From NCBI RefSeq assembly GCF_000024845.1, contig NC_013501.1, positions 1,368,001 through 1,432,000 on the forward strand: a DNA stretch of 64,000 nt, written 5' to 3'. Positions 1 through 64,000 of this stretch are shown in pieces. A program made the position numbers and the translations under genes. The DNA is from Rhodothermus marinus DSM 4252 (GTDB lineage: Bacteria; Bacteroidota; Rhodothermia; Rhodothermales; Rhodothermaceae). Position 1 is the first letter of the stretch, and each line of letters opens with the position of its first letter. The notes under the pieces were generated by a model. The model was not told where the DNA came from, searched no databases, and saw nothing but the letters and a program-made list of their open reading frames with translations.

Positions 1-1
1 C

Positions 2-643
2 GGTCGTAGCGAGCAGGAACGCTACTTCTGGCACCGCCAGCCCGATCATCCCACACTGCTGAGCGACACGCGACAGACGGTGGAACCCATCGTGACGGTG
101 GCCTACCGGCTGCAGCAGAACCTGCGCGACCTGATGCCCAACCAGGGATTGAGCTGGACGACCCGGGCGCTCTGGGACCTGCGACGCACGACGCTGGCCC
201 GGCGCGAAGCCTACCGGTCCAGTCTGCATGTGTACCTGCCGCTGCTGGCCCGCTACAACGTGGGACTTCGGCTCGAGGCCGGGCTGCTCTGGCAGAACCG
301 GGGCGACGTGCTCGACCTGACCACGTTCCTGCCGCGCGGCTGGGAAGACGCCTTCCTGGGGCACGGCACGTTCGGACGGCTGGGCACGCTGGCGCTCGTG
401 CCCGTGAAGTTCATCGACAGTGGCCTGGTGATCCTGCCGCTCTACGTCGAGGCGCTGTACCTGTACGGCTTTGCCGAGACGGTTCGTATTCTTGACGGCG
501 AAGTGATAGGGCCACGTGATCTCAGCGCGGTGGGTGGTGGGGTCGGGGTGCAGTTCCGGCTCCTTTCGCATCTACGGTTGGATCTGCGGGCCGGCATGGC
601 CTATCGCCTGCGCGACGGAAAGTGGCAGACCGTCTGGCGTTGA
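2..643 (+). CDS. C-terminal part of a probable outer-membrane beta-barrel protein (5' truncated)
   Basis: The reading frame is open from the left edge of the window and stops at TGA 641-643, so the beginning of the gene lies outside. The visible 213 residues are rich in alternating polar/hydrophobic stretches with aromatic residues (for example LHVYLPLLARYNVGLRLEAG and LRLDLRAGMAYRLRDG), a pattern expected of the transmembrane strands of an outer-membrane barrel. This could be the barrel end of a larger surface-antigen or propeller-barrel protein. I do not recognise the family. It converges with the SCO-type gene, leaving only 4 bp between the two stop codons. An in-frame GTG at 80 is not a likely true start because conserved-looking sequence precedes it. 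Confidence 0.6.
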   Translation, partial: GRSEQERYFWHRQPDHPTLLSDTRQTVEPIVTVAYRLQQNLRDLMPNQGLSWTTRALWDLRRTTLARREAYRSSLHVYLPLLARYNVGLRLEAGLLWQNRGDVLDLTTFLPRGWEDAFLGHGTFGRLGTLALVPVKFIDSGLVILPLYVEALYLYGFAETVRILDGEVIGPRDLSAVGGGVGVQFRLLSHLRLDLRAGMAYRLRDGKWQTVWR

Positions 644-647
644 GCGT

Positions 648-1499
648 TCAGCGTGTCGCCGAAGTATCGGCCAGCACCTCGGCAACGGCCGCCAGCACCT
701 CGTCGGTCGTCCAGCGATTGCCCCGCCAGATGCGTCCGATGCGTCCGTCCGGCATCACGAGCGCCGTGGTCAGGTTGTGGATAATCTCACCGCCTTCGGT
801 CTCGTAGTGTACCCCGAACTGCGCGGCCAGCCGGCGGATGGTGGTCGTGTCGCCCGTGGCAAAAATCCAGTGGCGGGTGTCGTCCGTGTAGTGCCGCGCG
901 TAGCGTCGCAGGACCGAAGGCGTGTCGTAAGCCGGATCGAAGCTGATCGTGAGCAGGCGCGTGCGATCGCCAAAACGCGCTTTGAGCGGTTCCTGAAGCT
1001 GCTGGAAGCGGCGCGACATGAGCGGGCAGAAGTCGGGCACCGGGCAGCGCGTGTAGATGAACGTAAGCAGCAGGGCGCGGCCCTGCAGGTCGGACAGGCG
1101 GAGTTGCAGGCTGTCCTGCGTCAGCAGCGTGGCGTCGGGAAGCGGATCGCCTTCCTGCAACAGAGGCAGGCCCTGAAATGCAGGCGGCGCGCCGGCATCC
1201 AGGTTCAACCGGGTGCCCGGCGGCAGGCGCCGGATGTCGATGATCCAGGCGCTGTCGCGCGTCACGTGGAAAGTGAAGGCGATCTGGTCGCCCAGGGAAA
1301 GGCGGGACACGGCCGTTGTATCCGGCGTGCGAAATGGCATCGTCATGGCCGGCATGTAGCCGGGGATTTCTTCGTGCTGGATGAAAAGTGTGTGCGGGTC
1401 GTCGCCGAAGCCGACCACACGGCCACGCACTTCGTAGGTGCGGGAAAACCGACAGCCCGTCCAGAGCAGCAGGGCGGTAAGAAGCAGCAGGCGCGGCAT
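648..1499 (-). CDS. SCO1/SenC-family copper chaperone lipoprotein with a CusF-like N-terminal domain
   Basis: This is a 283-residue predicted lipoprotein: the leader ends in LLWTGC, giving Cys16 as the lipidated residue. Residues about 22-95 resemble the small copper-binding CusF-like domain (HEEIPGYMPAMTMPF, His42, Met49, Met52, Met54). Residues about 115-280 form a thioredoxin-like SCO domain with the metal/redox cysteines Cys152 and Cys158 and the ligand His241 (EIIHNLTTA). SCO proteins deliver copper to the CuA site of cytochrome c oxidase or act as thiol reductases. The cysteines are separated by five residues (CPVPDFC) instead of the usual three, a variant I believe is common in some bacterial subfamilies. 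No oxidase genes are nearby, so the partner is not shown here. Confidence 0.9.
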   Translation of the reverse strand: MPRLLLLTALLLWTGCRFSRTYEVRGRVVGFGDDPHTLFIQHEEIPGYMPAMTMPFRTPDTTAVSRLSLGDQIAFTFHVTRDSAWIIDIRRLPPGTRLNLDAGAPPAFQGLPLLQEGDPLPDATLLTQDSLQLRLSDLQGRALLLTFIYTRCPVPDFCPLMSRRFQQLQEPLKARFGDRTRLLTISFDPAYDTPSVLRRYARHYTDDTRHWIFATGDTTTIRRLAAQFGVHYETEGGEIIHNLTTALVMPDGRIGRIWRGNRWTTDEVLAAVAEVLADTSATR

Positions 1500-1576
1500 G
1501 GCATCGGGAAGCGGTTCGTTCCGGGTACGTCCCGGATACGTCAGACCGGCACGGCGGATCTGCTTTTGCCAAAAAC

Positions 1577-1963
1577 TCAGGAACGGCGATTCCTGGCCGA
1601 TTCGATGGCTTTCAGGAGCTGCTGGCGCGTGAAGGGTTTCGTCAGGTACTCGTCGAATCCTTCCTGCAGAAACCGGTCGCGGTCTTCCGGGCGGGCGTAG
1701 GCGGTAAAGGCGATGGCGGGCGTGTCGCGGTAGGTGAGGCGCTCACGGAGTTCGTGCAGCAGGTCGATCCCTGTGCGCTGCTCGCCCAGGTTGATGTCGA
1801 GCAGGAGCACCTCGGCATGCTCCTGACGGGCCAGCTCCAGCGCTTCATCAAACGTGGCGGCCAGCAACAGGTCGAAGTGCTCCTGCAGAAAATAGCGCAG
1901 CAACATGCGTGTTTCCGGGTTGTCTTCGACGGCCAGCAGCCGCGGCTTCGAGGGTTCCGACAT
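1577..1963 (-). CDS. Stand-alone response regulator receiver domain (CheY-like)
   Basis: The 128-residue protein is a single receiver domain with no output domain. It has the acidic pair Glu13-Asp14, the phospho-acceptor Asp56 (LLLDINLG), the switch Thr87 (AFTAYA) and the conserved Lys109 (YLTKPF). It should accept a phosphoryl group from a histidine kinase and act by protein contact. No kinase is adjacent; the nearest is the 7TMR-DISM kinase at 24.3-26.2 kb, which lacks its own receiver, but a link between them is only a guess. The gene is separated by 77 bp from the SCO gene downstream. Confidence 0.92.
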   Translation of the reverse strand: MSEPSKPRLLAVEDNPETRMLLRYFLQEHFDLLLAATFDEALELARQEHAEVLLLDINLGEQRTGIDLLHELRERLTYRDTPAIAFTAYARPEDRDRFLQEGFDEYLTKPFTRQQLLKAIESARNRRS

Positions 1964-2024
1964 GGCCAGTGCCCCTGTTAGCGTGACCGGTTACGTAGAA
2001 AGAATCGACAAAATGGATCGGCAC

Positions 2025-4001
2025 TTAACCCATCTGCCACAGCAGCAGAAATTGCCAGGTGCACCGGATGTTCCGTGTCGGTGTTTCCTCCAGCGTGGTG
2101 GTGTACCGTAGCTGCAGCAGCAGTTGCGACAAGGGACGCAGTTGCAGGCGCAGCAGCGTGCGCTGACCCCGGTCGCTCAGCGCCGCCAGCGCCATGCTGT
2201 AGCGCAGACCGGGCTCGGGCGCGTAGAGCAGCAAAGCCGTGTCGCTGTCGAAGAAGGTCACGCGAGCGTCGAGCTGCAGCCAGGGGCGGGGCAGCCAGCG
2301 CACGCCCTGGTAGAACAACCAGCCGGTGCCGCGTTGGCCGGATCGCGTGCGGCGGGCGTGCTCCAGACGGGCCTCCAGGCGCAGCGTGGAACTGAAGGCG
2401 TAGGTGCCGTGCCAGCGGAGGGACAGGTAACGCTCGGGCGCGGTGGCTTCGAGCAGGGCAGCGCCGGGACCGGGTGCTTCCGTACGTTGTTCGGCGCGAT
2501 CGTGCCGGACCTGCAGGTAGGTCTCCAGCCAGGGACGCGGGCGCATGGTGAGCCGAAGCCAGTGCGTGCGGCCGGTGGTGGGCCAGAACTGTCCGTAGCG
2601 GGGCCAGGGGAGCCGGTACTGATCGACCGCGGCCAGCAGTTGCCAGTCCGGCGCTGGCGTGAGCTCCAGACCGACGTAACCGCCCGTTTCGCCGGTAGGC
2701 GTGCCGCTCCGGGTGTCGAACGGATCGCCGTGCAGGCTGACGAAGCGAGTGGGCAGGTGACGCACGGCCAGCGTAGCCCGGGCAAAGCGGCCCACTGGCC
2801 CCGACAGCGCCGCCACCAGACCGAAGGGACGGCCGAGCGTGCCGCCAACTTCGGCGCTCAGCAGCGCCCGGCCGAGCAAAAGCTGCCCGAAAACGCCCAG
2901 GGCGCAGGCCGTTCGGCCGCGCCAGGCGTGCCGGTTGTAGAGGGCATCTCCGGGCTGCAGCGGATGGCCGAAGCGGGTCGTGTAGCCGACCAGGCCCAGC
3001 TGGCCGCGGGCATGCTCGAAGGACAACGCACCGCCCAGCACGTCGCTGCGCAGCACACCTTTGCGGCTGCGCTCTGCCTCGGTTCGGTGCAGCCCCGAAG
3101 CGGGCAGGCTGACGACGCCGGCCTGCAGCGTGGCCTCGAGCGTGTCGAGGCGGGCGTCCAGCCACCGCCGCGAGCCGAACAGGGCAAGGCGCAGGGCCGG
3201 TGCGGGGGCCAGCGTCAGTGCCAGGCCGCGGAAGTAACGCACCTCGTCGGTGCCGCTGTAGGGCATCAGCCCCGATCCCTGCCGCAGCGGTGCGTCGGCC
3301 GCCGCATGGTAGCTGTCGATGGCGGGCATGGACCAGAGCGTCAGGCCGGCGCCGAAGCGGGCGCTGAAGTCGCCCACGATGAGCTGCTGCAACCATCCCG
3401 AACCACGCCAGGCCACAAAGCCGGCCTGATGATCGAACCCGTAGGTGTGCGTGGCCGGATCCCAGCGAAATGGTTCACCCGGGTCACTTTCGAGCGTGAG
3501 GGCTGCTTCGAGCCGGCCGTAGCGCAGCCGCAGGCGTGTCTGGAGCCGGAGCGGGGGACCGGGGTAGCGTGCGTCGGCCTGTTCCGGAAAGTAGTCGACC
3601 CGCTGCAGCATGTAGCCTGAAGGGCGAACGGGGCTTCGGACCGGACGGACGGTCACGAACGGCCGGATGCGAGCCAGCAGCTCCGGCGTGAAGCCCTCCA
3701 CGCGCAGCAGCTCGTCCACCTCGGTCAGCGGCCGATGTCGGCGGTAGGCAGCGATCCGCCGCGCCAGCAGCGGCGAGAGGCCGGGGAGGCGGGCCAGCTC
3801 ACCCACCGGGGCCGTGTTCAGGTCCAGCGGATCCTGCAGCCGCTCGTCCAGCCAGGCGGCCAGCTCCTCCAGCGCCTCCGGATCGAGCGTCAATCCTTCC
3901 AGCGACGCTTCGATGGGCGAGGCCGGAGGGAGCGTGTCCGGCACGACCTGCCGGGCAAATGCCGGCGTCGCAACGAGTAGCAGGATGCCAAGCAAACGCA
4001 T
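2025..4001 (-). CDS. Helix-hairpin-helix (ComEA-like) domain protein with a C-terminal beta-barrel
   Basis: The 658-residue protein starts with a clear signal peptide (MRLLGILLLVATPAFA). Residues about 55-125 contain two helix-hairpin-helix units of the ComEA type (LDLNTAPVGELARLPGLSP and LTEVDELLRVEGFTPELL), the motif used by ComEA and UvrC-like proteins for DNA backbone contact. The remaining 500 or so residues are a long series of amphipathic strands such as LRLRYGRLEAALTLESD and LRLTMRPRPWLETYLQVRHD, consistent with an outer-membrane barrel. The combination recurs in Bacteroidota-type genomes without an established function that I know of; the HhH part may simply be a protein-interaction module. 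It is probably cotranscribed with the PorV/PorQ-like gene just upstream (6 bp gap). Confidence 0.8.
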   Translation of the reverse strand: MRLLGILLLVATPAFARQVVPDTLPPASPIEASLEGLTLDPEALEELAAWLDERLQDPLDLNTAPVGELARLPGLSPLLARRIAAYRRHRPLTEVDELLRVEGFTPELLARIRPFVTVRPVRSPVRPSGYMLQRVDYFPEQADARYPGPPLRLQTRLRLRYGRLEAALTLESDPGEPFRWDPATHTYGFDHQAGFVAWRGSGWLQQLIVGDFSARFGAGLTLWSMPAIDSYHAAADAPLRQGSGLMPYSGTDEVRYFRGLALTLAPAPALRLALFGSRRWLDARLDTLEATLQAGVVSLPASGLHRTEAERSRKGVLRSDVLGGALSFEHARGQLGLVGYTTRFGHPLQPGDALYNRHAWRGRTACALGVFGQLLLGRALLSAEVGGTLGRPFGLVAALSGPVGRFARATLAVRHLPTRFVSLHGDPFDTRSGTPTGETGGYVGLELTPAPDWQLLAAVDQYRLPWPRYGQFWPTTGRTHWLRLTMRPRPWLETYLQVRHDRAEQRTEAPGPGAALLEATAPERYLSLRWHGTYAFSSTLRLEARLEHARRTRSGQRGTGWLFYQGVRWLPRPWLQLDARVTFFDSDTALLLYAPEPGLRYSMALAALSDRGQRTLLRLQLRPLSQLLLQLRYTTTLEETPTRNIRCTWQFLLLWQMG

Positions 4002-4007
4002 GGCGGC

Positions 4008-4832
4008 TCAGCGGACCAGCGTCAGTGAAAGGGCAGGCGACCACCCCAGCACGGCGTGGTATTCGGCGGCCGCGTCGGCCTGGATCGGTCCGATCGTCAG
4101 TCCGAAGCCGGCCGTGATGCGTTCAGGGAGCATGCCCGTGCCGACGCGGAGCGTGAGCACGGGAAGCGCCTGCACTTCGAGCCCCGCCCGGAAGTCGGGC
4201 GCAAAGCGCAGTTCCTTATACACGTCCACCAGCAACCGGAACGGCGCGGCCGGGTGGTAGGCCAGGCCCAGGCGCAGCGTGCGGGGCAGCGCTTCGCGAC
4301 CGGCCAGCCGGGGCGCGTTCAGGTTGGTGGCGGCCATGCCCACCGTCAGCCACGGAAAGAGTTCGGCCTGCAGACCCGCCCAGAGGCCGAGTGCACCGGC
4401 CGCGCCGTAGCGTTCGATGGCCACGTGCTGGTAGCGCAGGCTCAGGCCCAGGCGGAGCGGCCGACGGGTGGCCGGATGCAGCGTGCGGGCCAGTCCCAGC
4501 CAGAGGTGCGTCTCCCGGTAGGCCTCGAAGCCGAACGTGCGGGCGCCCAGTGCCATCGTCATGCGCGCAACAGGTTGCACGTAGGTGGCCGCCCCCAGCC
4601 GCAATGCCTCGAGCCCATAGGCCTGGCTGACCATGAGCGACAATGCCGCCCGCCGCCAGTCGGCCCAGGCGGCCGGATTCGCGTGCGCCCAGACGTCGGC
4701 CGTCAGGGCCGTGGTGGCACCGGCCAGTGCCACGGCGCGGGCACCCCCTTCCAGCGACTGGCCCCGCGCGCCTCCGGTCAGTGCCGCCACGAGCAACGCG
4801 CACCACAGGCCGATGTGTCGTCTTCGGGACAT
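4008..4832 (-). CDS. PorV/PorQ-like outer-membrane beta-barrel protein
   Basis: I take the ATG at 4832 as the start (274 residues), because it is followed at once by a signal peptide (MSRRRHIGLWCALLVAALT); a longer frame upstream would run into the promoter region of the divergent gene. The mature N-terminus has the sequence GGARAVALAGATTALTADVW followed by HANPAAWA, the hallmark of the PorV/PorQ/UPF0164 group of FadL-like barrels in Bacteroidota. In type IX secretion, PorV shuttles cargo on the outer membrane; PorQ-type relatives act in the same system. The very short gap to the HhH-barrel gene suggests an envelope operon. Sub-family assignment is uncertain. Confidence 0.68.
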   Translation of the reverse strand: MSRRRHIGLWCALLVAALTGGARGQSLEGGARAVALAGATTALTADVWAHANPAAWADWRRAALSLMVSQAYGLEALRLGAATYVQPVARMTMALGARTFGFEAYRETHLWLGLARTLHPATRRPLRLGLSLRYQHVAIERYGAAGALGLWAGLQAELFPWLTVGMAATNLNAPRLAGREALPRTLRLGLAYHPAAPFRLLVDVYKELRFAPDFRAGLEVQALPVLTLRVGTGMLPERITAGFGLTIGPIQADAAAEYHAVLGWSPALSLTLVR

Positions 4833-4933
4833 GGCAGCAGTAGAAAATGCAGGATGCCCACTGCAAAACAGGGACAATTCGGCGCAACCGTTGTGGGAAA
4901 CCGGCGCCACGGGTCGCCGTACCATGGGCCGGT

Positions 4934-5845
4934 ATGGCTTCAGTCAGACGACACCGGCTCAGGGCATGGCTGTTCGGGTTGGGGCTGGCGCTGCTCCTCG
5001 TGGCGCCGCTCCGGGCCCAGGAGTTGAATTGTTCCGTCTTGGTCAACTATCAGAAGCTGCAGGGCTCCCAGTACGACTACCTGCGCGAGCTGGAAGATCA
5101 GATCCGGCGCTACCTCAACGAACGGCGCTGGACGAACGACGCGTTCGAGGACATCGAGCGCATCGACTGTACGGTCCAGATCTTTTTTGAAGAGGCCGTT
5201 ACGCTGACGCGCTTTCGAGCCCGGCTCGTGCTGGCCACGCGCCGGCCGATCTACGGCACCACGCAGTACACGACGGTGCTGCAGCTCAGCGATCCGAACT
5301 GGGAGTTCGAGTATCCGCAGGGCACGCCGCTGATCTTCAACCTGGAGCAATTCCACCCGCTGACGTCCGTGCTCGACTTCTATGCCTTCGTCATCCTGGG
5401 GTACGACTACGACACGTTCAGCGAGCTGGGCGGCACGCCGTTTTTCGAACAGGCCCGGCGCATTGCCGAGCTGGCGCAGGCGGCCGGGGCCAACGGCTGG
5501 AACCAGATCGGCGACGACCGCAGCCGCGTGGCCCTGATCACGCAACTGCTCGACCCGCGCTACCGGGCGGTCCGGCAGGCGTACTTCAAGTATCACTTCG
5601 AGGGGCTGGATCACTTCGTCCAGGATCCTGAAGCGGCTCGTGCCGCCGTGCTCGACGTGCTGCGTTCCCTGGAGGCACTTTATCAGGAAGTGTCCCGTCC
5701 CTACGTGATGGATCTGTTCTTCACGGCCAAATATCAGGAGCTGGCGGCCATTTTCGAAGGATCCCGCTTGGCCCAGGAAGCTTTTTCGATTCTGAGCGAA
5801 CTGGACCCCTCTCATCTGTCCGAGTACAACCGGTTGGCGCAGTAG
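4934..5845 (+). CDS. DUF4835 family secreted protein (PorD-like, type IX secretion associated)
   Basis: The ATG at 4934 precedes a good signal peptide (RAWLFGLGLALLLVAPLRAQ), giving a 303-residue periplasmic protein. The mature part begins ELNCSVLVNYQKLQGSQ and contains FNLEQFHPLTSVLDFYAFVI and YDTFSELGG, the conserved core of the DUF4835 family, which is also annotated as PorD of the type IX secretion system. It lies head to head with the PorV/PorQ-like gene with about 100 bp between the starts, so both may share a regulatory region. Family membership is clear; a direct secretion role is known only from related organisms. Confidence 0.8.
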   Translation: MASVRRHRLRAWLFGLGLALLLVAPLRAQELNCSVLVNYQKLQGSQYDYLRELEDQIRRYLNERRWTNDAFEDIERIDCTVQIFFEEAVTLTRFRARLVLATRRPIYGTTQYTTVLQLSDPNWEFEYPQGTPLIFNLEQFHPLTSVLDFYAFVILGYDYDTFSELGGTPFFEQARRIAELAQAAGANGWNQIGDDRSRVALITQLLDPRYRAVRQAYFKYHFEGLDHFVQDPEAARAAVLDVLRSLEALYQEVSRPYVMDLFFTAKYQELAAIFEGSRLAQEAFSILSELDPSHLSEYNRLAQ

Positions 5846-6013
5846 CGCTGTAAAGAAGTCGGCAAATGCCGCCCGACGTTTTGCACTTATTGGAAGCGTT
5901 TCCGAACTTGAGAAAGGCCTGCCGGATCATGGCGGGCGAGGGATGGGCTTCTGCGCCCGTCTGAGGCAAGTTTTCGGCCTACCATTCCCAGAAACCAACT
6001 TGTTCAGAACGTT

Positions 6014-7300
6014 ATGCCGCGCAAACCAAAGCCAAAGTGGCCGGCCGAGATCAACGGCCATCGCCTGCATCCGGAAAGCCTGATGATGAGCTACGGCTAC
6101 CGGCCCGAGTGGTCGGAAGGTGCGCTCAAATGTCCGATCTTTCAGACCTCGACGTTCGTCTTTCAGTCGGCCGAAGAGGGCAAACGGTTCTTCGAACTGG
6201 CCTACGGGCTGCGCGAGCCCCGTCGGGCCGAGCAGCTCGGGCTCATTTACAGCCGCCTGAACAATCCAGATCTGGAAATTCTCGAAGACCGGCTCACGCT
6301 CTGGGACGAGGCCGAGGAGGCCGCCGCTTTCGAGAGCGGCATGGCCGCGATCTTCACGTCGCTGCTCACGTTCCTGCGGCCCGGCGACGTCGTGCTGCAC
6401 AGCGAGCCGCTCTACGGCGGCACCGACTACCTGCTCAAGCATATTCTGCCCGAGTGGGGCATCGAGTCCGTGGGTTTTCTGGCGGGCACGCCCGAAGACG
6501 AGGTGCGGGCGCTGATCGACGAAAAAGGTATCGGCGAGCGGCTGCGCATGCTCTACGTGGAGACGCCGGCCAACCCCACGAACCGGCTGGTGGACCTGGA
6601 GGCGTGCGCCCGCATCGCTCGCGATCATGGCCGCCCGGACCGTCCCGTGCTGGTCATGGTGGACAACACGTTCCTGGGGCCGCTCTGGCAGCATCCGCTC
6701 AAGCATGGCGCCCACATCGTGCTCTACTCGGCCACGAAGTACATCGGCGGTCACAGCGACGTGATTGCCGGGGCGGCACTGGGCGCCAGCGAACTCATCA
6801 AAGCGATCAAGGGCACGCGCACGTTCACCGGCTCGATGGCGGGTCCGTGGACGGGCTGGCTGCTCATGCGTAGCCTGGAGACACTCAAGATCCGCATGGA
6901 AAAGCAGGCACGCAACGCCCGGCGTGTGGCCGACTTTCTGGCCGAGCACCCGAAGGTGGAGCGTGTCTACTACCTGGGACACCTGAAAGAAGACGATCCC
7001 CAGTACGAAATCTTCCAGCGCCAGTGCAAGAGTCCGGGCGCGATGATTTCGTTCGAGATCCGGGGTGGCGAGGCCGAGGCGTTTCGCTTCCTGAACAGCC
7101 TGAAGCTTATCAAGCTGGCCGTGAGCCTGGGCGGGACCGAGTCGCTGGCCGAGCATCCCGCCACCATGACGCACTCCGACATCCCACCCGAGGAGCAGCG
7201 CCGCATCGGCATCCGCGAAAACCTGATCCGCCTTTCGGTCGGCATCGAACACCCCGCCGACCTCATCCTCGACCTGGAACAGGCCCTGGAGGCGGTGTGA
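6014..7300 (+). CDS. Cystathionine gamma-synthase family PLP-dependent enzyme
   Basis: The 428-residue protein belongs to the Cys/Met metabolism PLP family (fold type I). The PLP-binding lysine is Lys242 in LYSATKYIGGHSDV; other family features are the YSRLNNP segment, MVDNTFLGP and SLGGTESLAEHPATMTHS near the C-terminus, which carries the substrate carboxylate contacts. It could be a cystathionine gamma-synthase, a methionine gamma-lyase or an O-acyl-homoserine sulfhydrylase; sequence alone does not settle this. The insert YGLREPRRAEQLG before YSRLNNP is typical of the sub-group annotated only as 'cystathionine gamma-synthase family'. The gene stands alone and ends at a strong terminator (7319-7351). 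I looked for a SAM riboswitch in the 168-bp leader and saw none. Confidence 0.86.
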   Translation: MPRKPKPKWPAEINGHRLHPESLMMSYGYRPEWSEGALKCPIFQTSTFVFQSAEEGKRFFELAYGLREPRRAEQLGLIYSRLNNPDLEILEDRLTLWDEAEEAAAFESGMAAIFTSLLTFLRPGDVVLHSEPLYGGTDYLLKHILPEWGIESVGFLAGTPEDEVRALIDEKGIGERLRMLYVETPANPTNRLVDLEACARIARDHGRPDRPVLVMVDNTFLGPLWQHPLKHGAHIVLYSATKYIGGHSDVIAGAALGASELIKAIKGTRTFTGSMAGPWTGWLLMRSLETLKIRMEKQARNARRVADFLAEHPKVERVYYLGHLKEDDPQYEIFQRQCKSPGAMISFEIRGGEAEAFRFLNSLKLIKLAVSLGGTESLAEHPATMTHSDIPPEEQRRIGIRENLIRLSVGIEHPADLILDLEQALEAV

Positions 7301-7318
7301 GGAGATGAACCAAAACAG

Positions 7319-7351
7319 AAAAGCCCCTGCATCGAAGCAGGGGCTTTTTTT
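7319..7351. terminator. Bidirectional intrinsic terminator
   Basis: A 12-bp perfect stem (AAAAGCCCCTGC pairing with GCAGGGGCTTTT) with a six-base loop is followed by a run of T on the plus strand and, read on the other strand, also ends in T. It can stop both the PLP-enzyme transcript and the leftward tRNA-Leu transcript. Confidence 0.9.
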
Positions 7352-7353
7352 GC

Positions 7354-7440
7354 TGGTGCGAAAGGGGGGACTCGAACCCCCACGGCCTTGCGGCCACGAG
7401 ATCCTAAGTCTCGCGCGTCTACCAGTTCCGCCACTTTCGC
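7354..7440 (-). tRNA. tRNA-Leu, anticodon UAG (reads CUA/CUN codons)
   Basis: Read on the minus strand, the 87 bases form a full class II tRNA. The acceptor stem is GCGAAAG/CTTTCGC with encoded CCA, the T arm has GGGGGTTCGAGTCCCCC, the anticodon stem is CGAGA/TCTCG with loop CTTAGGA (anticodon TAG), and a long variable arm (GTGGCCGCAAGGCCGT) marks it as leucine type. The 3' end abuts the bidirectional terminator. Confidence 0.96.
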
Positions 7441-7559
7441 ACGTTCTCCATGCACGGCTTAAATATATTCCCGAAGGAAGAGAGGTTCCAGTGCGTGGTG
7501 CGCGGAAAAGCCTGAAAATCGCTATTTTTGAAACGGACTTTAAACGGAAGAGGAATCCC

Positions 7560-9815
7560 ATGAAACCGACCCTGCGCGTGCTGCTGTCGCTGAGTCTGGC
7601 ACTGCTCGTCGGATGTGCCACCAGCCAGCCCACCACGACCTCGGAAGCGCCTGCCCGACCGGCACCTCCGCCGCCACCTACCACCGTGCCCGAGGCGCCG
7701 CTTTCGCCGCGGATGGTCCCCTCGCTCGACACGGTGCGGGCCGGGCGCTTCGACAACGGCAAGATGTGGACGTTCGACGATCCACCCATCGACTATTTCG
7801 CCGAGGCCTACGGCTTTCGGCCCGACTCTGCCTGGTTCCGGGAAGCCCGGCTGGGCGCGCTGCGCATTCCGGGCTGCTCGGCCTCGTTCGTCTCGCCCAA
7901 CGGGCTGGTGATGACGAACCACCATTGCGGTCGGGAAGCCGTTGTGGCCGTCAGCCGACCCGGCGAAAACCTGCTCGACAACGGCTTCTACGCCCGCTCG
8001 CTCGAAGAAGAGCGCCGCGCCGAAGACTACTACGCCGACCAGCTCATCGAAATCCGCGACGTGACCGATGAAGTCTATGCCGCGCTGGAAGGGGCCGAGA
8101 CGGACGCCGAACGGGCCATGGCCCGCCAGCAGGCCATTCAGGACATCGAACAGCGGCTGCTGGAAGAAAAAGGCGGGGAGGAGGCTGGCTACGTCGTCGA
8201 GGTGATCTCGCTCTACAACGGCGCCAAATACTCGGCCTACATCTTCAAACGCTACCGCGACATGCGGCTGGTGATGGCGCCCGAGCTGCAACTGGGCTAT
8301 TTCGGCGGCGACCCGGACAACTTCACCTATCCGCGCTACGCGCTCGACGTGACGTTCTTCCGCATCTACGACGAAAACGGCGAGCCGCTGCGCACGCCGC
8401 ACTACTTCCGCTGGAGCCGGGAGGGCGTCGAGGAAGGCGACGTGGTCTTCGTGATCGGCAATCCGGGCTCGACCAGCCGGTTGCAGACCGTGGCCCAGCT
8501 CGAATTCCGGCGCGACGTGCTCGAACCGGCCATCCTGCGTCTCATCCAGACGCGCATGGCCGCGCTGCAGGACTATCTGCGCGAACTGCCCGACGGACCG
8601 GAGCGCGAAGAAATCCGCAACGAGATCTTCTCGCTCAGCAACGCCGAAAAGCTCTACACCGGCCGTGTCAAGGGCCTGCGCGATCCCTACATCATCGCCC
8701 GCCGTCGGGACGCCGAGCGGCGCTTCCGGGAGGCGCTGCGCCGCGACTCGTCGCTGGCGCGCAAGTACGATCCGCTTTTCGACCGCATGGCCGAGCTGGT
8801 CAACCAGCAGCGCGACTATGCGGCCGAACTGCAGGCCTTGCTGGCCTTCAACCCGAACAGTAGCCTCAGCAGCACGGCGATCCGCCGGGCCATTCTGGCC
8901 TACATTTACCTGAACCGGAAGCAGGCGGGCGCCTCGGATGAGCAACTGGCCGAGCTGCGCGAGGAGATCCTCTCGGTGGACGATCAGCCCAAAGGTGTGC
9001 AGTGGCGCTACCTGAAGGCGCGCCTGGAAGATTTCGTCCGCTACTTCGGCGAAGACAGCCGCCTGGTCGATCAGATCTTGCAGGGACGCACGCCCGAGGC
9101 GGTGGCCCGCCACATTATCGACAACACCGTGCTGAGCGATTCGGCCCGGACGGCCCAGGCACTGGAAAACGGCACGCTGACGATGGACGACCCGGCCGTG
9201 CAGCTCGTGGCGACCGTCTGGCCCCGCTTCCAGACGTTCCAGAGCGCCTGGGCGGGCATCTCGGCCCAGCAACAGGAGATTGCCAGCCAGCTCGGCCGCG
9301 CCCGCTACGAGGTCTACGGCACCTCGGTGCCACCCGACGCCACCTTCTCGCTGCGCATTGCCGACGGCGTGGTCAAGGGCTACTCGTACAACGGCACGAT
9401 GGCGCCGCCCTACACCACCTTCTACGGCCTCTACGACCGCTACTACGCCTTCGGACCGGGCACCGACTGGGATCTGCCCGAGCGCTGGCTGCATCCGCCC
9501 GAAACGTTCGACCGCTCCACGCCCCTCAACTTTGTAGCCACGGCCGACATCATCGGCGGCAACTCGGGCTCGCCGGTGATCAACCCGAACCTGGAGGTCG
9601 TCGGACTCATCTTCGACGGCAACATCGAAAGCCTGCCGGCCGACTACATCTACATGCCCGATCGCGGCATGCGGGCGGTGGCCGTGGACGTGCGGGGGAT
9701 TCTGGAGGCACTCGACGAGATCTACGATGCCGACCGGCTGGTGCTGGAGCTGACCACCGGCCAGCTGGTGCGCTCCGAGGAAGAGGCCGATGCATTGATG
9801 AATAGCGGACGCTGA
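7560..9815 (+). CDS. S46 family dipeptidyl-peptidase, lipoprotein, DPP7-like
   Basis: The start at ATG 7560 gives 751 residues with a lipoprotein leader (LSLALLVGC, Cys19); frames extending further upstream run through the tRNA and are not coding. The catalytic triad of S46 peptidases is present: His in VMTNHHCG (about 121-122), Asp in PDNFTYPRYALD and Ser in GGNSGSPV. The position 18 residues after the serine, which in Porphyromonas DPP7/DPP11 decides the S1 pocket, is Gly (IFDGN), as in DPP7, predicting hydrophobic rather than acidic P1 residues. The enzyme should remove dipeptides from oligopeptides in the cell envelope. The second S46 gene follows after 1 bp. A TATTTTTG sequence at 7523-7530 fits the Bacteroidota -7 consensus TAnnTTTG, but no clear -33 element accompanies it. 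Confidence 0.93.
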   Translation: MKPTLRVLLSLSLALLVGCATSQPTTTSEAPARPAPPPPPTTVPEAPLSPRMVPSLDTVRAGRFDNGKMWTFDDPPIDYFAEAYGFRPDSAWFREARLGALRIPGCSASFVSPNGLVMTNHHCGREAVVAVSRPGENLLDNGFYARSLEEERRAEDYYADQLIEIRDVTDEVYAALEGAETDAERAMARQQAIQDIEQRLLEEKGGEEAGYVVEVISLYNGAKYSAYIFKRYRDMRLVMAPELQLGYFGGDPDNFTYPRYALDVTFFRIYDENGEPLRTPHYFRWSREGVEEGDVVFVIGNPGSTSRLQTVAQLEFRRDVLEPAILRLIQTRMAALQDYLRELPDGPEREEIRNEIFSLSNAEKLYTGRVKGLRDPYIIARRRDAERRFREALRRDSSLARKYDPLFDRMAELVNQQRDYAAELQALLAFNPNSSLSSTAIRRAILAYIYLNRKQAGASDEQLAELREEILSVDDQPKGVQWRYLKARLEDFVRYFGEDSRLVDQILQGRTPEAVARHIIDNTVLSDSARTAQALENGTLTMDDPAVQLVATVWPRFQTFQSAWAGISAQQQEIASQLGRARYEVYGTSVPPDATFSLRIADGVVKGYSYNGTMAPPYTTFYGLYDRYYAFGPGTDWDLPERWLHPPETFDRSTPLNFVATADIIGGNSGSPVINPNLEVVGLIFDGNIESLPADYIYMPDRGMRAVAVDVRGILEALDEIYDADRLVLELTTGQLVRSEEEADALMNSGR

Positions 9816-9816
9816 G

Positions 9817-12096
9817 ATGAACCAACGCGCCTGGATTGTTGCGCTGAGCCTGACGCTGGCTGCGCTGAGCCTTCGGTGCGCCGGTCCCCGCGAGACGGCC
9901 CGGATCGTCGAGGCGCCGCCGCTCGTGACCGAAGCGGAAACCACCGCGACGACCGGCATGCGGGCGGCGGCGCCGACGGCTTTGCCGGGGCTCGATACGG
10001 TGCGGGCCGGGCGTTTCGACACGGGACGGCTCTGGACGTTCGAGGAGCCGCCCCTGGACTACTGGGAGGCCACCTACGGCTTCCGTCCCGACTCGGCCTG
10101 GCTGGCGCGTGCCCGCCTGGGCGCGTTGCGGCTGGTCTTCGAAAGCGGCCGCTGCTCGGGCGCCTTCGTCTCGCCCAACGGGCTGGTCGTGACGAACCAC
10201 CACTGCACCTGGGAAAGCCTGGACCTGATCGATCGCCCCGGCGAAGCGCTGCTCGAAGAGGGCTTCTATGCCGACTCGCTGCAGGGCGAGCGGCGATTGC
10301 CCGGACTGTACGCCGAGCAGCTCCTGGAAGCGCGCGATGTGACGGAGCTGATCGTGCGCGGGCTGGAGGAGATCCGCGACGACGTGGAGCGTGAGCGCCT
10401 GCGCAATCGGCGCCTGGAGCGGCTCAAGCAGCAGCTCGAAGCCGAAGCCCGGGACCGCGACACCACGCTGCACGTGGAGATCGTGCCGCTCTACTACGGC
10501 GCCCGCTATACGGCCTACACCTGGCGGCGCTATCACGACGTGCGCCTGGTGATGACGCCCGAGCTGCGTGTCGGCTACTTTGGCGGCGACTTCGATAATT
10601 TCACCTATCCACGCTATGCGCTGGACGTCAGCTTCCTACGTGTCTACGGGCCGGACGGACGTCCACTGGAGAGTCCCTGGTACTTTCCGTGGAGCACCGA
10701 GGGGGTCCGGCGCGGCCAGCTCGTCTTTGCCGTGGGCAATCCGGGTGCGACGCAGCGCCATCTGACCGTCAGCCAGCTCGAATTCGAACGCGACTACACG
10801 CTCCCGCAACGGCTTCGACTGCTGCGCCGCCGGGCGGAGGTGCTGGAACGCTACATCCGGCAACAGCCCGATTCGGCCGACATCTATGGCCTGCGTAGCG
10901 TCTATTTTGCGCTGAAAAACACGATCAAGGCCACCGAGGGACAGCTTCGGGGCCTGCGCGATCCGTACCTGCTGGCCCGCAAGCAGGCGGCCGAGCGGGC
11001 GCTGCGCGACAGCATGATGGCCAGCGACTCGCTGCGCAACTATTTTGGCAACGTGTTCATGCAGCTCGAGGCGCTGCAGCGCAGCAAGGCGGCGGCCGCG
11101 CCGCAGACGGCCGCCTTTCAGTTTTTCGGCACGAGCACGCTGCTGAGTTCGCACATCCTGCTGCGGGCGCTTTTCGGCTACGCGCACGATCTGATGCGCC
11201 AGCGCGGTGCGTTCCCGTCCCGGTTGGAAGAATTGCGTCAGGAGGCGCTCCGGATTCGGGACTGGCCCGATTCGGTCGAGGTGGGCTACATCACGGCCCG
11301 ACTCGAAGAGCTGCGCGACTATCTGGGACCGCAGCATCCGAGCGTGCAGCGGCTGCTGGGCGATCGCTCGCCCGCCGAGGTCGCCCGCGACCTGGTGGCT
11401 CGCACCGCGCTGAAAGACTCGGTGGCCTTCGCCCGGCTGCTGCGCGAGGGGTATCTGAACAGCGGCGACGCTTCGGTGCCCGTGATCGAAGTGCTGGGGC
11501 CGCTCTACTTTACGCTCGGCCAGCAGCTCGACCAGTTCGAGGCACGCGAGCGCTTCCTGAACGCCCGCCTGGCGGCGCTGCGCTTTGCCGTCTACGGCCA
11601 CTCGGTGCCGCCCGACGGTACGGGCACGCTGCGCATCGCCGATGGCCGCATCGAGGGCTACCCCTACAACGGGACGCAGGCCCCGCCATTCACCACGTTT
11701 TTCGGCATGTACGACCGATTCTACAGCTTCCGGGGACGCAGTGGCTGGAACCTGCCGGCCCGGTGGCTGACGCCGCCCGAGGCGTTCGAGCGCGCCACCC
11801 CGCTCAATCTGGCGGCCAGCACCGACATCTCGGGGGGCAGCTCCGGCTCGGCGCTGATCGATCAGGATCTGCACCTGGTAGGCGTGGTCTTCGACAGCAA
11901 CATCGAAGGACTGGCGGGTGAATACGTCTACATGCCCGATCGTGGCATGCGGGCGGTGGCCGTCGATAGCCGGGGCGTGCTCGAAGCGCTGCGCGACCTG
12001 TACGGCGCCGATCGGCTGGTGCTGGAACTGACCACGGGCAAGCTGATCCCCGACGAGGCTACGGCCGAAGCGGCGCTGGTCGGCGAGGTGGAGTAG
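9817..12096 (+). CDS. S46 family dipeptidyl-peptidase, second tandem paralogue
   Basis: The 759-residue paralogue starts 1 bp after its neighbour stops, so the pair is cotranscribed. The triad motifs are VVTNHHCT, FDNFTYPRYALD and GGSSGSAL. The N-terminus is a signal sequence with one Cys (LSLRCAG) that could be lipidated, though Arg before the Cys is unusual for a lipobox. The residue that corresponds to the S1 determinant is Ser (VFDSN), neither Gly as in DPP7 nor Arg as in DPP11. Together with GGSSGSA replacing GGNSGSP, this suggests a different substrate range from the first copy. Its 3' end overlaps the convergent metalloenzyme gene by 38 bp. Confidence 0.92.
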   Translation: MNQRAWIVALSLTLAALSLRCAGPRETARIVEAPPLVTEAETTATTGMRAAAPTALPGLDTVRAGRFDTGRLWTFEEPPLDYWEATYGFRPDSAWLARARLGALRLVFESGRCSGAFVSPNGLVVTNHHCTWESLDLIDRPGEALLEEGFYADSLQGERRLPGLYAEQLLEARDVTELIVRGLEEIRDDVERERLRNRRLERLKQQLEAEARDRDTTLHVEIVPLYYGARYTAYTWRRYHDVRLVMTPELRVGYFGGDFDNFTYPRYALDVSFLRVYGPDGRPLESPWYFPWSTEGVRRGQLVFAVGNPGATQRHLTVSQLEFERDYTLPQRLRLLRRRAEVLERYIRQQPDSADIYGLRSVYFALKNTIKATEGQLRGLRDPYLLARKQAAERALRDSMMASDSLRNYFGNVFMQLEALQRSKAAAAPQTAAFQFFGTSTLLSSHILLRALFGYAHDLMRQRGAFPSRLEELRQEALRIRDWPDSVEVGYITARLEELRDYLGPQHPSVQRLLGDRSPAEVARDLVARTALKDSVAFARLLREGYLNSGDASVPVIEVLGPLYFTLGQQLDQFEARERFLNARLAALRFAVYGHSVPPDGTGTLRIADGRIEGYPYNGTQAPPFTTFFGMYDRFYSFRGRSGWNLPARWLTPPEAFERATPLNLAASTDISGGSSGSALIDQDLHLVGVVFDSNIEGLAGEYVYMPDRGMRAVAVDSRGVLEALRDLYGADRLVLELTTGKLIPDEATAEAALVGEVE

Positions 12097-12997
12097 CGGC
12101 GGCTTCCAGCGCGGCGACAATGGCGGGCGTCACGTCGCGCAGGTCGCGGGTATGGCGAAAAAGCTCGGCGCCGCGACCGCGGGCGATCAGCGGTACCGGG
12201 TTGCGCGTATGCGTGCGCACGCGCAGGTCTTCCAGGTTGCCGTGGTCGCTGGTAACCACAAGCAGGTGGCGTTCGGTATCGAGCAGTTCCAACAGCGCCG
12301 AAAAGAACCGATCCAGCGAGGCCAGCACCGCCCGTGCCTCGTCCATGTCCTGATGGTGCCCGGCCTGATCCGTCAGAAAGTACTCGAAAAGCACGAAATG
12401 GTGTTGCTGGAGCAGCAATGCCAGGTGGCGGGCGGCTTCGGCTTCGTCGATGAGCGTGACCGGGAACCCTGCTTCGCGCAGGCGCCGGCCCGTCAGGTCA
12501 GCGGCGACGGCCTCGCCACGGGCCAGATCCTCCAGCGTGCGAAGTCGTACGTCGGCTTCCCGGCAGCAGCGGGTGGTGACGCTCCAGCGGTCGCGGCGAC
12601 GGGCCTGCTCGAAGAATACGGGTGGGTAGGCATTGGCAAAAGCTACCGAAAGCCCTCGGGTTTTCAACCGGCGAAAAATGTTATAGCGGGCCAGCACGGC
12701 GCGGGTTCGGGAGTGGGCGTAGGGACCGTAGTGGCGTCCGGCGATGCGGGGCGCGTTGAAGCCGGTCAGCAGGGCGGTCTGCCCGGTGCCGCTCTGGGGC
12801 AGGCCGGGCACGCCCAGCGTGGCATCCAGGGGTCGGAAGACATGCCGGGGCCTGTGAAACGGGTGCGCCCGGTCCGTCCAGCGCTGGCCGCAGGTGAGCC
12901 GTTTAAGGCCGGGCCAGTTCTCTGCGAATGGATTGCGCGGATGCGGTGGGCCCAGCCCGACGCCGTCCAGAAAGACGAACAGCACGTGCGGGCTCAC
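12059..12997 (-). CDS. Metalloenzyme-fold protein (cofactor-independent phosphoglycerate mutase / alkaline phosphatase superfamily)
   Basis: I choose the GTG at 12997, which overlaps the stop of the upstream DprA-like gene as GTGA; this gives 312 residues beginning just before the first conserved motif (VLFVFLDGVGLG). Metal-site motifs of the superfamily are visible: LDGVG near the N-terminus, the nucleophile-region SGTGQTALLTG, DQAGHHQD and VVTSDHGNLED near the C-terminus, followed by HTRNPVPLI. The full mutase insert domain is missing, so it is probably not a housekeeping mutase but one of the shorter metalloenzyme-domain proteins whose substrate is unknown. It is cotranscribed with the DprA-like gene. 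Confidence 0.83.
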   Translation of the reverse strand: MSPHVLFVFLDGVGLGPPHPRNPFAENWPGLKRLTCGQRWTDRAHPFHRPRHVFRPLDATLGVPGLPQSGTGQTALLTGFNAPRIAGRHYGPYAHSRTRAVLARYNIFRRLKTRGLSVAFANAYPPVFFEQARRRDRWSVTTRCCREADVRLRTLEDLARGEAVAADLTGRRLREAGFPVTLIDEAEAARHLALLLQQHHFVLFEYFLTDQAGHHQDMDEARAVLASLDRFFSALLELLDTERHLLVVTSDHGNLEDLRVRTHTRNPVPLIARGRGAELFRHTRDLRDVTPAIVAALEAAATPPRRPAPLRP

Positions 12998-13887
12998 TCG
13001 GCCGGGGAGGTGCGGCGGGCCGCTTCGACTACCCATTCAAAGTCCACCGATTCGCGGATAGGGTGCACTTCGGGCATGGTGCGTGTGCTGATGCCGAAGA
13101 CCGGCCGGTGCGCCTGAACGGCCCAGTCGAGCGCCATATGCTCGGGGGTTTCGTCTCGGGGTTCAACGAAAACCGCCGCCTGGGCCAGCGCAGCCTGCAC
13201 GAGCGCCCGCTGGCGATCACGCCGGTCGCTGGGCCGCAGTTCCATGAGGAAGGGCGACAGCAGCAGACCGCCGGCCCGCAGCGTGGCAGCGGCCACCGGG
13301 CGCATGGGCGGAAGGAGCTGGGACAGTCCGGTATGGGCGACCATGATGGCCGGATGGGGACGGGGCGCGTTGTGGCAGAGCTTCTGGAGGGCCACATCGA
13401 AGCCGGAAAGCGCCCCGGTCACCGGAACGCAGCCGGCTTCGATCAGGTGCAACGTCAGGTCCTGCGCGCGATCGTAGGCCGCATCGGAGATCGGCGGACG
13501 GGCCAGCAGCGCGACGGTGGGCTGCGCCAGCAGCTCCAGATTCCCGTAGGCAAAAAGTAGAAATGGACGCTGATGTTCGGGGAGCGCTTCCAGACCGGCA
13601 GGCCAGACATCATCGTGCGGCGTCAGCACCCGGATTCGTTTGGTAATCAACGTAGCCAGTTCGGCTTTCGCCTGCTCCTGCATTTTTTGCAGGAAGGCCG
13701 CATTGGAGAGCTGAGCCAGCAGGCGGATGCCTTCGGGGCGGTGGCCCAGGTGATTGCGAAGCGCCTCCGGCGGCTGCGACGACAAGGCCTCGAAGCTCCC
13801 GACGTGACGTACAAGCCACCCTGTTGCCGTCCAGTCGTCGGGCAACAGTCGGGCAAGTGTCAGCGCAAAAAGCGTGGAGGCTGTCAC
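12994..13887 (-). CDS. Divergent DprA/Smf-like Rossmann-fold protein
   Basis: The 297-residue protein follows the plan of DprA: a helical N-terminal region with HhH-like character (residues about 10-90), then PFLLFAYGNLELL, a Rossmann-type core (VALLARPPISDAAYDRAQDL...CVPVTGALSGFDVALQKL), AIMVAHTGLSQLLPPM, a GGLLLSPFLMELRPSDRRDRQRALVQA segment and AHRPVFGIS. These match, in order, the DprA landmarks L.xxGN..LL, VAIVGSR, VSGLAxGID, GG.LLSE and RNR..AGL. The usual GSR phosphate-binding triplet is replaced by ARP, and no C-terminal winged helix is present. Canonical DprA loads RecA on incoming DNA in transformation; whether this copy does so is open. It is translationally coupled to the metalloenzyme gene. 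Confidence 0.72.
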   Translation of the reverse strand: MTASTLFALTLARLLPDDWTATGWLVRHVGSFEALSSQPPEALRNHLGHRPEGIRLLAQLSNAAFLQKMQEQAKAELATLITKRIRVLTPHDDVWPAGLEALPEHQRPFLLFAYGNLELLAQPTVALLARPPISDAAYDRAQDLTLHLIEAGCVPVTGALSGFDVALQKLCHNAPRPHPAIMVAHTGLSQLLPPMRPVAAATLRAGGLLLSPFLMELRPSDRRDRQRALVQAALAQAAVFVEPRDETPEHMALDWAVQAHRPVFGISTRTMPEVHPIRESVDFEWVVEAARRTSPAE

Positions 13888-13950
13888 GGCGTCTACATGG
13901 TCCTGCTTGCAGGAATGTAACGGGTTGCCCTGTCGAATGCAACCAACATC

Positions 13951-13966
13951 ATGGCATTTTTGCCAT
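13951..13966. promoter_or_regulatory. Inverted repeat upstream of patatin gene (first)
   Basis: ATGGCA-TTTT-TGCCAT is a perfect inverted repeat with 6-bp arms in the 63-bp AT-richer region between the divergent DprA-like and patatin genes. A possible ATG for the patatin frame begins inside it, but the location of two symmetric elements here argues for a regulatory leader rather than coding sequence. Confidence 0.4.
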
Positions 13967-13978
13967 ATACTTTCTTCC

Positions 13979-13993
13979 AGTATCGTCGATACT
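13979..13993. promoter_or_regulatory. Inverted repeat upstream of patatin gene (second)
   Basis: AGTATC-GTC-GATACT is a second perfect inverted repeat, 12 bp after the first and 23 bp before the preferred start codon at 14017. It could be an operator; no matching regulator is encoded nearby. Confidence 0.4.
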
Positions 13994-14016
13994 TTGAGCA
14001 GGATAAGCTTCGTAAA

Positions 14017-15291
14017 ATGAACTGGAAAGGTTTTTCACAGATGCGACGCTGGTGGGCGAGCTGGAAGGAGCGGATCGGAAGGCCGGGCGACTGTGCGCTG
14101 GTGCTCAGTGGAGGTGGGGCGCGCTCGGCCTATCAGGCGGGTGTGCTGCACTACATCGCCGAAGCGTTTCCAGACCGGGCCTTTACGATCATGACGGGTG
14201 TGTCGGCGGGGGCGATCAATGCGGCACAACTGGCCAACCATACGGGCACGTTCCCGGAAGCGGCTGCGCGACTGGTACAGACCTGGCGGGCCGTGCGCCT
14301 CGAAGACGTGATGGAGCCGGAGTCGCGCTGGAAGGTGCTGCGCACGCTGCTGCGGCGAGCCCGCTCGAACGGAGAACAGCCGCTTCCGGAAGACACGCTG
14401 CGGGGCCTGGTGGACAATGCGCCGCTACGGGCCTTTCTGAAGCGCCATCTGCAGACGACCGACGGCCGGCTGCACGGCGTGGCCTTCAACCTGAAACGCG
14501 GCACGCTCCGGGCCTTTGCCGTGACGACCACCAACTACTCGACGGGGCAGTCGGTCACCTGGGTGGAAGGCCGCGACATTCACGACTGGGAGCGACCCGA
14601 TCGCCGGGGTGTGCGGACTGAACTGACCGTCGAGCACATCCTGGCGTCGGCCGCGCTTCCGCTGGTCTTTCCGGCCATCAGGCTGGGCGACGCCTGGTAC
14701 GGCGACGGGGGTATCAGTCTGCTGACGCCGCTGGCGCCGGCCATTCATCTGGGCGCCGATGCCATTCTGGCCATCTCGACGCGCTACAAGCGCAGCCAGG
14801 CGGAAGGCGATGCGCACGACGTGGCGGGCTACCCGCCGGCCGCGCAGATCCTGGGCCTCATGCTCAACGCCATCTTTCTGGACACGCTCGACCAGGACGC
14901 CGCCATGCTGGAGCGGATCAATCGCCTGGTGACGAAACTTCCCCCGCACCGGCGCGACGGACTCCGGCCGATCCGCCTGTTGATCCTGCGGCCTTCGGTA
15001 GATCTGGGCAAGCTGGCCGCCAACCACCGACCGCCGCTCAAGGGAGCGCTCCGCTTTCTCACCTGGGGGCTGGGGGCCACCGAGACGAAGACGCCCGACT
15101 CGCTCAGCATGATGCTGTTCGATCCGGGCTACATTGCACAACTGCTGGAGATCGGCTACGAGGATGCCCGGCGCCAGCACGACCGCATCGCCGCCTTTCT
15201 GGAGGACGCACCGCGGCGGCCGCCCGGCAACGGACACCCGGCCGAAACCCCGGAAGTCAGTGGCGCGGAAGCACCACCCGCAGCCCGATAA
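14017..15291 (+). CDS. Patatin-like phospholipase
   Basis: The protein carries the patatin landmarks: the glycine-rich oxyanion loop LSGGGARSAYQAG, the nucleophile elbow GVSAG and the catalytic Asp in YGDGG. I prefer the ATG at 14017 (424 residues); an earlier ATG at 13951 lies inside an inverted repeat, and ATG 14041 with an upstream AAAGG is a further alternative. No signal peptide precedes the domain, so it is likely cytoplasmic or membrane-peripheral and would hydrolyse acyl esters of lipids. The C-terminal third (LNAIFLDTLDQDAAMLERIN onward) is typical of bacterial patatins of this size. Its 3' end overlaps the convergent S9-FGE gene by 35 bp. Confidence 0.88.
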   Translation: MNWKGFSQMRRWWASWKERIGRPGDCALVLSGGGARSAYQAGVLHYIAEAFPDRAFTIMTGVSAGAINAAQLANHTGTFPEAAARLVQTWRAVRLEDVMEPESRWKVLRTLLRRARSNGEQPLPEDTLRGLVDNAPLRAFLKRHLQTTDGRLHGVAFNLKRGTLRAFAVTTTNYSTGQSVTWVEGRDIHDWERPDRRGVRTELTVEHILASAALPLVFPAIRLGDAWYGDGGISLLTPLAPAIHLGADAILAISTRYKRSQAEGDAHDVAGYPPAAQILGLMLNAIFLDTLDQDAAMLERINRLVTKLPPHRRDGLRPIRLLILRPSVDLGKLAANHRPPLKGALRFLTWGLGATETKTPDSLSMMLFDPGYIAQLLEIGYEDARRQHDRIAAFLEDAPRRPPGNGHPAETPEVSGAEAPPAAR

Positions 15292-17989
15292 AGGCCGGGG
15301 GCGGCGCCGGCACCTCCTTCGTGCGTGGATCGCGTACCGTGACGGCCGAGGCGCCGGAGGGTTGCAGGCGACCGTCTTCGCCTACCGCCCACTCGGCCAC
15401 GTTGCCGTCCAGGTCGTACAGCAGCGGCGCGTCCGGGTCTTTCGCATTGCCCGGCGGACGTGATCCGACCGGCAACAGCAGTTCGTCCGGCCGAAAGTCG
15501 GCCAGCACGTCTTCCAGTTGTCGGCGTTCGTCCGGGTTGGGCGTGTAGCCCAGCCAGTAGGCCAGCGTGTTTTCCGAAGCGCCGGCTTTCCGCTGCAGCT
15601 TTTCCAGTTCGGCCACGGTGGGCAGCCGGTAGGGTCGGCCGGTCTGGCGGCGGAGCCAGGCCACGTAGGCGCGCGCTTCGTCGGCCGTGATGCCACTGGC
15701 CGGATAGTTTTCGGTGCCGGGCGGCACGGGGTAGTCCGGCTTGAAGGCCCGGAACTGTGCCCGCGTCACCTCGAAGCGGCCGACCCACAGCGTGTCGTCC
15801 AGCCGAACCATTTCCGGAAGCAACACACCGTTCTGTTCGACCCCGTAGCGTCCGTCGGCCGTCCGGGCGATCCGGCGGGCCCGCAGCTTCAGCGCCAGCG
15901 GGGCGCTTTCGGGCAGCACGCGCCGGCGCAGGCGCTCGGCCATCGACGTGCGGCCGAACAGGTAGGTGTCGGCCCAGGCCAGGTCTTCTTCCATCTTGCG
16001 CTTCTGATGCGAGGGACGCCGGAAGCCGTGCGGTTCGCCGGGATACAGGATGAAGCGGACGGGCGCCTTCCCCAGCTGCTGGAGCGCCCGGTAGTGTTGC
16101 CAGCCCTGCTCGGTAGGCACGGCCGTGTCCTGATCGCCGAAGTGGATCAGCGTGGGGGTGACGACCCGGTGCAGTCGGAAAAGCGGGCTTTTGGCGATGT
16201 AGTGGTCCAGACGCTCCCACGGCGGCCCGCCGAAGTAGGAATCGTCGAAGCTGACGCCGAACGCGCAGTTGCCGTAGTCCGAGATCCAGTTCACATCGCC
16301 CGCGCCCGGCATGGCCACCTTGAAGCGCTCCGGATACTCGACGGTCAGAGCGATGGTCAGAATGGCCCCGTTCGACCAGCCCATCACGCCCAGCGAGTCG
16401 GGATCGACCAGCCCCTGCGCCACCAGGTGCTCGATGCCCTTGATGATGTCGGGCAGCTCCAGCTCGTAGTAGCGTCCTTTGATCGACTCGACGAACTCCA
16501 GCCCGTGGTGGCCGCTCCCGTGGTAGTTGGGCCGGAGCACGAAGGCACCGCGCTGGGCCCAGAGCGGCGGATAGACCGTCCAGTCGGCCCGCCAGGCGTC
16601 CAGATCGACGCCGCTGGGTCCACCGTGAATGACCACCATCAGCGGATGGCGGCGGCCCGGCCGGTAGTTGAAGGGATAGTACAGGATCCCGTTGACCGTG
16701 TCGCCTTCGGCGCCTTCCCAGTAGATCACCTCGGCGCGGGGGATGGGGTAGTCTTTGAGGTAGGTATTGAGGCGCACGAAGGGCCGAACGTTGGTCAGCC
16801 GGCCGCGGCGGTAGGTGCCTACCAGATATTGCGGCAGCGAGTCGGCGCGGGAGTACACGAAGGCGATCGTGTGGCCGTCGGGGCCGATCCGGATCGACGT
16901 GCTGTGGCGCAGGCGTGCGTCCGAAACGGGGTGGGCACGCCAGCCATCGGCCGTCTTTTCGTAGAAGCGAGGCTCCATACGCGGACCGGCCGCCAGTTGC
17001 ACATGGACGCCGCCCTCGGTCACCTGGTAGCCTCCGTAGCCGACGCCCGCGTCCCAGCCGAGCGGCACTTCCGTGTAGGTACGCCGGGCGACGTCGAAGT
17101 AGTAGAGCTTCGTGATCCCGGCGCCTTCGTTTTCTGGATCCGAGGAGAACTCGTCGCTTGCATAGAAGCCGGACCCGTCGCGCGTCCACACGAAGCGTTC
17201 CGGATCAAAGTAGCGCTCGGCGAAGATCTCGACGGTCTCGTTGCGCTCAAGGTCCAGCAGGTACTGGCGGGGCTGATGCCGCGCGTCGGCGTCGACCGGG
17301 TGTGGGTCGATGCTGTAGACGATAAAGCGTCCCGTCGGATCGATGGCAAATTCCAGGATTTCTCCTTCGTTTTCCGTCAGCCGCTCGATTTTCTTCGAGT
17401 CAATGGCCATGCGGAAAAGCCGTACGGGGTAGAATTCGGTGGTGTCCTCGACGGCCTGCGCGTCGTCTTTCTGCTTTTTGCGCTGCTGTTCGTCGTAAGT
17501 GGGCGTTTCGCGGGCGGCAAAGACCAGTCGCGTGCTGTCGAACCAGGCGAAGTCCTGCACCGGCACGTCCAGTTCGGTCAGGCGGTAGGGCTCGCCGCCG
17601 AAGGTGTCGAGCAGCCAGAGCTGGCTTCCCTGTGTTTTGTCGTCGTCGTCGGTCTTACGCGACGAGAGAAAGGCAATGTAACGGCCGTCCGGGCTCCACT
17701 GGGGGTTGTGGTTGTTGCCGCTGCGCGTGAGCTGGACGGTCAGTGGCAGCCCGTCGGTGCCTTTCTGGTCCAGATAGGTCAGAAACAGGTCGGTCTCGAA
17801 GCGGTCTTCGTCGAAGTTAGCCCGGCGGCGCACCCACACGATGCGCCGCCCGTCGGGGGCGATCTCCAGGTCGGTAAGCGTCTCCTGACGCAGGATGTCC
17901 TCGACGGTCCAGGTGTGCTTCGACTGGGCGTGGGCCGCAAGCACAGAAAGCAGCAAAAAGGCCAGGCCGATTCCAATTCGCCGCAGCAT
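15257..17989 (-). CDS. S9 prolyl-oligopeptidase-family peptidase fused to a C-terminal FGE-sulfatase (SUMF1-like) domain
   Basis: The 910-residue protein has a signal peptide (IGIGLAFLLLSVLAAHAQ). Residues about 25-410 have repeated propeller-blade motifs (NPQWSPDGRYIAFLSS, FVWTRDGSGFYASDE). Residues about 430-690 form the alpha/beta-hydrolase peptidase domain with the predicted triad Ser539 (GVMGWSNGA), Asp621 (GDQDTAVP) and His654 (GEPHGF). Residues about 720-910 match the formylglycine-generating-enzyme/SUMF1 fold: FEVTRAQFRAF, YPASGITADEARAYVAWLRR, YRLPTVAELEKL, LDGNVAEWA and a terminal GLRVV. The active-site cysteines of true FGE are absent, so this domain is probably a binding or structural module. 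The usual S9 family length is 650-750 residues, so the extra domain is an addition, not a misread start. Probable last gene of the leftward hydrolase run. Confidence 0.88.
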   Translation of the reverse strand: MLRRIGIGLAFLLLSVLAAHAQSKHTWTVEDILRQETLTDLEIAPDGRRIVWVRRRANFDEDRFETDLFLTYLDQKGTDGLPLTVQLTRSGNNHNPQWSPDGRYIAFLSSRKTDDDDKTQGSQLWLLDTFGGEPYRLTELDVPVQDFAWFDSTRLVFAARETPTYDEQQRKKQKDDAQAVEDTTEFYPVRLFRMAIDSKKIERLTENEGEILEFAIDPTGRFIVYSIDPHPVDADARHQPRQYLLDLERNETVEIFAERYFDPERFVWTRDGSGFYASDEFSSDPENEGAGITKLYYFDVARRTYTEVPLGWDAGVGYGGYQVTEGGVHVQLAAGPRMEPRFYEKTADGWRAHPVSDARLRHSTSIRIGPDGHTIAFVYSRADSLPQYLVGTYRRGRLTNVRPFVRLNTYLKDYPIPRAEVIYWEGAEGDTVNGILYYPFNYRPGRRHPLMVVIHGGPSGVDLDAWRADWTVYPPLWAQRGAFVLRPNYHGSGHHGLEFVESIKGRYYELELPDIIKGIEHLVAQGLVDPDSLGVMGWSNGAILTIALTVEYPERFKVAMPGAGDVNWISDYGNCAFGVSFDDSYFGGPPWERLDHYIAKSPLFRLHRVVTPTLIHFGDQDTAVPTEQGWQHYRALQQLGKAPVRFILYPGEPHGFRRPSHQKRKMEEDLAWADTYLFGRTSMAERLRRRVLPESAPLALKLRARRIARTADGRYGVEQNGVLLPEMVRLDDTLWVGRFEVTRAQFRAFKPDYPVPPGTENYPASGITADEARAYVAWLRRQTGRPYRLPTVAELEKLQRKAGASENTLAYWLGYTPNPDERRQLEDVLADFRPDELLLPVGSRPPGNAKDPDAPLLYDLDGNVAEWAVGEDGRLQPSGASAVTVRDPRTKEVPAPPPAFIGLRVVLPRH

Positions 17990-18025
17990 GACTTCCGGTA
18001 GGCTTGTCGCTGTCAGGGGACGGGC

Positions 18026-18886
18026 TTAATCTACAAAAGCGCCCGATTCGATGGGGGCAAGTACCTGGCGGCACAGATCCAGGAAGAATGTTTTTTCATC
18101 GAAGCGGGCGCCGGGGCCGATGCGCACGCCTACCTGGCGCAGGTGATCGACCCGCAGCGTGCCCAGAAAACGACCCCACCGGGCGCTCCGGACCGAGACG
18201 TAGCCGTCGTTGAGGCCTTCGTGCCGGTAGATGTAGCGGGCCAGCGGGGCGATGCAGGGCGTGATGGGTACGTCGGTGCCGGGACCGGCCATGCCCGCCC
18301 AGGAGAAGCAGGGGACGTCCGGGTGATCGGGCACCTCCGCGTTGAACACTTCGGTCACGTAGGCCGGGGTCAGTTGTGCGACGGTATCCAGCAGAGCGGT
18401 GGGCTCGTCGGGCAACAGCAGGTGGCTGAGGCGTCGGGCCAGGCGCTCCAGCCAGCGCCGCACGGTTGCGGGACGCTTCAGCACCAGCTCGGCCAGTGCG
18501 GTGCCCCGGTGGGGCGTGGCGATCGTGATCAGCGAGGCGACGTGCCGGTAGCCGTCGAGCCGGGCGATCAGGTAGCGGGCGTCGAGTCCCCCCATGGAAT
18601 GGGCGATCAGGTGAGCTTTCGGGGCGCGTGTCTCCTCAAGGACGTGCTGCAGGTATTGCCGCCAGCGCTCGGCGCGTCGGGCCACCGGCGCGTACGGGGC
18701 CACGTTGGGGGCGTAGGCCCGGATGCCGTGCCGCCGCAGGTGTTCGGCAATGGGATGGAGTTGACTCGGACGCCAGGGCAGGGCCAGCGCCCCCAGTCCA
18801 TGCATCAGCAGCACCGGATAGCGCAGCGGCACGACCGGCGGCTCAGGAAAAGCCGGTGCCCGGATCCGGAGGCGTGCCGCACCCAT
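18026..18886 (-). CDS. Alpha/beta-hydrolase, triacylglycerol-lipase-like
   Basis: The 286-residue protein has the lipase layout: oxyanion segment LLMHGLG (about 27-32), nucleophile Ser97 in AHSMGG, then ATPHRGTALAE, acid Asp227 in GLNDGYVSV and His248 in RVDHLRQVG. The Asp-containing and His-containing motifs resemble those of bacterial true lipases of the LipA/EstA type rather than small esterases. No signal peptide is evident, which is odd for a lipase flanked by two exported hydrolases. The gene starts 6 bp after GH2 ends and stops 36 bp before the S9-FGE gene starts, so the three are likely one transcript. Confidence 0.82.
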   Translation of the reverse strand: MGAARLRIRAPAFPEPPVVPLRYPVLLMHGLGALALPWRPSQLHPIAEHLRRHGIRAYAPNVAPYAPVARRAERWRQYLQHVLEETRAPKAHLIAHSMGGLDARYLIARLDGYRHVASLITIATPHRGTALAELVLKRPATVRRWLERLARRLSHLLLPDEPTALLDTVAQLTPAYVTEVFNAEVPDHPDVPCFSWAGMAGPGTDVPITPCIAPLARYIYRHEGLNDGYVSVRSARWGRFLGTLRVDHLRQVGVRIGPGARFDEKTFFLDLCRQVLAPIESGAFVD

Positions 18887-18892
18887 CTGGCT

Positions 18893-20707
18893 TCAATCGT
18901 TGATCGCGCTCTGGGCCAGCTCCCGGTAAAACGCCTGCAGCACGTAGAAGGCCTGCTTGCGCTGACCGCGATCCGAGATCACGCCCTTCCGGTTCCAGTA
19001 GTCCTGAATGCGCGCCAGCGGTCGCCGCGGCGAGCGAAAATCCTTCAGAATCCACGGCGACATGCCCACCAGAAACGGAATCCGCCGCAGCATGGCGATC
19101 TGTTCCCGGTAGAGCCGCGCCTGGTACTCCTCGGTCCAGATCTGCTCGGCCGGCCCGTGAAAGCCCGCCTTCGCCCCGCCGCCCCACTCGCTCATGATGA
19201 GCGGCTTGTCGTAGGCATTTTGCCAGACCACGCGCCGCGCCTTCTCGGGCGGGCCGTCGTACCAGCCGATGTACTCGTTGTTGCCCAGCACGTCCAGGTA
19301 GCGGCCCAGTTCGTCGTCGATCACGATCGTCGTGTCGTTCACGTAGCGGTGCTCCAGTGCGGCCGTTACCAGCCGCGTCGGGTCCAGCCGACGTGCCTCG
19401 TCGATCAGCGTGCGCAGAAAGCGCAGCCGCGCCTCGCCGCGCGGCGTCTCGTTGGCCACCGACCAGAGAATCACGGCCGCCCGGTTTTTGTCGCGTGTGA
19501 TCAGCTCACGCAGCTGCTGACGCGCCAGCTCCAGCGTGTGCGGGTTCTCCCACTGGATCGTCCAGTAGACCGGAATCTCGGCCCACACCAGCAGGCCCAT
19601 CGCCTCGGCCGTGCGCACCATGGCTTCGTTGTGCGGGTAGTGCGCCAGCCGCACGAAGTTGCAGCCCAGCTCGCGCGCCCAGCCCAGCAGCACCCGGGCG
19701 TCCTCCTTGGAAAAGGCTCGCCGCCCCTCAAAAGGCGCCTCCTCGTGGATCGAAATGCCCCGGAGAAAAATGGGGCGGCCGTTGAGCAACAGCTCGGTGC
19801 CCCGGGTCTCGATCGTCCGAAAGCCGATCGAGTCGACCACGGTCTCGTAGCGCGTGGCCAGTTCGACCCGGTAGCGGCGCGGGTGCTCCGGGCTCCAGCG
19901 CTCGAGCCGCTCCGGCACGCGCAGCCGGAACGTACCGCGACCGCTCGTGTCGGGCCGGATCGTCTGCACAAGTCCCAGCTCCGGAAGGCGGAGCGTCACC
20001 GTCAGCGTGCGCTCGGGACCGTCGAGCTGCACCCAGCCCGTAAGAAACGACGGATCCGCCGGATCGAGCTGCACGAAATAGTCGCGCACGAACGTGCGGG
20101 GCGTCTCCACCAGCAGCACGCGCCGCGTCAGCCCGCCATAGTTCCACCAGTCCATGTTGTCGGTGGGGACGCCCTCGGCGCGGCGACGGTTGTTCACGTA
20201 GACGACCAGATCATTTTCGCCATCGTGGACAAGCTCTGTGATTTCAAAATTGAACGGGGTAAAGCCGCCTTCGTGGCGGCCCAGCACCTGACCGTTGAGG
20301 GCCACGATGGCCTCGTAGTTGGCCGCCCCGAAGTAGAGAAACAGCCGCCGATCGGCCGGGAGGCGATAGGTGAAGGTGCGCTGGTACCAGACGGTGCCCT
20401 CGTAGAAGAAAAGTTCGAGGCGCTGGCTGTTCCAGTCGCCGGGCACCTCCAGGCGCGGGGCGTCTTCGAAGCTGTACTCGATGCGATCGGCCGGGTGTTG
20501 CGGGCGGCGGTGGCGGAAGAAACTGTTTCCGGAGGGCGTGTTGCGGTAGGTGCGGTAGCCCACGTCGAAGGGATCGACGATGGCGGCCCAGCTTCCGTGC
20601 AGCGAGGTGGTCCGGCGGCCGTCCACGTTGATGATGAGCGGATCGGGCTGGGCCTGGGCGCCTCCGGCCAGCCAGCCCAGCAGAAGCAACAGAAAGTAGC
20701 GGCGCAT
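18893..20707 (-). CDS. Glycoside hydrolase family 2 enzyme (beta-glucuronidase/beta-galactosidase-like), exported
   Basis: The 604-residue protein has a signal peptide (FLLLLLGWLAGGAQAQ). The domain order is a jelly-roll sugar-binding domain (LHGSWAAIVDPFDVG ... VWYQRTFTYRLPADRRLFLYF), an immunoglobulin-like domain (about 205-300) and a TIM barrel. The acid/base is Glu420 in LWSVANETP and the nucleophile is Glu507 in LIMSEWGGG. The motifs ISIHEEAPF and FVRLAHYPHNE are also GH2-specific, and the overall length fits beta-glucuronidase-like members better than the 1000-residue beta-galactosidases. Substrate cannot be read from sequence. It should act on glycans in the periplasm. Confidence 0.9.
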   Translation of the reverse strand: MRRYFLLLLLGWLAGGAQAQPDPLIINVDGRRTTSLHGSWAAIVDPFDVGYRTYRNTPSGNSFFRHRRPQHPADRIEYSFEDAPRLEVPGDWNSQRLELFFYEGTVWYQRTFTYRLPADRRLFLYFGAANYEAIVALNGQVLGRHEGGFTPFNFEITELVHDGENDLVVYVNNRRRAEGVPTDNMDWWNYGGLTRRVLLVETPRTFVRDYFVQLDPADPSFLTGWVQLDGPERTLTVTLRLPELGLVQTIRPDTSGRGTFRLRVPERLERWSPEHPRRYRVELATRYETVVDSIGFRTIETRGTELLLNGRPIFLRGISIHEEAPFEGRRAFSKEDARVLLGWARELGCNFVRLAHYPHNEAMVRTAEAMGLLVWAEIPVYWTIQWENPHTLELARQQLRELITRDKNRAAVILWSVANETPRGEARLRFLRTLIDEARRLDPTRLVTAALEHRYVNDTTIVIDDELGRYLDVLGNNEYIGWYDGPPEKARRVVWQNAYDKPLIMSEWGGGAKAGFHGPAEQIWTEEYQARLYREQIAMLRRIPFLVGMSPWILKDFRSPRRPLARIQDYWNRKGVISDRGQRKQAFYVLQAFYRELAQSAIND

Positions 20708-20786
20708 GGCTTCGATGAAGGAAAAGATTTTTACAGCGGCTCCTGTCGAAGCCTACGCAATTTTGCGAAAGGAATCAACGTACCGG

Positions 20787-21401
20787 TTAATGCACCAGCC
20801 AGAGCAGCAGGGCGACGGCGAGTGGCACGCGCAGGTTGTCGTTGAGCGGAAGCGGCAGCACTTCCAGCACGGTGGCCAGCAGAGCGGCCAGCACGCCGTG
20901 CAGCGGGGGGATGGGAAAGAAAAGGGCTGTGAGCAGCGCCGCGCCGAAAAAGGCAAGCGACCCTTCGATGGTGCGGCGGCTTCCGGGCCAGCGGTGGCGT
21001 CCGAAGCGGCGTCCTACGACGGCCGCGGCCGCATCGCCCACCATGAAGACGGCAAAGGCCGTGGCGGCCAGCGGCAGTGGAAACAGCGTGGCCAGCAACG
21101 CGCTGGAGAGCAGTACCCAGGTGGCGCCGTTGATGGCGATAGGACCGCCGGGCGGTGGCAGTTCCTCGGGGCGCATCATACCGCCAAAGATTTCTCGGAT
21201 GAAGCGGTGAAAGGCCGGCCAGCGGGCGCGCAGCACGTCGGCCCCAAGGGCCGCCAGTGCCAGTGGCCAGAGCACGGCCAGCGCCGTCGGGCGCGTCACG
21301 TGCAGCATGCCAATCGGGATGCTCAGCGCCAGCAGGTGCAGCGCCTTGCGAAGCAGCTCGCCCCGGTAAGACAGGGATGCGGTCTCTGGAGCTTCCGCCA
21401 T
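20787..21401 (-). CDS. Dolichol/polyprenol/diacylglycerol kinase-like or CDP-diglyceride synthetase-like membrane protein
   Basis: I use the ATG at 21401 (204 residues); an upstream TTG start is possible but unlikely. The protein begins with a RGELLRKALHLLAL segment and contains several hydrophobic helices, with NGATWVLLSSALL, FMVGDAAAAVVGRRFGRHRW and TIEGSLAFFGAAL. The GDAAAAxxGxxxG and K(T)xEGS motifs are those of the SEC59/DGK1/VTE5 group, which phosphorylate isoprenoid alcohols or diacylglycerol with CTP, and are related to phosphatidate cytidylyltransferase. It probably acts in lipid or isoprenoid-carrier recycling at the inner membrane. The gap to GH2 is 79 bp. Confidence 0.75.
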   Translation of the reverse strand: MAEAPETASLSYRGELLRKALHLLALSIPIGMLHVTRPTALAVLWPLALAALGADVLRARWPAFHRFIREIFGGMMRPEELPPPGGPIAINGATWVLLSSALLATLFPLPLAATAFAVFMVGDAAAAVVGRRFGRHRWPGSRRTIEGSLAFFGAALLTALFFPIPPLHGVLAALLATVLEVLPLPLNDNLRVPLAVALLLWLVH

Positions 21402-21534
21402 GGTCGTTGCGGCAGACAGTACGGGCCGGTCAACGAAACGCAACGATCTTCGGTTCGGATTTAACGAAAAGGGAACCCGACCCGCTGCTTTTCGATAGGC
21501 TCAGCGCTTTCACACCGATGTTTGAGAAACGCCC

Positions 21535-22596
21535 ATGACGGATTTCCCCCCGCTTCAGAACGATCTGTTGCTCCGGGCGGCGCGGCGCGAGCCGGTCGAG
21601 CGCACGCCCGTCTGGATCATGCGGCAGGCCGGCCGCTATCTTCCTGAATATCGGGCGCTTCGGGCCGACGAGGCCTTTTTCGACGTGGTGCGCACGCCGG
21701 AGCTGGCCACCGAGGTGACGCTGCAGCCGCTGCGGCGCTTTCCGCTCGATGCGGCCATTATTTTTTCCGACATCCTGGTGGTGCCGCAGGCGCTGGGGCT
21801 GCGCGTGGAGATGATCCCGGGCCGCGGGCCGTACTTTCCCGATCCGCTGCGCACGGTTGAAGACCTGCGGCGGCTCCGGCGGCCGGATGTGCGCGAGGCG
21901 CTGCGCTACATGCTGGAAGCGATCACGATGACGCGGAAGGCCCTGGCCGGTCGCGTGCCGCTCATCGGCTTCTGCGGAGCGCCCTGGACGCTCATGGCCT
22001 ACATGGTGGAGGGCGGAGGCAGCAAGACGTTCGCCCGCGCCAAGGGCTGGCTCTACCGGCAGCCCGAGGCCAGCCACCGACTGCTTTCGCTGCTGACCGA
22101 CGTGCTCGTGGAGTTTCTGATCGCACAGATCGACGCGGGCGCACAGGTGGTGCAGGTGTTCGATTCCTGGGCCGGCGTGTTGAGCCCGGACCTGTTTCGC
22201 ACCTTTGCGCTTCCGTACCTGCGCCGCATCGGCGAGGAGGTCGGGAAGGCCCGGCCCGAGGTACCGCGCATCGTGTTCGCCCGGGGTGCCCATGCATCGC
22301 TGGCCGAACTGGCCGAGGCAGGTTACGACGTGGTGGGGCTCGACTGGACGATCGACCCGCGCCAGGCCCGAGAGCTGACGGGCGGGCGCGTGGCCCTGCA
22401 GGGCAACCTGGATCCCTGTGCGCTGTACGCCGAGCCCGAAACGATCCGCCGGCTGACGCACCGGATGCTCGAAGCCTTCGGACCGCGCGGGCACATCGCC
22501 AACCTGGGGCACGGCCTGCACCCCGACCACAACCCCGATCACGTGCGCGCCTTCGTGGAAGCCGTGCACGACTACGTACCGGTGGCTTCGGAATGA
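21535..22596 (+). CDS. hemE: Uroporphyrinogen decarboxylase
   Basis: The 353-residue length is standard. The N-terminal signature [19 protein letters not shown] holds the substrate-binding arginines, and [40 protein letters not shown] and [15 protein letters not shown] are all conserved in HemE. The enzyme removes four acetate carboxyl groups from uroporphyrinogen III to give coproporphyrinogen III, the substrate of HemF encoded at 27.4 kb. The gene stands alone, transcribed away from the polyprenol-kinase-like gene with a 133-bp divergent region between them. Confidence 0.97.
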
Positions 22597-22642
22597 GTTA
22601 TGCCCGCAATGAATCCTGACGCTAATTGAGCTGTTTTTTTGA

Positions 22643-24238
<1,596 letters not shown>

Positions 24239-24307
24239 GTCATCATCGTAATTTGGCAGCTGTCGCAGCGTGTCCGGCAACTCCTGGCAGAGCTTTCGGG
24301 CAAGTAG

Positions 24308-26248
24308 CTACGAAGCAGCAGAAGAGACGGGCAGCACGATCGTAAACGTGCTGCCCTGGCCGGGGGTGCTGTCGACTTCGATTCGGCCGCCCAGGCGCTC
24401 GACGATCTGCTTCGTGATGGCCAGGCCCAGCCCGCTCGACGGTTCGTCGCCGGTGGGTTGCGCCGAAAGACGCTGAAAATACCCGAACAGTCGCGCACGA
24501 TCGGCTTCGGTCAGGCCGGGGCCTTCGTCTCGGACGCTCAGCCGCACCGTGTCGGTATGGCGGGCGAGTTGCACTGTGATACGCTTGCCGGAAGGCGTAA
24601 ACTTGAGCGCATTGGTGAGCAGGTTCGTCAGGGCCCGCCGCAGTTGCTCGGGATCGGTCTCCACCACGCAGGATCCTGTAGACGGTCCCAGGAAAACGAG
24701 TTGCTGCTGCTTACGGGTGGCGCGGTCCTGATGGAAGTGGACGGTTTCCGCGACCAGTTCGACCAGATCCACGCGCATGCGCCGGAAGGTAACCCGCCCG
24801 CTTTCCAGTGCCGAGGCGGTGATCAGCTGCTCGATGGTGCCCAGCATGCGCTGACTGGCTGCTTCGGCCAGCTTGAGCAGTTCCCGATGAGGGCTGTCGG
24901 GCGGAAGCTCCTCGCGTACGGTCTGGATCAATCCCTGCACGCTGCTCAGTGGATTGCGCAGGTCATGGGCGGTAGCGCCCAGCAGGTGGGTTTTCAGCGC
25001 ATTGATTTCCTGAAGGTGCCGTTCGGCGGCCTCGGCCCGGGTGCGGTCCAGCAGGGCCTGCGCGCGTTCGCGCGTCAGCAGGCGGATGCGGGCGCCCAGT
25101 GCCAGCGACAGGAGCAGCGCCTCGGCAGCCGAACCGAACTGGGCGCTGTAGCGGGTAACCGGCACGACGGGCAACAGGCCCCACCAGGTGGCCACGTACA
25201 CTACAAGCCCGAGCACAAAGGGCAAGGCGGCCAGCAGGTAATAGCGGGCCAGGGGATGGGCGCGACGATGGGCCTGCCAGCCGGCCCCGAAGCCGAGCAG
25301 CGCCGCCATCAGGGCGGCCAGGGCGGCAAACTGTTCGGCCAGCACCCAGTAGCCGAGCAGGCCCAGCAGAGCGGGGAGCGTCAGCAGGGCCATCAACAGG
25401 TGCAGCAGCCGATGGTGGATCGGCGCATAGCGCGACGTTTCCAGAAAGGAGACCGTGAAGCACAGGTAACCGAGCCCGGCCCCCAGCAGCAGGTAAAAGT
25501 CGATCGCGTGGGGATAGGCGCGCTCGGAGGACCAGAACAGATCGGCGAGGTAGCCCGAGGCCGAAAGCCAGAACAGCGCCAGCAGGGCCGTCAGCATCAC
25601 GTAGTACAGGTAACTTCGCTCGCGCACCACCAGAAACAGAAACAGATTGTAGAGCGCCATGGCCAGCAGTAGCCCCGCCAGCAACCCCTGCACCACGCGA
25701 TGTGAACGCTCGGCCGCCAGGGCTTCGTCGATCGGGTGCAGCCGGATCGGCACCGGAACGCCCGGCGAGACGTAGCTGACGAAGTTGTGCCGGACGCGCA
25801 GGTACAGATGATGCGGTACGTCGGGCGAGAGGTGCAGCGAAAGATAGGGCGGACGGAAGGTGGCAATGTCGCGCCTCCGGGGCGGCACCAGAAAGCCGGT
25901 GCGCAGCGTGTCGCGAGGCGGCAGACGGCCGTCCACCAGCACGTAGCCGGTCACCTGATCGACCGGAATCTCGACCAGCCAGTGCGAAAGTCCCGGTGCG
26001 GCGACCAGATTCAGCCGGAGCCAGTACGTCCCGGGCGGCAGATCGGGCGTCAGACGGGCCGGCGAGCGCCAGGCGTCGGATTGAAGGACCTGGGCAAGCG
26101 TCAGCGTGTCGGTGGGATCGATGAGCAGGGCGGCGTAGGGCTCCGTTACCGATACGATCCCGGCGTGGTCAAGGCGAAGAACAGAAGGTGATGCCGTATC
26201 ACCTGAGGGCAACAGGATGAGCAACAACAGAATGGGGCCGGGCGGCAT
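24308..26248 (-). CDS. Sensor histidine kinase with 7TMR-DISM sensor region
   Basis: I take the ATG at 26248 as the start (646 residues), directly before a signal-like hydrophobic segment (PILLLLILLPSG); a longer frame would run through the neighbour's promoter. The order is an extracytoplasmic 7TMR-DISM extracellular domain (about 25-170, with GTYWLRLNLV), seven transmembrane helices (starting VVQGLLAGLLLAMALYNLF), a HisKA domain with the phospho-accepting His in ATAHDLRNPLSS, and a HATPase domain with NLLTNALKFT, DEGPGL and GLGLAITKQIVERLGG. It should sense an external ligand, perhaps a carbohydrate, and phosphorylate a separate response regulator; none is encoded next to it. Confidence 0.92.
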   Translation of the reverse strand: MPPGPILLLLILLPSGDTASPSVLRLDHAGIVSVTEPYAALLIDPTDTLTLAQVLQSDAWRSPARLTPDLPPGTYWLRLNLVAAPGLSHWLVEIPVDQVTGYVLVDGRLPPRDTLRTGFLVPPRRRDIATFRPPYLSLHLSPDVPHHLYLRVRHNFVSYVSPGVPVPIRLHPIDEALAAERSHRVVQGLLAGLLLAMALYNLFLFLVVRERSYLYYVMLTALLALFWLSASGYLADLFWSSERAYPHAIDFYLLLGAGLGYLCFTVSFLETSRYAPIHHRLLHLLMALLTLPALLGLLGYWVLAEQFAALAALMAALLGFGAGWQAHRRAHPLARYYLLAALPFVLGLVVYVATWWGLLPVVPVTRYSAQFGSAAEALLLSLALGARIRLLTRERAQALLDRTRAEAAERHLQEINALKTHLLGATAHDLRNPLSSVQGLIQTVREELPPDSPHRELLKLAEAASQRMLGTIEQLITASALESGRVTFRRMRVDLVELVAETVHFHQDRATRKQQQLVFLGPSTGSCVVETDPEQLRRALTNLLTNALKFTPSGKRITVQLARHTDTVRLSVRDEGPGLTEADRARLFGYFQRLSAQPTGDEPSSGLGLAITKQIVERLGGRIEVDSTPGQGSTFTIVLPVSSAAS

Positions 26249-26330
26249 TGGCGCACATCTCCCGCCAGGGTACCGGCTTTCGTCCGCGGATACACCTGCT
26301 ACCCGCAACCGAAACGGAAGGTTCTCGTTG

Positions 26331-27098
26331 ATGTCTCTCGAACGAAAATCCGGAAGGGAAAGCGACGCCATGCTGGAGGTAGCGGAACTCCCTGTGCTGT
26401 ACCTGGACAACCACCTGCTGGTCATCAACAAGCCGTCGGGATTGCGCAGTCAGGGCGATCGGAGCGGGGCGCCGACCGTGCTCTCGCTGGGCAAGGCGCT
26501 GATCAAGGAGCGCTTCAACAAGCCCGGAAACGTCTATCTGGGGCTGGTGCATCGGCTGGATGCGCCGGTGTCGGGCGTGATGGTACTGGCCCGTACGTCC
26601 AAGGCGGCCGCCCGACTGATGCAGCAGTTCCGGGAACGCACGGTGGAAAAGGTGTACCTGGCGCTGGTGGAAGGCGAGCTGGAAGGCAGCGGCACCTGGG
26701 AGGATTTCATTGCCCCGGCCCGCGACCACATGCGTCTGGTGCCGGAAGACCATCCGTTCGGGAAACGCGCTGTTCTGCACTGGCAAGCGCTCATGACGCG
26801 CAACGGCCTGACGCTCATGCGCCTGGTGCCCGAAACCGGCCGCAAGCACCAGATCCGGGTGCAACTGGCCTTCCGGGGCTATCCCATCCTCGGCGACCGG
26901 CGCTACCGGGCGCGTCGCTGGCTGGCGCCCGGACAGATGGCACTGCACGCCTGGAAGCTGGCGCTCACGCATCCGACCCGCCGCGAGCGCATGCAGTGGA
27001 CGGCACCCGTGCCGTCCTTCTGGGACGAAGCCTTCCGGGTGCGCGTCGATCGATTGCTGGCCTATCTGGAAGCTTCCGGTCCCGAAGGCATCCGGTAA
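26331..27098 (+). CDS. RluA-family pseudouridine synthase
   Basis: The start at ATG 26331 has a GGAAGG sequence at a suitable distance and gives 255 residues; ATG 26370, also preceded by GGAAGGG, is the main alternative. The catalytic motif is GLVHRLDAPVSGVMVLART with the essential Asp, preceded by LYLDNHLLVINKPSGL and followed by GRKHQIRVQLAFRGYPILGD, all diagnostic of RluA-type enzymes that isomerise uridine in rRNA or tRNA. No S4 domain is present, so it is closer to the short RluA/TruC class. It diverges from the kinase gene and its 3' end overlaps the small convergent gene by 37 bp. Confidence 0.9.
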   Translation: MSLERKSGRESDAMLEVAELPVLYLDNHLLVINKPSGLRSQGDRSGAPTVLSLGKALIKERFNKPGNVYLGLVHRLDAPVSGVMVLARTSKAAARLMQQFRERTVEKVYLALVEGELEGSGTWEDFIAPARDHMRLVPEDHPFGKRAVLHWQALMTRNGLTLMRLVPETGRKHQIRVQLAFRGYPILGDRRYRARRWLAPGQMALHAWKLALTHPTRRERMQWTAPVPSFWDEAFRVRVDRLLAYLEASGPEGIR

Positions 27099-27373
27099 CC
27101 ATGCACTTCCTCGGCGCAGACGGCCGGGGCCGGTACGACGCAGACCTCTTCGTCGCGGAACGGATCGACCACGATGGGAATGTGCTGATAGGTCTCGAAG
27201 CGACCGGCTCCGCGCTGGAACTGCCGCCCGATTGCCTTGCACAGCCGCCGATAGGCCGTCCGACCTACCAGAATGTAGCGGGCTTCGTGCCCGGCTTCCT
27301 GCAGCTGGCGCAGGCTGTCGTGAATGAACGGCAGCATTTCGTCGTCATCCGGCGTATATTCCAGAACCGTCAT
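27062..27373 (-). CDS. Small protein resembling an isolated HK97 A-domain (Family 4 encapsulin-like), tentative
   Basis: This 103-residue protein starts at ATG 27373, preceded on its strand by AGGTTGGGG, and stops at TAG 27064-27062. Visible elements are MTVLEYTPDDDEMLPFIHDS, a helix, then ARYILVGRTAYRRLC, FETYQHIPIVVDPFRDEEVC and VVPAP. The pattern of a strand with 'residue-Tyr-hydrophobic-VG', a short helix, and IPIVVDPF followed by VCVVP resembles the A-domain of HK97-type capsid proteins. Stand-alone A-domain proteins of about 100 residues in thermophiles have been grouped as Family 4 encapsulins. This link is my inference from pattern and length and is not proven. The gene faces hemF head to head across 24 bp and overlaps the end of the pseudouridine synthase gene. 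Confidence 0.5.
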   Translation of the reverse strand: MTVLEYTPDDDEMLPFIHDSLRQLQEAGHEARYILVGRTAYRRLCKAIGRQFQRGAGRFETYQHIPIVVDPFRDEEVCVVPAPAVCAEEVHGYRMPSGPEASR

Positions 27374-27397
27374 AAGCCCCAACCTGTGTGTTGATCG

Positions 27398-28381
27398 ATG
27401 ATGATGGACGATCATGCCCGCGTCAATCGGTTGCGCGAGGAACCACGCACCGACATTCCGATGGCGCATCGCGTGCAGCGCTTTGTTGAAGCGCTGCAGC
27501 GGCACATCTGCAAGGCCATAGAAGACGTCGACGGCGCCGCGCAGTTTCGGCGCGATCCCTGGAAGTATCGCGAAGGGGGTGGGGGACTGACCTGCGTGCT
27601 GGAAAACGGTGCCGTCTTCGAAAAGGCGGGCGTCAACACGTCGGCCATCTGGGGACAACTCACAGAGCGAGCGGCCCGGGCCATCGGCGTGCATCCCGCC
27701 CCGTTTTTCGCCACGGGCCTTTCGCTGGTCATTCATCCCCGTTCGCCCTACGTCCCCAGTGTCCACGCCAACTTCCGCTACTTCGCGCTGGGTGACGACC
27801 TGTTTCACCCAGAGGATCAGTGGTTCGGTGGCGGCGCGGATCTGACGCCCTACTATCCGTTCCTGGAAGACGTGCAGCACTTTCACCGCGTCTGGAAGGA
27901 GGTGTGCGACCGGCATCCGGGCGTGGCCGACTACGCGCGCTTCAAGGCGGCCTGCGACGCGTATTTCTACCTGCCGCATCGGGGCGAAATGCGCGGGGTG
28001 GGCGGTATTTTCTACGACTACCTGCGTGACGATCCCGAAGGCGCGTTTTTCTTCACCCGGGAGGCCGGCCGCGCCTTCCTGCGCTCGTACCTGCCCATCG
28101 TCGAGCGCCGCAGGGATATGCCCTACGGCGAGCGCGAGCGGCACTTTCAGCTGCTGCGACGTGGCCGCTACGTGGAGTTCAACCTGATCTACGACCGGGG
28201 CACGCGCTTCGGACTGGAGTCGAACGGTCGCACCGAAAGCATCCTGATGAGCCTGCCGCCCGAGGTGCGCTGGCAGTACGACTGGCGTCCCGTGCCCGGC
28301 TCGCCCGAAGAGGCGGCGCTCTGGTTCTTCCAGCCGCGCGACTGGCTGGCACTGACCGAGGCCGACGTGCCGCAGCCGTAG
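27398..28381 (+). CDS. hemF: Oxygen-dependent coproporphyrinogen III oxidase
   Basis: HemF is recognised from HPRSPYVPSVHANFRYF, WFGGGADLTPYYPF, YLPHRGEMRGVGGIFYDYL, RRGRYVEFNLIYDRGTRFGL and ESILMSLPPEVRWQYDW, all in the expected order over 327 residues. It decarboxylates coproporphyrinogen III to protoporphyrinogen IX using O2, following HemE. Three ATG codons stand in tandem at 27398, 27401 and 27404, and a further candidate at 27461 lies closer to the conserved start of the family, so the true N-terminus is uncertain. The divergent small gene begins 24 bp away. Use of the O2-dependent enzyme fits an aerobe. Confidence 0.96.
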   Translation: MMMDDHARVNRLREEPRTDIPMAHRVQRFVEALQRHICKAIEDVDGAAQFRRDPWKYREGGGGLTCVLENGAVFEKAGVNTSAIWGQLTERAARAIGVHPAPFFATGLSLVIHPRSPYVPSVHANFRYFALGDDLFHPEDQWFGGGADLTPYYPFLEDVQHFHRVWKEVCDRHPGVADYARFKAACDAYFYLPHRGEMRGVGGIFYDYLRDDPEGAFFFTREAGRAFLRSYLPIVERRRDMPYGERERHFQLLRRGRYVEFNLIYDRGTRFGLESNGRTESILMSLPPEVRWQYDWRPVPGSPEEAALWFFQPRDWLALTEADVPQP

Positions 28382-28496
28382 CCCGTCTGTTTTTGAATTC
28401 TCTGCGCGCTGCGCCGGCTATTAACAATCTGGCTACAATTTGCTAACTTATGGCCGGTCCTGACAGGCCGTAGTGTTGTTCTGAAGGTGGGCGTTC

Positions 28497-29432
28497 ATGC
28501 AAGGTACGACGGAAGCGCGGCGCGCCTGGCGCACGCCGGAGATTGAAGAGCCGACCAATCGGTATTTCATTCATCCGCTGAGCTGGGCGCTGGTGCAGCG
28601 GCTGGCGCGCTGGGGCGTACACCCCAACACGGTCTCGCTGGTAGGACTGGCCCTGGGTGCCGGGGCCGCGGTGGCCTACTACCACTACCCGCTCTGGTGG
28701 GCCTGCGTGCTGGGCTTTCTGCTGATGATCGGCTGGCACGTCATGGACGGTGCCGACGGCCAGCTGGCCCGCCTCACCGGACGCACTTCCGAGATCGGCA
28801 AGGTGCTCGACGGCCTGTGCGACCACGGCACCTTCGTGCTGATCTACATCAGCCTGGCGCTGGCGACCTATCCGTCGGCAGGCTGGATCGCCTGGGCGCT
28901 GGCCGTACTGGCCGGCGTCAGCCATATCGTGCAGGCCAGCACCTACGAATTTCAGCGGCAGTCCTACGACTACTGGGTGCACAACAAGCAGAACGCGCGG
29001 CCGGTCACGCCTGAAGTATTTCGCGCAACGCTGGCAGAAAAGCGCGGGCTGGCCCGATGGATGGGGCAGCTCTACCTGGTCTATCTGCGCGTGCAGTACG
29101 GCGTGGGTGCGGCCGACCTGGAACTGATGGGATTGCTGGAAGAGGCGCGGGAAAAGTTCGCCTATCCCGAGAAGGCGCGGCAGATGTACCGCTACGTGCA
29201 CCGGCCGCTGGTGCGCCGCTGGGCGATCATGAGCTCGAACTACCGCACGCTGGCCATTTTCATCGCCTGCCTGTACGGCAAGCCGCTGGCTTTTTTTGTG
29301 TTCGAACTGGTCGTGCTCAACCTGATCTTTCTGCTGCTGGTTGTGCAGCTGCGGATCCGGAACCGGCGCTTCCGATTGTGGTTGCGCCGCCATCTGGAAG
29401 GAAAGCCGGCAGATGCCTGGCTGCAACGGTAA
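28497..29432 (+). CDS. CDP-alcohol phosphatidyltransferase family protein, probable CDP-inositol-using phosphoinositol lipid synthase
   Basis: The 311-residue membrane protein contains the complete family motif DGADGQLARLTGRTSEIG followed by KVLDGLCDH (D-x2-DG-x2-AR-x8-G-x3-D-x3-D) and several hydrophobic helices. The next two genes encode inositol-3-phosphate synthase and an inositol-phosphate cytidylyltransferase. As I recall, a route in R. marinus has been described in which CDP-inositol donates phosphoinositol to a dialkylether glycerol. This gene is the natural candidate for that last step. The assignment to this substrate is inference from context; the family motif is direct observation. 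A GAAGAGGAG sequence precedes the next gene, 30 bp on. Confidence 0.85.
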   Translation: MQGTTEARRAWRTPEIEEPTNRYFIHPLSWALVQRLARWGVHPNTVSLVGLALGAGAAVAYYHYPLWWACVLGFLLMIGWHVMDGADGQLARLTGRTSEIGKVLDGLCDHGTFVLIYISLALATYPSAGWIAWALAVLAGVSHIVQASTYEFQRQSYDYWVHNKQNARPVTPEVFRATLAEKRGLARWMGQLYLVYLRVQYGVGAADLELMGLLEEAREKFAYPEKARQMYRYVHRPLVRRWAIMSSNYRTLAIFIACLYGKPLAFFVFELVVLNLIFLLLVVQLRIRNRRFRLWLRRHLEGKPADAWLQR

Positions 29433-29462
29433 TTCGTTCACCATCCTGAAGAGGAGCCATCC

Positions 29463-30791
29463 ATGAGCGAAGCTGTTTCGATCGCGCCCCCGGAGGGCAA
29501 GTTGCTGGTGCTCACGCCGGGCCTGGGCGCCGTGGCGACCACGTTTATTGCGGGCGTCGAGGCGGTCCGTCAGGGGCGTGCCCGGCCCTACGGATCGCTG
29601 ACGCAATTGCAGACGATCCGGCTGGGACGCCGCTCGGCCGGACGTAACCCGCTGATCAAGGAGTTTCTTCCGCTGGCCGAACTCGACGATCTGGTCTTCG
29701 GTGCCTGGGACATCTTCCCGGACGACGCCTACGAGGCGGCCATGCGCGCGCAGGTGCTCGAAGAGCGCGACCTGAAGCCGCTCGAGGACTTCCTGCGCAC
29801 AATCCGGCCCATGCCGGCCGCCTTCGACCGCCAGTATGTGCGTCGGCTCGACGGACCTAACGTCAAAAAGGCCCGCACGAAGAAGGAGCTGGCCGAGATG
29901 CTCCGCGAGGACATCCGGCGCACGATCGAGGAGACCGGCGCCACGCGGGCCGTCATGATCTGGTGCGGTTCGACCGAGGTGTACACGCGCCCGTCGGACT
30001 GCCACCGCTCGATCGAAGCCTTCGAGGCGGGCCTGAAGGCCAACGATCCGTCGATCACGCCCTCGCAGCTCTATGCCTACGCGGCCATCATGGAGGGCGT
30101 GCCCTATGCCAACGGCGCGCCGAACCTGTCGGCCGACGTGCCCGCCCTCGAGCAACTGGCCGAGGAAAAAGGCGTGCCCATCGCCGGCAAGGACTTCAAG
30201 ACCGGCCAGACCATGCTCAAGACGGTGGTGGCGCCGGCCTTCAAGATGCGCATGCTGGGCGTGCGCGGCTGGTTCTCGACGAACATCCTGGGCAACCGCG
30301 ACGGCGAGGTACTCGACGACATCGACAGTTTCCGCGCCAAGGAGGTGACCAAGTCGGGCGTGCTCGATACGATCCTGCAGCCCGATCTGTATCCGGAGCT
30401 CTACGGCAACCTCTACCACAAGGTGCGGATCAACTTCTACCCGCCGCGCGGCGACGCCAAGGAGAGCTGGGATAACATCGACATTTTCGGCTGGATGGGC
30501 TACCCGATGCAGATCAAGATCAACTTCCTGTGTCGGGACTCCATCCTGGCCGCGCCGATTGTGTTAGATCTGGCGCTGTTTCTGGACCTGGCCGCGCGGG
30601 CCGGCCTCAAGGGCATTCAGGAGTGGCTCTCGTTCTACTTCAAGAGCCCGCATGTGCAGGAGGGCCACGTGCCCGAGCACGACCTGTTCATCCAGCACAT
30701 CCGGCTGAAGAATACGCTGCGCGTGCTGGGGGGCGAGTCGCCCATCACGCATCTGTCCGAAGAGTTCGAGCTGTACGAGAACCTGAGATGA
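29463..30791 (+). CDS. Inositol-3-phosphate synthase (myo-inositol-1-phosphate synthase)
   Basis: The 442-residue protein has the family's N-terminal NAD-binding loop (VLTPGLGAVATTFIAGVEA) and the core segments AGKDFKTGQTMLKTVVAP, RGWFSTNILGNRDGEVL, KVRINFYPPRGDAKESWDN and MQIKINFLCRDSILAAPIVLD. It converts glucose 6-phosphate to 1L-myo-inositol 1-phosphate with transient NAD use. The gene lies between the CDP-alcohol transferase and the cytidylyltransferase, and its stop overlaps the start of the latter as ATGA, so translation is coupled. A Shine-Dalgarno GAGGAG stands 6 bp before the start. Confidence 0.96.
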   Translation: MSEAVSIAPPEGKLLVLTPGLGAVATTFIAGVEAVRQGRARPYGSLTQLQTIRLGRRSAGRNPLIKEFLPLAELDDLVFGAWDIFPDDAYEAAMRAQVLEERDLKPLEDFLRTIRPMPAAFDRQYVRRLDGPNVKKARTKKELAEMLREDIRRTIEETGATRAVMIWCGSTEVYTRPSDCHRSIEAFEAGLKANDPSITPSQLYAYAAIMEGVPYANGAPNLSADVPALEQLAEEKGVPIAGKDFKTGQTMLKTVVAPAFKMRMLGVRGWFSTNILGNRDGEVLDDIDSFRAKEVTKSGVLDTILQPDLYPELYGNLYHKVRINFYPPRGDAKESWDNIDIFGWMGYPMQIKINFLCRDSILAAPIVLDLALFLDLAARAGLKGIQEWLSFYFKSPHVQEGHVPEHDLFIQHIRLKNTLRVLGGESPITHLSEEFELYENLR

Positions 30792-31543
30792 TACAGGATG
30801 GCGCAGGGCCCCGGACGGGCATTGTGCTGGCGGCCGGACTGGGTTCGCGGCTGGCCGGTGCCCGCCCGGGGTTTCAATTGAAACCCCTGACCCCGGTGGC
30901 CGGCATGCCACTGATTCTGCGCACGCTGCGGAGTGTGGCGCTGGCCGGCTGCCGGGAAGTGATCATTGTCGTGGGCTACCACGGCGAGGAGGTGCAGGAG
31001 GCGGTCCGCCGGCACTACCGCGGGCCGCTTCGGGTGCACTTCGCCCACAACCCGCATTACAAGCTGCAGAACGGCCTGTCGGTGCTGGCCGCGCGGCCGT
31101 ACGTGAAGGAGGCGCCCTTTCTGCTCACCATGGCCGATCACGTGCTGGGGGACGAACTCATGGCCCTGGTACGCACGCATCGGCCCCCGGCAGACGGCGC
31201 CACGCTGCTGGTGGACTACCGCATCGACCAGATCTTCGACCTGGACGACGCCACCAAGGTGCGCGTCGAGGACGGCTGGATCGTGGACATCGGCAAGCAC
31301 CTGACCGACTTCAACGCCATCGACACGGGCGTTTTCGTCTGTACCTTTGCGCTGATGGACGCGCTGGAGGCCGTCTACCGGGAGCAGGGCGATGCGTCGC
31401 TCTCCGACGGCGTGCGCCGACTGGCCCGCGTCCGCCGCATGGCCGCGCTCGACATCGGCGACGGCTTCTGGCAGGACGTCGACACGCCTGAGATGCTCGC
31501 CTACGCCGAGCGCCGCCTGCTGGAAATGGCCCGATCCGAATAA
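30788..31543 (+). CDS. CTP:inositol-1-phosphate cytidylyltransferase (IPCT-like nucleotidyltransferase)
   Basis: The ATG at 30788 overlaps the previous stop (ATGA) and gives 251 residues. The protein is a sugar-nucleotidyltransferase-fold enzyme with GIVLAAGLGSRL, then LKPLTPVAGMPLI, NPHYKLQNGLSVLAA and FLLTMADHVLGDEL. The NG-S and M(A/G)DHV motifs are those of the IPCT half of archaeal IPCT/DIPPS enzymes. It should make CDP-inositol from CTP and inositol 1-phosphate. In hyperthermophiles this domain is often fused to the transferase; here the two functions sit on separate genes with the synthase between them. A strong terminator follows at once. Confidence 0.88.
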   Translation: MIQDGAGPRTGIVLAAGLGSRLAGARPGFQLKPLTPVAGMPLILRTLRSVALAGCREVIIVVGYHGEEVQEAVRRHYRGPLRVHFAHNPHYKLQNGLSVLAARPYVKEAPFLLTMADHVLGDELMALVRTHRPPADGATLLVDYRIDQIFDLDDATKVRVEDGWIVDIGKHLTDFNAIDTGVFVCTFALMDALEAVYREQGDASLSDGVRRLARVRRMAALDIGDGFWQDVDTPEMLAYAERRLLEMARSE

Positions 31544-31547
31544 AAAA

Positions 31548-31577
31548 GGGCGGGACGAATCGGGTCCCGCCCTTTTT
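31548..31577. terminator. Bidirectional intrinsic terminator
   Basis: A 9-bp GC stem (GGGCGGGAC with GTCCCGCCC), extended by A/T pairs, has a 7-base loop and a T run on each strand. It separates the convergent inositol cluster and pckA. Confidence 0.92.
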
Positions 31578-31595
31578 CTGTCAGAACATCTCCGA

Positions 31596-33191
31596 TCACA
31601 CCTTCACCACGCGCGGGCCGGCTTCGGCCACTTCGCGGGAGCAACCGGCGCGGTACTTCTCGAAGTTCTGAGCAAACAGCCGTGCCAGCCGATCGGCCAT
31701 CTCGTCGTAGGCCGCCGGATCGCTCCAGGTGTTGCGCGGCTGCAGGATCTCTTCCGGCACGCCCGGGCAGCGCGTGGGGATGGCAAAGCCGAAGCGTTCG
31801 TCCACCACGGTGGGCACCTCGGCCAGCGTGCCGTCGTGGATGGCGTCGATGATGGCCCGAGTATGGGCCAGCTTGATGCGGTGGCCGACGCCGTAGGGGC
31901 CGCCGGTCAGCCCGGTGTTGATCAGCCAGGCCTGCGTGTTGTGACGCCGCATGCGCTCGGCCAGCATCTCGGCATATTTGAACGGATGCCACACCAGGAA
32001 GGCGGCGCCGAAGCAGGCCGAGAACGTGGCCTGCGGTTCGGTCACGCCCACCTCAGTACCGGCCACCTTGGCCGTGTAGCCGCTGATGAAGTGATACATG
32101 GCCTGTTCGGGCGTCAGGCGGGCCACCGGCGGCAGCACACCGAAGGCATCGTAGGCCAGAAAGATGATGTTGCGCGGGTGGCCGCCCATGCAGGGAATCT
32201 TGGCGTTGTCGATGAACTCGATGGGGTAGGAGGCGCGGGTGTTCTCCGTAATGGAGGCGTCGGCATAGTCCACCTCGCGCGTTTCCGGATCGAAGACGAC
32301 GTTTTCGAGCACGGTCCCGAACCGGATCGCGTTGTAGATCTGCGGCTCGCCTTCGGGTGAAAGGTTGATCACCTTGGCATAGCAGCCTCCCTCGATGTTG
32401 AAGACGCCCTCGTCCGTCCAGCAGTGCTCGTCGTCGCCGATCAGGCGGCGTTTGGGATCGGCCGAAAGCGTCGTTTTGCCCGTGCCCGACAGCCCGAAGA
32501 ACAGCGTCACGTCGCCGTCCGGTCCTTCGTTGGCCGAGCAGTGCATCGAGAGCACACCGCGCAGCGGCATCAGGTAATTCATCACGGTGAAAATGCCCTT
32601 TTTCATCTCCCCGGCGTACTCCGTGCCGAGGATCACCATCTCGCCCCGCTCGAAAGAGAGATCGACGCTCGTCTTCGAGGTCATGTGCGAGGTGTAGCGG
32701 TTGGCCGGGAAGCGCCCCGCGTTGAAGATCACGTAGTCCGGTTCACCGAACTGAGCCAGCTCCTCGCGGGTGGGACGAATCAGCATGTTGTGCATGAAGA
32801 GGGCGTGGTAGGGGCGCTCGCAGATCACCCGCACCTTGATCCGGTACTTGGGATCCCAGCCGGCAAAGCCGTCGATCACGTAGAGCCGCTCCCGGGTATT
32901 CAGGTAGTCGAGGGCCCGCTCACGGTTGATCAGAAACGTGTGTTCATCGAGCGGAATGTTGATGGGGCCCCACCAGATGTTTTCCTGGCTTTCCGGGTGT
33001 TCGACAATGCGTTTGTCGGCCGGGCTGCGTCCCGTCTTGGCGCCGGAGGTGCAGGCCAGCGCCCCGCTGCTGACGATGGCCGCCCGGGCATCGTAGCGCA
33101 CCGCCTCCTCGTAGAGCACCGCCGGAGAGGGGTTCCGCAACACGTGCGGCACATGCAAGCCGTAATTGCGCAGATCCATGGTTGTGTTCAT
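31596..33191 (-). CDS. pckA: Phosphoenolpyruvate carboxykinase (ATP)
   Basis: The 531-residue length is normal for the ATP-dependent enzyme. Diagnostic motifs are [19 protein letters not shown] near the N-terminus, the kinase-1a loop [16 protein letters not shown], the metal-binding [20 protein letters not shown] and the C-terminal [19 protein letters not shown]. It converts oxaloacetate to PEP, the first step of gluconeogenesis, and pairs functionally with fbp at 55.7 kb. It is divergent from hemH across a 220-bp region with a 14-bp palindrome and a 12-bp tandem repeat. Confidence 0.97.
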
Positions 33192-33230
33192 TTTTGATAT
33201 GAATTCAAAGCAATGTCCCGGTTTTCTTGT

Positions 33231-33244
33231 TATGCTTAAGCATA
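33231..33244. promoter_or_regulatory. 14-bp perfect palindrome, probable operator
   Basis: TATGCTTAAGCATA is a perfect palindrome in the AT-rich divergent region, 40 bp before the pckA start and about 170 bp before hemH. Such symmetric sites usually bind dimeric regulators. Its closeness to pckA makes that gene the likelier target. Confidence 0.5.
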
Positions 33245-33295
33245 GAAAAAGCGCTCCCGGCCCGTGTTAAACCTCTGTTTAAGAATTTCTGAGAT

Positions 33296-33319
33296 TCTAT
33301 AAGATCGTCTATAAGATCG
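33296..33319. repeat. Tandem 12-bp direct repeat
   Basis: TCTATAAGATCG occurs twice without a gap, followed by a further TC, in the pckA-hemH divergent region. It may be a repeated protein-binding site or simple slippage. Confidence 0.6.
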
Positions 33320-33411
33320 TCGCGCTTGTGCGAAACTTCAAGCAAAGCGCGGAACTGACAGTCGCCGCCCGGCTCTAAACCCGAAGTCGCCAAACAGCAG
33401 AAGGTGAGGTC

Positions 33412-34743
33412 ATGACGCCCCGGCAGTTTCTGAAGCACTACCGATACGACGAGCGTCTGGTTCGTGGCGGGTATTTCCCTTCGGCACCGCTTACGGTCGA
33501 TCCTGGGGAGACGGTGGGTGTGGTGCTGCTCAATCTGGGCGGGCCCGAGCGCGTGGAGGATGTGGAGCCCTTCCTCTATAACCTGTTCATGGACCCGGCC
33601 ATCATCGACATCCCGCTGAAGGGCATTGCCCGTCACTGGCTCTGCCGCCTGATCGCCCGGCTGCGTGCGAAGAAGGTGGGCAAAGACTACGAGATGATCG
33701 GGGGCGGCTCGCCGCTGAATCGACTGACGCGGGAGCAGGCGCAGGCGCTGGAACGGTTGCTGAACCGGCGCTTCGGGCAGCCGGCCGGGGTGCATTTCCG
33801 CACCTATATCGCCATGCGCTACTGGCATCCGTTCAGCGAGGAGGCGGCCGCGCAGATGCAGGCCGAAGGGGTGGACAAGGTGGTGTTGCTGCCGCTCTAT
33901 CCGCAGTATTCCAAGACGACCACCGGCTCGTCGCTGCTTTACTGGTGGACGCTGGAGCAGACGGGCGAAATTCCGCGCTGGCCCACCACCTACGTGTACG
34001 AATACGCGGCGCATCCCAAGTACATTCAGGCGCTCAGCGAGCGGATCGACGAGGCGCTGCAGCGCTTTCCGAAGTCCGTGCGCTCCGAGGTGCACCTGGT
34101 CTTCAGTGCGCACGGCACGCCGCTTGTCGAGATGAAGGAGCGGCGCGATCCGTACTGCTGCCTGATCCACTCCACGGTGGATCGGGTGATGGCCTACCGG
34201 AAGCATGACCTGCCCTACCACGTGTCGTTCCAGAGCAAGGTGGGGCCGGGGGAGTGGCTGACGCCGAGCACGCCCGACAAGCTGGCCGAGCTGGCGCAAC
34301 AGGGCGTGCGGGCCGTGCTGATGGTGCCGGTGGCGTTCGTGACCGACCATATCGAAACGTCCTTCGAGCTGGACATCGAAGTGCGGGAAGAGGCCGAGCA
34401 GTTCGGCATTATCCATTACGAAGTGATGCCGGCGCTCAACTGCCACCCGCTGTTCATCGAGGCGCTGGCCGAGGTGACCGTGGCGCAGCTCCGGCTGCCG
34501 GTGCCGCCCGAGACGGCCGGTGTCGCAGGGGATGGAGCGCCGGCCACGACGCCTTATTCGATCCGTCCGCTCGACGAACTGCCCCGCTACCATCCACGCG
34601 TGCGCAAGACGCGTTGCCACCAGTGCGAGCACATCACCGAGGCGCGGTGCTGGATTCCCTCGGAGTGCGAGCCGGCACCTGAGAACGCCGAAAGCACGGC
34701 GCCGCCGAAGCCTTCCGTTCATTCCAAACGGCCTGCTTCGTAA
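33412..34743 (+). CDS. hemH: Ferrochelatase with a cysteine-rich C-terminal extension
   Basis: The protein is recognised as HemH from VGVVLLNLGGPERVEDVEPFL, GGGSPLNRLTREQ, YPQYSKTTTGSS, HLVFSAHGTP, YHVSFQSKVGPGEWL and MVPVAFVTDHIETSFELDIE; the metal-site His lies in FSAHGTP and a Glu in HIETS. It inserts Fe2+ into protoporphyrin IX. At 443 residues it exceeds the 310-360 usual for bacteria: the last 60 residues include Cys402, Cys405, Cys413 and Cys419 (spacing C-x2-C-x7-C-x5-C), which could hold an iron-sulfur cluster or zinc, followed by a low-complexity tail. hemL follows after 6 bp. Confidence 0.95.
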   Translation: MTPRQFLKHYRYDERLVRGGYFPSAPLTVDPGETVGVVLLNLGGPERVEDVEPFLYNLFMDPAIIDIPLKGIARHWLCRLIARLRAKKVGKDYEMIGGGSPLNRLTREQAQALERLLNRRFGQPAGVHFRTYIAMRYWHPFSEEAAAQMQAEGVDKVVLLPLYPQYSKTTTGSSLLYWWTLEQTGEIPRWPTTYVYEYAAHPKYIQALSERIDEALQRFPKSVRSEVHLVFSAHGTPLVEMKERRDPYCCLIHSTVDRVMAYRKHDLPYHVSFQSKVGPGEWLTPSTPDKLAELAQQGVRAVLMVPVAFVTDHIETSFELDIEVREEAEQFGIIHYEVMPALNCHPLFIEALAEVTVAQLRLPVPPETAGVAGDGAPATTPYSIRPLDELPRYHPRVRKTRCHQCEHITEARCWIPSECEPAPENAESTAPPKPSVHSKRPAS

Positions 34744-34749
34744 GGAGCG

Positions 34750-36063
34750 ATGCAGCTGTCGCGGAGTCGGGCGCTTTTCGAGCGGGCCCAACGGGTAATC
34801 CCGGGCGGTGTCAATTCGCCGGTCCGTGCCTTCGGTAGCGTGGGCGGCACCCCGCCGTTCATCGCACAGGCACAGGGCGCCTACATCGAAGACGTCGACG
34901 GCAACCGCTACATCGACTACGTCGGCTCCTGGGGGCCGATGCTCTTCGGCCACGCCGATCCCGACGTGGTGCGGGCCATTCAGGAAGCGGCTGCGCGTTC
35001 CCCTTCGTTCGGCGCGCCCACCGAGCTGGAAGTGCGCGTGGCCGAACTCATCTGTGAGCTGGTGCCGTCGATCGAAATGGTACGGCTGGTCAACTCGGGC
35101 ACCGAGGCGACCATGAGCGCCGTGCGCCTGGCCCGCGCCTACACGGGGCGTCCCAAGATCATCAAGTTCGAAGGGCATTACCACGGGCACGCCGACTTTT
35201 TCCTGATCGCGGCCGGAAGCGGAGCGCTCACCTACGGCCAGCCCAACTCGCCGGGCGTGACGCCGGGCACGGCGCAGGATACGCTGCTGGCCCGCTTCAA
35301 CGATCTACAGCACGTCGAGCAACTGGTGGAAGCCAACGCCGGTGAGGTGGCCGCCATCATTCTGGAGCCGGTGGCCGGCAACATGGGCTGCGTGCCGCCG
35401 GAGCCAGGCTTCCTGGAAGGACTGCGGGCGCTCTGCGACCGACACGGCATCCTGCTCATCTTCGACGAGGTGATGACGGGCTTCCGGGTGGCACGAGGCG
35501 GGGCACAGGAACGCTACGGTGTGCTGCCCGATCTGACCACCCTCGGCAAGGTGATCGGCGGCGGGCTCCCGGTGGGGGCCTACGGCGGACGGCGCGAGAT
35601 CATGGAGTACGTCGCGCCGAAGGGACCCGTCTATCAGGCCGGCACGCTGTCGGGCAACCCGCTGGCCATGGCGGCCGGCTATGCCGTGCTCCGGAAGATC
35701 GCCGACACGCCGGATCTGTATGAGCGGCTGGAACGCTTTGGCGCTGCGCTGGAGGAGGGCGTCCGCGAAAACCTGAAAGGGCTGGGGCTGGATCTGTACT
35801 TCACGCGCGTGGGCGCCATGGCCACGCTGTTCTTCACGTCGGAGCGCGTCGTGGATTACGAAACGGCCCGCCGCTGCGACACCCGGCGCTTCGCCCGCTA
35901 TTTCCACGCCATGCTGGAAGAGGGCATCTACCTGCCGCCGTCTCAGTTCGAGGCGTTTTTCTTTTCGACGGCCCACGGCGAGCGCGAGCTGGAACAGACG
36001 CTCAGCGCCCAGCGCCGGGCGCTTGCGCGCGTTTTCGCCGACGACGGCGACGACGCGGCGTAG
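34750..36063 (+). CDS. hemL: Glutamate-1-semialdehyde 2,1-aminomutase
   Basis: The 437-residue protein shows the HemL sequence from [21 protein letters not shown] through [13 protein letters not shown], the PLP-region [16 protein letters not shown] and the PLP lysine in [18 protein letters not shown]. It makes 5-aminolevulinate in the C5 pathway. It forms an operon with hemH, so the cluster pairs the first committed and the last steps of haem synthesis. The 3' end overlaps the convergent rnr gene by 62 bp. Confidence 0.96.
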
Positions 36064-38302
36064 GCGCTTCGCCGTCGGTTGCAGGCTCCACAAAGCGCAG
36101 ATCGATCTGACGCGTGGCCGGATCGGCCCGCACGACCACCACCTCGACCACGTCGCCCGGCCGGTACCGTTTGCCGGAGTACATGCCGCGCAGCGTGTAA
36201 CGCCGCTCGTCGTACTCGTAGTAGTCGTCGCCCATGTCGCGCACGTGCACCAGGCCCTCGACGAGCACGTCTTCGAGTTCGACGAACACGCCGAAGTTCG
36301 TCACGCTGCTGACCACGCCCCGGAAGCGCTCGCCCACGTGCTGCTGCATGTACTGCACCTGCTTGAAGCGGACCGAGTCGCGCTCGGCCTCTTCGGCGGC
36401 CCGCTCACGCTCGGAGCAGTGCCGGCAACGGGCCTCCAGCTCGTCGGCGTCGACGACCGGGGCTTTTTCCGCCTTCTTCAGGTATTGCTTGAGCAGGCGA
36501 TGCACCATCAGGTCCGGATAGCGCCGGATGGGGCTGGTGAAGTGCGTGTAGAAATCGAACGCCAGCCCGTAATGGCCGATGTTCTGCGTCGAGTAGCGGG
36601 CTTTGGCCATGGCCCGCAGGGCCGCTTCCTCGATGACCGGCTCTTCGGGCGTGCCCTTCACGTGCTGGAGCAGCTCGTTGAGCGCTTTCGAGGAGACGGT
36701 GCCGTCTTCGGTCAGCTCCAGATGATAGCCGAAGACGCGCACGTACTGCGCCAGCTGGCGGATTTTCTCGGCGTCGGGCCGGTCGTGAATGCGGTAGACG
36801 AAAGGCGGTGCTTCGGTCCGTTTGCCGATCGTTTCGGCCACCAGCCGATTGGCCAGCAGCATGAATTCCTCGATGAGCTGATGGGCCGCCAGCCGCTCTT
36901 TGCGGTAGATACGGATCGGGTTGCCGGCCTCGTCCAGTTCAACTTTTACTTCAGGTAGATCGAAGTCGATGGCCCCGGCTTCCATGCGGGCTTTGCGGAG
37001 CTTCTGGGCCAGTTCGTGGGCCAGGCGTACCGGCTCGGCCAGCGGATGATCGGCGCCGTCGATGATGGCCTGGGCTTCCTCGTAGGTGAAACGCTGGCGC
37101 GAGTGGATGACGGTCTCACGGATCTGATAGCGCACGACCCGGGCCGAGGGCGTCAACTCCATGAGCACCGAATAGGTCAGCTTGTCCTCCCCCGGCCGCA
37201 GCGAGCAGACCTGGTTGGAGAGTTTTTCGGGAAGCATGGGGATTACGCGATCCACGAGATAGACGCTCGTGCCGCGCTGGTAGGCTTCTTCGTCGAGGGC
37301 GGAGCCGGGTCGCACGTAGTAGCTGACGTCTGCGATATGGACGCCGACTTCGATGTGGCCGTTGGGCAGGCGCCGCAGGTGCAGCGCGTCGTCGAAGTCC
37401 TTGGCGTCGGAGGGGTCGATCGTAAAGACCGCGCGGTCGCGCAGGTCCAGCCGGCGACGGTATTCGCGCTCGGGAATGGTGTCGGGGATGCGCTCGGCTT
37501 CTTTGAGCGCGGCCTCGGGGAAGCCGGTGCGCACGTCCTTGCTGAGCGCCAGCGCCAGCACCTGAACGCGCGGATCGCTGGCCGGACCGAGCACTTCGAG
37601 CACGCGCCCTTCGGGCGAGGCTTTGGGATCGTCGAAGCGGTCGATGGAGACCACCACCTTGTCGCCGGCGCGGGCGCCGTTGAAGGCCTCGCGGGGCACG
37701 TAGATGTCGCGCGTCAGGCGCGGATCGTCGGGCACCACGAAGGCATAGGCGCCGCGCGGGTAGAACGTCCCGACGGCCTGCTTCCGGCGGCGTTCCAGGA
37801 CTTTGAGCACCTCGCCCTCCCGGCGGCGGTCGCCACGGGCCGGGGCGGCCAGGCCCACCAGCACGCGGTCGCCGTCGAGCGCCGTGCCCATGTGCGCTTC
37901 GCTGATGTAGATGTCTTCGTCTTCCTGGCCTTCGATCTCCACAAAGCCGTAGCCCTGCGGATGCACGCGCAGGATGCCCTCCACGCGATAGGGCCGGCGC
38001 TCGTAGGTGTAGCGGCCTCCCTTGACGCGGGCGACCAGGTGCTGATGCTCCAGCTCTGAAAGGACCTCCCAGAAGCGCTGATAGGCCTCGTAATCGCGGA
38101 GATCTAAAAGCTTGGCCAGTTCTTTCGGCCGAAACGCCTTATGCGCATTGTTGCGCAAAAGCGAGAGGATTGCCCGCCGGATCTGCGGACGAGTGGGCAG
38201 GCGTTTCTTTCGGGCCGTTTTTGTTTTCTTCTGCGTGGATTTCTTACGGCGTGCCAAGGATGCTCGCAGGGGTCGGTTTTCAGGATTAGCGATGCTGTTC
38301 AA
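36002..38302 (-). CDS. rnr: Ribonuclease R (3'-5' exoribonuclease)
   Basis: The 766-residue protein has the RNase R layout: a basic N-terminus and winged-helix-like region (about 40-100), two cold-shock domains, the RNB catalytic domain with the metal-binding acidic run [19 protein letters not shown] (about 295-313) and [18 protein letters not shown], and an S1 domain near the C-terminus ([19 protein letters not shown]). The C-terminal tail is Arg-rich ([13 protein letters not shown]). I use TTG 38302 as start, which overlaps the end of tamB by 17 bp; a second TTG at 38254 is possible, and no ATG is available. The gene degrades structured RNA. Confidence 0.93.
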
Positions 38303-41300
38303 CGTTGGCCTGCTCCGAGTTGTTGCCGGCCCGGGTCAGCGGCGGCGTTTCCCGGGGCGTGCGATCCGGAATCAGCCAGCCAAAGAGGCGATCCAGCAGC
38401 CGCCGCCAGGTGGGGAAGTCGGTCTGATAGGAGAGACCGGCGCCGGTGACGCTGGTCAGCGTGTAGTCGTTAAGCACGTCGTCCTCGCGCCGGTAGAAGA
38501 CCTGCACGGAAACGCTGGGAGTCAGCCGCACCTCGACGACGAACTCGCCCAGCAGGTTCTGCTGGCCCTCGGCGGCACTTTCGCCGCGATAGACGCCCTG
38601 GCCCCGGATGATCAGGCGCTCGTTCAGCAGCCGAAGGGCGATGCCGTAGGTAACGTCCAGGCGCTGGGTTCCCTCGCCCTGCACGCCCAGCAGCAGGTCC
38701 ACGTTGGGCAACACCTGGCTCAGGTAGCGGTTGAGCTGGCTGGCGATGAGTTGCGAGAGGCTGTTGAAGGCGAGCTGGTTGCCCGACGAGGTGAGCGTTT
38801 CGGGGTCGGTGCGTTCGGTGGTGAGCAGGAAAGAGTTGGTGAGCAGCACGCTCGTGGCGTACTCGGCGGCCCGTTCGGGCTGGTTGAGCAGCGCTTCGAG
38901 CCCTTCGTAGCCGGCCAGCGGCTCGTTGATGGAGCGGTCGATGGCCAGACGCAGGCTGACCTGTGGGGCCTCGACGCGACCGGTAATGTGCATCTGCACG
39001 ACAAGTGGAATCAGGCCGGTGCCCTGACCCAGCGTGCCCGGAAGGCCGGCCCGTGAGGCCCGCGTGCGATAGGCCGCCTGCAGGTCGAGCCGGGCATTGA
39101 TGGGATCGCCGTCCCAGGTGATCGTGCCTCCTTCGATCAGAAACCGCCGGACGAAAATCTCGCCGGCCGTAAACAGATAGTCGCCTTCCGTCACGTTCAG
39201 TTGCCCGAAGGCCTGAAAGACGCCTTCCTGGCGGATGATCTGCAGGCGGCCGCTCCCGCGCGCGTTGATCACGTCGCCCAGCAGCGGGTCGATGACCAGC
39301 CGGACCGTTGTACCCTGCGGTGCCAGCAGGTTCAGGTCCAGGTCCAGCCCGTCCAGGAAGGCGCGCTCACCCGGAGGGCGCCGGGCCAGCAGGTTGGGGC
39401 GACGCGTCGGCCGCTCCGGGATGCGCCCGGTCGAGTCGGCAAAGATGATGAACGCTTCGTCCGCTTCGGTGCCGCTTTCGGCCAGGGGAATGTAGATTTC
39501 GCTTTCCGGCAGCACTTCGGCATCGGCCGTCTGCAGCAGCGCTCCGTAGAGCGGGCCGCCGAGCGACAGCGTTCCCCGTCCCCAGATTTTGCCGTAAAAC
39601 GGCAGGTCGCGGCTGTAGGTGACGTTCATGACCTGCAGTCCGTCCAGACGGGCGGTCAGGTCGAAGGAAAAGAAGCGGTATTCGTTGAAGAAGATGCGGC
39701 CGTCGACGCGGGCTTGGCCGCCGGTCGGATCCTGCAGGCGGACGGCTTCCAGCAGAAAACCTGCTTCGTCCACCGACACCGGTCCTTCGATCCGGTAGTG
39801 CAGGTTGAATCGGGGAATGTCGAAGGCGCCGGCATGGAGTTGCATGGCCGCGTTGAAGATCGGGCGCCGGAACGTGCCCGTGATGCGGCCGCGTCCGGCA
39901 AAGTAACCCTGCACGTTGGCAATCAGGTCGGGGAAGATGTAGGTGAAGAAGAACGCGTCGGCATGGGTGGTCTCCAGGCGCAGGTCGAGCTGGCCGGCGT
40001 CGTCGGACGAAGGAAGCCGGACCGTGCCGAACAGGTGCAGCCGATTGGCGGCGTCGATGGTGGTATCCGGGTCGAGGCGCGCATCCAGCGCGATCTGCGG
40101 AGACCCCGGCACGTAATGGCTGACCAGGCGCAACGTCCCCAGCGGATGCCGGTCGTAGTGCAGTCGATCGACGTGCAGGAACCCGGCCAGCTGCGGGGTT
40201 CCGAAAGCGCCGACCAGACTGAGCCGGCCTTCCAGCTGGCCGCTGAGCCTGCGGGCGCGTCCCAGCGCCCGGGTGAGTTCCTCCAGGGCAATGCTACGTA
40301 GTGTTACGTAAGCCGTATCGGTCACCTGGGCGGAGAGCATACCCTTCAGTTCGATTTCGCCGGCGACCGTGTCGGCAGCGGGCCGATTGCGCAGGAGCAG
40401 CGAATGGAGTACGGCGGCATCGGCATAGAGGTCGATCCGGGCCGGCTGCGTCAGCTGCCAGCGATAGTCCCGGACCTGCCAGTAGAATTCCTGCAGCGTC
40501 AGGCGATTGAAGCGATCCAGCAGGTCCAGCGTGGCGGTCAGCCGCAGCGTCTCGCCGGTCGTATCGGGCTGGCTGCTCAGGCTGAGCTGGGCCCCTTCCG
40601 GAAGAAAGTAGCCCACCAGACGGATCTGTCGGAGCTGCTGCAGCCGGGCGCTCTGCCATTCGAACAGGCCCACCAGCGAGCGGTCGATCAGGCGCCCGGT
40701 GGCCAGTTGCAGCCGGCCGTGTACGTCTTCCTGTTGCAGCGCGCCCACCCGGAGCGAGTCGGCCTGCCATTCCAGCGCAAGCTGAAGCGTGTCGGCTCCG
40801 GCCCGTGTCCAGAGCGTAACCGTCAGGTCGGTCCGAATCGACGGAAGTCCGGCCAGCGGCTGCAGCCAGTCGAGCCGGCGCACCTGCAGGCGACCCTGAA
40901 GGACTGCAAGCTGTGGACGCAGAGCCGGCAGGGGGCGTTCGAAGGAGCGCGGCGGCCGGTAGAAGGGTTTTTCGGTCTGGCGATGGATCGCTGCGGCGAA
41001 CGCCTGTTGCCAGTAGCGCACGAGCGGTACAAGCCGGTCGGGGGGCAGGTGGCCGTGCAGCTCCGCTTCGAGCAGATCCCCCGTGATCCGGAGCCGATGC
41101 TGCAACGAATCGGTCGGCGTCAGGGTCAGGCGCGCCGAAGCAGGGGTAAGTTGCCAGGAATGATCGGCGCGTCGCGCGTAGGAGGAGTCGAGTCGCAGGT
41201 GGGCGGTGGCCGTCAGCTCGGGCCAGGTTGCCCCGGCACCTTCCAGCGAAAAGGTGGCGTCGATGCGGGTCTGGAGCGTGTCGGGCTGAAGGTAAGGCCC

Positions 41301-42860
41301 CAGATCGAAGCGGCGGGCCACGGCGCGCAGCCAGAAGCGGGCGCTGTCGGGATCGGACCGGTAGAAAGCGGTGGCTGTCAGGTTACCGTCCTGCTGAGGA
41401 AGCGAGAACGTGGCCCAGAAGCGAGGCCCGCTTCGCTGGAGGGTGAAAAGCAGCGAGTCGCCCGTGCCGCCGAATGGCCGGGGATCCAGGCGAAGATGCA
41501 GGTCGAACTGGCGGGGGCCCTGACCGTGCACTTCGGCGAGGCCGCTGAGCGAGATGGACGACGGACTACCTTGCCACAACCGGGCAGGTTGCACGTTGCG
41601 CAGTTGCAGGTGGGCCTCGTAGGCCGGTGCGTCTCCGGAAGCCTTTCGTACGAGCCGAAACGGCCCTTCCAGCGTGCCGGGCAGGCCGCGCAGACGCACG
41701 CTTCCTTCCAACCGGCGAAGCGTCGGGCCTGAAGTCAGGCGCATCAGGCCGCGTGCTTCCGCCCGAAGCGTCAGCGGGGTGGAAGTCTGCAGGGAGGTTG
41801 GAAGCGGAAGCGACGGCCAGAGTCGGGCCAGTCCGGCCGTTTGCAGGCCGGTGCCGGTCGCAAGCAGATCGAAATCCAGCGAGTCGGGCAGCCCCAGCAG
41901 CGTGCCTTCCAGGTGCAGGCGTCCGGCGGCGGCGGCCAGGTCCAGCTGCTCCAGCACCAGCCCGTTGACCGTGCCATGCACCCGCCCGGCAATTGTGACG
42001 GGCTGGTGCAACGGGAGGCCGGGTAGCAGGCGGCGGAGTTCGGCAAAGTCGAGCGTGCCGGTTTCCAGCTCAAGCTGCAGGGCCGATTCGGCAAACGGCG
42101 TGCGTGGAATGAACTGGCCGCTGAGCGCCAGCAGGGTGTTGCCCAGCGCCAGTTCCAGCCGGGGCAGATGCCACCGGCCCTCCTGGTAGAAGAGCTGGCC
42201 GGATAGATGGCGCAGGCGCTGGTCGGGATGGGAAAGATGCGCGTCGAGCCGGAGCAGATCGAGCAGCAGCCGGTCCGGATGGTATTCCAGCGTGGCCTGC
42301 AGCGTCAGACTATCCAGGCGGGTCTGCGTGAAGTCGAAGAGTTGCCCCCGGCGTACCGGCTCGGGCGGCGGGCCCGTTCGGTCTGTCTCGATGGATCCAT
42401 TATGCAGATGAAGGTCGGCAATGACCAGCCCCCAGCGGGTCTCGGAAGGCGCAGCGCTCGTGTCGCGCCATTGCGCAAAATTCCATCGGCCGTTCTCGTA
42501 GTGCAGGAAAAGTCGGGGATGGAACAGCTCCACGCGCCGGAAGGCCAGCGTATGGCTGAGGAGCATTCTCCAGGAAGGGCGCAGCGCTACCGAATCGACG
42601 TCCAGCAGCAACCGGCCATCCGGCGTGTAGAGTCGAACGCGCGTAGCGTACAGGCCGCGCACCAGGTCGCCGTCCAGGCGCTCGATCCGAAGCTGGCCGC
42701 CCAGATGCGCCTGAAAGGCCGCTTCCAGTTGGGCGCGCACGAAGTCGCGTCCGGCGCGCGTGCGCGTCAGTGCTACAAAGAGCACCAGGCCGACGGCCAG
42801 CACACCGGCCGCCAGTATTAGCAATCGGCGGGCAATATGTCCGAGCGCACGTACGGGCAA
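38286..42860 (-). CDS. tamB: TamB-family translocation and assembly module / AsmA-like protein
   Basis: The 1524-residue protein has one N-terminal membrane helix (LLILAAGVLAVGLVLFVAL), an RTRAGRDFVRAQLEAAF junction, then a very long repetitive beta-rich region with few charged clusters, and at its end the conserved TamB C-terminal domain (VNARGSGRLQIIRQEGVFQA, GQLNVTEGDYLFTAGE, LPNVDLLLGVQGEGTQRLDV and LIIRGQGVYRG). Proteins of this type form long hydrophobic grooves bridging inner and outer membranes, for phospholipid transport or barrel assembly. No TamA partner gene is adjacent. It sits between aroB and rnr in one leftward group. Confidence 0.92.
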   Translation of the reverse strand: MPVRALGHIARRLLILAAGVLAVGLVLFVALTRTRAGRDFVRAQLEAAFQAHLGGQLRIERLDGDLVRGLYATRVRLYTPDGRLLLDVDSVALRPSWRMLLSHTLAFRRVELFHPRLFLHYENGRWNFAQWRDTSAAPSETRWGLVIADLHLHNGSIETDRTGPPPEPVRRGQLFDFTQTRLDSLTLQATLEYHPDRLLLDLLRLDAHLSHPDQRLRHLSGQLFYQEGRWHLPRLELALGNTLLALSGQFIPRTPFAESALQLELETGTLDFAELRRLLPGLPLHQPVTIAGRVHGTVNGLVLEQLDLAAAAGRLHLEGTLLGLPDSLDFDLLATGTGLQTAGLARLWPSLPLPTSLQTSTPLTLRAEARGLMRLTSGPTLRRLEGSVRLRGLPGTLEGPFRLVRKASGDAPAYEAHLQLRNVQPARLWQGSPSSISLSGLAEVHGQGPRQFDLHLRLDPRPFGGTGDSLLFTLQRSGPRFWATFSLPQQDGNLTATAFYRSDPDSARFWLRAVARRFDLGPYLQPDTLQTRIDATFSLEGAGATWPELTATAHLRLDSSYARRADHSWQLTPASARLTLTPTDSLQHRLRITGDLLEAELHGHLPPDRLVPLVRYWQQAFAAAIHRQTEKPFYRPPRSFERPLPALRPQLAVLQGRLQVRRLDWLQPLAGLPSIRTDLTVTLWTRAGADTLQLALEWQADSLRVGALQQEDVHGRLQLATGRLIDRSLVGLFEWQSARLQQLRQIRLVGYFLPEGAQLSLSSQPDTTGETLRLTATLDLLDRFNRLTLQEFYWQVRDYRWQLTQPARIDLYADAAVLHSLLLRNRPAADTVAGEIELKGMLSAQVTDTAYVTLRSIALEELTRALGRARRLSGQLEGRLSLVGAFGTPQLAGFLHVDRLHYDRHPLGTLRLVSHYVPGSPQIALDARLDPDTTIDAANRLHLFGTVRLPSSDDAGQLDLRLETTHADAFFFTYIFPDLIANVQGYFAGRGRITGTFRRPIFNAAMQLHAGAFDIPRFNLHYRIEGPVSVDEAGFLLEAVRLQDPTGGQARVDGRIFFNEYRFFSFDLTARLDGLQVMNVTYSRDLPFYGKIWGRGTLSLGGPLYGALLQTADAEVLPESEIYIPLAESGTEADEAFIIFADSTGRIPERPTRRPNLLARRPPGERAFLDGLDLDLNLLAPQGTTVRLVIDPLLGDVINARGSGRLQIIRQEGVFQAFGQLNVTEGDYLFTAGEIFVRRFLIEGGTITWDGDPINARLDLQAAYRTRASRAGLPGTLGQGTGLIPLVVQMHITGRVEAPQVSLRLAIDRSINEPLAGYEGLEALLNQPERAAEYATSVLLTNSFLLTTERTDPETLTSSGNQLAFNSLSQLIASQLNRYLSQVLPNVDLLLGVQGEGTQRLDVTYGIALRLLNERLIIRGQGVYRGESAAEGQQNLLGEFVVEVRLTPSVSVQVFYRREDDVLNDYTLTSVTGAGLSYQTDFPTWRRLLDRLFGWLIPDRTPRETPPLTRAGNNSEQANVEQHR

Positions 42861-42875
42861 GGTGGGGCGGTGGCT

Positions 42876-43976
42876 TCAGGAAGTTACAGTCGCCCGGTGG
42901 CTTTCGAGCACGAACTGCCAGGCGTCCCGCAATTCGGCTTCGGTTACATCGTCGGCCACGTAGGCTTCGCCTACGCGGCGCAGCAACACGAAGCGCAGGC
43001 GCCCGGCCAGGGCTTTTTTGTCCACCTGCATGGCCTCGCGCAGCGCCTCGAAATCGAGCGTGTCGGGCGATCCGGGCACCGGCAGGCGTTGCAGTAGCGT
43101 GCGGATGCGGTCAACGGGCAGGTCCGGGTGTCTCCGGTGCGAGAGCCAGAGGGCGGCCAGCATGCCCAGCGCCACGGCCTCACCATGCGTGAAGTGTCCG
43201 TAGCCGGCCACGCGCTCGATGGCATGGCCGAACGTGTGCCCGAAGTTCAGAATCGCCCGCAGTCCGGCCTCGCGTTCGTCCTGCATGACAACCCGGATTT
43301 TGACGGCGACCGCCTGACTGATCAGCTCCGGCAGTAGTGCCGCGTCGCGTTGCATTACGTCCGCCCAGCGCTCCTCCAGCAGCGCAAACAGCGCCGGATC
43401 GCCGATCAGCGCATGCTTGACCACTTCGGCCAGACCGCTGGTCCACTCGCGTACGGGCAGCGTCTGCAGCAGCGACGGATCGGCAAATACGAGTACCGGC
43501 TGGTGGAAGGCGCCGATCAGATTCTTTCCGCGCGCGTGGTTGATGCCGGTCTTGCCGCCGATGGCGCTGTCGACCTGAGCGATCAACGTGGTGGGTACCT
43601 GCACGAGCGGTAACCCGCGCAGCAGCGTGGCCGCAGCGAAGCCCGCCAGATCGCCGATCACTCCGCCGCCGAAGGCCAGCACGGGCGTTCTTCGGTCGAT
43701 GCCCCAGCGCAGCGCCTCGTCATAGATACGCTCCAGGTAAGGCAGTGCCTTGGTGGGCTCGCCCGGAGGGAGGACCAGCACGCGGGGCGTCCAGCCCGCC
43801 GCCTCCAGCGCCGCCCGGAGCGGCTCCAGGTGCAGGCGGGCTATGTTTTCGTCGGTCACCAGCAACAGGCGACCGTGGCGCAGTCCGACGCGCTCGAGCC
43901 ACGCCGGAAGCGCCGCCAGCGATTCGATCACGACCGGATAGCGCCGGTCGCCCGGAAGCTCTACGTAATGGACCAC
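42876..43976 (-). CDS. aroB: 3-Dehydroquinate synthase
   Basis: The 366-residue protein carries the NAD-binding VLAFGGGVIGDLAGFAAATLLRG, QVPTTLIAQVDSAIGGKTGIN, the metal-ligand Glu in LAEVVKHALI and the His ligands in NFGHTFGHAIE and HGEAVALGML. It converts DAHP to 3-dehydroquinate in the shikimate pathway. I choose GTG 43976: an open frame continues up to an apparent start at 44084, but that stretch would overlap the divergent methylase gene and has no family match. The start remains the weak point of this call. It is followed after 15 bp by tamB. Confidence 0.94.
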   Translation of the reverse strand: MVHYVELPGDRRYPVVIESLAALPAWLERVGLRHGRLLLVTDENIARLHLEPLRAALEAAGWTPRVLVLPPGEPTKALPYLERIYDEALRWGIDRRTPVLAFGGGVIGDLAGFAAATLLRGLPLVQVPTTLIAQVDSAIGGKTGINHARGKNLIGAFHQPVLVFADPSLLQTLPVREWTSGLAEVVKHALIGDPALFALLEERWADVMQRDAALLPELISQAVAVKIRVVMQDEREAGLRAILNFGHTFGHAIERVAGYGHFTHGEAVALGMLAALWLSHRRHPDLPVDRIRTLLQRLPVPGSPDTLDFEALREAMQVDKKALAGRLRFVLLRRVGEAYVADDVTEAELRDAWQFVLESHRATVTS

Positions 43977-44056
43977 GACGACGGTTTGCGGGTTATCCAG
44001 TGCGTTCCGTTTAGAAAACCCAAAAGCGGGGCGGCTGGTCCCGCAATTTAGCGTAA

Positions 44057-44665
44057 ATGCAGGGCAGTTCGACAGATCGGCCATTTTTTCTTGAAGGGAC
44101 GGTGCTGGCGCACCGGATCGTGGCTTCCGTCCTGCAGCCAGGCGAGATGGCCGTCGATGCCACCGTGGGAAACGGACACGACACGCTGTTTCTGGCCCGG
44201 CAGGTGGGGCCGCAGGGGCACGTGTACGGCTTCGACGTGCAGGAAGAAGCGCTGGCGCGGACGCGCCGGCGTCTGGAGGAGGCCGGGCTGCATGAACGCG
44301 TGACGCTGCTACGGATGGGGCACGAGCACATGGCCAAAGCGGTGCCTGTGGCGTGGCACGGACGCATCGGGGCGGTCATGTTCAACCTGGGCTATCTGCC
44401 GGGCGGAAGCGACCGCTCCTGTATCACCCGGCCGCAGACCACCGTGCCTGCCCTCGAAGCGGCACTTCGTCTGCTTCGCCCCGGCGGCGTGCTGACCGTG
44501 GTGGCCTATCGGGGACACCCGGGCGGGGCCGAAGAGGCCGAAGCGGTGCGGCGATGGGCCGAAACGCTCGACCCCGACCGCTTCGTGGCCGCCCGTTACG
44601 CCTTCTGCAACCGCCACCGACCAGCGCCGGAATTGTTCGTGGTCGTCCGGGGAGTTGCGGGCTAA
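44057..44665 (+). CDS. Class I SAM-dependent rRNA methylase-like protein (YtqB family)
   Basis: The 202-residue protein has the SAM-binding motif VDATVGNGHDTLFLARQVG, the acidic motif II in VYGFDVQEEAL, and VMFNLGYLPGGSDRS, which marks the putative rRNA methylase family that includes YtqB. The target is not well established for this family. The gene starts 80 bp from aroB on the other strand and overlaps the convergent sorting-domain gene by 4 bp at its end. Confidence 0.86.
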   Translation: MQGSSTDRPFFLEGTVLAHRIVASVLQPGEMAVDATVGNGHDTLFLARQVGPQGHVYGFDVQEEALARTRRRLEEAGLHERVTLLRMGHEHMAKAVPVAWHGRIGAVMFNLGYLPGGSDRSCITRPQTTVPALEAALRLLRPGGVLTVVAYRGHPGGAEEAEAVRRWAETLDPDRFVAARYAFCNRHRPAPELFVVVRGVAG

Positions 44666-45858
44666 TGCACCACCACCAGCCGGCGCGTCCAGTGCCGCGG
44701 ACCGGCTTCGATCCGGAGCAGATACAGGCCAGCTGGCCAGGTATGCGCGTTGATGGACACGGAGTGCATACCTGACGGCAGCAGTCCGTCAAGCGGCCGC
44801 GCCACTTCCTGGCCCAGCAGGTTGTAGATGCGCACGGAGACCGACTGCGGCGATGGGAGCGTCAGCGTCAGCGTGGCCTGCGCGCGGATCGGGTTGGGGT
44901 GGGGACCGCGCAGGACCACCGTCGGCGCATTCGGAAGCGGCTCGCCTGCCACCGGCCGGAGCGTCGAGACACTGTAGTAGGCGCCGCTCGGCACCTGGGT
45001 AAAGACCGGGGGAAAGCCTCCCGAAACGGAAAGCGTGGTGCCGATTTCGGCCTGAATGATCTCGGCCGGATTTGCCTGCACCCAGTCCTCGGAAAGCCAC
45101 ATGTAGCTGATGAAAATGTCCAGTGGCTGGCTGAAGCCGGTCACGCCGCTGACGCGCACCGTGCGCTTGAGCCGCAGCGTCTCGCGCGAGCCTTCGGGCG
45201 TAACCAGCGTCCCGTAGCCGTCCACCGTCCAGAAAATCTGGACCGTAGCGTTCTGCAGCAGATCCCGGTATTGTTCATAGGTCTTAATAGCCGTGCTGTC
45301 GCCGGTGATGGCGGTCAGAAACCGGGCGACGACTTCCAGGTCGGTCGCCGGCGACGAGGGCCACTGCCAGCTCGTCTCGTAGGTCAGTGGAAACTTCAGC
45401 CAGGGAAACGGCTCGGGCAACACCAACGTCGAGTCGTCGTCGACCGCCAGCCCGTAGTAGTAGTTGCCGTCGTCCTGAAGCAGGCTGCCGTAGATGTAGG
45501 CGCCGAGCAGCACGGCATGATCCGCCTCGGTGAACACATCAGCACCCAGCAGGCTGCTCTCGTACGGCAGATAGGGTACCGAGGAGGTGACCGGCGCCTT
45601 GAAGTTCAGGCCGGTAAAATTCCAGGTTTGCGAAGGGCCGCTTTTGTCGATCAGCGCCTGCAGGGCCAGGCGCGTCTGGGCCTGCTCGTCCTGCGTGTCG
45701 CCAAAGTCCACATTGTAGGTCGTGCTGCTGTAGGCATTCCCGATCAGGACCTGATAATGGTCGGCATTCAAGGTGAACGGACTCTGCTGGGCCGACGACA
45801 GTCGAACCACCACTGAGACAAGCAGCACGCTCAGCAAAACACCGTACCTGTTGGGCAT
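44662..45858 (-). CDS. Secreted protein with a type IX secretion (T9SS type A) C-terminal sorting domain
   Basis: The 398-residue protein has a signal peptide (GVLLSVLLVSVVVRLSSAQ), a body of about 300 residues with no family I recognise (many aromatic and acidic residues, GNYYYGLAVDDDS), and a final 80-residue sorting domain. This is seen from GPHPNPIRAQATLTLTLP, VSVRIYNLLGQEVARPLDG, AHTWPAGLYLLRIEAG and the terminal basic ending RRLVVVH. Such domains direct export across the outer membrane by the T9SS and are then removed. It is the clearest T9SS cargo in the window and fits the PorD-like and PorV/PorQ-like genes at 4-6 kb. It diverges from the NRDE gene. Confidence 0.85.
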   Translation of the reverse strand: MPNRYGVLLSVLLVSVVVRLSSAQQSPFTLNADHYQVLIGNAYSSTTYNVDFGDTQDEQAQTRLALQALIDKSGPSQTWNFTGLNFKAPVTSSVPYLPYESSLLGADVFTEADHAVLLGAYIYGSLLQDDGNYYYGLAVDDDSTLVLPEPFPWLKFPLTYETSWQWPSSPATDLEVVARFLTAITGDSTAIKTYEQYRDLLQNATVQIFWTVDGYGTLVTPEGSRETLRLKRTVRVSGVTGFSQPLDIFISYMWLSEDWVQANPAEIIQAEIGTTLSVSGGFPPVFTQVPSGAYYSVSTLRPVAGEPLPNAPTVVLRGPHPNPIRAQATLTLTLPSPQSVSVRIYNLLGQEVARPLDGLLPSGMHSVSINAHTWPAGLYLLRIEAGPRHWTRRLVVVH

Positions 45859-45930
45859 GGCTGCTTTGAAGATGGGTTATCTGTTTTTGTAGCTTTAAGA
45901 TACAAACAGGTGTACAACATAGAAAAGAGG

Positions 45931-46701
45931 ATGTGTCTGGTACTCTGGGCCTACCGCCGTCATCCGCGCTATCGGCTGGTGCTGGCGGCCAATCGGGACG
46001 AGTTCTACGTGCGGCCGTCGGCCCCTGCGCATCGGTGGCCGGAGGCGCCCGAGGTGCTGGCCGGTCGCGACCTGGAAGCAGGGGGGACCTGGCTGGGCGT
46101 TTCAGAACGGGGGCGCCTGGCGCTGGTCACCAACTATCGGGAGCCGGACCGGCGGGCGGTCGGTCGCCGCTCGCGCGGCTGGCTGACGCGCGATTTTCTG
46201 CTGGGGAGCGAAGCGCCCGCGGCGTACCTCGAACGCGTGCTGGCCGAGGGGAATGCCTACAACGGGTTCAATCTGCTTGTGGGAGATACCGAGACGCTGG
46301 CGTACGGATCCAATCGCAGCGACGGCATCAGGGTGCTGGCGCCCGGCCTTTACGGCCTGAGCAATCACCTGCTGGGCACGCGCTGGCCCAAGGTGACGCG
46401 GGGACTGGCAGCGTTCACGTCGCTCCTGCAGGAAGATTCGATTGACCCGGAGGCGCTGCTGGCATTGCTGGCCGACCGCACGCCGGCGCCGGACGAAACG
46501 CTACCGCGAACCGGGCTGGACCTGGAATGGGAGCGTCGGCTTTCCGCCATCTTTGTTGCGACCCCTGCCTATGGCACGCGCAGTTCGACCGTACTGCTCT
46601 GGGAACAAGACGGAAAACTCACGTTCGTCGAGCGCACCTACGGGCCGGGCGGCCGTCCGCTCGAAACCCGCACCTACCGGATGAAATGCCCGGCACGCTG
46701 A
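45931..46701 (+). CDS. NRDE family protein (TANGO2-like)
   Basis: I choose ATG 45931 because NRDE proteins begin with Met-Cys; here the sequence opens MCLVLWAYRRHPRYRLVLAA followed by NRDEFYVRP, the family signature. An upstream GTG at 45910 is possible but has no support. Other conserved parts are GGTWLGVSERGRLALVTNYR, NAYNGFNLLVGD and YGLSNHLLGTRWPKV. Cys2 could become an N-terminal nucleophile after Met removal. Animal TANGO2 has been linked to haem and lipid handling; bacterial function is not settled. An AT-rich leader with TTTGTA and TACAAA inverted repeat (45886-45906) lies upstream. Confidence 0.88.
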   Translation: MCLVLWAYRRHPRYRLVLAANRDEFYVRPSAPAHRWPEAPEVLAGRDLEAGGTWLGVSERGRLALVTNYREPDRRAVGRRSRGWLTRDFLLGSEAPAAYLERVLAEGNAYNGFNLLVGDTETLAYGSNRSDGIRVLAPGLYGLSNHLLGTRWPKVTRGLAAFTSLLQEDSIDPEALLALLADRTPAPDETLPRTGLDLEWERRLSAIFVATPAYGTRSSTVLLWEQDGKLTFVERTYGPGGRPLETRTYRMKCPAR

Positions 46702-46742
46702 AAGACACTAAACGTCGACGTCAACAAAACCGGACTTCTGGA

Positions 46743-47984
46743 ATGCAGATCAAAACCGTTACGTTTGAAAACAACCGCGGGGAGCGCCTGGCCGCCCGTC
46801 TGGATCTGCCGGTCGATACCCAGCCCGTCGCTTACGCGCTGTTTGCCCACTGCTTTACCTGCTCGAAAAACCTGAAAGCCGTTACGACGATCAGTCGAGC
46901 GCTGACAACTCAGGGCTATGCGGTGTTGCGCTTCGATTTTACCGGGCTGGGAGAAAGCGAAGGAGATTTTTCCGAGACCACCTTTGCCACCAATTTTGAA
47001 GATCTTCGCGCAGCCTGCCGTTTTCTCAGTGCGCAGTATGAGCCGCCTGCTCTGCTGATCGGCCACTCGCTGGGTGGAGCGGCTGTGCTGGCCGTTGCGG
47101 GCGAGTTCCCCGAAGTAAAAGCCGTGGCCACCATCGGTGCGCCCTGCGATCCGGCGCACGTGCGGCATCTGCTGCGTCCGGCGCTGGATACCATCAAAAC
47201 GGTTGGCGAGGCGGTGGTGGATCTGGGCGGAAGGCCTTTCCGGATCAAAAAGCAATTTCTCGAAGAGCTGGAGCGCGTCAATCTGGAGGATCAAGTCCGC
47301 ACGATGCGTCGTCCGTTATTGCTTTTCCATTCACCTACCGATCAGATTGTGGGCATCGAGAACGCTGCCTGCCTGTTTCAGGCAGCCCGTCATCCGAAGA
47401 GCTTCGTGTCGCTGGACCAGGCCGATCATCTGCTGAGCAACTCGGACGATGCTGCGTTCGTGGGGGAGGTGCTGGGCGCCTGGGCGCGGCGTTACGTGGG
47501 ACGTCGTCCGGTGCCCGATACATATCGGCTCGACCCCGGTGAAGCCCGCGCCGTGGTTCGTACAGGCCGTGCGCACTACCGCACCGACATTGCGGCCGAT
47601 GGACATGCGCTGGTGGCCGACGAGCCCGCGCCGCTGGGCGGCACCGATGCAGGGCCCTCACCTTACGGCTACCTGGCAGCGGCTCTGGGCGCCTGTACAA
47701 CCATTACGCTGCGACTCTACGCCGACCGAAAAGGGTGGCCCCTGGAAGCGGCAACGGCTTACATTTACCATGAAAAAGTGCATCTGAATGATTGCACGGA
47801 ATGTGCTGAACAGGGAATTGAGCAAACACCGGGCGGAAAAATCGATCGGTTCACGGTGGAGCTGACCCTCGAAGGAGCGCTGGATGCCGCGCAGCGGCAG
47901 CGGCTTCTGGAAATTGCCGGCCGTTGTCCTGTGCATCGGACGCTGAAAAGTCCGGTCGTCACCCGAACCCGATTGCGCGACTGA
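46743..47984 (+). CDS. Alpha/beta-hydrolase fused to an OsmC-type peroxiredoxin domain
   Basis: Starting at ATG 46743 the protein has 413 residues. Residues 1-255 are an alpha/beta-hydrolase with a nucleophile in LLIGHSLGGAA and an Asp/His in SPTDQIVGIEN and DQADHLLSN. Residues 270-413 form an OsmC domain, with the two redox cysteines in LGACTTITLRLYADRKGW and AGRCPVHRTL. The OsmC part should reduce organic hydroperoxides; the hydrolase part may cleave a related ester or thioester. This fusion is a known bacterial arrangement. The gene lies 41 bp after the NRDE gene and 3 bp before sixA, so the three may form an operon. Confidence 0.9.
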   Translation: MQIKTVTFENNRGERLAARLDLPVDTQPVAYALFAHCFTCSKNLKAVTTISRALTTQGYAVLRFDFTGLGESEGDFSETTFATNFEDLRAACRFLSAQYEPPALLIGHSLGGAAVLAVAGEFPEVKAVATIGAPCDPAHVRHLLRPALDTIKTVGEAVVDLGGRPFRIKKQFLEELERVNLEDQVRTMRRPLLLFHSPTDQIVGIENAACLFQAARHPKSFVSLDQADHLLSNSDDAAFVGEVLGAWARRYVGRRPVPDTYRLDPGEARAVVRTGRAHYRTDIAADGHALVADEPAPLGGTDAGPSPYGYLAAALGACTTITLRLYADRKGWPLEAATAYIYHEKVHLNDCTECAEQGIEQTPGGKIDRFTVELTLEGALDAAQRQRLLEIAGRCPVHRTLKSPVVTRTRLRD

Positions 47985-47987
47985 ACC

Positions 47988-48476
47988 ATGCGACTCTGCT
48001 TGCTGCGTCATGCCGAGGCGTATCCGGCCGCGCCCGGCCGGCCCGACGCCGAGCGTTCGCTCACCGAAGTCGGTCAGCAGGTGGCCCGTCAGATGGGAGA
48101 GGCGCTGCGACGCCTCCGGCTGGCACCGGGCGCCGTCTACACCAGTCCGTACCGCCGTGCCGTGCAGACGGCGCAGGCAGTGGCCGAAGCGCTGGGCGTG
48201 CCCGTTGTCGAAGACCGGCTGCTGGCCCCGGGGTGCGGACCGGCCGAACTGGAAACGCTTATCCAGGCTTACGCGCCGGGCGAAACCGTGCTTGTCGTGG
48301 GCCACCAGCCCGACTTCGGCGAGCTGGTGCGCTGGCTGACCGGCGCCACCATCCGGCTACCGGCCGGCGGCCTGGCCGTCGTCGAGACGCCGGCCCTTCG
48401 GGAACGGGCCGGAACGCTCCACGGCCTGTACGATCCGGCCTGGCTGGCGGCTGTCATGACAGGTAGGACCGGTTGA
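47988..48476 (+). CDS. sixA: Phosphohistidine phosphatase SixA-like (histidine phosphatase superfamily)
   Basis: The 162-residue protein begins MRLCLLRHAEAYP, the RHG/RHA catalytic motif, followed by SLTEVGQQVARQMGE, YTSPYRRAVQTAQAVAEALG and the second catalytic His in VLVVGHQPDFGELVRWL. Length and motifs match SixA, which removes phosphate from histidine on Hpt-type domains. It is the last gene of the hydrolase-OsmC group, and a region of 119 bp with an operator-like palindrome separates it from nirK. Confidence 0.88.
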   Translation: MRLCLLRHAEAYPAAPGRPDAERSLTEVGQQVARQMGEALRRLRLAPGAVYTSPYRRAVQTAQAVAEALGVPVVEDRLLAPGCGPAELETLIQAYAPGETVLVVGHQPDFGELVRWLTGATIRLPAGGLAVVETPALRERAGTLHGLYDPAWLAAVMTGRTG

Positions 48477-48522
48477 CGGACGTTTCGCCGGACCTTGGCC
48501 GGCATTTCACAGGGTCTCCTTT

Positions 48523-48551
48523 TTGACTTTATTTAGATAAAGTACTATTTA
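48523..48551 (+). promoter_or_regulatory. Probable nirK promoter with a perfect inverted repeat filling the -35/-10 spacer
   Basis: TTGACT (48523-48528), 17 bp, then TATTTA (48546-48551) is a good sigma-70-like promoter 45 bp before the nirK ATG. Between the elements lies ACTTTAT-TTAG-ATAAAGT (48526-48543), a perfect inverted repeat with 7-bp arms. A regulator bound here would block RNA polymerase. FNR-type half sites are not convincing. Confidence 0.6.
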
Positions 48552-48595
48552 GTCGAAATTGATGCTGTCACCAACAACCAAACCTGTTACCTGCC

Positions 48596-49663
48596 ATGAA
48601 AGCCAGCTCGCGTCGTGACTTTCTGAAAGGCCTGGGCGTGGCCGCCGCCGGTGGACTGATCACTTCGTCGGGTCTTTCGCTGGAAGCCGAGGGCCGCGGT
48701 CGTTCCGGCCGGATTGTTACGGGGCCCATGGGGCGTCGCGTCGAGCGCGTGGCCGCCGATCCCGCCGACATTCCGCCGCCGATCCATCGGGACTGGCCCA
48801 TCACGCACGACATCACGCTGCGCGTCGAGGAGGTCGTGGCTGAAATCGAACCGGGCGTGACCTTCAACTTCATGACCTATAACGGGCAGATTCCCGGCCC
48901 CATGATCCGCGTGCGGCGGGGCGACGTGGTCAACCTGACCATCGAGAATCCGTCGTCGAACCGCATGCCGCACAACGTGGACTTCCATGCCGTCTATGGT
49001 CCGGGCGGTGGCGCCGCCCATACGCTGGTGGCGCCCGGTCAGTCGAAGACGATTCGCTTCCGGTGCCTGTATCCGGGCGCATACGTTTACCACTGCGCCG
49101 TGCCCGACATGGACTATCACATCTCCAGTGGCATGTTCGGGATGATTCTCGTCGAGCCGCCGGAGGGGCTGCCGCCGGTGGACCGGGAGTTCTACCTGGG
49201 TCAGCATGAGCTCTACACCGACAAGCAGCCGGGCGAGCCGGGCCATCACAACTTTGACTTCGAGAAACTCTTCGAAGAAAAACCCACCTACGTGCTCTTC
49301 AACGGTGCCAAGTACGGCCTGACGGCCGATCGCTACGGCGCCATGAAGGCGAAGGTGGGCGAGACGGTCCGGATCTTCCTGGCGGTCGGTGGTCCGAACC
49401 TGACGAGCAACTTCCACCCGATCGGCAACGTGCTTTCCTACGTCTGGCGCGAAGGGGCCATTCTGAACAACCCCGAACGGAACGCGCAGACCGTGGCCAT
49501 CCCGCCGGGCAGCTGCGGCATCTTCCACATGCGGCTGCCGGTGCCCGGCCCGGTCAAGTTCGTCGACCATGCGCTTACGCGCGTGGCGCGCAAGGGCCTG
49601 CTGGCCGTGCTGGAAGTGGAAGGCCCCGAGCAGCCGGACATCTACAACCCCAACCCTGCCTGA
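48596..49663 (+). CDS. nirK: Copper-containing nitrite reductase (NO-forming)
   Basis: The 355-residue protein has a Tat leader (SSRRDFLKGLGVAAAGG). All copper ligands are present: type 1 His126, Cys167, His175 and Met180; type 2 His131, His166 and His325. The catalytic Asp129 (HNVDFHA) and His274 (NFHPIGNV) are also there. The methionine loop reads HCAVPDMDYHISSGMFGMI. The enzyme reduces nitrite to NO in the periplasm. The gene is followed by a cupredoxin, the probable electron donor, with a strong AAGGAGG before it. No nitric oxide reductase is in the window. Confidence 0.95.
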   Translation: MKASSRRDFLKGLGVAAAGGLITSSGLSLEAEGRGRSGRIVTGPMGRRVERVAADPADIPPPIHRDWPITHDITLRVEEVVAEIEPGVTFNFMTYNGQIPGPMIRVRRGDVVNLTIENPSSNRMPHNVDFHAVYGPGGGAAHTLVAPGQSKTIRFRCLYPGAYVYHCAVPDMDYHISSGMFGMILVEPPEGLPPVDREFYLGQHELYTDKQPGEPGHHNFDFEKLFEEKPTYVLFNGAKYGLTADRYGAMKAKVGETVRIFLAVGGPNLTSNFHPIGNVLSYVWREGAILNNPERNAQTVAIPPGSCGIFHMRLPVPGPVKFVDHALTRVARKGLLAVLEVEGPEQPDIYNPNPA

Positions 49664-49689
49664 ACCCCTGAACCAAGGAGGAAACAACC

Positions 49690-50133
49690 ATGATGCGTCG
49701 TAGCCTGTTGTTGCTGGGCCTGGTGCTGCTGGCACTTCGGGTCCAGGCCGAACCGGTCAAAGAGATCGTGATCGAGCCGGTCGGCGACGAGCTGAAGTTC
49801 AAAGTGACCGAGTTCACGGTCGCGCCGGGCGAGACCGTGCGGCTCATCTTCAAGAACACGGCGAAGGTGATGCCGCACAACGTGGTCGTGCTGAACACCG
49901 ACAGCCCGAGCGTTGTGAACCGGGTGGGCACGGCCGCCATCTCGGCCCAGGACTACGTGCCGAACGACCCGGCCATCCTGGCCTACACGAAGGTGGCTCA
50001 GCCCGGCGAGACCGTGGAGGTAACCTTCAAGGCGCCGGAAAAGCCCGGCCGCTACCGTTACGTCTGCACCTTCCCCGGACACTACACCCTGATGCAGGGC
50101 GTGATGGTCGTCTCCGGAAAGGCAACCAGCTGA
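49690..50133 (+). CDS. Azurin/plastocyanin-like cupredoxin, probable electron donor to NirK
   Basis: The 147-residue protein has a signal peptide (LLLLGLVLLALRVQA) and the type 1 copper ligands His63 (VMPHNVVVL), Cys126, His131 and Met135 (VCTFPGHYTLMQG). Spacing is of the azurin kind. It lies 26 bp after nirK behind a strong AAGGAGG Shine-Dalgarno sequence and is followed by a terminator, so nirK and this gene form a two-gene operon. Confidence 0.92.
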   Translation: MMRRSLLLLGLVLLALRVQAEPVKEIVIEPVGDELKFKVTEFTVAPGETVRLIFKNTAKVMPHNVVVLNTDSPSVVNRVGTAAISAQDYVPNDPAILAYTKVAQPGETVEVTFKAPEKPGRYRYVCTFPGHYTLMQGVMVVSGKATS

Positions 50134-50167
50134 TGGGGGAGGTGCACGCCTGAGCGATCAGGCGGGA

Positions 50168-50196
50168 GGGCGGACGCCCCGGCGTCCGCCCTTTTT
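50168..50196 (+). terminator. Intrinsic terminator after the nirK operon
   Basis: A 10-bp GC stem (GGGCGGACGC with GCGTCCGCCC), loop CCCG, followed by TTTTT. Confidence 0.93.
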
Positions 50197-50289
50197 CTTT
50201 ACACCGGCCACTTATGGAGGCCGAGCTTACGGAAACGCCGAACAGACGCGGGCATATCAGGAATAACCAGAGGCAAAAGGCGCAGGGCC

Positions 50290-50859
50290 ATGGCCGAGCC
50301 GGTTACGCGCTATCGGTTCACGGTGGAGGAGTTTCACCGGATGGGTGAAGCGGGTATTTTTCGGGAGGATGATCGTCTGGAATTGATCGAAGGCGAACTG
50401 GTCCGGATGAGTCCCGTCGGAAGCCGTCATGCCGCCTGTGTCAAGCGGCTGGTCGATCTCTTTCTGCCGCTTCAGGCGAGCCGAAAGGTTTTGCTCGGCG
50501 TTCAGGATCCCGTGCGTCTGGATGATCGGACGGAGGTGTATCCGGACGTGTCGTTGTTGCGGTGGCGGTCGGACTACTACGCGTCGGGGCATCCGGGTCC
50601 GGAGGCGGTGTGGCTGGTGGTGGAGGTGTCGGAGACGTCGCTGGCGTACGATCGGGAGGTGAAGGTGCCGCTTTACGCGCGGGCGGGTGTGCCGGAGGCG
50701 TGGGTGGTGGATGTGGAGGGGCGGGCGCTATGGGTGTACCGGATGCCGGAGGGGGCGGTTTATCTGGAGGTCTTTCGGTTGGGAGTTGGCGAGGAGATAG
50801 CGCCACAGGCGTTTCCGGAGCATCGGCTGCGGGTGCAGGACATCCTGGGGATTCCCTGA
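50290..50859 (+). CDS. Uma2 family endonuclease-like protein, copy 1
   Basis: The 189-residue protein is a Uma2 (DUF820) member of the PD-(D/E)XK fold, with LELIEGELVRMSPVGSRH, TEVYPDVSLLRW, WLVVEVSETSLAYDREVK and a PLYARAGVPEAWVVD segment. The acidic residues in IEGE, YPDVS and VEVSE with the Lys in EVK can form the nuclease site. The role of Uma2 proteins is not established. The central codons are strongly G-ending, giving a plus strand poor in A and C (50530-50760), unlike the neighbours, which use more C-ending codons; this hints at a different history. The second copy follows after 17 bp. Confidence 0.88.
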   Translation: MAEPVTRYRFTVEEFHRMGEAGIFREDDRLELIEGELVRMSPVGSRHAACVKRLVDLFLPLQASRKVLLGVQDPVRLDDRTEVYPDVSLLRWRSDYYASGHPGPEAVWLVVEVSETSLAYDREVKVPLYARAGVPEAWVVDVEGRALWVYRMPEGAVYLEVFRLGVGEEIAPQAFPEHRLRVQDILGIP

Positions 50860-50876
50860 GGGCAAAGTGAAAAACT

Positions 50877-51440
50877 ATGGCGGAGCTGCTGACACGCTAT
50901 CGGTTCACGGTGGAGGAGTTTCACCGGATGGGTGAAGCGGGTATCTTTCGGGAGGATGATCGTCTGGAGTTGATCGAAGGTGAACTGGTCCGGATGAGTC
51001 CCGTCGGAAGCCGTCACGCCGCCTGTGTTGCCCGCCTGACGCGGCTCTTTGTGCCGCTGCAGGAGCAGGCCATTGTCTGGGTGCAGAATCCTCTGAAATT
51101 AGGGGAACAGACGGAGGTGTATCCGGACGTGTCGTTGTTGCGGTGGCGGTCGGACTACTACGCGTCGGGGCATCCGGGTCCGGAGGCGGTGTGGCTGGTG
51201 GTGGAGGTGTCGGAGACGTCGCTGGCCTATGATCGGGAGGTGAAGGTGCCGCTTTATGCGCGGGCGGGTGTGCCGGAGGTGTGGGTGGTGGATGTGGAGG
51301 GGCGGGTGCTGTGGGTGCATCGGTTGCCGGAGGGGGAGGCTTACCGGGAGGTCTGGCGGCTGGAGGCCGGGGAGGAGGTGGCGCCGGAGGCATTTCCGGA
51401 GCATCGGTTGCGGGTGCAGGACATCCTGGGGATTTCCTGA
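50877..51440 (+). CDS. Uma2 family endonuclease-like protein, copy 2
   Basis: This 187-residue tandem paralogue is nearly identical to copy 1 in the first 45 residues and again from TEVYPDVSLL onward, including at the DNA level. Residues 47-77 differ (VARLTRLFVPLQEQAIVWVQ against VKRLVDLFLPLQASRKVLLG), as do parts of the C-terminal third. The catalytic residues (GELV, YPDVS, VEVSE) are kept in both. The gene converges with the DUF72 gene, with 3 bp between the stop codons. Confidence 0.88.
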   Translation: MAELLTRYRFTVEEFHRMGEAGIFREDDRLELIEGELVRMSPVGSRHAACVARLTRLFVPLQEQAIVWVQNPLKLGEQTEVYPDVSLLRWRSDYYASGHPGPEAVWLVVEVSETSLAYDREVKVPLYARAGVPEVWVVDVEGRVLWVHRLPEGEAYREVWRLEAGEEVAPEAFPEHRLRVQDILGIS

Positions 51441-51443
51441 GCC

Positions 51444-52175
51444 TCAGGTGGCGGCGAGCAGGCTGTTCAGCGTGCGGGCGTTCTGCACGGCATGGCCGCC
51501 CATGTCGTTGTTGAAGTACACGTACACGTCGCGGCCCTCGTCCAGCCACCGGCGAATCCGCCGGGCCCATTCCCGGAGCGTGGTTTCGTCGTAACCGCCC
51601 GCGTAGCGCCCGGTTGTGCCATGGAAGCGCACATAGACGGCCGGACCGGTGGTCCAGTGCGGCACCTCGAGCCGGGACCAGTCGTGGATGCAGAAAATCA
51701 GACCGCGCTCCACCAGAAAAGCGTGCACCGCTTCCGTGAACCAGCTCCGATGGCGAAACTCGAACACGTGCAGATGACCCGCGGGGAGCAGCGCAGCGAA
51801 TGCTTGCAGACGCTCCAGATCGGCATGCAGGCCGGGTGGGAGCTGGTAGAGCACCGGACCAAGATGTTCGTCAAGGGGCGTAATGGCGCCGAAGAAGGTC
51901 TGCAGCGGCTCGGCGCAGTCGTGCAGGCGCCGCTGGTGGGTGATCAGGCGGCTGGCCTTAACGGCGAAGCGGAAGTCCGGTGGGGCCAGATCGTGCCAGC
52001 GCTGCACGGTAGCGGGGCGGGGGAGATGGTAGAACGTGTTGTTGAGTTCGACGGTGTCGAATTCACGGGCGTAGTAGATAAACCACTGGCTTGTGGGCGC
52101 GTCTTCCGGATAGAGCACGCCGCGCCAGTGGCGGTAAGCCCAGCCCGAAGTGCCGATCCAGGCGCGTCCGCTCAT
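51444..52175 (-). CDS. DUF72 family protein (YecE-like)
   Basis: The 243-residue protein matches the DUF72 TIM-barrel family: IGTSGWAYRHWRGVLYPED, FDTVELNNTFYHLPRPATV, FRFAVKASRLITHQRRL, LGPVLYQLPPG, FEFRHRSWFTEAV and VYVYFNNDMGGHAVQNA. The molecular function of the family is unknown; conserved Glu, Lys and Arg residues line a barrel mouth. It stands alone, converging with the Uma2 pair and divergent from the cold-shock gene. Confidence 0.9.
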   Translation of the reverse strand: MSGRAWIGTSGWAYRHWRGVLYPEDAPTSQWFIYYAREFDTVELNNTFYHLPRPATVQRWHDLAPPDFRFAVKASRLITHQRRLHDCAEPLQTFFGAITPLDEHLGPVLYQLPPGLHADLERLQAFAALLPAGHLHVFEFRHRSWFTEAVHAFLVERGLIFCIHDWSRLEVPHWTTGPAVYVRFHGTTGRYAGGYDETTLREWARRIRRWLDEGRDVYVYFNNDMGGHAVQNARTLNSLLAAT

Positions 52176-52332
52176 GGGAAAACGTCGGGTTGGCCGGAAC
52201 CGACTATAAAACCGGCCGTTGCAGCGTAGTGTTCACCCTATTGTTTCACCGACCGGTGCCCTCTCGTTGGCTGCACGGCATTTCTGCCTGACAGGGCAAG
52301 AGGTCTTCCGGTCCCAGTACACAGGTTCAGTT

Positions 52333-52545
52333 ATGTCTCAGGGTACCGTCAAGTGGTTCAGCGCCGAGAAAGGCTACGGCTTCATCCAGCAGGATGGCGG
52401 GGGCGAAGATGTCTTCGTGCATCGGACGGCTGTGGCCGGGCTGGGCTACGGCGAAGAGCTGCGCAAGGGCGAGCGGCTGAGCTTTGAGATCCGTCGCACG
52501 CCCAAAGGACTCCAGGCCGTGAACGTCAAGCGGCTGGACGTGTAA
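52333..52545 (+). CDS. Cold-shock domain protein
   Basis: The 70-residue protein begins MSQGTVKWFSAEKGYGFIQQ and contains DVFVHRTAV, the RNP1 and RNP2 motifs of the CspA family that bind single-stranded RNA and DNA. The true start is ATG 52333; the in-frame sequence before it is leader. The leader of over 100 bp might hold regulatory structure as in other csp genes, but I see no specific element. A strong terminator follows. Confidence 0.95.
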   Translation: MSQGTVKWFSAEKGYGFIQQDGGGEDVFVHRTAVAGLGYGEELRKGERLSFEIRRTPKGLQAVNVKRLDV

Positions 52546-52568
52546 GCGCGCGACGCGTTCATGCTCCC

Positions 52569-52612
52569 GAAAGGTCCGGCGTTCCTGTGGTGAGCGCCGG
52601 ACCTTTCTTTTT
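52569..52612 (+). terminator. Intrinsic terminator after the cold-shock gene
   Basis: A 13-bp perfect stem (GAAAGGTCCGGCG with CGCCGGACCTTTC) with a 13-base loop, followed by TTTTT. Confidence 0.9.
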
Positions 52613-53028
52613 GACCAACGGAGAGACGGTTGTCTCCGGGTATGCATTGGGGGGATTTCCCATGCACGCATCTGGCTGTCGTCAGCAAGGCAGCATAGCC
52701 GCAACCGCATGATCAGGAGTGAGCGCTGCCAGCATGTGACGGAAACGACCATGTCTGCACCTTGCGGGTATTCAGAGCGCCTGGCGCAACCTCAAGATCG
52801 CCTTCCAGATGGCAAGGCATAACCTCGCCGCAGAAACGCCTCATGAATATCGGCGCGGCAACCGAAGTGCGCAGCCTGACGATTTCAATACCAGAAAGGT
52901 GCGATTAAAACCCCCAGCCTTAGCCGTGATGATCGTAGTGGCTGAATCGGGATAGTTATTCAGGGTGATGATGATTGATATTGCGGCATAAGTAATTGTA
53001 AATGTGTAGGATATGTCAGTTCATCCTT
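52613..53028. other. 416-bp stretch without a recognisable gene
   Basis: Between the csp terminator and murA there is no convincing gene. Codon usage and composition drop in GC compared with the surroundings, especially after 52850. A frame open for about 60 codons near 52760-52950 gives no family I know. The stretch contains one sequence that looks like a CRISPR repeat (52882-52911). It may be a remnant of a lost array or mobile element. Confidence 0.5.
52882..52911 (-). repeat. Solitary CRISPR-repeat-like sequence
   Basis: On the minus strand these 30 bases start GTTTTAATCGCACC and end TTTCTGGTATTGAAAT. The length, the GTTTTAAT start and the ATTGAAA end are those of a common repeat class linked to type I-B and III systems. 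The final base is T, not the usual C, as in degenerate end repeats. There is no second copy in the window and no cas gene, so this is not an array. Confidence 0.5.
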
Positions 53029-54348
53029 TCAGTTTTCCTCGGCCGATTCGGGAGTGGGGGTGGCGAATTCGTCGTAGCTTTCGCGACGGATGGCAATGCC
53101 GGCGGCCGAGAGCTTGCCTTCGAGGTTTTCGTAGCCGCGGTCGAGGTGGTAGACGCGCAGCACGTGCGTTTCGCCTTCGGCCACCAGACCCGCCAGCACC
53201 AGTGAAACGCTGCCGCGCAGGTCGGTGCTCATCACGTGCGCACCCTGCAGACGCTGCGGCCCTTCCAGAAAGACCGTGTTGCCCTCGACGCGCGCCTGCA
53301 GCCCCATGCGCATGAGTTCGGGGACGTGCTTGAAGCGATCAGGATAGACCGTATCCCGCACGAAGCCGGCGCCTTCGGCCTGGGAGAGCAGAACGGTCCA
53401 CTGCGCCTGCAGATCGGTCGGGAAGCCCGGATAGGGTGCCGTCTCGATCGAAACGGCCTGCAGCCGTTCGGGGACGGTGACGGCCACCGTGTCGCCATCG
53501 AAGGTGAAGGCGGCGCCGGTCTGGCGAAAGGCCTCCAGAAACGCCTCGCCCAGGTGGGACGGCTCGGCGCCGGTCAGGTAGATCGTGTCGCCGGGCGATC
53601 CTGCGATGGCGGCGGCAATCATGAACGTGCCCAGCTCGATGCGGTCGGGGCAGTTGCGGAAGGTGACGGGCTGCAGCGCGTCGACGCCTTCCACTTCGAT
53701 GGTGCGCGTGCCCAGTCCTTCGATGCGGGCGCCCATCTGTTGCAGGGCTCGGCCGAAGACGACCACGTCGGGTTCGAGCGCGGCGTTCTCGATGCGGGAG
53801 CTGCCGCGGGCCGTGACGGCTCCCAGCAGCAGGTTGACCGTGGCCCCGACGCTGGGCGGCTCGAGCCGAAAACGGCCGCCGCGCAGTCGTCCGCCGGGCG
53901 CGCGGGCCACTACGTAGCCCTGGTCCAGCTCGATCTCGGCCCCGAAGGCGCGCAGTCCCTCCAGGTGCAGGTTGACCGGGCGCGGACCCCAGGCGCAGCC
54001 GCCTGGGAGCGACACGCGCGCCTGTCCGCAGCGGCCCAGCAGGGCACCCAGCATGTAGAACGACGCCCGCATCTGCTTGACCAGCTCGTAAGGGGCCTCG
54101 GGAAAGTCGATACGGGTGGCATCGATGCGCATGACGTGCGTTTCCGGATCGAACCGCACCGAAGCCCCTGCAATGCGCAGCACATGCGAGAACGTCGTGA
54201 TGTCGCGCAGGTGCGGAATGTTTTCCAGCACGGTGACGCCGTCGGCCAGCACGGCCCCGGCCATCAGCATCAGCGCCGTGTTCTTCGAGCCGCTGATCGG
54301 GATCGTGCCCCGGAGCGGACGGCCGCCTTCGATGACCAGTTTATCCAT
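53029..54348 (-). CDS. murA: UDP-N-acetylglucosamine 1-carboxyvinyltransferase
   Basis: The 439-residue protein starts [20 protein letters not shown] (family signature with the active Lys-Asn) and contains the catalytic Cys loop [17 protein letters not shown]. The usual GGCAIG is GGCAWG here, with the Cys kept, which predicts normal sensitivity to fosfomycin. [10 protein letters not shown] and the C-terminal [12 protein letters not shown] also match. It starts peptidoglycan synthesis by adding enolpyruvate to UDP-GlcNAc. A 106-bp divergent region separates it from the cysteine desulfurase gene. Confidence 0.96.
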
Positions 54349-54454
54349 CGCTTTTCGATTCCCTTCCGATTCGATTGCAAAATACTATCGGTGGAATCCA
54401 CGCGCCAGCGGCCGCGTTCCTTCGAGGCGATGAGGGTTAGAGGAAATACGTGCC

Positions 54455-55627
54455 ATGCAGAAGCCCCAGGTTATCTACCTGGACCATGCCGCCACGACGC
54501 CGCTCGATTCGCGCGTGCTGGAGGCGATGCGGCCGTACCTGGAGGAGCACTACGGCAATCCATCGTCGGTGCACCAGCTCGGCCGTCGGGCGCGCGTGGC
54601 CATCGAAGAGAGCCGTGAACGTATTGCCGCGCTGATCGGCGCCGAGCCGGCCGAGATCGTCTTCACCAGCGGCGGCACCGAGGCCGACAACCTGGCGCTC
54701 CGGGGCGTACTGCACGGGACGCGCCGGCACCTGATCACGTCGTTGGCCGAGCACGAGGCCATCCTGCGCACGGCCGAAGCGCTCGAAGAGGAGGGTGCGG
54801 CGGTCACCTACCTGCGGCCCGGACCCGACGGAGCCGTCACGGCCGAGCAGGTGGCCGAAGCCCTCACGGAGAAGACGGGGCTGGTGTCGATCATGCACAC
54901 GAACAACGAGCTGGGCACCTACTCACCCGTCCGCGCCATTGCCGAGGTGTGCCACCGCCGGGGCGTGCCGCTGCACTGCGACGCGGTGCAGGCTGTGGGA
55001 CTGCTGCCCGTGCGCGTGGATGAACTGGGCGTGGATCTGCTCTCGGCCTCGGCGCACAAGTTCTACGGGCCCAAGGGCGTGGGCTTTCTGTACGTGCGGC
55101 GCGGCATCGAACTGCGACCGCTGCTGTGGGGCGGCAAACAGGAACAAGGACGGCGGGCCGGTACCGAGAACGTGGCCGCCATCGTGGGCATGGCGCGGGC
55201 GCTGGAGCTGGCCGTCGAGGATCAGGAGGCGCGCCTGAACCATCTGCGACGGCTCCGCGATCGGCTGATCCGGCGACTGGACGAAGCGCTGGGCGACACG
55301 TTCGTGCTCAACACGCCGCGCGATCCGGAGCGGGCCGCCCCGCATATCGTCAATATCGCCTTCCCGCCGCAGAACGGCGAGCCGGTCGACGGCGAAATGC
55401 TGCTGCTCAACCTGGATCTGGAGGGGGTGTGCGTCTCGTCCGGCTCGGCCTGTACGAGCGGGGCCGTCGAACCCAGTCACGTGCTGCGGGCCATCGGGCT
55501 GCCCCGCGAAACGGCCGGAGCCGCCGTGCGCTTTTCGATGGGCTGGAAGAACACCGAGGCGGAAATCGATCGGGCCGTCGAAATCCTGGCGGCCGTGATG
55601 GCCCGCCTGGCAGGCGTGCTCCGCTGA
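54455..55627 (+). CDS. Cysteine desulfurase (IscS/NifS family)
   Basis: The 390-residue protein has VIYLDHAATTPLDSRVLEAM, ITSLAEHEAIL, the PLP lysine in SASAHKFYGPKGVGFLY, RAGTENVAAIVG and the persulfide Cys in CVSSGSACTSG. The cysteine loop is of the IscS/NifS class I type. It moves sulfur from cysteine to iron-sulfur cluster or tRNA thiolation partners. No iscU or tRNA-thiolase gene is adjacent, so which partner it serves is open. Confidence 0.93.
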   Translation: MQKPQVIYLDHAATTPLDSRVLEAMRPYLEEHYGNPSSVHQLGRRARVAIEESRERIAALIGAEPAEIVFTSGGTEADNLALRGVLHGTRRHLITSLAEHEAILRTAEALEEEGAAVTYLRPGPDGAVTAEQVAEALTEKTGLVSIMHTNNELGTYSPVRAIAEVCHRRGVPLHCDAVQAVGLLPVRVDELGVDLLSASAHKFYGPKGVGFLYVRRGIELRPLLWGGKQEQGRRAGTENVAAIVGMARALELAVEDQEARLNHLRRLRDRLIRRLDEALGDTFVLNTPRDPERAAPHIVNIAFPPQNGEPVDGEMLLLNLDLEGVCVSSGSACTSGAVEPSHVLRAIGLPRETAGAAVRFSMGWKNTEAEIDRAVEILAAVMARLAGVLR

Positions 55628-55714
55628 AATTTTCAGACAACGGAAGCCATTCGGTGTGACATTGTTTGTATTTTATGGAAGAAAGCGCTTCTGATCTAAA
55701 ACCGACGAATCGCT

Positions 55715-56752
55715 ATGGAAACACTGCATACGCGGGGACGCAAAGTCGTTGAAGAGTTCATTACGCTGGAGCAATTCATCATCGATCAACAGGAGCGCTT
55801 CCCGCATTCGACCGGAGCCTTTTCGCGGTTGCTGCGGGACATCAGCGTGGCGGCCAAGATCGTCAACCGCGACATCCGTCGGGCCGGGCTGGTGGACATC
55901 TTCGGCACGACCGGCAAGGTCAATATCCACGGCGAAGTGCAGCAGAAGCTTGATGCGCTGGCGCACGAGGAGTTCGTGCGTGCACTTCGGCGGGGTGGCG
56001 AATGTTGCCTGATCGGCTCGGAAGAGCATGCTGAGGCGATTCCGCTCAGCGCCAACGGTGAAGGGGACGGCCGCTACATCGTGCTGCTCGACCCGCTCGA
56101 CGGTTCCTCGAACGTGGACGTGAACGTATCGGTCGGGACGATCTTCAGCATCTATCGCCTGCCCGACGAGTACGAGACACCCACACTGGAAGCTGCTCTA
56201 CAACCGGGCAGCAAGCAGGTTGCGGCCGGCTACATCGTCTACGGCTCGTCCACCATGCTGGTCTACACCACGGGCAACGGGGTCAACGGCTTCACGCTGG
56301 ACCCGTCGATCGGCGAGTTCATCCTGTCGCATCCGAACATCCGCATTCCGAAGACCGGCTCGATCTACTCGATCAACGAGGGCAACTTCAATTCTTTCGA
56401 GGAAGGACTCAAGCGCTTCATCCGCTGGGCGCAGGAAGAAGACAAAGCCACGGGCCGACCGTTCTCGACGCGCTACATCGGCTCGTTCGTGTCCGACTTT
56501 CACCGCAACCTGCTCAAGGGTGGCATCTACATGTACCCGGCCACGAAGAAGAATCCGGAGGGGAAGCTCCGGCTGATGTACGAGGCCAATCCCATGGCGT
56601 TTATTGTGGAGCAGGCGGGCGGACGTGCCTCGGACGGCCACCGGCGCATCCTGGACATCGTGCCGGAGAAGCTGCACCAGCGCACGCCGCTGTTCATCGG
56701 TAGCGAGGAACTGGTGCGCACCGTCGAGGAATTCCTGCAGGGCAAACGCTGA
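55715..56752 (+). CDS. fbp: Fructose-1,6-bisphosphatase class 1
   Basis: The 345-residue protein is a class I FBPase. The metal site is in [20 protein letters not shown], with Asp-Pro-Leu-Asp-Gly-Ser-Ser, and GEGDGRY and [20 protein letters not shown] form the sugar-phosphate-binding part. It hydrolyses fructose 1,6-bisphosphate in gluconeogenesis and complements pckA at 31.6 kb. A GAGTACGAG-rich region has no AMP-site signature that I could place. The PIG-L gene follows after 7 bp. Confidence 0.96.
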
Positions 56753-56759
56753 ACACCTT

Positions 56760-57656
56760 ATGCGCGCCTCCGGTCTGTTCCTTGTCACAGGTATACTGGT
56801 ACTGATAATGGCTGGATCTGTGCAGGCCCAGTCGGTCAGGCCCCTGCGTATTCTGTGCATCGGCGCGCACCCGGACGACTGCGACGTCAAGATGGGGGGC
56901 ACGGCGGCGCTCTATGCCGCCATGGGCCACCAGGTGAAATTTCTCTCAGTCACGAACGGCGATGCCGGGCACTACGCGCAGGGCGGCGGCGTGCTGGCCA
57001 ATCGTCGCCGGGCCGAGGCCGAAGAGGCCGCCCGGCGGCTGGGCATCGCCGAATACGAAGTGCTCGACAATCACGACGCCGAACTGGTGCCCTCGCTGGA
57101 GGTCCGCAAGCAGATCATCCGCAAGATTCGCGAGTGGCAGGCCGACCTGGTCTTTGCGCCCCGGCCCAACGACTATCATCCGGACCATCGCTATACCGGC
57201 CAGCTCGTGCAGGATGCGGCCTATCTGGTCATGGTGCCCAACGTGGTACCGGATACGCCGCCGCTTGCGCACAATCCGGTCTTTCTCTACCTGAGCGACC
57301 GCTTCAAAAAGCCCAATCCGTTTTCGCCCGACATTGCCGTGATCATCGACAGCGTGGTGGAGCGTAAGCTCGACGCGCTTGATGCGCACGTCTCGCAGTT
57401 CTACGAATGGCTACCGTGGATCGACGGGCGCCTGGCCGAAGTGCCGGCCGACTCGGCCGCGCGGCGGGAGTGGCTCCGGGCGCAATGGCTCCGGCCGAAC
57501 ATCACCCAGGAGGTGCGTCTGGCCCTGATGCGCTGGTACGATCCGGAGGTGGCCACTCAGGCGCAGCATGTCGAGGCGTTCGAAATCTGCGAATACGGCC
57601 ACCAGCCCACCGAAGACGAGATCCGGCTGCTGTTTCCGATGCTGGGGAAGCAATAG
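56760..57656 (+). CDS. Secreted PIG-L family deacetylase (LmbE-like)
   Basis: The 298-residue protein starts at ATG 56760 with a signal peptide (ILVLIMAGSVQAQ). The zinc-site motif is ILCIGAHPDDCDVKMGG (His, Asp, Asp), with the third ligand in PNDYHPDHRYTG. The family removes acetyl groups from N-acetylglucosamine-type substrates. An exported member would act on cell-wall or external glycans; the neighbouring leftward nagB and transporter remnant, which handle amino sugars, make this suggestive but not proven. The start is 7 bp after fbp ends. Confidence 0.88.
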   Translation: MRASGLFLVTGILVLIMAGSVQAQSVRPLRILCIGAHPDDCDVKMGGTAALYAAMGHQVKFLSVTNGDAGHYAQGGGVLANRRRAEAEEAARRLGIAEYEVLDNHDAELVPSLEVRKQIIRKIREWQADLVFAPRPNDYHPDHRYTGQLVQDAAYLVMVPNVVPDTPPLAHNPVFLYLSDRFKKPNPFSPDIAVIIDSVVERKLDALDAHVSQFYEWLPWIDGRLAEVPADSAARREWLRAQWLRPNITQEVRLALMRWYDPEVATQAQHVEAFEICEYGHQPTEDEIRLLFPMLGKQ

Positions 57657-57661
57657 GCCGT

Positions 57662-58138
57662 TCAGGAAGCCGGGGCTTCCCGGCGCCAGATCGTCTTGTT
57701 GGGGATGAGCGGGCGTGCCCAGAAGCTCACGCTCAGGATGTAGCCGAACGTCAGGTACAGGAAGCACAGCCCACCCCGCAGGCCCAGCAGGTCGCCCAGC
57801 GCTCCTATGATCAGAGGCACGATGGCGCCTCCGGCAATGCCCGTCACCAGAATGCCCGAAAACGCCCCGTGGTGCGCCTCCACCGAGTTCAGCGCCAGTG
57901 AAAACACCACCGGCCACATCACCGACGCGAACAATCCGATCAGCGGAAACGCCCAGCGGGCCACCGGACCCGGGCCCAGCAGCGCGGCCGTCAGGCAACC
58001 CAGCGCCGCCAGCGTCAGGCTCAGCCCGAAGTCGTCGATGATCTCGGGAATGAGCGGCCCGATGATGTTTGTCAGAAACGAGATGACAAAAAACGTAAAG
58101 AGAATCAGGCCGACCAGGGCGTAGCTGCGCCGTCGCAT
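57662..58138 (-). pseudogene. Internally deleted sugar MFS transporter (FucP-like)
   Basis: The 158-residue frame begins like the first helix of a sugar MFS transporter (LVGLILFTFFVISFLTNIIG and PLIPEIIDDFGLS) and then continues directly with what looks like the last third of the protein (LLGPGPVARWAFPLIGLFAS, FSLALNSVEAHHGAFSGILV and GGAIVPLIIGALGD). About 250 residues of a normal 400-430-residue transporter are missing from the middle, while the frame remains open. The remnant has about four membrane helices, too few to form an MFS channel. It is translated right after nagB, 3 bp apart, so it was probably a glucosamine or N-acetylglucosamine permease. Confidence 0.75.
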
Positions 58139-58141
58139 CGC

Positions 58142-58912
58142 TCAGTGCACGTCGAATGGTTCCGAGATGCCGTCGTGGTGGTTGTACGCCAGTTCCGAGG
58201 CCGCTTCTTTGTCGAGCAGCACGTGCGCGTAGCGGTGCAGCTGCACGATCGTGGCCGGCACCATCGCCGAGATCGGCCCTTCGAGCATGGCCCGCACGGC
58301 ACGCGCCTTGGCCCGTCCGCTGGCCAGCAGCAACAGCCGCCGCGCCTCCATGATCGTCCCGATGCCCATCGTGATCGCATGGCGCGGCACGGCTTCTTCG
58401 CTTCCGAAGAAGCGCGCGTTGGCGCGTCGCGTGGCCCGCGAGAGCGTCTTGATCCGTGTGCGCGAGCCCAGCGACGAACCCGGCTCGTTGAAGGCCAGGT
58501 GGCCGTTGGGACCGATGCCCAGAATCTGCAGGTCGATGTCGCCCACACGTCGGATCTGCTCCTCGTACCAGTCGCAGTGCGCCTCGATGTCGTCGACCAT
58601 CCCGTTGGGAAGGTGCACGTTCGAGGGATTGATGTTGATATGTTGGAAGAGGTTTTCCCACATGAAGTGGTGATAGCTCTGAGGGTGGGAGGGCGGCAGT
58701 CCCACGTATTCGTCGAGGTTGAAGGTGACGACTTTGGAGAAGTCGAGCTCACCGCGGCGGTAGCCTTCGACGAGGCGGCGGTAGAGGCCCAGCGGGGTGC
58801 TTCCGGTGGCAAAGCCCAGCACGCAGTTGGGTTTGCGACGGATGAGCGTGGCGACGAGCTCGTAGGCGCGTTCGCTCAGCGTCTCGTAATCCGGGAAGAT
58901 CTCGACCAGCAT
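58142..58912 (-). CDS. nagB: Glucosamine-6-phosphate deaminase
   Basis: The 256-residue protein shows LGFATGSTPLGLYRRLVEGY, VVTFNLDEYVGLPPSHPQSY, ILGIGPNGHLAFNEPGSS and SRATRRANARFFG, the standard NagB motifs including the catalytic Asp of NLDEY and the His of GPNGHLAFNEP. It turns glucosamine 6-phosphate into fructose 6-phosphate and ammonia. No nagA deacetylase is adjacent. It is followed by the remnant transporter. Confidence 0.95.
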   Translation of the reverse strand: MLVEIFPDYETLSERAYELVATLIRRKPNCVLGFATGSTPLGLYRRLVEGYRRGELDFSKVVTFNLDEYVGLPPSHPQSYHHFMWENLFQHININPSNVHLPNGMVDDIEAHCDWYEEQIRRVGDIDLQILGIGPNGHLAFNEPGSSLGSRTRIKTLSRATRRANARFFGSEEAVPRHAITMGIGTIMEARRLLLLASGRAKARAVRAMLEGPISAMVPATIVQLHRYAHVLLDKEAASELAYNHHDGISEPFDVH

Positions 58913-59218
58913 GGTCTGACAAGCAGGTTAGCTGATGGCAGGTCCATCAATCTCAGAGGAAAAGCGAGGAAAGGCAAGAGGCGACGTTACTGGAAACGAT
59001 CCCAAAATGCAGCAATGACGCGCGGCTGGGCGATCACGGTCGTGCCAGGATGCGCTAATCACGGCCTGTCGACACATTGCGCCTGGCACCGGTGCTTAGG
59101 GCGGGAGGTGGATTGGCTTGTTGCACAAAATGGACAGCTCCGGGGTGTTTTTCTGAAGGGATGGCCCGTATCTTTCCCTGAGCAAAATGCGGGCGTAGCG
59201 TCAACCAGCTGAATCGCC
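58913..59218. other. 306-bp intergenic region upstream of mannosylglycerate synthase
   Basis: No gene is seen. The left part is purine-rich (GAGGAAAAGCGAGGAAAGGC) and belongs to the nagB leader. The right part should hold the mgs promoter. A 10-bp palindrome GCACCGGTGC lies at 59086-59095, and TTGTTGCACAAAATG lies further right, but I could not define -35 and -10 elements. Confidence 0.4.
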
Positions 59219-60412
59219 ATGAGCCTGGTCGTTTTTCCCTTCAAGCACGAACACCCCGAGGTGCTGCTGCACAACGTGCGCGTGGCGGCTGCTCATCCCC
59301 GGGTGCACGAGGTGCTCTGCATCGGATACGAGCGCGACCAGACCTACGAGGCCGTCGAACGGGCCGCGCCCGAAATCTCGCGGGCCACAGGGACGCCGGT
59401 GTCGGTCCGGTTGCAGGAGCGACTGGGCACGCTGCGGCCCGGCAAGGGCGACGGCATGAACACCGCGCTCCGGTATTTCCTGGAAGAGACGCAGTGGGAG
59501 CGCATCCACTTCTACGATGCCGACATCACCAGCTTCGGGCCGGACTGGATCACCAAGGCCGAAGAGGCGGCCGATTTCGGCTACGGGCTGGTGCGGCACT
59601 ACTTCCCGCGGGCCTCAACCGACGCAATGATCACTTGGATGATCACGCGCACGGGCTTTGCCCTGCTCTGGCCGCATACCGAACTGTCGTGGATCGAGCA
59701 GCCGCTGGGCGGCGAGCTGCTCATGCGGCGCGAAGTGGCCGCCATGCTTTACGAGGATGAACGGGTGCGACGGCGGAGCGACTGGGGCATCGACACACTC
59801 TACACGTTCGTTACCGTGCAGCAGGGCGTTTCGATCTACGAGTGCTACATTCCTGAGGGCAAGGCGCATCGCCTCTACGGCGGGCTCGACGACCTGCGCA
59901 CCATGCTGGTCGAGTGTTTTGCCGCCATCCAGAGTCTGCAACATGAGGTCGTTGGCCAGCCGGCCATTCATCGCCAGGAGCACCCGCACCGCGTGCCGGT
60001 CCACATTGCCGAACGCGTGGGCTACGACGTGGAGGCCACGCTGCATCGCCTCATGCAGCACTGGACGCCCCGGCAGGTGGAGCTGCTGGAGCTTTTTACC
60101 ACACCCGTGCGCGAAGGACTGCGCACCTGTCAGCGTCGCCCGGCTTTCAACTTCATGGACGAGATGGCCTGGGCGGCCACCTATCACGTGCTGCTCGAGC
60201 ACTTTCAGCCGGGCGATCCGGACTGGGAGGAGCTGCTCTTCAAACTCTGGACGACCCGCGTGCTCAACTACACGATGACGGTCGCGCTGCGGGGCTACGA
60301 CTACGCGCAGCAGTATCTCTACCGGATGCTGGGACGCTACCGCTATCAGGCCGCTCTGGAAAACGGCCGTGGTCATCCGGTCCCGCCGCGGGCGGCACTG
60401 TCGACCGCCTGA
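59219..60412 (+). CDS. mgs: Mannosylglycerate synthase (GT78)
   Basis: I recognise the 397-residue protein as the R. marinus mannosylglycerate synthase whose structure is known. The catalytic metal-binding motif is Asp100-Ala-Asp102 (HFYDADITSF), with a GKGDGMN loop before it. The enzyme is a retaining GT-A glycosyltransferase that transfers mannose from GDP-mannose directly to D-glycerate in one step, giving the compatible solute alpha-mannosylglycerate. From memory, in R. marinus the single-step route has been linked to heat adaptation and the two-step MPGS route to salt. The gene has no operon partner here. Confidence 0.98.
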   Translation: MSLVVFPFKHEHPEVLLHNVRVAAAHPRVHEVLCIGYERDQTYEAVERAAPEISRATGTPVSVRLQERLGTLRPGKGDGMNTALRYFLEETQWERIHFYDADITSFGPDWITKAEEAADFGYGLVRHYFPRASTDAMITWMITRTGFALLWPHTELSWIEQPLGGELLMRREVAAMLYEDERVRRRSDWGIDTLYTFVTVQQGVSIYECYIPEGKAHRLYGGLDDLRTMLVECFAAIQSLQHEVVGQPAIHRQEHPHRVPVHIAERVGYDVEATLHRLMQHWTPRQVELLELFTTPVREGLRTCQRRPAFNFMDEMAWAATYHVLLEHFQPGDPDWEELLFKLWTTRVLNYTMTVALRGYDYAQQYLYRMLGRYRYQAALENGRGHPVPPRAALSTA

Positions 60413-60482
60413 CGAAACACGGACGCACCGGCCGGGTGCAATACTGGACCAATCCAGATGTTGCTGGCAAAAGCTCCTCACC

Positions 60483-63568
<3,086 letters not shown>

Positions 63569-63645
63569 GGGATTGATTATTCTATAATTGGGTTGTATCA
63601 TTTCCATGTGCAGCGAGATAAACATCATACGCAAGACTTTTCATC

Positions 63646-64000
63646 ATGCGCTGGCCATTGACCATATGGCTCATGTTAATGCCTGGCCTGCTGGCTGCAC
63701 AGCCGGTCTATTTCTTTGGACGAATGGGCCTGGGGCAGGTGATAGAAATGGGGACGGAAGGGATATGGCGTCCCACTATCGGACTGGGTCTTGGCCTTGA
63801 GACGCCCTGGCCGGTTTCCATTGAAACCGCCGTAGAAGGATTTGCGCTTAACTGGCGATCCCCCGGTGAGGCTGCGTTGTCCCGGACTCATCTGCTATCT
63901 GACGTAGCTTTTCCTCCCTATACAGGTCGGTTACGTCATGTGCTTTTCAATCTGGCGCTGCGAGCCCGTCTGCTCCGCTACAGGCAGGGTGAGCTGGCAC
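63646..64000 (+). CDS. N-terminal part of a probable exported outer-membrane protein (3' truncated)
   Basis: The frame starts at ATG 63646 and is open to the end of the window (118 codons). It begins MRWPLTIWLMLMPGLLAAQP, a clear signal peptide, and continues with FFGRMGLGQVIEMGTEG, VSIETAVEGFALNWR and VLFNLALRARLLRY, strands like those of outer-membrane barrels. I do not recognise the family. Composition is less GC-rich than the rest of the window (for example codons ATA, TTA, TCT). A second reading, that the gene begins further on, is not supported. Confidence 0.55.
   Translation, partial: MRWPLTIWLMLMPGLLAAQPVYFFGRMGLGQVIEMGTEGIWRPTIGLGLGLETPWPVSIETAVEGFALNWRSPGEAALSRTHLLSDVAFPPYTGRLRHVLFNLALRARLLRYRQGELA

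What the first reader, a model, noticed from the sequence alone, without database searches (positions are those of the whole stretch)
27062..27373. Candidate Family 4 (A-domain) encapsulin-like protein next to hemF
A 103-residue protein, facing hemF head to head, has the strand-helix-strand pattern of an isolated HK97 A-domain (ARYILVGRTAYRRLC ... HIPIVVDPFRDEEVC ... VVPAP). Its size equals that of stand-alone A-domain proteins reported from thermophiles. If right, R. marinus may form a small-subunit assembly, and the 24-bp intergenic space would tie it to haem synthesis. The link to encapsulins is inference.
Basis: inference. Interest (0 to 1): 0.62.

Follow-up and report, generated by a model that had tools for sequence, protein, structure and literature searches.

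The report
Known one-domain capsid-like protein (encapsulin 4C)
The small protein beside a haem-making gene is a real, conserved one-domain version of a virus-capsid fold, already catalogued as a "Family 4C encapsulin"; what it does is unknown, and its place beside haem genes looks like inherited gene order rather than a dedicated partnership.

Summary
The gene at 27062-27373 (minus strand, 103 aa) is real. It is conserved across the order (32 of 60 related genomes) and under strong purifying selection within the genus (dN/dS about 0.02-0.08). It matches NCBI's curated "family 4C encapsulin" model over its whole length at 176 bits (cut-off 90). AlphaFold2 gives a confident model (pLDDT 92). 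Its best structural match is the Family 4A crystal structure 2PK8 (Z 9.7); the other listed matches are HK97-fold phage capsids and encapsulins. It is also already published: Andreas & Giessen 2021 (PMC8346489) report Family 4C in Rhodothermus and note haem genes nearby.

Two corrections emerged. Family 4C is not confined to two genera; it occurs in 9 of 15 sampled families of this order. And the haem link is mostly inherited gene order: the block rluA-hemF/hemH-hemL is intact in relatives that lack the A-domain gene, and the gene persists in genomes where it lies away from haem genes or where no ferrochelatase was found. Shell or ring assembly is untested. The most likely working mode is a small oligomeric scaffold or adaptor for an unidentified client, not a haem-enzyme compartment.

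The parts
27062..27373 (-). Family 4C A-domain encapsulin-like protein, 103 aa
   Evidence: NF041192.2 at 176.4 bits, cut-off 90; AF2 model pLDDT 91.9 with best PDB match 2PK8; dN/dS about 0.02-0.08
27398..28381 (+). hemF, oxygen-dependent coproporphyrinogen III oxidase, divergent neighbour
   Evidence: PF01218 at 410.9 bits
26217..27098 (+). RluA-family RNA pseudouridine synthase, convergent neighbour; its 3' end overlaps the A-domain gene by 37 bp (the true start may lie downstream of 26217)
   Evidence: PF00849 at 114.6 bits; same neighbour in most homologous loci
27374..27397 (.). 24-bp space between the two divergent start codons; promoters of either gene must overlap the other's coding sequence
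   Evidence: sequence; one weak promoter-like match on the minus strand at 27426-27398
33412..34680 (+). hemH (ferrochelatase), further along the same haem block
   Evidence: PF00762 match at G000:C1:1401514-1402482; extent from tblastn in L098, converted to window coordinates
34747..36033 (+). hemL (glutamate-1-semialdehyde aminomutase), next to hemH
   Evidence: tblastn in L098, converted to window coordinates

Best explanation
It is a bacterial Family 4C encapsulin-like protein: a stand-alone HK97 A-domain (shown by profile match and predicted fold). Most likely it works as a small self-associating scaffold or adaptor that binds a client enzyme, as proposed for archaeal Family 4 proteins, rather than as a closed shell, because the P-domain and E-loop that hold HK97 shells together are missing (inferred). 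It is transcribed divergently from hemF, from its own promoter (inferred from the gene layout). Its position between rluA and hemF/hemH is an old inherited arrangement and does not by itself identify haem enzymes as its clients (supported by comparison of loci).
For: Curated 4C model: 176 bits for this protein; all 33 aligned homologues match it, 17 also weakly match 4A and 9 match 4B. 20 of 33 weakly match Pfam ENCP4, and a few weakly match Linocin_M18 or a phage capsid model. A profile of the family finds 2PK8 at E 2e-4. AF2 pLDDT 91.9, pTM 0.84. Foldseek best hit 2PK8, prob 1.00, TM 0.62. VIA-align: 2PK8 Z 9.7, rmsd 2.6, 82 aligned; then HK97-fold capsids and Family 1 and 2 encapsulins at Z 5.5-7.7. 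Haem neighbourhood: rluA directly upstream of hemF/hemH, with measurable gaps of 107-185 bp or less, in nine relatives lacking the gene; presence of the gene is independent of hemF (Fisher p 0.80) and 5 carriers have no ferrochelatase found. P. furiosus GAPDH forms a stable complex with its A-domain partner, as cited in PMC8346489.
Against: The adaptor role is inferred from archaeal relatives and from missing domains; no oligomer was modelled or measured. Z values of 5.5-7.7 to full capsids are middling. Head-to-head pairing with hemF or hemH is kept in 19 of 33 homologues, so some coupling to haem synthesis (for example shared regulation) is not excluded.
Confidence: 0.6

Rival explanations
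1. A dedicated haem-synthesis partner: the A-domain protein forms rings or small shells that hold HemF or ferrochelatase, protecting reactive porphyrin intermediates.
For: Divergent pairing with hemF or hemH in 19 of 33 homologues across seven families; haem genes near bacterial members noted in PMC8346489.
Against: The haem block is intact in genomes lacking the gene; the gene is away from haem genes in families f9 and f12, while in f9 hemF and hemH stay clustered elsewhere; five carriers have no ferrochelatase found; no association with hemF (p 0.80). The C-terminal extension of the ferrochelatases is also present in genomes without the gene, so it is not a specific cargo tag.
Confidence: 0.12
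2. A true closed nanocompartment built only from A-domains, with an unknown cargo.
For: HK97 A-domain fold; family name and hypothesis in PMC8346489.
Against: The P-domain, E-loop and N-arm are absent (103 aa in all); the one solved relative, 2PK8, crystallised as a dimer (the authors suspect the tag). I found no report of a Family 4 shell in the papers held.
Confidence: 0.08
3. A domesticated A-domain with an unrelated function of its own (for example RNA or ligand binding linked to the neighbouring pseudouridine synthase).
For: rluA is a convergent close neighbour in about as many homologues as the haem genes, including f2 and G033 loci without an adjacent haem gene.
Against: rluA is on the opposite strand and is absent nearby in f9 and f12; rluA stays beside haem genes when the A-domain gene is missing.
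Confidence: 0.2

Closest known systems
Family 4C A-domain encapsulins (NCBIfam NF041192; Andreas & Giessen 2021, PMC8346489)
   Same: Full-length match at nearly twice the curated cut-off; same genus named in the paper; haem genes nearby also noted there
   Different: Nothing in the protein; the present survey finds the family more widely in this order than the two genera stated
Family 4A protein PF0899 of Pyrococcus furiosus (PDB 2PK8)
   Same: Same fold, Z 9.7 over 82 residues, 22% identity
   Different: 4A genes lie downstream of hydrogenase or OsmC genes in operons; this gene is divergent from hemF and not in an operon with an enzyme
HK97-fold major capsid proteins and Family 1 encapsulins
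   Same: The A-domain superposes (Z 5.5-7.7)
   Different: Those are full-length HK97-fold proteins with P-domain and E-loop that form closed icosahedral shells; this is the A-domain alone

Membership tests
Family 4C encapsulin (NF041192) | Score above the curated cut-off of 90 bits over the full model | tested here: met
   176.4 bits, residues 1-97 on model 1-97 of 97
Family 4 (A-domain) encapsulin | About 100 aa, HK97 A-domain fold with no other HK97 domains | tested here: met
   103 aa; AF2 model best matches 2PK8 and then A-domain parts of HK97-fold proteins
Archaeal Family 4 operon types | Operon with an enzyme gene directly upstream (archaeal members only) | tested here: not met
   hemF is divergent and rluA convergent. 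The defining paper exempts bacterial members, which it lists as orphan
Encapsulin in the strict sense | Self-assembly into an icosahedral shell | not testable with these tools
   No multimer prediction or biochemistry available
Encapsulin in the strict sense | Dedicated cargo with a targeting peptide | tested here: inconclusive
   No conserved operon partner; the ferrochelatase C-terminal extension occurs with and without the gene
Family 1 encapsulin (PF04454) | Match to Linocin_M18 above cut-off | tested here: not met
   No Pfam match for this protein; no PF04454 match in the genome

The most novel reading that the evidence does not exclude
A bacterial A-domain ring or scaffold that handles haem-synthesis enzymes or porphyrin intermediates, co-regulated with hemF through a shared divergent promoter region, and retained in some lineages for other clients after the genes separated.
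Probability: 0.1. Interest if true: 0.6.

Novelty: already known. Interest (0 to 1): 0.27.

Why it matters
Family 4 encapsulins are among the least understood encapsulin families, and no function is known for the bacterial ones. This window gives a clean, testable bacterial member. The comparison shows that haem neighbours are weak evidence for its role, and that the family is spread more widely in the order than reported, which should redirect the search for its client.

Tried and rejected
Pfam and PHROGs gave nothing significant for the single protein. Single-sequence search of PDB sequences gave only chance hits; the family profile was needed to find 2PK8. tblastn in phage records gave no match. 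The overlapping plus-strand frame was rejected as a gene: in several relatives it is cut by stops. A ferrochelatase C-terminal cargo tag was considered and rejected because the extension also occurs in genomes without the A-domain gene.

Full report
Observation. The minus strand of 27062-27373 encodes a 103-aa protein with the quoted motifs. HemF (PF01218) faces it head to head, with 24 bp between the start codons. An RluA-type pseudouridine synthase (PF00849) converges on it and overlaps its 3' end by 37 bp. The gene is real: it has homologues in 32 of 60 related genomes. Within the genus dN/dS is about 0.02-0.08, and variable columns fall 87/18/12 on codon positions 3/1/2.

Identity. The protein hits one NCBIfam model, NF041192 "family 4C encapsulin nanocompartment shell protein", at 176.4 bits against a cut-off of 90, over the full model. 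All 33 aligned homologues match it; 17 also match the 4A model and 9 the 4B model, weakly. Twenty match Pfam ENCP4 weakly, and a few match Linocin_M18 or a phage capsid model weakly. A profile of the family finds the Family 4A crystal structure 2PK8 at E 2e-4.

Fold. AlphaFold2 on the 33-sequence alignment gives pLDDT 91.9 and pTM 0.84. Foldseek ranks 2PK8 first (prob 1.00, TM 0.62; E 7.6e-3), with many phage capsids below it among weaker hits. VIA-align gives 2PK8 Z 9.7; the other 49 listed entries are phage capsid proteins (one titled only as a phage-related protein) and encapsulins, at Z 5.5-7.7. Those Z values alone would be middling, but the list is uniform and covers nearly the whole model. 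In viral predicted structures several small phage proteins of about 90-130 aa also resemble it.

Haem link. In 19 of 33 homologues hemF, or hemH where hemF is not present, is the divergent neighbour (locus L046 was read from its sequence). In relatives without the A-domain gene the block rluA-hemF-hemH-hemL (or rluA-hemH) is often intact, with rluA directly upstream on the same strand. Measurable gaps are 107-185 bp (in three cases the longest open frames overlap), too short for the gene, and a sensitive profile search found no remnant in any of the 20 comparison stretches. In families f9 and f12 the A-domain gene lies elsewhere; in f9 the hemE-hemF-hemH-hemL cluster remains intact without it. 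Four f2 genomes and one f12 genome carry it with no ferrochelatase found (some of these genomes are incomplete). Presence of the gene is independent of hemF (Fisher p 0.80) and of hemH (p 0.20) (the genomes are related, so these p values are only indicative). The simplest reading is that an ancestor of the order had the gene between rluA and the haem genes, on the opposite strand, and that several lineages lost or moved it. This reading is inferred; no gene tree was reconciled.

Function. Andreas & Giessen 2021 (PMC8346489) name Rhodothermus and Rubricoccus as bacterial carriers, call the bacterial members orphans, note nearby haem genes, and suggest scaffold, chaperone or compartment roles; they cite a stable GAPDH/A-domain complex in P. 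furiosus. I think a small oligomeric scaffold or adaptor is most likely, because the domains that close HK97 shells are absent. That step is inference. The window's genome has no Family 1 encapsulin.

Distribution. The paper states that bacterial members are limited to two thermophilic genera. Here the family occurs in 9 of 15 sampled families of the order, and in 14 of 394 genomes drawn across the phylum, all from this order. Named contigs with relatives come from varied Rhodothermales and Bacteroidota metagenome bins. The growth temperatures of those organisms were not tested here.

Verdict. The finding is already known, its assembly is untested, and its haem association is best read as inherited gene order.

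Noticed in passing
28497-31543: Between hemF and hemH lie a CDP-alcohol phosphatidyltransferase, a myo-inositol-1-phosphate synthase and a nucleotidyltransferase, a set that would fit CDP-inositol-based inositol lipid or di-inositol phosphate synthesis. It is at this place in the genus but not in the other families' haem blocks examined.
   Followed up: partly
L061:7545-8849 and similar loci: Ferrochelatases of this order are about 430-450 aa, with roughly 75 residues beyond the HemH domain; the extension is present with and without the A-domain gene.
   Followed up: partly
no window coordinates; BFVD entries A0A127AW84, A0A6J5S046, A0A6J5PB30: Small uncharacterised phage proteins (92-128 aa) resemble the stand-alone A-domain, so one-domain HK97 A-domain proteins may exist in phages too.
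   Followed up: no
22985-24133 (-): ORF with a zinc-ribbon and the overall look of a TnpB/OrfB-type transposon protein (from its translation; not searched).
   Followed up: no
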